Origin: a virus
Length of the DNA stretch: 30,520 bases
Virus record (IMG/VR): IMGVR_UViG_3300025728_000024
Coordinates: 1 to 30,520 of that record
Reading direction: 5' to 3' (one strand)
Numbering within the stretch: the first letter of the stretch is position 1; each line of letters opens with the position of its first letter. Under the pieces are notes generated by a model. The model was not told the DNA's origin, ran no database searches, and was given only the letters and a program-made list of their open reading frames with translations. Positions 1 through 30,520 of the stretch are shown here, one piece after another. A program made the translations under genes and the position numbers.

Positions 1-80
1 CGCAACAGGCTAGCAACCATCAGCCAGCCCTGGATGACCAGGGGTTTGTTATCGAGGGGGATTTCTTCCGTGAGAATTGA
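1..80 (+). CDS. C-terminal end of an upstream replication gene (partial)
   Basis: The frame starting at base 3 is open from the window edge and reads QQASNHQPALDDQGFVIEG followed by DFFREN and a stop at 78-80. The acidic, protein-like composition and the 11-base overlap with a good downstream GTG start suggest the last 25 residues of a real gene. In lambdoid phages the gene before P is the origin-binding protein O or a DnaC/DnaT-like protein, so that is the likely identity, but nothing in these residues proves it. Confidence 0.5.
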   Translation, partial: QQASNHQPALDDQGFVIEGDFFREN

Positions 81-846
81 AGATCGACACGAGTTCAACT
101 CGTTGCTTATCACCGCGATGGCCGTGTACGAGCGCCAGATCACTGCTCAGCTGGGTGATTTATTTTTCGCTGCGCTTGGGGCTTACACCCTGGATCAGGT
201 TAGGAATGGGATTGCCGCGCATCTGCAAGACCCGGCAGACGGAAGGTTCTCGCCAAAGCCTGCTGACGTTATTCGCCAGATCATGAATGCAAAGGCCTCT
301 GATGGCCGTCCTGGTCGCGATGAGGCTTGGTCGATAGCCCAGAGAGCAAGAGACGAAAGCGAGACTGTAATGGTCTCTGACGAGATCCTGGGGGCGCTGG
401 CAATTGCTCAGCCACTGCTCGACATGCGGGACAAGGTGGCGGCGCGCATGGCGTTCGTCGAGGCCTATGACCGGCTAGTGGCTGAGAAGCGATCCTCCGG
501 CCAGCCTTTCGAGTGGAATGTGTCGCTCGGGACCGACAAGTCTCGCCGCGGGCCGGCCATCGAGGCGGCGAAGGTTGCCGGCCTACTCCCAGCACCGAGG
601 GCTGCTGCGCTTCTGGAGATGCACGCCGAAGAGAGAGTTACGGCGGATGGCCTGGCAATCGTTGCGCTGATTGGCAGCGACAAGAAAAGCCTGAGCAGCG
701 ACGAGATGCGCGCCCGATGGAAGAGCCTTCGGTCTACCATCAGCACCGCCAAGCAGGGCAAGCACCTGCAGGCACAGCAGGATCTGAAAGAAGCCGAGCG
801 CGAGCTTGAAGAGATGGCACAAAAAAGAAAATCAACTGAGGATTAA
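70..846 (+). CDS. Replication protein P-like helicase loader
   Basis: This 258-residue protein resembles phage replication protein P and related helicase loaders, which bring the host DnaB helicase to the phage origin. The supporting segment is the N-terminal part with VYERQI, the DQVRNGIAAHL helix and RFSPKPADVIRQI, a pattern typical of P-like proteins in Pseudomonas phages. The C-terminal 60 residues are charged and probably coiled-coil (KEAERELEEMAQKRK). I chose the GTG at 70 over the ATG at 34 because GAGGGGG lies 9 bases upstream, the conserved part begins right after it, and the upstream gene appears to run to base 80. The gene is 3 bases short of the next start. Family assignment is by pattern; no catalytic motif is visible. 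Confidence 0.7.
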   Translation: MRIEDRHEFNSLLITAMAVYERQITAQLGDLFFAALGAYTLDQVRNGIAAHLQDPADGRFSPKPADVIRQIMNAKASDGRPGRDEAWSIAQRARDESETVMVSDEILGALAIAQPLLDMRDKVAARMAFVEAYDRLVAEKRSSGQPFEWNVSLGTDKSRRGPAIEAAKVAGLLPAPRAAALLEMHAEERVTADGLAIVALIGSDKKSLSSDEMRARWKSLRSTISTAKQGKHLQAQQDLKEAERELEEMAQKRKSTED

Positions 847-849
847 GCG

Positions 850-1056
850 ATGAGCAAATGGGTGAAATGCGGCGAACGGTTGCCAGAGGTCGGGGTTGAG
901 GTGCTAATCAGAATTCCGGTCTGCGGGCGTTTCAACGTCGAGAACGGGGTATATCAGGGCGATGGTATTTGGCGCGGCGCCTGGTGCAGTTCGCGGGGCG
1001 AAGGCCATTGCTACAAGGTCGTTCAGTGGGCGCCAATGCCGGAGGAAGCAGAATGA
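850..1056 (+). CDS. DUF551-like small protein
   Basis: A 68-residue protein that begins WVKCGERLPEVGVEVLI and ends YKVVQWAPMPEEAE. This layout, an N-terminal W-x(5)-LP segment and a C-terminal W-x-P-x-P segment, matches the DUF551 family, which is common in phages and has no established function. It follows the P-like gene after 3 bases and its stop overlaps the next start as ATGA. Four cysteines are present but not in an obvious metal-binding spacing. Confidence 0.7.
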   Translation: MSKWVKCGERLPEVGVEVLIRIPVCGRFNVENGVYQGDGIWRGAWCSSRGEGHCYKVVQWAPMPEEAE

Positions 1057-1379
1057 GCAACCACACCAAAGAAGAGTGGCTTGTAGATCGCGAGGACTAC
1101 TCGATCTGCGTCATGCGCGACGATGAACCACTGACCGTCGCCAACCTCGGCGCCATGGATCACAACGGCGTAAAGTACGTGATCGGCGATGAGACGTGGG
1201 CGAACGCCTACCTGATCCGCACGGCGCCGCAGATGCTGGCGATGTTAGAAGAGCTGATGGCCAAGGCCTACAAGCAGAACTGGAACGATCAGTATCCAGA
1301 ACTGCTGGAGAAAGCCGAGAAGGTATTGGCGATGGCCACGGCTGGAACCCCGACTTGTGACGACGAAGGTGAATTATGA
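1053..1379 (+). CDS. Hypothetical phage accessory protein
   Basis: This 108-residue protein is not recognised. The start at 1053 is chosen because GGAGGA lies just upstream and ATGA overlaps the previous stop. The central region reads AYLIRTAPQMLAMLEELM, a motif seen in many small phage proteins of the type 'APQMLAALE', followed by a helical acidic tail. It is soluble, with no signal peptide or membrane segment. It ends in an ATGA overlap with the first of two similar small genes. Position in the early accessory block suggests a non-essential role, but function is unknown. Confidence 0.65.
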   Translation: MSNHTKEEWLVDREDYSICVMRDDEPLTVANLGAMDHNGVKYVIGDETWANAYLIRTAPQMLAMLEELMAKAYKQNWNDQYPELLEKAEKVLAMATAGTPTCDDEGEL

Positions 1380-1582
1380 GCAAGCCAAAATGGGTCCATG
1401 CCCCAGCCTGGGCGCAGTACCTGGCCCAAGACGAAGGCGGCGAGTGGTACTGGTACGAGCACAAGCCGATCGCGATGCATGCGCGGCATGAGATTGATTA
1501 TTCTGGCGGCAATCAGCACAGCCGAGCAGCAAGGGCGCGCATCCACGATCAATGGCGGGAAACGATGGAGGCAAGGCCATGA
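1376..1582 (+). CDS. Small tryptophan-rich protein, copy 1 of a tandem pair
   Basis: A 68-residue protein starting MSKPKWVHAPAWAQYLAQ and continuing EWYWYEHKPIA. The next gene repeats this opening almost residue for residue, so the two are tandem paralogues. It is rich in W, Y and H. Its last codons hold the junction TGGAGGCAAGGCCATGA at 1566-1582, which supplies the ribosome binding site and the overlapping start of the next gene. Function is unknown; a small DNA- or protein-binding accessory role is possible but not shown. Confidence 0.65.
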   Translation: MSKPKWVHAPAWAQYLAQDEGGEWYWYEHKPIAMHARHEIDYSGGNQHSRAARARIHDQWRETMEARP

Positions 1583-1788
1583 GTAAGCCGGAGTGGAGCG
1601 AGGCGCCAGCGTGGTCACAGCGGCTTGCGCAAGACGCCAATGGTCTGTGGGTGTTCTATGAAAACAAGCCATATGCGAAAGTGAAAGTCGGGATGTGGAT
1701 AGAGCCGTCGCCGCAGGGCCGGTTCGCCGATGGTGGTGGGTATCTGTCAAATCCAGAATGGGAAAGCACTTTGGAGGGCCGGCCATGA
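1579..1788 (+). CDS. Small tryptophan-rich protein, copy 2 of a tandem pair
   Basis: A 69-residue protein starting MSKPEWSEAPAWSQRLAQ and continuing WVFYENKPYAKV, clearly related to the preceding gene over its first 35 residues and different after that (GMWIEPSPQGRF and a glycine-rich stretch). The start at 1579 overlaps the previous stop as ATGA, and GGAGG lies 7 bases upstream. Its own end carries another form of the same 17-base junction at 1772-1788. Function is unknown. Confidence 0.65.
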   Translation: MSKPEWSEAPAWSQRLAQDANGLWVFYENKPYAKVKVGMWIEPSPQGRFADGGGYLSNPEWESTLEGRP

Positions 1789-2033
1789 AGACCGAGCAAG
1801 AGCAGCTGGCCGAATGTCGCGCCCACTGGGAAGCGACAAAGCCCGACGCGGTATTCCCGGATTACTGGCTGGGCTGGAAGGCGGCACGGGAGACTCTGGT
1901 GGTTGAACTGCCGAAGCCACTGCCGTCTGGCGACTACCGAATGGCGTCGCCGGTTTATCTCGCGTCGGCAGTCATAAAGTCCCTGCAGGAATCTGGCGTA
2001 AAGGTGGCTGAGCTTACGAAGGGGTGGGCATGA
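1785..2033 (+). CDS. Hypothetical protein with W-GWKAAR...ELPKP module
   Basis: An 82-residue protein with the order DYWLGWKAARETLVVELPKP, then a Y-x-A...V helix and an end reading GVKVAELTKGWA. The same order of elements occurs in the protein at 2841-3065, and the first half resembles the C-terminus of the protein at 3062-3952. Function is unknown. The start at 1785 is set by the ATGA overlap and the upstream GGAGG. It is followed by an ATGA overlap with a 43-residue gene. Confidence 0.6.
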   Translation: MKTEQEQLAECRAHWEATKPDAVFPDYWLGWKAARETLVVELPKPLPSGDYRMASPVYLASAVIKSLQESGVKVAELTKGWA

Positions 2034-2161
2034 CCAAGCGCAACTGGACTGTGCGCGCATCCGGAAGGTCGTTTCAGATGGTCGTTCTGGATGGCGACAT
2101 CGATTACGCGGCCGCCTTGAGATCGGCGCGATTGATCTGGCCAGATGCAGAGGTTTCGTAA
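2030..2161 (+). CDS. 43-residue conserved phage protein
   Basis: A very short gene reading MTKRNWTVRASGRSFQMVVL, then a central acidic turn and ARLIWPDAEVS. Small proteins of this size with TVR near the start and IWP-x-AEV at the end recur in Pseudomonas phages as uncharacterised proteins, so I regard it as real despite its length. The start overlaps the previous stop as ATGA and GGGGTGGG lies upstream. It is the last gene before the first structured intergenic element. Function is unknown. Confidence 0.6.
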   Translation: MTKRNWTVRASGRSFQMVVLDGDIDYAAALRSARLIWPDAEVS

Positions 2162-2167
2162 AAACCA

Positions 2168-2197
2168 CTAGCCAAGCAAGTTAACCGCCAGTATGAT
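2168..2197 (+). promoter_or_regulatory. Putative promoter of structured element A
   Basis: TATGAT at 2192-2197 is a close match to a sigma-70 -10 box and is followed by TTGCGA. There is no good -35 hexamer (CTAGCC at 2168-2173). The second element, 2.1 kb downstream, has TATGAT-x-TGCGA too, and in both copies GCCAA lies exactly 16 bases before TATGAT. Shared spacing in otherwise different sequence supports a real promoter, perhaps one needing an activator. Confidence 0.5.
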
Positions 2198-2203
2198 TTG
2201 CGA

Positions 2204-2310
2204 ACAGCCTTGGCGGGCTTTCAATTCAGTAAGGCTAGAGCGATGCAGTGCATGTACTGAACATGTCCGCCAATTCCAGAAATGGAAACTGCATCGCTCT
2301 AGCCTTTTTT
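2204..2310 (+). ncRNA. Structured leader RNA / attenuator-like element A
   Basis: A predicted transcript from the 2192 promoter would begin near 2204. It holds a small hairpin (AGCC 2206-2209 with GGCT 2216-2219) and then a perfect 19-bp stem (2231-2249 with 2288-2306) that encloses two hairpins. The first is CATGT 2251-2255 with ACATG 2261-2265 and loop ACTGA. The second is TTCC 2274-2277 with GGAA 2284-2287. The stem ends in six Ts at 2305-2310, so it should act as an intrinsic terminator 13 bases before the next ATG. The same architecture with different stem bases appears at 4279-4392. It could be a small RNA, an attenuator or both. Confidence 0.6.
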
Positions 2311-2323
2311 GTGGGGCAAAGAA

Positions 2324-2659
2324 ATGGAAATGTCAGATCGTGAGTTACTGGAGTTCGCGGCAAAGGCTGCTGGTTGCGAGGTGGTCTGGTGTAGCTGGTA
2401 CGGTCGATTTACTGGCGATGTCTCAGGGTTTCGTTTTGGCGATTCGCTTGGCCAAGTTTGGAACCCGCTTGAGGACGACGGCGATGCGCTTCGGCTGGCG
2501 GTAAAGCTTAAGCTCGACATTGCCATAGATGACTACGTCCAAGTCTCGTGGTGGCGCGAGCAGGGTTTGCTCGATTGGGTAAATGAAAACTGCTGTCGCC
2601 GCGCCATCGTTCGCGCAGCCGCCGAGATCGGCAAAGCCATGCAGGAGCAGCCGAAATGA
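2324..2659 (+). CDS. Phage ABA-sandwich-domain-like protein
   Basis: A 111-residue protein starting MEMSDRELLEFAAKAAG and containing WNPLEDDGDALRLAVKLKL, the hallmark of the small phage 'ABA sandwich' family of unknown function. The C-terminal half has a helix ending RAAAEIGKAMQEQ. I chose the ATG at 2324 because its context (AAGAAATGGAAAT) matches the start of the gene after element B (AAGAAAATGGAAAT). The ribosome binding site is weak. Expression probably depends on read-through of the terminator-like stem just upstream, or on transcription from further upstream. It overlaps the next gene by ATGA. Confidence 0.7.
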   Translation: MEMSDRELLEFAAKAAGCEVVWCSWYGRFTGDVSGFRFGDSLGQVWNPLEDDGDALRLAVKLKLDIAIDDYVQVSWWREQGLLDWVNENCCRRAIVRAAAEIGKAMQEQPK

Positions 2660-2844
2660 ACCGAGCCAGCCCGGTACAACTCAGAAAGTCCCTTGATGTC
2701 GCCCACGCCTTCGCCAAGGCTGGCATCCGTTTTGTCGTCATGCCGGTAGTTGATGAGGCCGACCATGCGAATCTTGCGGATCAGGCCCAAGAGCGATTGG
2801 AGCGGATCGCGGTCATCGTTGAGTCTAAGGAGCGGATGGTATGA
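2656..2844 (+). CDS. DUF1382-like small protein
   Basis: A 62-residue protein beginning MNRASPVQLRKSLDVAHAF followed by AKAGIRFVVMPV, which is the typical opening of DUF1382 proteins of phages and prophages in Pseudomonas and enterobacteria. The rest is a helical segment with QAQERLERIAVI. No function has been established for this family. It sits between ATGA overlaps on both sides, so it is translationally coupled to its neighbours. Confidence 0.75.
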   Translation: MNRASPVQLRKSLDVAHAFAKAGIRFVVMPVVDEADHANLADQAQERLERIAVIVESKERMV

Positions 2845-3065
2845 GCGACAACTCACGCGAGCATTTTGAATCGTGGTGGAGCAAACAAACGTCAATTGAT
2901 CCGTATATCAAGGGCGAAATGTGGGATGCATGGCAAGCAAGCCGCGCCGCTATCGAGATTGAGCTTCCGAAAAGCACAGAATTCGGCCATGTCGATCTTC
3001 CCGGCTACGTCATTGACCGGTGCGCGAGCATGATTGCCGCACAAGGCCTGAAGGTGAAAGCATGA
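2841..3065 (+). CDS. Hypothetical protein with FESWW...WQASRA...ELPK module
   Basis: A 74-residue protein with HFESWW near the start, then MWDAWQASRAAIEIELPK, and an end reading AAQGLKVKA. The layout parallels the gene at 1785-2033 (GWKAAR...ELPKP...GVKV) and the C-terminus of the next gene (NFESW...WLTWQARAALE). These look like copies of one small module spread through the accessory block. Function is unknown. It overlaps the next gene by ATGA. Confidence 0.6.
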   Translation: MSDNSREHFESWWSKQTSIDPYIKGEMWDAWQASRAAIEIELPKSTEFGHVDLPGYVIDRCASMIAAQGLKVKA

Positions 3066-3952
3066 ACAACGAAAAGATGGTCAGCGTCCCATTCAAAGCC
3101 CTGCGCGACTTCCTAGAGCACAGCGCCTGCACCTACAAGGGGCCTGAATGGACAAAGAACAAGGCGGCGCTGCGTCATGCGATGAGTCAGCCACCACTGC
3201 AAGATATTAAGGCCGCCGACAAATACAGCGACCTGAAGAAAGCGGCCGAGGCCTGCAAAGACCTTCTTCCGCTTCGCTACATGGACGGCGCCGTATTAAC
3301 CTACATCCGAAACGACTATGGGATTGTGTTCGACGTTCACCAGAACCGATCTTTTCCGGGACTGATGGAGGAAAACAAGGCTTACGCAGATCTGGCGCTT
3401 GCTGCAAAGCCGGACACGATTCTCGATCTGATCGGCAGCCTTGCAGTTTCGGAAAGCATGGAAGGCCTTTACACCTCGACCGTGACTGTTGAGCGTGCCG
3501 AGCTTGATCAAACCAAGCGCGATCGCGACAAGCTCTCAGAGGCTGTCGAGCAGCAGAAGAGCCTAATCACCTCGCTGCGTGCTGAGCTTCGGGAGTCGTA
3601 CAGCATTGATGCTGCCGTGCAAGAAGAGCATATGGATGTGGAGGCTGCCGCAAAGACGCTGGCGGACTGTATGGATTACCCATGGGAACACATGCCCGAG
3701 CAGGGTCGCGCTTCTATGCGAGAGCACGCTAGGACCATTGTGAGCGCTGCTCTATCCGCCAGCGCAGAGCCGAGCGCGCCGGTTGAGCGAGATGAGCGGG
3801 CAAACTTCGAGTCATGGGTTTCAACTCGCAAGATTTGCACTCACAAGGGCGCTACGCTGAAGAAAGACATCGCTGGCGGTTACATGGACTATCGAATCAA
3901 CGACCGCTGGCTTACTTGGCAGGCTCGCGCAGCACTGGAGGCCAGGCCATGA
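3062..3952 (+). CDS. Hypothetical multi-module accessory protein with coiled coil
   Basis: A 296-residue protein made of recognisable pieces but without a known function. Residues 1-45 (VSVPFKALRDFLEH) resemble short phage proteins. Residues about 145-185 form a likely coiled coil (RAELDQTKRDRDKLSEAVE). Residues about 195-240 carry MDYPWEHMPEQGRASMREHA, a segment common in Pseudomonas phage proteins. The C-terminal 50 residues hold the FESW...WLTWQARAALEARP module shared with neighbours. The start at 3062 overlaps the previous stop. The end contains the third 17-base junction, TGGAGGCCAGGCCATGA at 3936-3952. It looks assembled from exchangeable modules. Confidence 0.65.
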   Translation: MNNEKMVSVPFKALRDFLEHSACTYKGPEWTKNKAALRHAMSQPPLQDIKAADKYSDLKKAAEACKDLLPLRYMDGAVLTYIRNDYGIVFDVHQNRSFPGLMEENKAYADLALAAKPDTILDLIGSLAVSESMEGLYTSTVTVERAELDQTKRDRDKLSEAVEQQKSLITSLRAELRESYSIDAAVQEEHMDVEAAAKTLADCMDYPWEHMPEQGRASMREHARTIVSAALSASAEPSAPVERDERANFESWVSTRKICTHKGATLKKDIAGGYMDYRINDRWLTWQARAALEARP

Positions 3953-4263
3953 GCACCCCATGCGAAAAGCACGCCTTGCTTCCAGTAGTCGGCCAGTCCC
4001 CGTGCGCAGGGTGCGAGATTGAAAGGCTGATGGCTGAGAGTGAGGCGCTTCATGCTCAGGTCGATACGCTGGCCGAGTGGTACGCCAATTCTCTGAATGA
4101 GTGCACCGCGCTTCGCAAAGATGCAGAGCGCTGGCGCTTCATTGCGTACGAATGGCCAAAGGTGAAGCTGGTAGAAAATGCCCCATGGTTCAACGCATGC
4201 TTCCTTGAGCGCGAGATAGACGCCCTAATGAGCAAAGCCCCATTGGCCAATCCAGGCCAGTAG
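3949..4263 (+). CDS. Hypothetical protein with coiled coil and DAERWRF segment
   Basis: A 104-residue protein. Its N-terminus has C-x-K-H (CEKHALLPVVG) and C-x2-C (CAGCEIERL), which could bind a metal. This is followed by a helical segment of about 40 residues and then LRKDAERWRFIAYEWP, a motif found near the C-terminus of many phage hypothetical proteins. The start at 3949 overlaps the previous stop and has GGAGG upstream. The -35 region of the second element's promoter lies inside its last codons. Function is unknown. Confidence 0.6.
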   Translation: MSTPCEKHALLPVVGQSPCAGCEIERLMAESEALHAQVDTLAEWYANSLNECTALRKDAERWRFIAYEWPKVKLVENAPWFNACFLEREIDALMSKAPLANPGQ

Positions 4264-4272
4264 CGGTATGAT
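4243..4272 (+). promoter_or_regulatory. Putative promoter of structured element B
   Basis: TTGGCC at 4243-4248 and TATGAT at 4267-4272 are separated by 18 bases, a plausible sigma-70 promoter. TATGATGTGCGA matches TATGATTTGCGA in the first element, and GCCAA again lies 16 bases upstream of TATGAT. Its upstream half overlaps the end of the preceding coding sequence. Confidence 0.55.
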
Positions 4273-4278
4273 GTGCGA

Positions 4279-4392
4279 CCGGCCTGCAAGCCGGCAAATA
4301 TTAGTAAGGATTCACATGCGCCCTGGCCGGTTACTGATCCGGTTTTTGCAGAGTCACTTCGGTGATTAGGGCGCAGGTGAATCCTTTTTTTT
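4279..4392 (+). ncRNA. Structured leader RNA / attenuator-like element B
   Basis: The second member of the pair. It holds a hairpin CCGGC 4279-4283 with GCCGG 4290-4294, then AGTAAGG, then a 19-bp stem (4306-4324 with 4368-4386) with a single A/G mismatch. The stem encloses CCGG 4327-4330 with CCGG 4339-4342 around a loop containing TACTGA, and AGTCAC 4352-4357 with GTGATT 4362-4367 capped by a TTCG tetraloop. Eight Ts follow at 4385-4392, just before the next start codon. Except for AAGG/CCTT at the base, the stem sequences differ from element A, while the fold, TACTGA and flanks are kept. This is what base-pair covariation under selection looks like. Confidence 0.6.
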
Positions 4393-4404
4393 GGGATTAA
4401 GAAA

Positions 4405-4833
4405 ATGGAAATTACCGCTAAGCAAGCAGCCCAACGTTTGATCCTGGCTCACTGGGGTCAATGGCAGTCGATCGACAAGCTCATGCAGGAAATCCCAGTG
4501 GATCAGATTGATTCGCTCTGGGAAGAGTTTTGCGATGATCTTCAGGATTCTCGCAATGAGGTCCGCTGGCTGGGTGACGAAGTTGCAGAAATCAAAAGTC
4601 GAGCCCATTACAGCTGGGGGCGGAATTACGACGTTGATGTCCGGGTAATCAAGTTGCCTGGCGACAAGGGGCTGGCCTACAACTTCATGTCGGGCGGCGG
4701 CAAGCATGGTGAGCCAGAAGCTTATCCGTGGTGGGATGAGGCGTGGTTCGTAGAAGTCACTGGCACCGTGACAACCGTTCGCCACACCTATGCTGATATT
4801 CCAGAGTCTGAATCCGCCGAGGATTCGCAATGA
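4405..4833 (+). CDS. Hypothetical protein downstream of element B
   Basis: A 142-residue protein starting MEITAKQAAQRLILAHWGQW with a helical N-terminal third (IDSLWEEFCDDLQDSRNEV). A likely beta-rich second half follows, with a glycine patch FMSGGGKHG and WWDEAWFVEV. It is acidic and soluble, with no signal peptide. It is not recognised as a known family. It starts 12 bases after the T run of element B, with only a weak AAGA ribosome binding site. It overlaps the antirepressor gene by ATGA, so the element may control both. Confidence 0.6.
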   Translation: MEITAKQAAQRLILAHWGQWQSIDKLMQEIPVDQIDSLWEEFCDDLQDSRNEVRWLGDEVAEIKSRAHYSWGRNYDVDVRVIKLPGDKGLAYNFMSGGGKHGEPEAYPWWDEAWFVEVTGTVTTVRHTYADIPESESAEDSQ

Positions 4834-5558
4834 ATCAGCTAGTGAATATGCAAGTCCTCACTATGTCGAGCATCGACCTGCGCGACATCGTAAATGATGC
4901 GCGCGAAGAGGCCGGCCAATCCCGCGTTCGCAATGACCAGTTCGTGGCAAGGATAAAAGACGAACTGGGCGACGAATTAGGGGGGTGCAAAAAGATTGCA
5001 TACCCCGGAACCGGCGCCTTCATGGATTATTACGACCTGACGCCTGACCAGTGCATGTTGGTCGGCATGCGTGAATCGAAAGCGGTTCGCCGTAAAGTGC
5101 TCGAAAAGCTAAAGGTCATGCGGTCGCCAGTGGTTCAAGTTCCGCAGACCTTGGCCGGAGCTCTGCGCCTCGCGGCAGACCAGGCCGAGCACATCGAGCA
5201 GCAGGCCCAACAACTGGCCATCGCCGCGCCCAAGGTCGAGTTCGTAGACCGTTACGTCGAGTCGTCAGGCCTCAAGGGCTTCCGCCAGGTCGCCAAGCTG
5301 CTGGGCATCAAGGAGAACCTATTCCGGGCCTTCCTGAGCGATCAGAAGATCATGTACCAGATCGGCGGAGAGTGGGTGCCATACGCCAACCACATCGACG
5401 CCGGCCGGTTTGAAGTCAAGACCGGCGCCAGCGAGGGAGGCCATGCGTTCAATCAGGCCAAGTTCACAAGTAAGGGAATCGAGTACGTCGCCCGCCTGCT
5501 GCGCGACTCAAATAAAATAGAACCTGAAAAGGCCCTCGGCATGGAGTCGGCGCAATGA
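4830..5558 (+). CDS. Phage antirepressor, KilAC domain
   Basis: A 242-residue protein with two parts. The N-terminal part (residues about 1-90) has SSIDLRDIVNDAREEAGQ and YDLTPDQCMLVGMRESKAVR, typical of Rha/antirepressor N-terminal domains. The C-terminal part (about 110-232) has QLAIAAPKVEFVDRYV, GFRQVAKLLGIKENLFRAFL and QAKFTSKGIEYVARLL, which is the KilAC DNA-binding domain. Such proteins block or replace phage repressors or host regulators during induction. No repressor gene is in the window. It is coupled by ATGA to genes on both sides and lies downstream of element B, which could regulate it. Confidence 0.88.
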   Translation: MNQLVNMQVLTMSSIDLRDIVNDAREEAGQSRVRNDQFVARIKDELGDELGGCKKIAYPGTGAFMDYYDLTPDQCMLVGMRESKAVRRKVLEKLKVMRSPVVQVPQTLAGALRLAADQAEHIEQQAQQLAIAAPKVEFVDRYVESSGLKGFRQVAKLLGIKENLFRAFLSDQKIMYQIGGEWVPYANHIDAGRFEVKTGASEGGHAFNQAKFTSKGIEYVARLLRDSNKIEPEKALGMESAQ

Positions 5559-5713
5559 CAAATATTCAGTTCCACGCATTGTCGGGCCCGATCTGGCTGA
5601 TCGCTTCCAACGTTGAACCTTCGCCATGGTTCGCTGTGGCGTGCGGCGCCATGTTTGCATATCACGGCGTAGCTCTGGCGTGGTCGGTGTGGAAGGATCG
5701 ACGCAATGGCTAG
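5555..5713 (+). CDS. Small membrane protein
   Basis: A 52-residue gene with one likely membrane-spanning segment (WFAVACGAMFAYHGVALAW, residues 25-43) and a basic tail KDRRNG. It starts with an ATGA overlap on the antirepressor stop and runs 8 bases into ninB. The tight fit between two confident genes supports it as real. Function is unknown. Confidence 0.55.
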   Translation: MTNIQFHALSGPIWLIASNVEPSPWFAVACGAMFAYHGVALAWSVWKDRRNG

Positions 5714-6122
5714 TATACAGATCCGAAACGAATCAGATCGCAACAAGGCCATGGGCTACATCGCGGGCCTGGACCTGGCGAAGCCGAAGAAGCTGGCCGT
5801 CACCGACGTGGATCGCAGTGGAGAGCAGAACAAGGCTCTACACGCCGCGCTGGCCGATATCGCCGCACAGGTCGAGCATGCTGGCAAGAAGTGGAGCGTG
5901 CTGATCTGGAAGCGCCTTCTGACGGCTGCCTGGCTTCGCGAGTCGGGCGATCAGCCGCAGATGATTCCAGCGGTAGACGGTAACGGCTTCGATGTGATTT
6001 ACGAGCGCACAAGCAAGCTAACCGTAAAGCAGTGCGGCGAACTGATCGAATGGGTCAATGCTTTCGGGTCGGAGCATCAAGTCCGCTGGACGCAGAAAGA
6101 CCACTGGGATGGGCGGTACTGA
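5706..6122 (+). CDS. ninB: NinB recombination mediator
   Basis: A 138-residue protein matching the NinB/Orf family, close in length to lambda NinB (146). NinB binds single-stranded DNA and SSB and helps load the phage recombinase, replacing host RecFOR. The core segments AALADIAAQVEHAGKKWSV, WKRLLTAAWLRESGD and KLTVKQCGELIEWVNAFG are characteristic, with the typical C-terminal VRWTQKDHW. It is the first gene of a nin-like block followed directly by the phosphatase through a TGATG overlap. Confidence 0.9.
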   Translation: MASIQIRNESDRNKAMGYIAGLDLAKPKKLAVTDVDRSGEQNKALHAALADIAAQVEHAGKKWSVLIWKRLLTAAWLRESGDQPQMIPAVDGNGFDVIYERTSKLTVKQCGELIEWVNAFGSEHQVRWTQKDHWDGRY

Positions 6123-6817
6123 TGAGCATGATCAAACGATTCGAAGCCAATACTGCTGGGCGAGACTTCGCAGTTGGCGATATTCACGGTCACTTCACCC
6201 GGCTGCAGGCTGCGCTTGATGCCATCGGCTTCGATCCTGCCGTGGATCGGCTGTTCAGCGTTGGTGACCTGGTTGATCGCGGTCCGGAATGCCGAGACGC
6301 GCTGGCGTGGCTGGATAAGCCATGGTTCAACGCGGTGCGCGGAAACCATGACGATTACGTCGTGCGCTTTGACACATGCGACGTGGAGAACTGGGTCTAC
6401 AACGGCGGGGCATGGTTCGCTGGCCTGAATCGCGACGAGCAGGAAGAGTTCCGCGTCCAGTTCGCCGAGCTGCCGATCGCCATCGAGGTCGAGACTGCCG
6501 ACGGCCTGGTTGGTCTGGTGCACGCTGACTGCCCGTTCCCATCCTGGCATGACCTGCAGTTCGAGCTTGCATGCGCAACTACACCGAAGCGCTTGAAGCT
6601 TGTACAGAACAGTTGCATGTGGTCGCGCTCACGGGTTGAGCAGGGAGACGTGTCGGGCGTGCTGGATATTCGTGCGATGGTGGTCGGCCATACACCGATG
6701 AGCGAGGTCGCGGTACTCGGCAACGTCTACCACATCGACACGGCTGGATGGATTCCAGGCCGCGGGCACTTCACGCTCCTGAATCTCCAAACTCTTGAGT
6801 GCGAGGCTTCGTCGTGA
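6122..6817 (+). CDS. NinI-like serine/threonine metallophosphatase
   Basis: A 231-residue metal-dependent phosphatase of the PPP family, the same type as lambda NinI (221 residues). All signature motifs are visible: GDIHGH at residues 19-24, GDLVDRG at 48-54, GNHDD at 74-78, a metal-ligand histidine in LVHADCP near 134, and GHTPM at 189-193. It removes phosphate from protein Ser/Thr, and in phages of this type also Tyr. I chose the ATG at 6122 because it overlaps the ninB stop and the conserved part begins soon after. The longer frame from 6032 would run through ninB. Confidence 0.92.
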   Translation: MSMIKRFEANTAGRDFAVGDIHGHFTRLQAALDAIGFDPAVDRLFSVGDLVDRGPECRDALAWLDKPWFNAVRGNHDDYVVRFDTCDVENWVYNGGAWFAGLNRDEQEEFRVQFAELPIAIEVETADGLVGLVHADCPFPSWHDLQFELACATTPKRLKLVQNSCMWSRSRVEQGDVSGVLDIRAMVVGHTPMSEVAVLGNVYHIDTAGWIPGRGHFTLLNLQTLECEASS

Positions 6818-7398
6818 GTCTGCAGGCCAAGACGCCGCGCCCGAAGAAATGCCGGGTCGAGTCCTGCAGAACCTTATTCGTCCCTGCTCGCATGGGCCAG
6901 GCGGTGTGCTCGCCGGCCTGCGCGATCATTGATGCGCCGAAGAATCAGGATAGGGCGAGAAAGGCGATTCAGCAGGAGGACCGCAAGAGCCTGAGAGCGG
7001 CCAAGGAGCGCGTAAAGACCAAAGGGCGGTACGTGAGCGAGGCTCAGACAGCGTTTAACGCCTGGGTGCGGGCCAGGGACGCCGGACTGCCGTGCATCTC
7101 CTGCGGGACCACGGCAGATGTTCAATACGCGGCCGGCCATTTCAGATCAGCTGGCGGGCACCCAGAGCTGCGCTTTGAACCGCTGAACGTCCACCTGCAG
7201 TGCAATCGCAACTGCAACATGGCCAAGTCCGGCAACCTCGGGCCTTACCGGTTCGAGCTGATAAAGCGCATCGGCCAGGACAAGGTTGACTGGTTAGAAG
7301 GCCCGCATGAGCCAAAGCGCTACACCATCGAAGACCTGAAAGCCATCACAGCCGAATACCGCGCCAAAACCCGCGAACTCAAGAGGCAAGCCACATGA
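6814..7398 (+). CDS. ninG: NinG recombination protein
   Basis: A 194-residue protein of the NinG/Rap family, which acts in phage recombination at Holliday junctions or branched DNA. It has an N-terminal zinc-binding pattern C13-x4-C18-x13-C32-x3-C36. A charged helical region follows, and then a C-terminal treble-clef nuclease-like part with CISCGT, AGHFRSAGGHPELRF and VHLQCNRNCNM. The GTG at 6814 overlaps the phosphatase stop as GTGA and has GCGAGG upstream; another GTG at 6799 is possible. It is the last recognisable nin gene before the noncoding block. Confidence 0.9.
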   Translation: MSLQAKTPRPKKCRVESCRTLFVPARMGQAVCSPACAIIDAPKNQDRARKAIQQEDRKSLRAAKERVKTKGRYVSEAQTAFNAWVRARDAGLPCISCGTTADVQYAAGHFRSAGGHPELRFEPLNVHLQCNRNCNMAKSGNLGPYRFELIKRIGQDKVDWLEGPHEPKRYTIEDLKAITAEYRAKTRELKRQAT

Positions 7399-7505
7399 TC
7401 ATTCACTTGTACGTCGGATTAATGCTTGTGCTCTGCGGAGGATGCCTTGAGGGTTGCCGCCGCCTGATTCGCCGGGACCGGCTTGCGCGAGGTGTGAGGC
7501 CATGA
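7395..7505 (+). CDS. Very small putative membrane protein
   Basis: A 36-residue gene that overlaps the ninG stop as ATGA and the next gene as ATGA. Residues 1-18 (MIIHLYVGLMLVLCGGCL) are hydrophobic and could span the membrane or be a lipoprotein signal; the rest is strongly basic. The double overlap supports translation, but the size is at the limit of what can be trusted. Function is unknown. Confidence 0.45.
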   Translation: MIIHLYVGLMLVLCGGCLEGCRRLIRRDRLARGVRP

Positions 7506-7675
7506 AGTGCGAAGACATGCAGCGTAAATTTAACGGACACATAAAGTCGGCGACAGAGCATGAGCTTTGGAATCTATGGGTGGCCAGGGATGAGGATTAC
7601 CGCTTGGTAAGGACGATTGCGCTGCTCGGGTGGGCTCTGGCGCTGACTGGCCCTATAGTTATGATGTTCGGATAA
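7502..7675 (+). CDS. Small C-terminally anchored membrane protein
   Basis: A 57-residue protein with a charged N-terminal two-thirds (HELWNLWVARDEDYRLV) and a C-terminal membrane segment (TIALLGWALALTGPIVMMFG), suggesting a tail-anchored topology. It starts with ATGA overlap on the 36-residue gene. It is the last gene before a long stretch without protein genes. No family recognised. Confidence 0.55.
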   Translation: MKCEDMQRKFNGHIKSATEHELWNLWVARDEDYRLVRTIALLGWALALTGPIVMMFG

Positions 7676-7691
7676 AGGTTCTGAAAAGGGC

Positions 7692-7721
7692 TTCACAGAG
7701 TTAAGTTGGTTGTTCTATACT
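7692..7721 (+). promoter_or_regulatory. Promoter for tRNA and structured RNA
   Basis: TTCACA at 7692-7697 and TATACT at 7716-7721 with 18 bases between them make a good sigma-70 promoter. Transcription would start about 3-5 bases before the tRNA-like sequence at 7731. It is the best promoter match I saw in the window. Confidence 0.6.
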
Positions 7722-7730
7722 GGATCAGTC

Positions 7731-7807
7731 GCCGATGTAGCTCAGTCAGGTAGAGCAACCGCTTCATACGCGGAAGGTCCTCGGTTCAAATCCCTGTATC
7801 GGCACCA
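7731..7807 (+). tRNA. tRNA-Met-like gene, anticodon CAT, CCA encoded
   Basis: A cloverleaf can be drawn. The acceptor stem is GCCGATG with TATCGGC, including one G-T pair. The D stem is GCTC/GAGC. The anticodon stem is CCGC/GCGG with loop TTCATAC. The T loop is TTCAAAT, and ACCA is encoded at the 3' end. CAT could mean elongator Met, initiator Met, or Ile if the C is modified to lysidine. The T stem (CTCGG with CCCTG) has two mismatches out of five, which is unusual, so function is not certain. It directly precedes the structured noncoding region and shares its promoter. Confidence 0.72.
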
Positions 7808-8298
7808 GACAACCAACGCCAGCGACGCGGAGAACAGCTTCCGCCAGCCCGCATCACGCGGAAACCATCGTCTACATCGGCAAGACATCTGAAGCAGGGT
7901 TGATCACCTGCCATTGAAATGCTGGGAGCGGATCGTTGGATTGACGTGAAGCACCACAAGCGCCCGGTTTGCCCCGGAGATGTTTTGACCAATGCAGATG
8001 AAGCCCAGTAAGGGCCAATTACACATCGGTGCCAGGATACGGAAGCGGTGCATGTTGAAAGCCCGCAAGGTCATAACGCCTGGAAAGGGGGCGATTCGTC
8101 AGCCCCTGACATCTGCATCAACCACCAGCGACAATGCCAGCGCAGGACCTGAAATCCTGTTAGCTTCTGGTGGCAAGGACTGGGAGTTACCCGGTCGAGC
8201 GTTCGGTGCTATGAACCGACGGCGCGGGATGCGTCGAGAACTCTGTCCTGTTTTAAACCGATAAGCCTCTCGCAGAAGCTCAAATCATCGGCGCAACA
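7808..8298 (+). ncRNA. Candidate large structured noncoding RNA
   Basis: About 490 bases between the tRNA-like gene and a strong terminator, with no credible coding frame. Helices seen: CCAACG 7813-7818 with CGTTGG 7934-7939; TTCCGC 7839-7844 with GCGGAA 7858-7863; GCAGG 7894-7898 with CCTGC 7907-7911; ATGCAGATG 7992-8000 with CATCTGCAT 8110-8118; AGGGG 8086-8090 with CCCCT 8103-8107; CCACCAG 8122-8128 with CTGGTGG 8167-8173 enclosing CAGGA/TCCTG; GACTGGG 8178-8184 with CCCGGTC 8190-8196; TCGGT 8203-8207 with ACCGA 8215-8219; and a mismatch-containing hairpin 8264-8280. Known large phage RNAs such as GOLLD and ROOL also lie beside tRNAs; membership in those families is not shown here. Confidence 0.6.
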
Positions 8299-8330
8299 AA
8301 AAAGCCCCGGCCTAAAAATCGGGGCTTTTT
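8299..8330 (+). terminator. Rho-independent terminator
   Basis: AAAAAGCCCCG at 8299-8309 pairs perfectly with CGGGGCTTTTT at 8320-8330 around a 10-base loop, giving a GC-rich stem followed by a T run. It closes the tRNA/noncoding RNA unit and insulates it from the lysis genes, unless antitermination occurs. The A-rich left arm could also make it work on the minus strand. Confidence 0.9.
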
Positions 8331-8352
8331 CATGCCCGTCAATCTGCTAAGT

Positions 8353-8392
8353 GTCATATTGACATGACGAACGAATCCAGAGCGCATACAAT
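8353..8392 (+). promoter_or_regulatory. Possible promoter and operator before lysis genes
   Basis: TACAAT at 8387-8392 could be a -10 box. TGACGA at 8365-8370 is 16 bases upstream, and a perfect TTGACA at 8359-8364 is 22 bases upstream, too far for normal use. An inverted repeat GTCAT 8353-8357 / ATGAC 8364-8368 overlaps this -35 area and might be an operator. Both are weak, sequence-only proposals. If used, transcription would enter the lysis and late operon. Confidence 0.35.
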
Positions 8393-8422
8393 CAACCAAC
8401 ACGCAAATGCGAAGGGTCGAGA

Positions 8423-8686
8423 ATGAAACCGTCTACCGCTTGGAGTTGTCTGGCTTTCTCGCTGGCCCTGGCCAGTTACTCGATGAATCGGGACATCAGC
8501 GCGAACGTGTTCCTGGCTTGCGTGTTTATTATCCAGGGCCTAAAAAGAACCGAAGGAACGCGCAACGAACGCCGATCGTCAATGCTAGCCATCGCCATGA
8601 GCGTCGGCATTACGATCTTTGCAGTGTCTGGGCTGTCTGGCTGCACAGAACAAAGCGCCCCCCAACACTTCCGCTACAAACACTAA
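8423..8686 (+). CDS. Small membrane protein of the lysis region, internal lipobox
   Basis: An 87-residue protein with hydrophobic stretches at residues 5-20 and 28-40, a basic linker (KRTEGTRNERR), and a third stretch at 54-70. The last ends in LSGC at 71-74, a good lipobox. An internal ATG (codon 54, base 8582) would give a 34-residue lipoprotein precursor, like a tiny outer-membrane spanin (Rz1). Whether the whole protein or the short product matters cannot be decided from sequence. It heads the lysis region, 92 bases after the terminator. Not a recognised family. Confidence 0.55.
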   Translation: MKPSTAWSCLAFSLALASYSMNRDISANVFLACVFIIQGLKRTEGTRNERRSSMLAIAMSVGITIFAVSGLSGCTEQSAPQHFRYKH

Positions 8687-8696
8687 GGGACTGAAT

Positions 8697-9077
8697 ATGG
8701 CCGATGTCGCCACCCCGGCAGCCTGTACCATTGTCGGATTCGCCGGGGTTGCTGTGGCAAGCTGTATGCCTCAGATCGACCTGAATGCGGTTGTGTGCTC
8801 ATTCGTGGGCGCGCTGATCTTTGTCCTGTGGGCCAAGGAACTGAGTACGCCGCAGCGGGTCGGATACTTGCTAGCTGGATGGGTTGGCGGGTACTACGCC
8901 GCGGCTGAAGTGCTTGCCCAGGCCTGGACCAAAACCAGCGGCATCGCAGCGTTCGGATGCAGCCTGATCACCGTCCTGGTTAGCATCAGCGTCCTTGAAA
9001 CTTTCAGCACCGGGAAACTCCCGAAGTGGCTCACAGAACTACCCGCCGCTATCGGAAAGCTCCGGAGAGGTGAATGA
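8697..9077 (+). CDS. Putative holin
   Basis: A 126-residue protein with membrane segments near residues 10-24, 30-46, 55-74 and 84-101, and a basic end (KLPKW...KLRRGE). Size, position and topology fit a phage holin, which forms lesions in the inner membrane to release endolysin at a set time. I chose the ATG at 8697 because TAAGGGA lies just upstream; the longer frame starting at 8619 overlaps the preceding gene. It is coupled to the next membrane gene by ATGATG. Exact holin family not established. Confidence 0.6.
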   Translation: MADVATPAACTIVGFAGVAVASCMPQIDLNAVVCSFVGALIFVLWAKELSTPQRVGYLLAGWVGGYYAAAEVLAQAWTKTSGIAAFGCSLITVLVSISVLETFSTGKLPKWLTELPAAIGKLRRGE

Positions 9078-9391
9078 TGAGCCTTTCTCATGCCCATACG
9101 CTGCTGTACGCCATGTTGTGCGGCAGCCTTTGCTTTGTTGTGGCGTTCATGTACCAACGCAATGGCGCCAAGTACAAGCTGTTCCCGAGCGTCACGGCCT
9201 TCTGCATTGCCGCAGTGGCCGGCGCGGAGTGGATCGAAGTCATGGGGTCCATCATCCTGTATAAGCAATGGCCCTCAATATCCCCGGTCGTCACCATCTT
9301 TTTATCCCTGTTGCTGATCCTGGCTGTCAAAGAGCGCGGCAATGTCGCCCGCATCATTGACCGGCTACTGTTCGTGCGCGCCACAAACTGA
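9074..9391 (+). CDS. Putative second holin or antiholin
   Basis: A 105-residue protein with three likely membrane segments (about 9-26, 38-62, 70-86) and a basic C-terminus (KERGNVARIIDRLLFVRATN), resembling the small three-segment putative holins of gammaproteobacterial phages. It overlaps the previous putative holin by four bases, so the two are probably made together. One could be a holin and the other an antiholin, but sequence does not say which. ATG codons at 9074 and 9077 are both possible starts. Confidence 0.6.
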   Translation: MMSLSHAHTLLYAMLCGSLCFVVAFMYQRNGAKYKLFPSVTAFCIAAVAGAEWIEVMGSIILYKQWPSISPVVTIFLSLLLILAVKERGNVARIIDRLLFVRATN

Positions 9392-9442
9392 GACGAATCG
9401 GTTTCGTGGTGCGAAAAACCAACCCTTGGCGGAGTTATGTTT

Positions 9443-9766
9443 ATGAAACGTTTTGCAGCAGCAGCATTGATTGTCGCAGCCTGGTGTCAGCCGGTAATGG
9501 CCGGCAAGATCCCAGACAACATCCACCACCAGCCCGAGAAGTTCTGCCTGATCGTCGGCGCGATGTCCAACATCATCATGGCGCGGCGCAACCTCGGCGA
9601 GCCCATCGAATACCTGTACGAAGAAGCCAGCCAGCTTGAACAGAAGCAGCTTCGCACCTACATGCTCGAAACCGTCACCATGACCACCTGGTATCCACCG
9701 CAAACCAACGCAAGATGGTTCAGTCAGTGGAACTACAACCGGTGCATGGAAGCGATGAAGGATTGA
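9443..9766 (+). CDS. Exported protein of the lysis region
   Basis: A 107-residue protein with a clear signal peptide (MKRFAAAALIVAAWCQPVMA, cleavage before GKIP). The mature part is about 87 residues with two cysteines (FCLIVG and NRCMEAM) that may form a disulfide in the periplasm. ATG codons at 9437 and 9443 are both present; 9443 is better spaced from GGAG at 9431-9434. It is not an endolysin by any motif I can see. Position between the holins and terminase suggests a lysis or superinfection role, which is inference only. Confidence 0.65.
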   Translation: MKRFAAAALIVAAWCQPVMAGKIPDNIHHQPEKFCLIVGAMSNIIMARRNLGEPIEYLYEEASQLEQKQLRTYMLETVTMTTWYPPQTNARWFSQWNYNRCMEAMKD

Positions 9767-9785
9767 CTATAAGGCGTAGTAAGCA

Positions 9786-10421
9786 ATGACCGAGGCAAAG
9801 AAGGCTCCAGACTGGGAGCGGATCGAACAGCTGTACCGGGCTGGCGTGCTGTCTCTTCGCGAGATCGCAGTTGCCTGCCCAGGCTCCAACCATGTCGCCA
9901 TCGCTAGGCGAGCAAAGAAGTTTGGGTGGGTGCAAGACCTGTCCGGCAAGATCAAGGCAAGGGCAGAAGACCTTGTAACAAGGCACTCTGTTACAGAAGA
10001 CGTAACAGCAAAGCGTGCTGTTACAGATCGCCTCGTCATTGAGTCGAATGCTCAGGCCATTGCTGATGTTCGTCTGTCCCATCGGGGCGACATTGCCAGA
10101 GGCCGCCGCCTCACCAATAAGCTGCTGGATGAACTGGAAGGGCTGACCGATAACCGTGACCTGTTTGAAGAGTTGGGCGAGCTGATGCGCAACCCTGACG
10201 ACAACGGACAGGACAAGCGCAACGACCTGTACCAGAAGGTGATCGATCTTCCGGCCCGCACCAAGACCATGAAGGAGTTGGCCGAGACGCTGAAGACACT
10301 GGTCGGCCTTGAGCGCCAGGCGTACGACATTGTTGCCGATCCGACTGGAGGCGATAGCGCAGGAACACCAATGGGGATGGGCGACTTCTATGCAGATGTT
10401 GCAGCAAAGACCGACGCTTAA
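9786..10421 (+). CDS. Terminase small subunit
   Basis: A 211-residue protein with an N-terminal DNA-binding part resembling a helix-turn-helix (IEQLYRAGVLSLREIAVAC and IARRAKKFGWVQDL). A helical middle (RRLTNKLLDELEGL) and an end LKTLVGLERQAYDI with a flexible tail follow. This is the usual layout of small terminases paired with PBSX-type large terminases: they bind the packaging site and regulate the motor. It is followed, with a 32-base overlap, by the large subunit. Confidence 0.85.
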   Translation: MTEAKKAPDWERIEQLYRAGVLSLREIAVACPGSNHVAIARRAKKFGWVQDLSGKIKARAEDLVTRHSVTEDVTAKRAVTDRLVIESNAQAIADVRLSHRGDIARGRRLTNKLLDELEGLTDNRDLFEELGELMRNPDDNGQDKRNDLYQKVIDLPARTKTMKELAETLKTLVGLERQAYDIVADPTGGDSAGTPMGMGDFYADVAAKTDA

Positions 10422-11796
10422 TCCGAACCTGCGAGATTTCTGGGAGACGCCGTCGCGGAACAAGATCCTGCACGGCGGCCGGTCCTCTTCGAAGTCATGG
10501 GACGCGGCCGGCCATGCCATTCGCCTGGCTGACAACTACAAGCTCAAGTTCCTCTGTGTGCGCCAGATCCAAAACAAGATCGAGGAATCGGTCTATGCGC
10601 TGCTCAAGATCCAAATCGATCGGTTCGGCCTTCGCCATCGCTTCCGCATCCTGGAGAACAAGATCATCCACAAGGTGACGGGTGCCGAGTTCATCTTCTA
10701 TGGCCTGTGGCGTCACACCGAAGAGATCAAGTCAGTCGAGAGCGTGGACATCCTGTGGTCAGAGGAAAGCCATGGCCTCACCGCAAGTCAGTGGGAGATC
10801 CTGGAGCCGACGATCCGGAAGGACAACTCCGAGTGCTGGCTGCTGTTCAACGCCAAGCTTGTGAGCGACTTCGTGTGGCGAAACTTCGTGGTCAACAAGC
10901 CGCCTGACACTATCGTTCGCCAGATCAACTACACGGACAATCCGTTCCTGAGTAAAACGATCCTGAAGGTTATCGAGGCGCACCGCGTCCGCAGCCCTGA
11001 GACGTTTGACCATGTGTACCTTGGTAAGCCGCGGGCGGATGACGATAGTTCGGTGATCAAGGCGTCGTGGGTCGAAGCGGCTATTGATGCTCACCTTCTG
11101 ATCCCTGGCCTTGAGGATGGTCGCGCAACGCTTGGTTATGACGTTGCCGATGGAGGCGAAGACTTGTGCGCCACCATCCTTCGGGTTGGGTCGGTAGCCA
11201 GGGAAACAGATGAGTGGCAAGGAGAAGAAGACAAGATTCTACAGTCCTGCACTCGCGCCTATCACAGCGCGCAGAAGGCCGGCGCTCATATTATTTATGA
11301 CTCGGTCGGCGTTGGGTCGCACTCAGGGTCAAAGTTCAATGAGCTGAATAAAGGCTTCCCGAACAACCGGGTCACGCACGATGGCTTCAACGCTGGCGGC
11401 AAGGTGATGCGCCCCGAGGCGATCTATGGCCAGACCAAGATCAAGAACAAGGATTTCTTCAGCAACATCAAGGCGCAGATGTGGTGGCAAGTAGCCGACC
11501 GGTTCCGGCTGACATACCAAGTCGTTCAGTCGATCAAGAACGGGACGGTTCCGCCGACTTTCAAGATTGAGGACCTAATTAGCATCGACAGCACGATCCA
11601 GCATTTGGAGAAGCTCAAGATGGAGCTGTCTATCCCGCTCCGGGACTTCGACACCAATGGTCGAGTGAAAGTGGAAAGCAAGGCCGATCTTAAAAAGCGC
11701 GAAGTGCCTTCCCCTAACTTGGCCGACGCCTTCATAATGGCCTACGCTCCGATACGGCGCGGCCTGAACATTAACGTAGAGAACCAATCAAGATGA
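10390..11796 (+). CDS. Terminase large subunit
   Basis: A 468-residue packaging motor of the PBSX/XtmB type. The N-terminal ATPase has the Walker A-like loop HGGRSSSKS near residues 28-36 and a Walker B-like stretch VDILWSEE near 120. The C-terminal nuclease begins around residue 250 with TLGYDVADGGEDLCA, and a later acidic residue is in NLADAFIMAYAP. It cuts and translocates DNA into the head. I chose the ATG at 10390 inside the end of the small subunit gene; 10396 is an alternative, and the longer frame from 10309 would add non-conserved residues. Confidence 0.93.
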   Translation: MQMLQQRPTLNPNLRDFWETPSRNKILHGGRSSSKSWDAAGHAIRLADNYKLKFLCVRQIQNKIEESVYALLKIQIDRFGLRHRFRILENKIIHKVTGAEFIFYGLWRHTEEIKSVESVDILWSEESHGLTASQWEILEPTIRKDNSECWLLFNAKLVSDFVWRNFVVNKPPDTIVRQINYTDNPFLSKTILKVIEAHRVRSPETFDHVYLGKPRADDDSSVIKASWVEAAIDAHLLIPGLEDGRATLGYDVADGGEDLCATILRVGSVARETDEWQGEEDKILQSCTRAYHSAQKAGAHIIYDSVGVGSHSGSKFNELNKGFPNNRVTHDGFNAGGKVMRPEAIYGQTKIKNKDFFSNIKAQMWWQVADRFRLTYQVVQSIKNGTVPPTFKIEDLISIDSTIQHLEKLKMELSIPLRDFDTNGRVKVESKADLKKREVPSPNLADAFIMAYAPIRRGLNINVENQSR

Positions 11797-13400
11797 TCGA
11801 CCTACTTGGCCGCAAGCGCCGCCGCAAAGAAGCTGAGCTGAAAGAGCGCGAGCTTGGCCTTGCTGAAAAGCAGGCCGATATTGAGGACCGCAAGCTGAAG
11901 CAGCAGCGCACCATCATCCGCATGATGCAGGACGAACAGGTCCGCAACGCGAAGAATGACGCGCCTGTCATGCTGGCCGCTCCCGCCCTTATGCCGGCCG
12001 TGGTGCCTTCCGGCCAGAAGACAGCCGTGGCCATGGATAGCTGCCAGTCGATCTACGAATACGCCTCCATCGGCATTCCGAACTTCTACGGCACCTTCCC
12101 AGGTTATCCGGTCTTGGCCGCCATGAGTCAGTCCAGCGACTATCGCGCCGTGGCCGAGACGACCGCCACCGAGATGACCCGCGAGTGGGGCCGCTTCAAG
12201 ATCGATGACCCAGACGCCGACAGCGGCTCAGACTTGACCGACACCCAGCTTGAAGCCTTCAAGGTGCAGGAGGAACAGAAGGCCTCGGTGCGTCAGAGGA
12301 AAATCAACCAGATCAACGATGCTTTCGAGCAGTACGGCGTGCGCGACCTGATCCGCCGTGCTGTCGAGGTTGAGTTGGGCATGGGTCGCGCCCAGATCTA
12401 CATCAAGCTCAATCACCTGGACGACAAGCTGCCCTTCCTGATGGACAAGGTCAGCGTGAAAAAGGGGGATCTGAAAGGGTTCCGCCTGATCGAACCGATG
12501 TGGTCCACGCCGAGCATGTACAACGCCAACGACCCGACCGAGGCTGACTTCTATATCCCGACCAAGTGGTACGTGCTGGGCAAGGAAGTGCACGCCGATC
12601 GGCTGATGACTCTGGTCATGCGCCCAGTGCCGGACATCCTTAAGCCTGCCTACAACTTCGGCGGCATCTCGATGTTCCAGCTGATGAAGCCCTACGTCGA
12701 ACGCTACCAGCGCACCGCCGACAGCGTGGCCCAGATTGTCCAGGCGTTCAGCCTGACCATCCTCTCCACCGACATGAGCGGCATCCTCACCAGCGGCGAG
12801 AGTGACGCCAACCTGTGGCTGCGCGCCGGGATCTTCAACCGATTCCGAGAGAACAGCGGCATGATGCTGCTGGACAAGGAAAGCGAAGAGATCGACCAGA
12901 TCAACACGCCGCTTACCAGCCTTCCGGAGTTGCTGACCAAGGCGCAGGAGCAGATGGCTGGCCCGAGCCACACACCGCTGGTGAAGCTGACCGGGGCCAC
13001 TCCTGCAGGTCTGAATGCGAGCAGCGACGGGGAAATCCGCGTCTACTATGACTACCTGATGGCCCAGAACGAGGCGCACGTCCGCCCTATCATCAAGACC
13101 TTCTCCGACCTGATTCAGTTGAACCTGTTCGGAGAGATCGACCCGACCATTAAGTGGGAATTCAACCCGCTGTATCAGCTCAACGCGAAAGAGCTGGCCG
13201 AGGTTCAGGACATCAACGGGCGCAACGCTGCGCAACTGGTCACAGCTGCCATCGTGTCTCCGCAAGAGGCGCGCCAGGCACTGTCGAAGGACGAGCAAAG
13301 CCCGTTCAATGGGATTGACGTAGACGACGTTCCCGAGGGCCAGGGCATGGGTGATGAAGCATTCAATGATGGCATCGACGACAAAGGGGATTCGCAATGA
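11793..13400 (+). CDS. Portal protein, DUF1073 family
   Basis: A 535-residue protein of the DUF1073 portal family, the dodecameric ring through which DNA enters and leaves the head. Residues 1-50 are a highly charged helix (KEAELKERELGLAEKQ). The body begins with YEYASIGIPNFYGTFPGYP and includes YVLGKEVHADRLMTLV, with a helical crown at the C-terminus (NGRNAAQLVTAAIVSPQEAR). Length is normal for the family. It overlaps the large terminase by ATGA, the usual packaging order. Confidence 0.88.
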   Translation: MIDLLGRKRRRKEAELKERELGLAEKQADIEDRKLKQQRTIIRMMQDEQVRNAKNDAPVMLAAPALMPAVVPSGQKTAVAMDSCQSIYEYASIGIPNFYGTFPGYPVLAAMSQSSDYRAVAETTATEMTREWGRFKIDDPDADSGSDLTDTQLEAFKVQEEQKASVRQRKINQINDAFEQYGVRDLIRRAVEVELGMGRAQIYIKLNHLDDKLPFLMDKVSVKKGDLKGFRLIEPMWSTPSMYNANDPTEADFYIPTKWYVLGKEVHADRLMTLVMRPVPDILKPAYNFGGISMFQLMKPYVERYQRTADSVAQIVQAFSLTILSTDMSGILTSGESDANLWLRAGIFNRFRENSGMMLLDKESEEIDQINTPLTSLPELLTKAQEQMAGPSHTPLVKLTGATPAGLNASSDGEIRVYYDYLMAQNEAHVRPIIKTFSDLIQLNLFGEIDPTIKWEFNPLYQLNAKELAEVQDINGRNAAQLVTAAIVSPQEARQALSKDEQSPFNGIDVDDVPEGQGMGDEAFNDGIDDKGDSQ

Positions 13401-13651
13401 AGATATTCAGAAAGGCTCCAGACGGCACGACGCATGTTCGCCTTTGGCATGGGCCATATAATGGGGGTTGGGTTTGGTTCGATAAAAAACAGATCAAGCG
13501 GTTCTCTTCTGGATGGAATAAGCCAACGCTCTGGTGGTGCTTTGCCGGGTTTTGCGGCCGGCTGACTCTCCAGTCGATGCCGTGGGGGAAAGATCCTGGC
13601 GCACGCGCTCGCCGCACGGTAGCAGAGGCTAAAGCGCAGCATGCAGATTAA
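13397..13651 (+). CDS. Small hypothetical protein in the head cluster
   Basis: An 84-residue basic, tryptophan-rich protein (HGPYNGGWVWFDKK, KPTLWWCFAGFCGR) with a charged helical end. It overlaps the portal stop by ATGA and runs 11 bases into the head morphogenesis gene. No family recognised. The location between portal and gp7-like protein suggests an accessory protein inserted into the head block. Confidence 0.55.
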   Translation: MKIFRKAPDGTTHVRLWHGPYNGGWVWFDKKQIKRFSSGWNKPTLWWCFAGFCGRLTLQSMPWGKDPGARARRTVAEAKAQHAD

Positions 13652-14417
13652 ACGCCGCCGCGCAGTCCTTCCTGACTTCAAGCCAAACGCAGGCATTCGG
13701 GCAGCCTACCGTGCCGAGCTGAATAGCCTCCTGCGCAGTGCGCGCAACGAGGTGATGCAGGCGGTCGCTCACAACTGGCAAGCGCCCCAGCCGGTGGCCA
13801 TGGACGCGGCGCGGGACATCCTCGGCCGCGTGATCGACGCCATCATTGCTAAGTGGATGACCAGTCTCAACGACCTGCCGCAGAAGATGGCGAGGCGATT
13901 CGTTGGGCAGACGGCTGGGGCGCTGGACCGCGGGCTTAGTGCGACCCTCAAGAAGTCGGGGTTCGCCGTCAACCTGCAGCTGACCGATGTGACCAAGGAG
14001 GCCATGCGCGCCTCCGTTGGCATGAATGTCGGCCTGATTAAGTCGATCCCTGGCGAGTACCTGGCCAATGTGCAAAAGATGGTGTGGGAAAGCGTAGAGG
14101 CGGGTTTCGATCTTTCCACACTCACCGACAACCTGGAACACGCTTATCACATTGGCCGAAATCGGTGCCGACTGATCGCTACTGACCAGGCCACGAAAGT
14201 TCATGCCGTCATGGAGCAAGCGAGACGGAAGGAGTTGGGCATAACCAAAGCGATCTGGAGACACTCAGCAGCCGCAAAGGAGCCCAGGATTTCCCATGTG
14301 AAAGCGAGCGGCAAGGAGTTCGACGCCCAGAAGGGAATGCTCATCGATGGCGAATACATCCTTCCCGGCCAGAAAATCAGGTGCGGTTGTACTAGTAGTT
14401 CTGTGCTTGAGTGGTAG
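13641..14417 (+). CDS. Head morphogenesis protein (Mu F / SPP1 gp7-like)
   Basis: A 258-residue protein whose C-terminal third is diagnostic: CRLIATDQATKVHAVMEQA, then TKAIWRHSAAAKEPRISHV, and finally YILPGQKIRCGCTSSS. This is the minor head protein domain of Mu gpF and SPP1 gp7, which associates with the portal and is carried in the head. The N-terminal part is helical and varies between phages. The gene stops at 14417, after which comes an intergenic leader and an endonuclease-like gene rather than the usual prohead gene. Confidence 0.85.
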   Translation: MQIKRRRAVLPDFKPNAGIRAAYRAELNSLLRSARNEVMQAVAHNWQAPQPVAMDAARDILGRVIDAIIAKWMTSLNDLPQKMARRFVGQTAGALDRGLSATLKKSGFAVNLQLTDVTKEAMRASVGMNVGLIKSIPGEYLANVQKMVWESVEAGFDLSTLTDNLEHAYHIGRNRCRLIATDQATKVHAVMEQARRKELGITKAIWRHSAAAKEPRISHVKASGKEFDAQKGMLIDGEYILPGQKIRCGCTSSSVLEW

Positions 14418-14419
14418 TG

Positions 14420-14512
14420 TACAATCATACAGTGGCAGCGGTTTGCAAGCCGTGCCGGACTCGTCATCCGGCAGCCACTCTTATTCCGACGAACCTTTTG
14501 ACCGGGGTGATT
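14420..14512 (+). promoter_or_regulatory. Structured leader of the endonuclease-like gene
   Basis: A 95-base gap containing a -10-like TACAAT at 14420-14425. It is followed by a three-way-junction fold: outer stem AGTGGC 14431-14436 with GCCACT 14474-14479, enclosing CGGTT 14439-14443 with AGCCG 14448-14452 and GCCGGA 14454-14459 with TCCGGC 14467-14472. No T run follows, so it is not a standard terminator. GGGGTGATT precedes the ATG at 14513. It could be a private promoter and translation-control leader, as known for some phage homing endonucleases. Confidence 0.5.
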
Positions 14513-15262
14513 ATGAGCAGTAAAAGAATTCAGGTTGGCGATAGATTTTCGCCAAAGCAAGGCGGTGAGTGCGAAGTGGTTTCGATCAACGGATCCAGGA
14601 AGATCGGGATCAGGTTTCTCGATGAGAAACGCCATGAGTATGAAGTTGCCAGCCATAACCTTATTAGGGGCGACGTAAAGAATCCGTATCGCCCCTCTGT
14701 TTGCGGAATAGGGTTTTCCGGTGTTGGTCGGCATGGAGCCTGGATGGATGGCAAGTTGTCCCCGGTATATCTCCGCTGGGTGAACATGATGAAGAGGTGC
14801 TACGAGGTTGGTGGTGGCGGTCTTAACTCTTCCTATGATGACTGCTCCGTGCATCCTGATTGGCACAACCTGCAATCCTTTGGAGACTGGGCTTGCTCTC
14901 AGCCGAACTGGGGCCGAGAGGAAATGGATCTGGACAAGGATCTTCTCGTAAGAGGGAATCGTATTTATGGACCGGATACATGCTTGCTGATACCAAGAAG
15001 GCTGAATTACCTCCTGGTAAGGCGGGCCAAGTCGAAGGGCTTGCCGGTAGGTGTGCATAGGGTAGGCGAAAGATTTGAAGCGAAATGCAGATCAGCGGAC
15101 AGCACCTATGCCTCCCTTGGCCGGTTTTCTTGTCCCGACGAAGCATTCGCTGTATACAGGGCCTATAAAGAATCTGTGATAAGGCTCGTTGCGGAAGAGC
15201 AAAAAGACCGTATCGACCCTAGGCTGTATGAGGCGCTTATGAACTACGAGGTTCTGCCGTGA
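14513..15262 (+). CDS. Putative free-standing homing endonuclease (HNH/AP2-like)
   Basis: A 249-residue protein of a type common as mobile genes in phages. Recognisable parts are YLRWVNMMKRCY, VHPDWHNLQSFGDWA, LDKDLLVRGNRIYGPDTC and IPRRLNYLLV. A C-terminal AP2-like DNA-binding segment follows (LPVGVHRVGERFEAKC...LGRFSCPDEAFAVYRAYKE). The N-terminal 80 residues (VGDRFSPKQGGECEVVS) look like an added DNA-binding part. These genes cut DNA lacking the gene and so spread between phages. It splits the head genes and has its own leader. Its TGA overlaps the next gene's GTG start. The exact nuclease class is uncertain. Confidence 0.65.
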   Translation: MSSKRIQVGDRFSPKQGGECEVVSINGSRKIGIRFLDEKRHEYEVASHNLIRGDVKNPYRPSVCGIGFSGVGRHGAWMDGKLSPVYLRWVNMMKRCYEVGGGGLNSSYDDCSVHPDWHNLQSFGDWACSQPNWGREEMDLDKDLLVRGNRIYGPDTCLLIPRRLNYLLVRRAKSKGLPVGVHRVGERFEAKCRSADSTYASLGRFSCPDEAFAVYRAYKESVIRLVAEEQKDRIDPRLYEALMNYEVLP

Positions 15263-16347
15263 CAAGAAACATCGCCTTCGATTCTTCCGTGCGCTCTATC
15301 GATGAGAGCGGGCACTTGCGCATTGCTCGCACCGTTATCAGCAAGGCACAGATTGATCCTTACTTTGGTCGAGAGATCCCAGGCTATGAAGCGCTGGGGC
15401 TTGATCCTGCCCGCATCTATCAGATGCTACGCGACCCGGCGGAGCTGGAGAAGTCCGCCGACACCGCCAAGGGAAAGCAGATCCTCTTCAAACACATCTA
15501 CGTTGACTCAAAGACCCCTGAGAAAGAACTAACAGTTGGCGCCATCGGCTCTGACATTTCGTATGAGGACGGCAAGCTCTATGCTGACCTCACGTTCTGG
15601 GATGATGAGGCAATCGCCCTTATCGACTCCGAAAAGATGGAGCAGTTGTCGTACTCCTACTACTTCGATCCGGTCATGACGCCCGGCGAATTCGAAGGCA
15701 AGCATCATGATGGTGTAATGCGCAACATCCACGGCAACCATCTTGCGCTGGTTGAGCGTGGTAGAATCGGTCGGGACGCCGTAATCAGCGACTCACTACC
15801 CCTTGAAATGAGGTTTGATATGAAACTTAAGAAAGGCGCCTTGGCGCTGATTACCGCCCGGTTGCGCTCTACAGTGCAAGACGGCGTTACCCCTGAACTG
15901 GCTGTCGCCCTTCGCGCCATTGTTGGTGATGAAGAGTTCGACAAGGTTGCGGGCGTTCTCGGCGCTGACGAAGAGCCGGAAACCGCAGAAGACGAAGAAC
16001 CTGAAAAGGCCCCGGTAGCCAAGGATTCCGAAACTCCGGCCCCGGCTCCGCGCGACACCGCCATGGACGCCGATGCAATCGCCGCCGCTGTCGGTGCCAA
16101 GATCGAATCCAAGTACGCCGCCCGTGATGCCGTTGAAAGCATCGTCGGCCGTATTGCCTGCGACGGCTTCCCGGACGCCGCGGCGATCTACGCCTATGCG
16201 CTCAAGCAGAAAGGCATTGCCTGCGACGGTATCAACGAAGCCGGTCTGAAGGCTCTGGTCGCCATGCAGCGTGACGTCAAACCGGTGCGCGAAACCGCCC
16301 AAGACGCCGCGCCTTCCACTCTCACTACTCGCTTCAAGCAGGGGTAA
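15259..16347 (+). CDS. DUF2213 prohead protease/scaffold-like protein
   Basis: A 362-residue protein of the DUF2213 family, found just before capsid genes and thought to act in capsid maturation or scaffolding. Residues 1-175 are conserved (IARTVISKAQIDPYFGREI, ELTVGAIGSDISYEDGKLY, MRNIHGNHLALVERGRIGR). A long acidic, proline-rich linker follows (EEPETAEDEEPEKAPV), then a helical scaffold-like end. The start is GTG at 15259, overlapping the endonuclease stop as GTGA, with the conserved part beginning about 15 residues later. The acidic linker fits an internal scaffold. Confidence 0.82.
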   Translation: MTRNIAFDSSVRSIDESGHLRIARTVISKAQIDPYFGREIPGYEALGLDPARIYQMLRDPAELEKSADTAKGKQILFKHIYVDSKTPEKELTVGAIGSDISYEDGKLYADLTFWDDEAIALIDSEKMEQLSYSYYFDPVMTPGEFEGKHHDGVMRNIHGNHLALVERGRIGRDAVISDSLPLEMRFDMKLKKGALALITARLRSTVQDGVTPELAVALRAIVGDEEFDKVAGVLGADEEPETAEDEEPEKAPVAKDSETPAPAPRDTAMDADAIAAAVGAKIESKYAARDAVESIVGRIACDGFPDAAAIYAYALKQKGIACDGINEAGLKALVAMQRDVKPVRETAQDAAPSTLTTRFKQG

Positions 16348-16350
16348 GCC

Positions 16351-16818
16351 ATGACCTTTCAACGTTCTCTCAATCGTGATTTGCCTCGCGGTGTGGCGGG
16401 TGACTTCGCTTCGACCAACCCGCGCAACTCCATCCTTGCTGGCGAGGCTGCGCTGGTTGCCGGTGAGCCGCTGACCGTAGGCCAGTTCGCTTTTGCTGAC
16501 CTGGCAACTGGCAAGGTCTGGGCTGCATTCGTTGCTGGTCGTGTGGTCGGCTTCGTTCACCGCAACAACCAGGCCGTGGTTGCGCTGGGCTCCGCTGCCA
16601 GCATGACCATTCCGACCGGCAAGGAAGTGGCGCTGTTCTCCAATGGTGACTTCTACGTCGTCGCCCCTGCCGCGGTCGATCCGGGTGATGCTGTTTTCGC
16701 CGTTACCGCTACCGGCGCTGTCTCGGATGTAACGACCGACAACCAGGCAACCAACTTCAAGTTTGCCGAGGCCGCCGCATCTGGCGCGCTCGTCAAAATC
16801 ACTCGATTCTCGATCTAA
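16351..16818 (+). CDS. Head decoration / structural cement protein
   Basis: A 155-residue protein with GVAGDFASTNPRNSILAGE, LTVGQFAFADLATGKVW and RVVGFVHRNNQAVV, the pattern of the small 'structural cement' proteins that sit on capsids. It is beta-rich and lacks long helices. It lies 3 bases after the DUF2213 gene and 10 bases before the major capsid gene, as expected for a protein made in similar amounts to capsid. Confidence 0.8.
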   Translation: MTFQRSLNRDLPRGVAGDFASTNPRNSILAGEAALVAGEPLTVGQFAFADLATGKVWAAFVAGRVVGFVHRNNQAVVALGSAASMTIPTGKEVALFSNGDFYVVAPAAVDPGDAVFAVTATGAVSDVTTDNQATNFKFAEAAASGALVKITRFSI

Positions 16819-16828
16819 GGGGGCAAGC

Positions 16829-17845
16829 ATGAACTTGCATGATTTGCAGCAAAACGCGGGCATTGTGTTCGCTACCGGCATCGCGCCGACCATGCTTACC
16901 GAAGCCGACAAAGCGCGCCTGAATCGCGAAATCCGCGGCACCGTGGGTGACGCCGCGCCACTGCTCACCGCGCCCAACGCTGGCATCCTGTCGATGTTCA
17001 CCACCTACGTCGATCCTCGCGTCGTGGAGTTCCTGGTTGAGCCGATGAAGGCTGGCCAGATCTTCGGCGAGACGAAGAAAGGTTCGTGGACTGACGACTT
17101 CCTGCAGTTCCCAATCGCGGAATCGACCGGCGAAACCTCGTCCTACGACGACTTCTCCGAAAACGGCATGAGCGGCACCAACGTCAACTGGGAACCCCGC
17201 GACACCTACTACTACCAGACCATCATCGAACTGGGTGAGCGGGAAGTAGAGCGTGCCGGTGCGGCCAAACTGGATTGGGTTTCGCGCAAGCAGATTTCCG
17301 CCGCGCTGACCCTGAACAAGTTCCAGAACAAGACCTACTTCAATGGTGTTGCCGGTCTGCGCAACTGGGGCATCCTGAACGATCCGTCGTTGCTGGCTGC
17401 CATCACCCTGGCAACTTGGGTTGCCGCGGGCGGTGATGTGGTATACGCCGGTATCGCTCGGCTGTACGGAGAGCTGGTTGCCCAGACTGGCGGCCTGATC
17501 GATCGTGAAACCCCGATGATCCTGCTCCTGTCGCCACAGGCTGAAGCGACCTTCACCCGTACCAACCAGTACAACGTGAACGTCAGCGATCAGATCAAGA
17601 AGAACTTCCCGAACATGGAAGTTCAGACCGCGCCGGAGATGTCTACCGATGCGGGCGAGGCGATCAAGCTGATCGTGAAGAACTACGAGGGTGTTGATAC
17701 CGTCGAGCCGACCTTCACCGAGAAGATGCGCGTGCATCCGATGGTGCTGGGTCTGTCCAGCTGGCGCCAAAAGCGTTCGCAGGGCACTGTGGGTACGATC
17801 ATCTATCGTCCGATCTTCGTAGCCAGCGCGCTGGTGGCAATCTAA
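16829..17845 (+). CDS. Major capsid protein, DUF2184 family
   Basis: A 338-residue protein of the DUF2184 major capsid family (HK97 fold). Segments typical of it are TTYVDPRVVEFLVEPMKAG, GSWTDDFLQFPIAESTGE, WEPRDTYYYQTIIELGERE and KFQNKTYFNGVAGLRNWG, with a C-terminal shell part ending SQGTVGTIIYRPIFVASAL. No protease-cleaved N-terminal delta domain is apparent. I chose the ATG at 16829, with GGGGGC upstream. A hairpin directly follows the gene. Confidence 0.9.
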   Translation: MNLHDLQQNAGIVFATGIAPTMLTEADKARLNREIRGTVGDAAPLLTAPNAGILSMFTTYVDPRVVEFLVEPMKAGQIFGETKKGSWTDDFLQFPIAESTGETSSYDDFSENGMSGTNVNWEPRDTYYYQTIIELGEREVERAGAAKLDWVSRKQISAALTLNKFQNKTYFNGVAGLRNWGILNDPSLLAAITLATWVAAGGDVVYAGIARLYGELVAQTGGLIDRETPMILLLSPQAEATFTRTNQYNVNVSDQIKKNFPNMEVQTAPEMSTDAGEAIKLIVKNYEGVDTVEPTFTEKMRVHPMVLGLSSWRQKRSQGTVGTIIYRPIFVASALVAI

Positions 17846-17852
17846 ACTGTGC

Positions 17853-17872
17853 GGCGGGGCTTCGGCCTCGCC
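17853..17872 (+). promoter_or_regulatory. Intercistronic UUCG hairpin after the capsid gene
   Basis: GGCGGGGC at 17853-17860 pairs with GCCTCGCC at 17865-17872 (one G-T pair) around a TTCG tetraloop, making an 8-bp very stable hairpin 7 bases after the capsid stop. There is no T run, so full termination is unlikely. It may protect the abundant capsid mRNA from 3' degradation or partly reduce downstream expression. Confidence 0.6.
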
Positions 17873-17892
17873 ATCACTGACAAGGGGAAAGC

Positions 17893-18228
17893 ATGAGCAC
17901 TGTAACCATCGGCTGCAAACTTCCGAACGGCATCCACATGCAAGTAGGCGATTCGCCTCGCGTACGCATTCTGGGCTGGAACAACAACGAAATTGCAGGC
18001 CTGTCGCATGGCATCACCCGTGAAGTCCCGGTGAGCCTGTGGGAAGCCTGGCGCAAAGAGCACGCCGATTCCAAGCTGGTAACGAACGGCATCATCTTCG
18101 CCGAAGAATCGGAAAAGCGCGCCAAAGACAAGGCCAAGGACAACAAGGAGCAGAAGTCGGGCTTCGAGCAGTTGGCGCAAATTAAGGAAACCGACAAGGC
18201 CGGCGTACTCGGCAAGTCGGACGTTTAA
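17893..18228 (+). CDS. Hypothetical head-cluster protein
   Basis: A 111-residue protein with a beta-rich N-terminal part (TIGCKLPNGIHMQVGDSPRV, IAGLSHGITREVPVSLWEAW). It then has a very lysine- and glutamate-rich helix (EESEKRAKDKAKDNKEQK) and a short end. The gene follows the capsid hairpin with AAGGGGAAAG as ribosome binding site. Position between capsid and connector suggests a head fibre, decoration or head-tail junction part. No family firmly recognised. Confidence 0.6.
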   Translation: MSTVTIGCKLPNGIHMQVGDSPRVRILGWNNNEIAGLSHGITREVPVSLWEAWRKEHADSKLVTNGIIFAEESEKRAKDKAKDNKEQKSGFEQLAQIKETDKAGVLGKSDV

Positions 18229-18230
18229 CC

Positions 18231-18650
18231 ATGGATGACGTCGTAGTCTTCGACCCGGTTGAATTCCGGGCGCTGTACCCTTCGATAACTGCCACTGACG
18301 TGCAGCTTGAGGACTACTTCGCCATGGCGGAAACCTTCCTCGACAACACCAAGTGCAGCGTCGTGAAGGATCTGGGCGCCCGCAAGCGGATGCTCTATCT
18401 GCTGGTGGCGCACATCGCCACGATCACCCGCATGGCCGAGAAAGGCAACCCGGTCGTGGGCCGCATCTCCAATGCCACCGAAGGCACCGTGTCGGTATCG
18501 CTGGACTACGGCACCATGGGCAACAACGAGCGCTGGTATCTGCAAACCCCGTGGGGTGCGATGTACTGGCAGCTCACCAAGCGTTATCGCTCGGCCGTCT
18601 ACCGCCTGGGCATTGCGCCTATGCCAGTGCAGAGGACGTTCACCCAATGA
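18231..18650 (+). CDS. Head-tail connector, DUF4054 family
   Basis: A 139-residue protein matching DUF4054, an adaptor that attaches below the portal. It shows FDPVEFRALYPSIT at the start, a helical core (RKRMLYLLVAHIATITRMAE), the family's VGRISNATEGTVSVSLDYG, and an end with WGAMYWQLTKRYRSAVYRLG. Size and position agree. It starts 2 bases after the previous stop and overlaps the next gene by ATGA. Confidence 0.8.
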   Translation: MDDVVVFDPVEFRALYPSITATDVQLEDYFAMAETFLDNTKCSVVKDLGARKRMLYLLVAHIATITRMAEKGNPVVGRISNATEGTVSVSLDYGTMGNNERWYLQTPWGAMYWQLTKRYRSAVYRLGIAPMPVQRTFTQ

Positions 18651-19195
18651 GCAAACTCACCGACATGCTGGACAAGTACCGTAAAGGGCCTAATGCGGCC
18701 CTGAAGGTCGGCATCATGGGTGACAAGACGTATCCCGACGGTCAGCTTGTGGCATATGTCGGGTATGTCAACGAATACGGATACAAGGGGATGATCCCAG
18801 GCCGCAAGCAGACGATTTACCACTCGGTCAATGCCGATGGGTCGATGCGCAACGACGGGCGTTTCGTGAAGGCCAAGAAGGCCAACCTTGAGCGCATCGT
18901 GGACGTGCCATCGTATGAGCTGAACATTCCGTCTCGCCCATTCTTCCGGACGGCCGTTGCGAACAACAAGGATGCTCTGAAAGCAGCTATCGCCAGGGCT
19001 ATTCGCGCTGGCGGAATGGAGTTAGGAATTCGGGCTGCCGGAGAGTTCATGGTTGACGCCCTGAAGGAGTCGGTCATGACCTGGACTGATCCGCCGAACG
19101 CCAAGAGCACGCAGGCCGCCAAAGGCTATAACGCGCCATTGCGCGCCAATGACAAGCTGCTGCGAAACTCCTTCACCTACGAGATTGAAGAATGA
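18647..19195 (+). CDS. Neck/tail completion protein (HK97 gp10-like)
   Basis: A 182-residue protein resembling HK97 gp10-like and related neck proteins. Its features are an N-terminal ALKVGIMGDKTYPDGQ, VGYVNEYG, ELNIPSRPFFRTAV (the 'IPxRPFxR' signature), a helix ALKAAIARAIRAGG, and an end with DNDKLLRNSF-type sequence (APLRANDKLLRNSFTYEI). These proteins help join head and tail. Start at 18647 is set by ATGA overlap. Confidence 0.72.
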   Translation: MSKLTDMLDKYRKGPNAALKVGIMGDKTYPDGQLVAYVGYVNEYGYKGMIPGRKQTIYHSVNADGSMRNDGRFVKAKKANLERIVDVPSYELNIPSRPFFRTAVANNKDALKAAIARAIRAGGMELGIRAAGEFMVDALKESVMTWTDPPNAKSTQAAKGYNAPLRANDKLLRNSFTYEIEE

Positions 19196-19572
19196 TCAAC
19201 GTGCGCGGGCTGGCCAACATGGCCACGCAGAACGTCAACCCGAATCAGGTCGTCACCCTCGAGGTGAATACCGGATTCACGGTGGACGAGTCCGGCAATC
19301 AGGTTCCGTCGTTCCTGTCGCAGCAGATCGAAGTGCAAACCCAGTCGATGACATCGACAGAGAAATACAACCTCGACCTGAACAACAAGCAGGGACAGTT
19401 CATCTCGATCTACGCCTACGGAACCATTGACGGTATCCGCCGCTGGCTGCAAAAGGGTTCGTCGAAGTTCACCTTCCCGGCCTACGGCGAAGAAGATCCA
19501 GCCGTATGGATGGTCGATCAGGTGGCTGAATCCTACGCCACGTGGACGCGGGTGATCGCATGGCGAGCCTGA
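19192..19572 (+). CDS. Head-closure / neck protein
   Basis: A 126-residue protein with beta-rich character (QNVNPNQVVTLEVNTGFTV, QQIEVQTQSMTSTEKYNLD) and an end WMVDQVAESYATWTRVIAWR. It sits in the fixed order connector, gp10-like, this protein, tail terminator, sheath seen in simple contractile phages, where it is taken as a head-closure or neck component. It is assigned by position and composition only. It overlaps the next gene by 13 bases. Confidence 0.55.
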   Translation: MINVRGLANMATQNVNPNQVVTLEVNTGFTVDESGNQVPSFLSQQIEVQTQSMTSTEKYNLDLNNKQGQFISIYAYGTIDGIRRWLQKGSSKFTFPAYGEEDPAVWMVDQVAESYATWTRVIAWRA

Positions 19573-20060
19573 ACGTAACGCAGCAGGAGATTTACAAGGA
19601 TGTTCGCAAGTTCCTCCTTGGCCTGTTTCCAGGATCTGAATTGCAGATCATCCAGGCGGCGCAGAACAACAATCCTTTACCGAATAATGCGGTCGTGATG
19701 CAGGTGCTGTTTTCCAAGAATCTGGACATCGCCGTCGTGACGAATCTTCCGCCCACCGAGGCCGCGATTCAGAACTCGGTCGAAGTGCGGATGCAGATCG
19801 ATTTCTACGGGGTGAATGCCGAGGCGCGGAGCCGGGTCGTAGCCAACCTCTGGCGCACGGGCTACTCCTGCGACCTGCTCACCACCTGCCAGCCGCTCTA
19901 TGTGCAGTCGCATGACCGACACATTTACGTCAACGACTCAAATCAGTACGAAGACCGTTGGATCATTGACCTCGGCCTGCAATACAATCCACAAGTTACC
20001 GTCGTGCAGGATTTCACCGACCGCGCCGGTGTGACCATCATCCCAGTATCAGGAGTCTGA
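19560..20060 (+). CDS. Tail terminator protein (LIC_12616/gp12-like)
   Basis: A 166-residue protein with EIYKDVRKFLLGLFPGSEL, SKNLDIAVVTNLPPTEAAI, VEVRMQIDFYGVNAEARSRV and RWIIDLGLQYNPQVTVVQDF. This matches the neck/tail terminator family of simple myoviruses that caps the tail tube. I chose the ATG at 19560, inside the end of the previous gene; it has GGGTGA upstream. It ends 1 base before the sheath start, the expected order. Confidence 0.72.
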   Translation: MASLNVTQQEIYKDVRKFLLGLFPGSELQIIQAAQNNNPLPNNAVVMQVLFSKNLDIAVVTNLPPTEAAIQNSVEVRMQIDFYGVNAEARSRVVANLWRTGYSCDLLTTCQPLYVQSHDRHIYVNDSNQYEDRWIIDLGLQYNPQVTVVQDFTDRAGVTIIPVSGV

Positions 20061-20061
20061 T

Positions 20062-21534
20062 ATGTCTATCCCGGCAAGCCGCATTGTCACGATCAACCCG
20101 TCTGCCGTAGGCACTGGCGGCAATCCGTTGGCAATGAACACCCTGCTCATTACGAGCGGTCCTGAACGCACGATTGGCGTGCAAAACTTTGGCAGTGCTG
20201 CCGAGGTTGGCGCCTTCTACGGCCTGACTTCTCCGGAGTACATCTTCGCTGGTCGATACTTCCTCGGCTACGACGGCGCCTTCAAGGTGCCTGGCGCGCT
20301 GAACGTCGTGCAGGATGCCGCCGCTGCACTGCCTGCCATTCTGCGCGGCGCCAGCGTTCGCACCATGACCCTGGCGCAGCTCAAGCTTGTCGTCGGCGAT
20401 CTGATCGTAACGATTGACGGCTCGCCGATCACCGTGCCGGTCAACTTCTCGGCGGTCACCAGTTTCTCTGAAGCCGCGGCCCTGCTGACCGACGTGAGCA
20501 ACTTCGTCGGCGATTTCAACGAGCAACAGCAGTGCTTCGAACTGACCACCGTCGATACTGGCGCCACCGCCAACATCAGCTTTGGCTCTGGCGTGGCAGG
20601 CTTGGCGATCAAGTTGGATCAGGCCGCGGGCGCCCAAAAGGAAAATGGTCGCGCCGTCATGAACGATGCCGAGCTGATGACCTACGTCCTAAATAGAACC
20701 CAGAACTTCGGCGTCATCACGCACGTTGCCGAGCAGATCCGCGCCGCGAAGGAATCCATGGCCGCATGGGTGACGCTGCAGAACAGCCGCTTCGCCTACA
20801 TCGCGCAGGACACTGACGGTACGGCCCTGGTCGCCAACAACGATGCAAGCTTCGGCGCATGGCTGGACGAAACCGAGCAGAACGGTACGACCCCGTATTA
20901 CGGCACCATTGAGCAAGTGGCGGCAGTCTGCGGCGGTATCGCGGCCATCGACTTCAAGCGCACCAACGGTCGTCGCAACATCATGTTCATGAAGCAGGCG
21001 GGTATTGCTGCGACCATCACCGATGAAGGCGATTACACCGCGCTGATGAGCAACGGCTACACCTTCTACGGCGAGTTCGCCACGGCCAACGACGAGTTCC
21101 GATTCAACGTCAACGGCGGCGTATCGGGCCAGTTCAAGTGGCTGGACAACTACGTCAACCAGATCTACCTGAGTGCGCAGTTCCAGCTGGCGATGATGAC
21201 CATGCTGGTCAGTTACGGCTACATCCCGTACACCGAGACTGGCAAGGCGATTCACCGTGCAGCGGCAGCTGCTCCGATCACCGAGATGCTCAACTTCGGC
21301 GGCATCGTTGCGCTGATTGATCCGTCCGCTCTGGACGATCAGCAGAAGTCGATCATCAACACCCAGGCCGGCTTCGACATCGTGCCATCCCTGCTTTCCA
21401 AGGGCTGGGCCATCGACCTCAAGACGCCGGATGCGCAGACCCGCGGCAATCGTGGCTCCTTCCCGTTCACCTTCTGGTACACAGATGGCGGATCGGTACA
21501 GAGAGTCAACATGGCCTCCATCAACGTTCAATAA
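20062..21534 (+). CDS. Tail sheath protein, DUF3383 family
   Basis: A 490-residue contractile tail sheath of the DUF3383 family. It has an N-terminal SIPASRIVTINPSAVGTGGN and LLITSGPERTIGVQNFGSA, and a middle variable domain. The C-terminal core includes IDFKRTNGRRNIMFMKQAGI, ANDEFRFNVNGGVSGQFKWL, YVNQIYLSAQFQLAMMTML and a final SFPFTFWYTDGGSVQRVNM. Its presence shows that the tail is contractile. It is followed after 12 bases by the tube gene, with AAGGGGAA as ribosome binding site. Confidence 0.9.
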   Translation: MSIPASRIVTINPSAVGTGGNPLAMNTLLITSGPERTIGVQNFGSAAEVGAFYGLTSPEYIFAGRYFLGYDGAFKVPGALNVVQDAAAALPAILRGASVRTMTLAQLKLVVGDLIVTIDGSPITVPVNFSAVTSFSEAAALLTDVSNFVGDFNEQQQCFELTTVDTGATANISFGSGVAGLAIKLDQAAGAQKENGRAVMNDAELMTYVLNRTQNFGVITHVAEQIRAAKESMAAWVTLQNSRFAYIAQDTDGTALVANNDASFGAWLDETEQNGTTPYYGTIEQVAAVCGGIAAIDFKRTNGRRNIMFMKQAGIAATITDEGDYTALMSNGYTFYGEFATANDEFRFNVNGGVSGQFKWLDNYVNQIYLSAQFQLAMMTMLVSYGYIPYTETGKAIHRAAAAAPITEMLNFGGIVALIDPSALDDQQKSIINTQAGFDIVPSLLSKGWAIDLKTPDAQTRGNRGSFPFTFWYTDGGSVQRVNMASINVQ

Positions 21535-21546
21535 GGGGAACGAATC

Positions 21547-21996
21547 ATGACAATGTCCCAAAACCCGAGAACCATCACGGCGGCCAACAGCGTCGTTATG
21601 TTCACCGCTGCGGGCTACTACGATCAGGCGATCCAACTTCAAGGCTTCCAGGTCGATAACGCATTCGGTTTCGGTGATGCCACCGTGGGCGAAACCCGAA
21701 TCGGCGTGGATGGCAAGCAATCGGGCGGCTGGATCGCTCACGAAGTGCAGGTGACGGTGTTCCTTGAAGCGAACAGCGCCAGCCGTTTGCAGATGGAGCA
21801 GTTCCGCGCCTGGTGTAACGCCAACCAGGAAACCAGCCTCTGCGCACTGGACGTCACCATCCCGTCGATTGGCCGTCGCGTCCAGTGCAGCGGCTTCATG
21901 GTAAGCCAAGGTGGCGGCCCTTCCGCGCAGAAGCTCATCAACGGCACGCAGTACGTGTTCAATATGGTCATCAACAGCGAGGAATCCATCTCGTGA
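21547..21996 (+). CDS. Tail tube protein
   Basis: A 149-residue beta-rich protein directly after the sheath, the usual place for the inner tube of contractile tails. Segments such as YDQAIQLQGFQVDNAFGFGD, EVQVTVFLEANSASRLQMEQ and SGFMVSQGGGPSAQKLINGT fit the DUF3277-type tube proteins of these phages. Its stop overlaps the GTG start of the chaperone gene. Confidence 0.75.
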   Translation: MTMSQNPRTITAANSVVMFTAAGYYDQAIQLQGFQVDNAFGFGDATVGETRIGVDGKQSGGWIAHEVQVTVFLEANSASRLQMEQFRAWCNANQETSLCALDVTIPSIGRRVQCSGFMVSQGGGPSAQKLINGTQYVFNMVINSEESIS

Positions 21997-22421
21997 TTAC
22001 GACCAAGGACGTGACCATCGACGACGGCACGGACGCCGGCAAAACGTTCATCGTGAAGAAGATGCCTTTGCTTCGCGGTGATCGTTGGGCCAACCGCGTG
22101 GCGCTGTCGCTGTGCAAGGGCGGGGTTGATATCTCCGGCCTGACCATGACCGACGACAACGGCAAGCTGGTGTTCCGCGGCCTGCTGGACATGGCAGGCG
22201 TGGTCAGCGTGGCACTGAAGGCATTGGGCGGCGTCGATGACGTCACTGCTCAGGCGTTGCTTGACGAGGTGTTGCAAGACGTTCGCCTGCGCCTGCCCAA
22301 CGGATCGGAGCGGCCTTTGATTCTCGACACCGACGTGACCAGCATCTCCACGCTCTGGAAACTTCGCATAGAATCGATCAAGGTCAACCTCGATTTTTTA
22401 ACGGCCGGCGTTACCCAGTAA
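21993..22421 (+). CDS. Tail assembly chaperone, short form (gpG-like)
   Basis: A 142-residue protein starting at GTG 21993, which overlaps the tube stop as GTGA and has GAGGAA upstream. It begins with ITTKDVTIDDGTDAGKTFIV and is mainly helical later (ALKALGGVDDVTAQALLDEV). In lambda-like and P2-like tails, the chaperone before the tape measure is made in a short form and, by -1 frameshift, a long form. A perfect slippery heptamer T TTT TTA lies at 22394-22400, near the end, as expected. Confidence 0.82.
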   Translation: MITTKDVTIDDGTDAGKTFIVKKMPLLRGDRWANRVALSLCKGGVDISGLTMTDDNGKLVFRGLLDMAGVVSVALKALGGVDDVTAQALLDEVLQDVRLRLPNGSERPLILDTDVTSISTLWKLRIESIKVNLDFLTAGVTQ

Positions 22422-22651
22422 TCGAAGCTGATGGGTTGCAGATGCCTCTGAACACAGAGGCGTTTGCAAGGTGCGTAAACCTGAGTGCCCAGGCCTACTA
22501 TGTCCTCGACAATGGCCTGGCTACTTACGCCGAGCTTGACTCGCACCTAACGCTTGAAGACGCCATCACGATGATCGAATTTCATCAGGTGTCTGCGCAC
22601 AACAAGGCACTGATCAAGGAATTACAAGATGAGCTCGGTAACGGTCGATGA
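21993..22651 (+). CDS. Tail assembly chaperone, frameshifted long form (gpGT-like)
   Basis: This product joins codons 21993-22400 to the -1 frame from base 22400, giving about 219 residues. After the slip the frame reads NGRRYPVIEADGLQMPLN and continues without a stop to 22651, where it has EAFARCVNLSAQAYYVLDNG and ELDSHLTLEDAITMIEFH. The slippery site is T TTT TTA at 22394-22400 in the correct phase. The downstream region has its own ATG at 22436, but the open -1 frame upstream of that ATG and the tape-measure position argue for frameshifting. The long form bridges tube and tape measure during assembly. Confidence 0.8.
22394..22400 (+). promoter_or_regulatory. -1 ribosomal frameshift site
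   Basis: The heptamer T TTT TTA is in the X XXY YYZ phase of the chaperone reading frame (GAT TTT TTA). It is 19 bases before the zero-frame stop, and the -1 frame is open on both sides. A GC-rich stretch follows (ACGGCCGGCG), which could form a small stem with itself or downstream sequence. Confidence 0.82.
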
Positions 22652-24893
22652 ACTGGTCATGCGAATTGAGATCGAACTGGATAAGTTCCGATCTGATGCC
22701 AGCCAGGCCGAAGACATTGAGAAGCGCCTTCGCGGCGCGCTCAAGAAAACCGGCGATGCTGCGAAAGATGCCGGCGACCGCGTCGGAGACTTTACGGATG
22801 ACGTGTCCGACTCTAACAACGAACTGACTCGATACCTGCTGGCAGTGACGGGCGTGACGAAAAAGATCGTCGCGCTGTTTGCGGCTGTTACTGGCTCAAA
22901 CGCGATCCTTAAATTCACCAATCAAATCTCGGACGCCAACGATCAATTGGGCTTCCTGTCCAAGCGACTTGGCATGGCTGGCCGCGACATCAAAGGCATG
23001 GATACCGCTGTCGCCGGTTTGGGCGGTGCTGGGGCCTCCGCCGAAAACACCATGAAAAGCCTGAATCAGGGGATTCAGGAAATGGTGCTGATGGGCAATG
23101 ACTCCCTGATCCCGTTCTTCAGCGCGCTGGGCGTCGGCGTGGTCGATGCTTCTGGCAACGTCCGCAAGATGAATGACGTTCTGCTGGATATGTCCGACTC
23201 GCTGTCGAAGATGGACCCGCAGCAGGCCTATGCGATCGCCTCGGCGATGGGCCTGGATGACGGCATGGCCAACGCCCTGATCCAGGGTCGTGACGCCATG
23301 CAAGAAATGCTCAGCATGCAGGAAAAGGCCTACGTCTCAAGCAAAGAGGAAATTGCCGCCAGCCGCGAACTGAGCAAAGCGCAAGCATTCCTGTCGGCGC
23401 AGTGGGAAGGCCTGAAAACCATGCTGGCCAACGCCCTGATTCCCGTCCTGCTCAAGATCACGAAAGTCGTGTCGGGCTGGATGGATTACCTGGCGCGCAA
23501 CGAGCGCACAGCGCGCAACTTCTTCGAGGGCATCGCCATTGCGGTGACGGTGCTGCTCATCCCGGCGCTGGTCAAGGCTGGCATCGCTATTTTGGCACTG
23601 GTGGCGCCGATCCTTGGCACGGCTGTCGTGGTGGCGATTCTGGCAGCCGGCTTCGCCCTGCTTTACGACGACTACAAAACCTGGTCCGAGGGCGGAAAAT
23701 CGCTGTTCGACTGGACTGAGTTCGACAAGTACATCAAGGGTACCAACGTATCCGTTGATAGCTTGGCGAAAGGCTTTGCCCGCCTGCTGACCGGCTACGA
23801 CTCGCTGAGTGATGCCCAGCAAGCCTTTTCGAAATGGCTGCACGAAAAAGGCATCATTGACGAAAACGGCGTCTCCGTCCGCGGCCTGGCGAACGCCTTC
23901 AAACAGCTGGGCAAGGATATTTTCGACTCGGTCCCAGCCATGAAAACCATGCTAGATCTGATCGGCGCTGTGATGGAAGGCCGGTGGAGTGACGCCTTCG
24001 ACCTGGCAAAGAAAATCCCCGGCCAGATGGCGGGCACGCTTCTCGATGTGGGTCAGGCTGCGTCTGGTCATGTCGTTGGAGCGATCGACACCATGCTGGG
24101 CCATGACCCTGAACAGGAAGGCACCATTTCCAGCGCGCAACGTGGCGCCTTCGACTGGGTGAAAAACAAGCTCGCGGGCTGGGTTGGCTCGTCAGGCTCT
24201 GGCGCCTCTAGTGGCGGAGCTGTCGGCGGCGGCCTCTCTAATGATAATGCCAACTCTATTGCCAGGATCGCGCAGCAACTCGGCCTAGATCCCAACGACC
24301 TCGCGCAAATCATTTCGTTTGAGACGGGCGGAACGTTTGACCCTAACGCCCGCAACCCCAACTCATCGGCCACCGGCCTTATTCAAAAGATGGCCGACCC
24401 GGACGGCAAGTATTACGGGCACACCCGCGACGAACTGGGCGCCATGGGCTTCGATGAGCAAATGGAGAAAGTGGTTAAGCGCTACTTCCAAGAGCGAGGA
24501 TTCTCTGATGGTCGCACTCACACGGTCGGAGAGGCTTACGAGGCCGTGGCGGGATCCGGCTACAAGAAGGGCTCGAAAGCCTACGACCTGAACAAGGTGT
24601 GGGATGCAAACGGTGATGGCACGATCGATCGCCAGGAGGCCGTCAATTCGCCACAGTTTAAGGCGCACAGTCAGGACTGGATGGGCGCGCAAAGAGCCAT
24701 CCAAATGACGGGCATCCCTGGCGTGCCAGGCGGTGGCACTTCCAACAATCAGGGCGGCGCACAAGTTACCATCGGTAGCGTCACCGTGCAGACCTCGGCG
24801 ACCACTCTGCCCGAAGCAACTGCCGCAGGTGTGGCGGCTGGCGTATCGCGCAGCAGTCAGCTTATTAATCAATTGGGAGGTGGCACACAATGA
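22629..24893 (+). CDS. Tape measure protein with transglycosylase-like domain
   Basis: A 754-residue protein that sets tail length and lies along the tube. The N-terminal 250 residues are helical (EDIEKRLRGALKKTGDAA). Hydrophobic segments lie at about 298-348. A glycine/serine linker (about 515-535) leads to a lysozyme-like domain with LDPNDLAQIISFETGGTF (likely catalytic Glu565) and ARNPNSSATGLIQ. Next is a perfect EF-hand-type calcium loop DANGDGTIDRQE at 659-670, then a low-complexity end. The enzyme part could cut peptidoglycan during DNA entry. It is short for a tape measure, implying a tail of moderate length. Confidence 0.88.
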   Translation: MSSVTVDELVMRIEIELDKFRSDASQAEDIEKRLRGALKKTGDAAKDAGDRVGDFTDDVSDSNNELTRYLLAVTGVTKKIVALFAAVTGSNAILKFTNQISDANDQLGFLSKRLGMAGRDIKGMDTAVAGLGGAGASAENTMKSLNQGIQEMVLMGNDSLIPFFSALGVGVVDASGNVRKMNDVLLDMSDSLSKMDPQQAYAIASAMGLDDGMANALIQGRDAMQEMLSMQEKAYVSSKEEIAASRELSKAQAFLSAQWEGLKTMLANALIPVLLKITKVVSGWMDYLARNERTARNFFEGIAIAVTVLLIPALVKAGIAILALVAPILGTAVVVAILAAGFALLYDDYKTWSEGGKSLFDWTEFDKYIKGTNVSVDSLAKGFARLLTGYDSLSDAQQAFSKWLHEKGIIDENGVSVRGLANAFKQLGKDIFDSVPAMKTMLDLIGAVMEGRWSDAFDLAKKIPGQMAGTLLDVGQAASGHVVGAIDTMLGHDPEQEGTISSAQRGAFDWVKNKLAGWVGSSGSGASSGGAVGGGLSNDNANSIARIAQQLGLDPNDLAQIISFETGGTFDPNARNPNSSATGLIQKMADPDGKYYGHTRDELGAMGFDEQMEKVVKRYFQERGFSDGRTHTVGEAYEAVAGSGYKKGSKAYDLNKVWDANGDGTIDRQEAVNSPQFKAHSQDWMGAQRAIQMTGIPGVPGGGTSNNQGGAQVTIGSVTVQTSATTLPEATAAGVAAGVSRSSQLINQLGGGTQ

Positions 24894-25600
24894 CGATTCC
24901 AGGGCTGCCCTCGATACCGGACTTTAAAGGGCTTGTTTCCTCCGGCACGGGTGCGCTGATCAGCTTCGGCGGCGCGACATTGATCCGCAAGATCTTCGGC
25001 AATCAGTGGGGTATCTTCAACCAGTTCGGCATCCCGATCATGCTGGCGGATACCGTCTATTCGGTGAAGTACCAGAACAACAGCCAGGTGTCCCAGGCTC
25101 CGGTCGAGAAAGGCACCTTCACCAGCTACAACAAGGTGCAGAACCCCTATCAGGCGACCGTGACCATGATTCGCGGCGGCGGTGATGCCACCCTGCGCGG
25201 CCTGTTCATTGCCCAGCTCGAGCTGCTGTCGAAGTCCACCCTGCTGTTTCACGTCATCACGCCCGAATACGTCCACATCAATGCAGCGATCACCGGCTAC
25301 GACTATGCGAGAATGCCGCAAGATGGCGCCCGCATGATCGCGGCCAACATCTACCTGGAAGAGATTCGCGAAGGCGAGGTCACTTACGAAACCAAGGAGA
25401 CCGCCAATCCGGAGGACGCGCCGCCGACCGATGCGGGCGTGCAGCAGCCGAGACAGGTCGCTGAGTCAATCCTGTTGAGAGTGAATGGTGCGGTCGAAGA
25501 TGCGGGCGGGATTCAGCAGGCGCTTCAAACTGTCGGGGAAAAAGTGATGGACATGTTTGATCGATTCGTAAACGGGACGCCTGGAGCAGTGACGCAATGA
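24890..25600 (+). CDS. Baseplate / tail-tip protein
   Basis: A 236-residue protein just after the tape measure. The N-terminal part has ALISFGGATLIRKIFGNQWG and a beta-rich core VYSVKYQNNSQVSQAPVEKG...FTSYNKVQNPYQATVTMI, ending NIYLEEIREGEVTYE. A proline-rich linker and a helical end follow. This fits the small distal-tail or baseplate proteins of simple contractile phages, which join tube to hub. Family name not certain. Overlaps on both sides by ATGA. Confidence 0.65.
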   Translation: MTIPGLPSIPDFKGLVSSGTGALISFGGATLIRKIFGNQWGIFNQFGIPIMLADTVYSVKYQNNSQVSQAPVEKGTFTSYNKVQNPYQATVTMIRGGGDATLRGLFIAQLELLSKSTLLFHVITPEYVHINAAITGYDYARMPQDGARMIAANIYLEEIREGEVTYETKETANPEDAPPTDAGVQQPRQVAESILLRVNGAVEDAGGIQQALQTVGEKVMDMFDRFVNGTPGAVTQ

Positions 25601-25869
25601 CACTGATGAATATTCCGCTGCAGCCGATCCCCAATCAGTCGGTTTCGTTCCTTCTGAATGGAACGTCGTACACAATTGACGTGGACACTCGCCTCGAGAA
25701 CATTTACATCTCGATCTTTCAGGATGGGGAATACGTGTTGCGCAATCGCGCCCTGCGCGCCTATGCCCCGGTCGGGTTTGACTTGCAACTGGCCGACACG
25801 CTGGGCACGGATGACCCGGTTTACACCGGTCTCGGCTCGCGCTGGTTACTGATGGGCCTGGAGCAATGA
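25597..25869 (+). CDS. Baseplate plug protein (Pam3 gp18-like)
   Basis: A 90-residue beta-rich protein beginning IPLQPIPNQSVSFLLNGTSY and containing NIYISIFQDGEYVLRNRALR and a final GLGSRWLLMGLEQ. It resembles the small plug proteins at the baseplate centre of cyanophage Pam3, whose simple baseplate has few protein types. It lies between the tail-tip and hub genes, as in that phage type, and overlaps the hub by ATGA. Confidence 0.7.
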   Translation: MTLMNIPLQPIPNQSVSFLLNGTSYTIDVDTRLENIYISIFQDGEYVLRNRALRAYAPVGFDLQLADTLGTDDPVYTGLGSRWLLMGLEQ

Positions 25870-26741
25870 ACAAGAAGATCATCCGGACCACCATCACCCT
25901 GATCGGCGACACCTTCGCCCAGGGCAACCCGCTGGTGACTGAAAGCCTGCGCACGATCTGCACCATCAACTTCGGCAACGGGTCAGTGGTGCCGACAGCC
26001 GAGGTCATCATCTACGGCCTCAACATGCCCGCCATGCTCAAGCTGATGCGCATCCGCTGGCGCGACATACGCAGCATGCAGAACACAATCAAGATCGAGG
26101 CCGGCGATCAGGGTGGCGAGCTGACGACGGTCTACGAGGGCAACATCACCTTTGGTTACGTGGACATGAGCAACGCGCCCGATGTGGCGTTTCGTATCAC
26201 CAGTTCTACGTCAATCCTCGACATGTACACCGCCGCTACGCCAATCACGTTCAAGGGTGTCACGCCCGTGGTTCAGGCTCTCGGGGAAATTGCCGATGCG
26301 ATGGGCTACGAACTGGAAAACAATGGTGTCCCTGACTCGCTGACGATGAAGGACGTGACCCTGACGGATACCAACCTGAACAAGATCCGCGCCCTGTGCA
26401 AGCGCTACCAGATTGACCTGTACGTCGAGCAGAAGAGAATCAGTATTGCGCCTCAAGGCGGCTCGAGAAACATCCCCATCGCCACGCTACGACCTGGCAG
26501 CGGCCTCATTGGCTACCCGGCGCCGACGATGCAGGGCGTGGACGTGCGATGCCTGTACAGTCCCGCGATTCGCTTCGGTGGCGTCATCCGCATTGCCGAC
26601 TCCATCATGGCCACATGCAATGGCGACTGGAGGGTGTTCGGGGTTACACTAAACCTTGAGTCCGAAGTGCCAGGCGGCAACTGGTTTATGGACATTCGCG
26701 CCACTCACAACGAGCCCAACAATGTCGCAATCAGTCGCTAA
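25866..26741 (+). CDS. Baseplate hub protein (gp27/gpD-like)
   Basis: A 291-residue protein with hub features: VIIYGLNMPAMLKLMRIRWR, KIEAGDQGGELTTVYEGNIT and a lysozyme-motif-free core DMYTAATPITFKGVTPVVQA. Then come LCKRYQIDLYVEQKRISIAP and an end with GDWRVFGVTLNLESEVPGGN. These match the gp27/gpD-like hub that surrounds the central spike. It overlaps the spike gene by 20 bases. Confidence 0.78.
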   Translation: MNKKIIRTTITLIGDTFAQGNPLVTESLRTICTINFGNGSVVPTAEVIIYGLNMPAMLKLMRIRWRDIRSMQNTIKIEAGDQGGELTTVYEGNITFGYVDMSNAPDVAFRITSSTSILDMYTAATPITFKGVTPVVQALGEIADAMGYELENNGVPDSLTMKDVTLTDTNLNKIRALCKRYQIDLYVEQKRISIAPQGGSRNIPIATLRPGSGLIGYPAPTMQGVDVRCLYSPAIRFGGVIRIADSIMATCNGDWRVFGVTLNLESEVPGGNWFMDIRATHNEPNNVAISR

Positions 26742-27366
26742 GCCGTTTCGCGCCGAGGATTCATCGGGCGGCCCACTGGAAACCGAGTTCATCCTTGAAC
26801 GCCTGATCGGTCGCGCCTACACCATCACGCTGGTCAAGGTGAACGAAGTGCAGCCAGGCGGGACTGGGGCGGTCGGCTTTCTATCGGCGACTGACCTGAT
26901 CCAGCAAATGGACGGCAACAACCAGGGCATCCCTAATGTGCCGATGGAAAACCTGCCCTACTTCCGCCTACAAGGAGGCACCAACGCGATAATCATGGAC
27001 CCTAAGCCGGGTGACATTGGGCTGGCCGCGTTTGCCCGTCGCGACATCAGCGAGCTGAAGCAAAACAAAACCGAGGGTCCGCCGCCAAGCCTGCGCACGC
27101 ATGACGTGTCAGACGGCCTATACTTGGGCGGCCTGCTGAATGGCGCGCCGTCTCAGTGGATTCAGTTCCTCGACAGCGGCATAAAAATCAAAGCCACGGC
27201 CGCCGTGACCATCGATGCCACCCTTCTTCAGGTGAACTGTCCGATCACTTCGACCGGCGACATCACCGACCACACCAGCAGCATGCAAGTGATGCGCGAT
27301 CAGTACAACGCGCACATTGGCCATGCTCCAAGCGGCGGATCATCTCCGAGCGTGCCAATGGAATGA
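26722..27366 (+). CDS. Baseplate central spike, Gp138-type
   Basis: A 214-residue spike with an N-terminal OB-fold part of the Gp138 type (AYTITLVKVNEVQPGGTGAV, IIMDPKPGDIGLAAFARRDI). A beta-helix segment follows (IKIKATAAVTIDATLLQVNC). The C-terminal tip reads MQVMRDQYNAHIGHAPSGG, whose HIGH element (H-x2-H, with NAH just before it) resembles the metal-binding tips of P2 gpV-type spikes. It would pierce the outer membrane. The ATG at 26722 is chosen as it starts just before the conserved part. Confidence 0.82.
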   Translation: MSQSVAKPFRAEDSSGGPLETEFILERLIGRAYTITLVKVNEVQPGGTGAVGFLSATDLIQQMDGNNQGIPNVPMENLPYFRLQGGTNAIIMDPKPGDIGLAAFARRDISELKQNKTEGPPPSLRTHDVSDGLYLGGLLNGAPSQWIQFLDSGIKIKATAAVTIDATLLQVNCPITSTGDITDHTSSMQVMRDQYNAHIGHAPSGGSSPSVPME

Positions 27367-27713
27367 GAACTCTATTTCTTCTGCCTGATACGTGGGATTT
27401 GGCACTCGATTCTTCTGGTAACATTGCTGTGGCTAGCGAGGTCTACCAGCAGGCCCAGGATGTGGCCAGCGCCTGCCGTACCTTCTCGCGCGATCTGTAT
27501 TACGATCAGGCGGCCGGCATCCCCTACTTCGAAAACGTATTGGGCCAGTTCGGTTTTCCGCTGTCGCTGTACAAGATGCACCTGGAAGAGGCGGCCAAGT
27601 CCGTCACTGGCGTGGTATCAGCCAGCGCACAACTACAATTGACCGGGCGCGTGGCCAGTGGCGCCATCCTGTTCACCAACGAAGATAATCAGACCGGGCA
27701 AATACAACTATGA
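27363..27713 (+). CDS. Baseplate wedge protein (gp25/gpW-like)
   Basis: A 116-residue protein with LFLLPDTWDLALDSSGNIAV, VASACRTFSRDLYYDQAAGI and YFENVLGQFGFPLSLYKMHL, the pattern of small gp25/gpW-like baseplate wedge proteins in these phages. It sits between spike and gpJ, as expected, overlapping both by ATGA. It probably starts sheath assembly on the baseplate. No lysozyme catalytic residues are needed or seen. Confidence 0.72.
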   Translation: MRTLFLLPDTWDLALDSSGNIAVASEVYQQAQDVASACRTFSRDLYYDQAAGIPYFENVLGQFGFPLSLYKMHLEEAAKSVTGVVSASAQLQLTGRVASGAILFTNEDNQTGQIQL

Positions 27714-28894
27714 TTCCAGTCATCGAGATCACTGACATTGGCCTGGTCGCCCCGACTCGCGAGGCGATCACGATTGGTCTGTGGGAGATCATGCGCGGCG
27801 CGTTCGGCGAGGACTTAAACGAAGATGCACGCACGCCACAGGGGCAGCTGGTCACGTCGCTAACGGCGGCCATCGATAATCAGAACAGCGCGATGATCGC
27901 CCTCGGCAACAACTTCGACCCGCGCTATGCCATTGGCCAGTTTCAAGAGGCCTTGGGTGCGGTCTACTTCCTGACGCGAAAGCTTGCTACCCGCTCAATC
28001 GCCATGCTGGACTTTATCGGCATTGGCGGAACGGTCATTCCGGAAGGTTATCTGATCGTCGATGATGCCGGTTTTGAGTGGGAAGTTTCCGCCGCTTCAA
28101 CCGTTGGCGCCGGCTTGGTGGCTGCTCTGTGCACAACTTCAGGCCCTATTCAGGCCGCGCCTTTGACCATCACCACCTTCAAGGAAACCATCGACGGCCT
28201 GGACCGCGTCGAAAACCCGGACGCCGCCGCAGCAGGTTCTAATCAGGAGCCCCGTTCGAACTTTGAGACTCGCCGTTATGAGTCGGTCGCGGCCAACAGC
28301 AAGAACATGAACGCCTCGGTGCGCGGCGCCGTGGGCAATCTGGCCGGCGTAATTGACGTGTTTGTGGCGGACAACCCCACTGACGCATCGATCGTCATCG
28401 GCGAGACGGATTACCCAATGATCCGCAACAGCCTGCTGGTGTCGGTGGTTGGCGGCGACGATCAACAGCTTGCCGAGATGATTCTGATTAAAGGAGGAAC
28501 TGGCTGCTCGTTCATGGGCAACACGTCGATTCTCTGGAAAGACGAAGCCAGCGGCGGCGCTCTGCCACCTGAATACATCGTCAAGCTTGAGCGCCCCGCT
28601 CACGTCACCGTTTCATTGCGCCTGACCGTCGTTGATCCATCGGCCATCTCCTACGCCAACTCACAAGCCGCTAAGGCGCAGATCGTGGCCGATTTCCAGT
28701 CAGGCGAATACCGCGCCCGTATCGGCGGCCTGGTGGTAGGGGCGAACTACATGCTGAATCTGGACAGCGCATTGCTGCGCCCGGTCAAGCTGGAACTGTC
28801 CACGGACGGCGTGGCATGGGAAGAGTTCATGCGCTTCGGCGTAGACCAGTACCCAACCACCTCGGCCGCCAACGTCACGCTGGTGGGCATATGA
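27710..28894 (+). CDS. Baseplate J-like protein (gp47/gpJ family)
   Basis: A 394-residue wedge protein of the baseplate J family. It shows EAITIGLWEIMRGAFGEDLN, LTRKLATRSIAMLDFIGIGG, the hallmark GGTVIPEGYLIVDDAGFEWE, and a long middle with RRYESVAANSKNMNASVRGA, which resembles the J family's 'R..A....' segment. It ends in ELSTDGVAWEEFMRFGVDQY. It forms the wedges that hold fibres and link hub to sheath. Confidence 0.85.
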   Translation: MIPVIEITDIGLVAPTREAITIGLWEIMRGAFGEDLNEDARTPQGQLVTSLTAAIDNQNSAMIALGNNFDPRYAIGQFQEALGAVYFLTRKLATRSIAMLDFIGIGGTVIPEGYLIVDDAGFEWEVSAASTVGAGLVAALCTTSGPIQAAPLTITTFKETIDGLDRVENPDAAAAGSNQEPRSNFETRRYESVAANSKNMNASVRGAVGNLAGVIDVFVADNPTDASIVIGETDYPMIRNSLLVSVVGGDDQQLAEMILIKGGTGCSFMGNTSILWKDEASGGALPPEYIVKLERPAHVTVSLRLTVVDPSAISYANSQAAKAQIVADFQSGEYRARIGGLVVGANYMLNLDSALLRPVKLELSTDGVAWEEFMRFGVDQYPTTSAANVTLVGI

Positions 28895-29517
28895 TCGAAA
28901 AAACGATTATGAGCCAGTATGCCAACAGCCCGAGGCTGATGAGCATTATTTCTGGCCTGTGGGGGGCTCTTGATCCTGAAAAAGTCACCGATGACTTTTA
29001 TCGGCTGGTGATGGACATCCCGAACGCCAACAGCTACGGCCTGGATGTCTGGGGTCGGATTGTCGGCATTGGTCGGACGGTGACATTTGTTAACCCGGCT
29101 GGCGAATACTTCGGCTTCGAGGATGGCTTCTATCCGTTCAACGAGCGCCCATTCAGTGCGCCTGGCAGCGGCACCGATACGTGGGAACTGACCAGCGATG
29201 CATACCGCGAACTGATCTTGCTGAAAGCCCTGTCCAACATCGTCTATGCCAGTGCGCCGAACATCAATGCGTTGATGCGCGCCATGTTCGATAAGCCATG
29301 CTACTGCCTGATTACCGGGCATATGCAGATGCGGTACGTGTTTGAATTCGACCTCTCTCCATACCAGCATCACCTTGTTTACGAAACAGATATCCTGCCT
29401 CGCCCGTGCGGCGTGGAAATCAGCATCATCATAAGCGCCGATCCGGCCGGACTTTTCGGGTTTTTCGGATCCGGCTTGCAGCCATTCGGCCAAGGAGTTT
29501 TCTATAATGCAGCCTGA
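28891..29517 (+). CDS. DUF2612 baseplate / tail protein
   Basis: A 208-residue protein of the DUF2612 family. It shows YANSPRLMSIISGLWGALDP, NANSYGLDVWGRIVGIGRT, the repeated FGFEDGFYPFNERPF, and ELTSDAYRELILLKALSNIV, with an end GLFGFFGSGLQPFGQGVFYN. This family takes the gpI-like place between gpJ and the tail fibre and probably connects fibre to wedge. I chose the ATG at 28891, overlapping the J stop. Confidence 0.85.
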   Translation: MIEKTIMSQYANSPRLMSIISGLWGALDPEKVTDDFYRLVMDIPNANSYGLDVWGRIVGIGRTVTFVNPAGEYFGFEDGFYPFNERPFSAPGSGTDTWELTSDAYRELILLKALSNIVYASAPNINALMRAMFDKPCYCLITGHMQMRYVFEFDLSPYQHHLVYETDILPRPCGVEISIIISADPAGLFGFFGSGLQPFGQGVFYNAA

Positions 29518-30520
29518 TTTGATCCTGATCCCATTTGGCAAAAATGCCACAGCAGGGACTATTGAGTCTATTCCGAACACAGCAGGTCCCGGCGACGGCC
29601 CGCAAAAAGCGACATGGAATTACGGGTTCCCTCAAGTCACCATGACCCCTCTGGCCGCCGGAGGCATTCCGCCACAAGGCCAGGATGTCAACGGCGTGCT
29701 AAATGCGATCAGCGAGCACACCGTGTTCTTGGGCGGTGGCGGCCAATACAAGTGGTCTGCCGAGTATGTCGCTGAAAATGGCGGCTACTCTATTGGCGAT
29801 GTGATTCAGGCCGACGACGGGCTCAACTCCTACGTCAGTTTGGTAAACACCAACACGGCCAACTTCAACACCACGCCAGCATCCATTGGTGTTAGCTGGG
29901 GCCTTTATGCTGGGCGAAAAACTCAAACTCAGGCGACCGAGACTGTTTCCGGAATCGCCGAAATTGCCACGACTGCCGAAGTTACTGCCGGCACCGACGA
30001 TTCGCGTACGGTCACGCCTCTGAAGCTGCAACAGCGTCTTTCTGCCGTTGTGGTTGCAGCAACAGAAACCGTCAGTGGCATCGCTGAGATTGCCACGCAA
30101 GCGGAAGTCACGACCGGTGCCGATGACGCCAGGATCGTCACGCCCGCAAAGCTGAGAGGCGCGCAGGCAACCCAAGTTGAGGCTGAGACTGGCACTGACA
30201 ATACAAAGCTGATGACGCCGCTTCGCACAAAGCAGCTCATTGATACGCTAGCAGGAAGGCTCCTAGCCACTCAGGTCATAACGGCAAGCGGGACCTACAC
30301 GCCTACTCCTGGAATGAAGCGTTGTCGAGTTCGCGGGGCTGGCGGCGGCGGTGGTTCTGGCGGATCGGCTGCCACTGCTGCCGGTACTTACACGGTTACC
30401 GGTGGTGGTGCGTACGGCGGTTACAGCGAGGGCTGGTTTACCGCAGCGCAGATCGGCGCAAGTATCGCGGTGGTGATTGGCTCGGCCGGTACAGCGGGCG
30501 CATCCACCCCGACCAATGGC
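29507..30520 (+). CDS. Tail fibre protein (partial, runs off the window)
   Basis: The first 338 residues of a tail fibre; the frame is open to the last base. The N-terminal 100 residues (IPFGKNATAGTIESIPNTAG, AAGGIPPQGQDVNGVLNAIS) are the usual attachment domain. Residues from 144 and from 186 hold two near-identical repeats (ETVSGIAEIAT-x-AEVT, TPLKL) 42 residues apart. A weaker third copy follows (VEAETGTDNTKLMTPLRTKQ). From about residue 265 a glycine-rich receptor-binding type domain begins (GAGGGGGSGGSAATAAG). AAGGAG precedes the ATG and it overlaps the previous gene by 11 bases. Confidence 0.85.
   Translation, partial: MQPDLILIPFGKNATAGTIESIPNTAGPGDGPQKATWNYGFPQVTMTPLAAGGIPPQGQDVNGVLNAISEHTVFLGGGGQYKWSAEYVAENGGYSIGDVIQADDGLNSYVSLVNTNTANFNTTPASIGVSWGLYAGRKTQTQATETVSGIAEIATTAEVTAGTDDSRTVTPLKLQQRLSAVVVAATETVSGIAEIATQAEVTTGADDARIVTPAKLRGAQATQVEAETGTDNTKLMTPLRTKQLIDTLAGRLLATQVITASGTYTPTPGMKRCRVRGAGGGGGSGGSAATAAGTYTVTGGGAYGGYSEGWFTAAQIGASIAVVIGSAGTAGASTPTNG

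Follow-up and report, generated by a model that had tools for sequence, protein, structure and literature searches.

An orphan abiF RNA motif, a putative decoy for host AbiF, in a late-leader cargo slot of a D3-like temperate phage

Upstream of the holin genes of a D3-like temperate phage lies what appears to be a late-leader cargo slot, and we hold with moderate confidence that the orphan abiF module carried there is a putative RNA decoy that would disarm host AbiF. The abiF antitoxin RNA is copied without its toxin gene, suggesting that the phage disarms an AbiF defence. In the proposed mechanism, host polymerase would transcribe the leader from a strong promoter, and the abiF hairpin, by itself or once processed, would bind the putative host target, the HEPN ribonuclease AbiF (Abi_2). 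Bound AbiF would stay inactive, and infection or lysogeny would then trigger no abortive infection. Transcription, AbiF binding and protection are steps that we infer, the decoy role by analogy to pseudo-ToxI and Racr.

Anatomy and modularity of the non-coding stretch

The window (the whole 30,520-base virus record that was analysed; public contigs are labelled L001-L390) is, judged by its sequence, a D3-like temperate phage of Pseudomonas type. Its genes run in the order antirepressor, NinB, NinI, NinG, two tiny ORFs, the stretch 7692-8330, holins, terminase and portal, and a holin related to that of the window is found in D3-type Pseudomonas phages. A sequence-only reading had described the stretch as a unit of promoter (7692-7721), tRNA-Met-like gene, about 490 structured bases and terminator, and all of these parts are present (Table 1). 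At gathering score, tRNA is the sole Rfam match in the stretch. That reading saw no credible gene here, and we agree: the ORFs of 7808-8297 reach 90 aa at most, and relatives have either different frames there or interrupted ones, so that no reading frame is conserved.

The promoter (TTCACA at 7692, an 18-bp spacer and TATACT ending at 7721) matches at 10/12 positions. By itself this is weak proof, as the scan returned 3 promoter-like sites where 1.0 was expected, but the surrounding block is conserved in relatives with different downstream sequence, which upholds the earlier claim; the block is probably a late promoter, pR'-like. A second promoter-like site (8364-8392), followed by the leader-box-like CAACCAAC, lies just past the terminator and could drive the lysis genes.

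The folding energy of the stretch is low (z = -3.3), with 0/100 shuffles equally stable. Both helices singled out earlier exist and form in local folds, i.e., a 7-bp pair (8122-8128 with 8167-8173) and a 9-bp pair (7992-8000 with 8110-8118). The 9-bp pair does not appear when the whole stretch is folded to minimum energy, but in relatives it is the covarying, conserved helix.

Table 1 Features of the stretch between NinG and the holin genes.
Feature	Position	Strand	Basis and remarks
Promoter block, conserved	7670..7724	+	Kept in L094, L095, L097, L098, L180 and L181, each with different downstream cargo
tRNA-Met, anticodon CAT, CCA end encoded	7731..7807	+	ARAGORN; Rfam tRNA 55.2 bits
Leader box CAACCAACGCC	7810..7820	+	Directly ahead of modules in many related phages
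Module M1, two hairpins	7821..7870	+	Relatives and fold; hairpin 1 GCGGA-GAACAGCT-TCCGC (7827-7844; GTGGC/GCCAC in relatives), hairpin 2 CCGC/GCGG (7849-7861)
Variable stem H3	7881..7987	+	Fold; CAAGACATCT 7881-7890 with AGATGTTTTG 7978-7987; relatives have a differently sequenced stem at the same place
Scaffold RNA, divergent copy	7992..8118	+	Helix P1 7992-8000/8110-8118, P2-like hairpin 8003-8015, variable insert, P4-like hairpin 8087-8107
Module M3	8119..8197	+	Relatives; stem CCACCAG 8122-8128 with CTGGTGG 8167-8173 around a CAGGA/TCCTG hairpin
Module M4, GC-rich hairpins	8198..8252	+	In L094, L096 and L021; not in L005 or L006
Orphan abiF RNA motif CCGAT A AGC CTCTCGCAGAA GCT CAAATC ATCGG	8258..8291	+	Rfam RF03085, 27.2 bits, E 0.016; covariation
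Intrinsic terminator, tR'-like	8298..8331	+	Terminator scan and folds; holin genes next

Relatives that share the NinG and holin genes also retain the promoter block and the terminator region, and what lies between these varies. The slot holds three tRNAs and no M modules in L180, M1/M2 only in L181, M1/M2 with M3 in L095, the same plus an internal tRNA-like sequence in L097, two or three tRNAs with M modules in L098 and L094, and M1, M3, M4 and abiF in the more distant phage L021. M3 is 94-97% identical in L002-L006 and L096, where the flanking modules differ, and the occurrence of M4 is independent of that of M3 and abiF. We read the stretch as a modular non-coding slot in late-leader position whose cargo (tRNAs and small structured RNAs) is exchanged. 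The position is supported by those relatives that have Q annotated directly ahead of the slot; in the window itself no Q gene was identified. The earlier proposal of a large structured RNA stands in that the stretch is structured, non-coding and has covarying homologues, and falls in that it is a mosaic of separable modules rather than one ornate RNA.

Two further arrangements were seen among the contigs. The M1 hairpin with a leader box CAACCA[AG]CGC is solitary in L187, L188, L190 and L192, directly upstream of short ORFs in the first two, and appears to be a separate mobile RNA element. The slot start in L096 (4650-5180) holds an inserted ORF, by eye a homing-endonuclease-type gene.

The abiF motif and its toxin gene

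In a permissive Rfam search, abiF RNA (RF03085) was the best match after tRNA, its E value being calculated over all families. The window copy falls under the gathering score (27.2 vs 37 bits); for comparison, cellular copies score 31-55 bits, and an orphan copy in the relative L151 reaches 47.4 bits, above the gathering score. L151 also has two int-alpA RNA matches near threshold (35 bits, at 2966-3032 and 4857-4920). Every core base is present in the window motif and 8/8 pairs are formed (3-bp inner and 5-bp outer stem); the hairpin forms when folded locally, but not when the whole island is folded to minimum energy. We take the motif to be a member of a known RNA family, pointing to a function that the sequence-only reading had not named.

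Scanned with the core pattern, IMG/VR yielded 38 additional stretches, and the genomes of bacteria and archaea yielded 42; among cellular genomes the exact pattern is mainly in Bacteroidota. The outer stem was excluded from the search pattern, so its pairing is independent of how the copies were selected. Across 26 distinct viral copies, two-sided changes in this stem numbered 34, against 10.1 expected from shuffles, and affected 5/5 outer pairs; 88% of cells were paired, compared with 19-53% for slid versions. Covariation among homologues, a check suggested by the earlier reading, was thereby found here as well as in the helix P1 family below. Four viral copies (L017, L023, L031 and L035) have no adjacent outer stem. 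Fourteen of the 34 distinct viral motifs have a terminator-like site behind them (2.1 expected), and in L024 and L037 the motif is solitary, in a compact unit of leader box, motif and terminator. Since the window's own motif went into model R1, the R1 score of the window is not independent evidence. Searches for named phages bearing the window's own abiF copy found none.

AbiF is a toxic HEPN protein, which the abiF-motif RNA RCd22 neutralises in trans through direct binding (PMC12373285). Abi_2 is present in 31/41 cellular genomes carrying the pattern, and the fetched loci of 23/43 cellular motif copies contain an AbiF-type ORF, nearly always directly beside or downstream on the same strand. 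Of 185 genomes sampled within the class to which a gammaproteobacterial genome belongs, 17 have Abi_2, and abiF RNA lay just upstream of it in 5/8 inspected gammaproteobacterial loci. Plasmids of Pseudomonas and many other bacteria encode AbiF; the AbiF of the Pseudomonadaceae plasmid pT75-VIM, homologous to the solved PbAbiF (8VZ6), has a 36.7-bit abiF RNA in its leader.

The viral side differs: none of 43 viral records with the motif has Abi_2, some of these records being fragments and many, of 46-50 kb, likewise without it, and the window has no Abi_2 either. The close relatives L093-L098 and L179-L184 all lack the motif. They keep promoter and terminator but have other cargo, which fits the expectation for an optional counter-defence cassette. 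We found no papers on orphan phage abiF RNAs in the open-licence literature. Phage sk1 reportedly, according to a paper title, protects phage 712 from AbiF; we rejected it as a motif carrier, as the scanned part (25400-28451) has tRNAs only and no abiF motif.

The scaffold RNA family

The 9-bp pair is the closing helix, P1, of a wider family laid out as helix P1, a P2 hairpin with loop AGGCTGAT, an insert hypervariable in length and sequence, a P4 hairpin with loop (A)GATCAGC, and P1'. The window copy has P1 and both hairpins at the family's set places, with the loops AGTAA and GATTCGTCA where the signature loops, absent from this copy, would stand; with the helix and hairpins kept and the signature loops not, it is a divergent relative. 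Typical copies occur in the relatives L005, L034 and L194. Compensatory (two-sided) changes were found in 14/24 pairs among 36 distinct scaffolds (6.1 expected), and 95% of their cells are paired, where slid versions reach no more than 44%. In named phages, where P1 was not a selection criterion, it pairs at 7-9 of 9 positions in 11/12 copies. The two scaffold loops are complementary over six bases that never vary, which suggests that they kiss; as the complementarity is invariant, covariation is no test of this.

Two scaffold patterns matched at least 120 and at least 65 IMG/VR contigs, and blastn matched scaffold pieces in 191 named phages. The family is found in phages of Pseudomonas, Klebsiella and Erwinia, in phage P1 and in E. 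coli prophages. Its place is often beside tRNAs or between Q and holin: it sits inside a ten-tRNA cluster in ZC03 and follows tRNA-Asn and tRNA-Thr in phage P1 (L371:1414-1660; unannotated), while in PAJU2, YA3 and an E. coli prophage its neighbours are a Q/antitermination gene on one side and holin or lysis genes on the other. Further phages have it as well. The stretch around the phage P1 copy matches 1061/5426 complete E. coli genomes (~20%), with no annotated feature beneath most of the E. coli matches listed. No Rfam family covers the scaffold, no papers on it were found in the open-licence literature, and isrJ was rejected as a relative (a weak match, mostly terminator). The scaffold is an unannotated covarying RNA family of many phages, including a model phage, P1, and of roughly a fifth of the complete genomes of E. 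coli.

Within 3 kb of phage P1 lie three scaffold-like copies with long stems CACAACAGGTAAGGG/CCTTACCGTTGTG on their flanks, and one of them holds a T-arm-like GGGTTCGAATCCC. As a general feature, tRNA T-arm-like inserts were discarded (just 4/85, 0.4 expected). tRNA or tRNA-like sequences lie in or beside the variable part in L004/L094 and L006/L097, which suggests that the scaffold RNA tolerates or carries tRNA inserts.

The module at 7992-8118 appears to be an independent structured RNA sharing the slot. An arms-race role is at most plausible, because the slot is shared with a putative counter-defence RNA and the insert is hypervariable. A broader proposal, in which the late-leader slot carries exchangeable RNA counter-defence modules, abiF being one, and the scaffold would be a platform presenting changing decoy inserts to host defences, we put forward tentatively, as a less likely extension.

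Alternative readings and known systems

Could the island instead be one large cis-acting late leader, a Q antitermination or processing signal for the lysis genes with an incidental abiF-like hairpin? It precedes the holins, and the scaffold's place in PAJU2, YA3 and the E. coli prophage would suit such a role. We consider it unlikely, since modules are lost or exchanged freely while the promoter and lysis genes remain, the scaffold copies of ZC03 and phage P1 are with tRNAs and not ahead of lysis genes, and the abiF match is sequence-specific. Slightly less probable again is that the motif is the leftover of a full AbiF toxin-antitoxin module after toxin loss, with no present role. Prophages with AbiF genes do exist (phiC2 and streptococcal phages), and phiC2 has an abiF RNA of 37.6 bits upstream of the gene; phiC2 is among the prophages that carry AbiF-Cd, a system with a proven RNA antitoxin, RCd22 (PMC12373285). 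Against such a remnant stand the absence of any Abi_2 from the 43 orphan records, the compact leader-motif-terminator units, and the compensatory change in the stem, which indicates that the abiF RNA is by itself under selection; moreover, no Pseudomonas phage is among 79 AbiF-carrying phage records.

A distant large ornate RNA of GOLLD/ROOL type, one of two identities offered by the sequence-only reading, is highly improbable. The stretch resembles those RNAs (PMC12286853) in its length and structured nature and in its place near a tRNA in a phage, but it divides into independently inherited modules and has no sequence or covariance-model match. The Rfam check proposed for this identity came back empty: neither GOLLD, ROOL nor any other Rfam large RNA matched at E<=10 in permissive mode. 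The other identity, a new family, survives in one family without an Rfam match.

In lambdoid phages the late leader runs from pR' to tR' as the 6S RNA, and tRNAs or sRNAs are cargo between Q and the lysis genes. The decoy slot that we favour shares the order of promoter, non-coding leader, terminator and lysis genes; unlike the lambdoid leader, the window island is far longer, modular and structured, with Q identified only in relatives. If the decoy reading holds, orphan antitoxin RNAs would be common phage cargo, and the motif would rank, by the open literature that we searched, as the first inhibitor of AbiF made of RNA alone. The AbiF HEPN toxin has been proposed as a Cas13 ancestor.

The closest known RNA is RF03085/RCd22 (PMC12373285; PbAbiF structure 8VZ6), with the same core AAGCCTCTC..GA.GCTCAAATC, a covarying outer stem and a terminator after it. 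The phage copy differs in scoring below the RF03085 gathering score, in being single where RCd22 has two motif copies, in lacking a linked AbiF gene, and in sitting in an apparent late leader alongside tRNAs and further RNAs. For PhiTE pseudo-ToxI, it has been proven that a phage RNA mimics a type III antitoxin (PMC3475682). The window motif is a candidate for the same type of toxin-less mimic, directed at HEPN AbiF instead of ToxN and without tandem repeats. Racr, RNA anti-CRISPRs that are phage mimics of CRISPR repeats (PMC10651486), are likewise solitary viral copies of a defence-system RNA, as the window's abiF motif is in standing without its effector, Abi_2; Racr act as decoys by mimicking CRISPR repeats, whereas the putative decoy described here would mimic an antitoxin.
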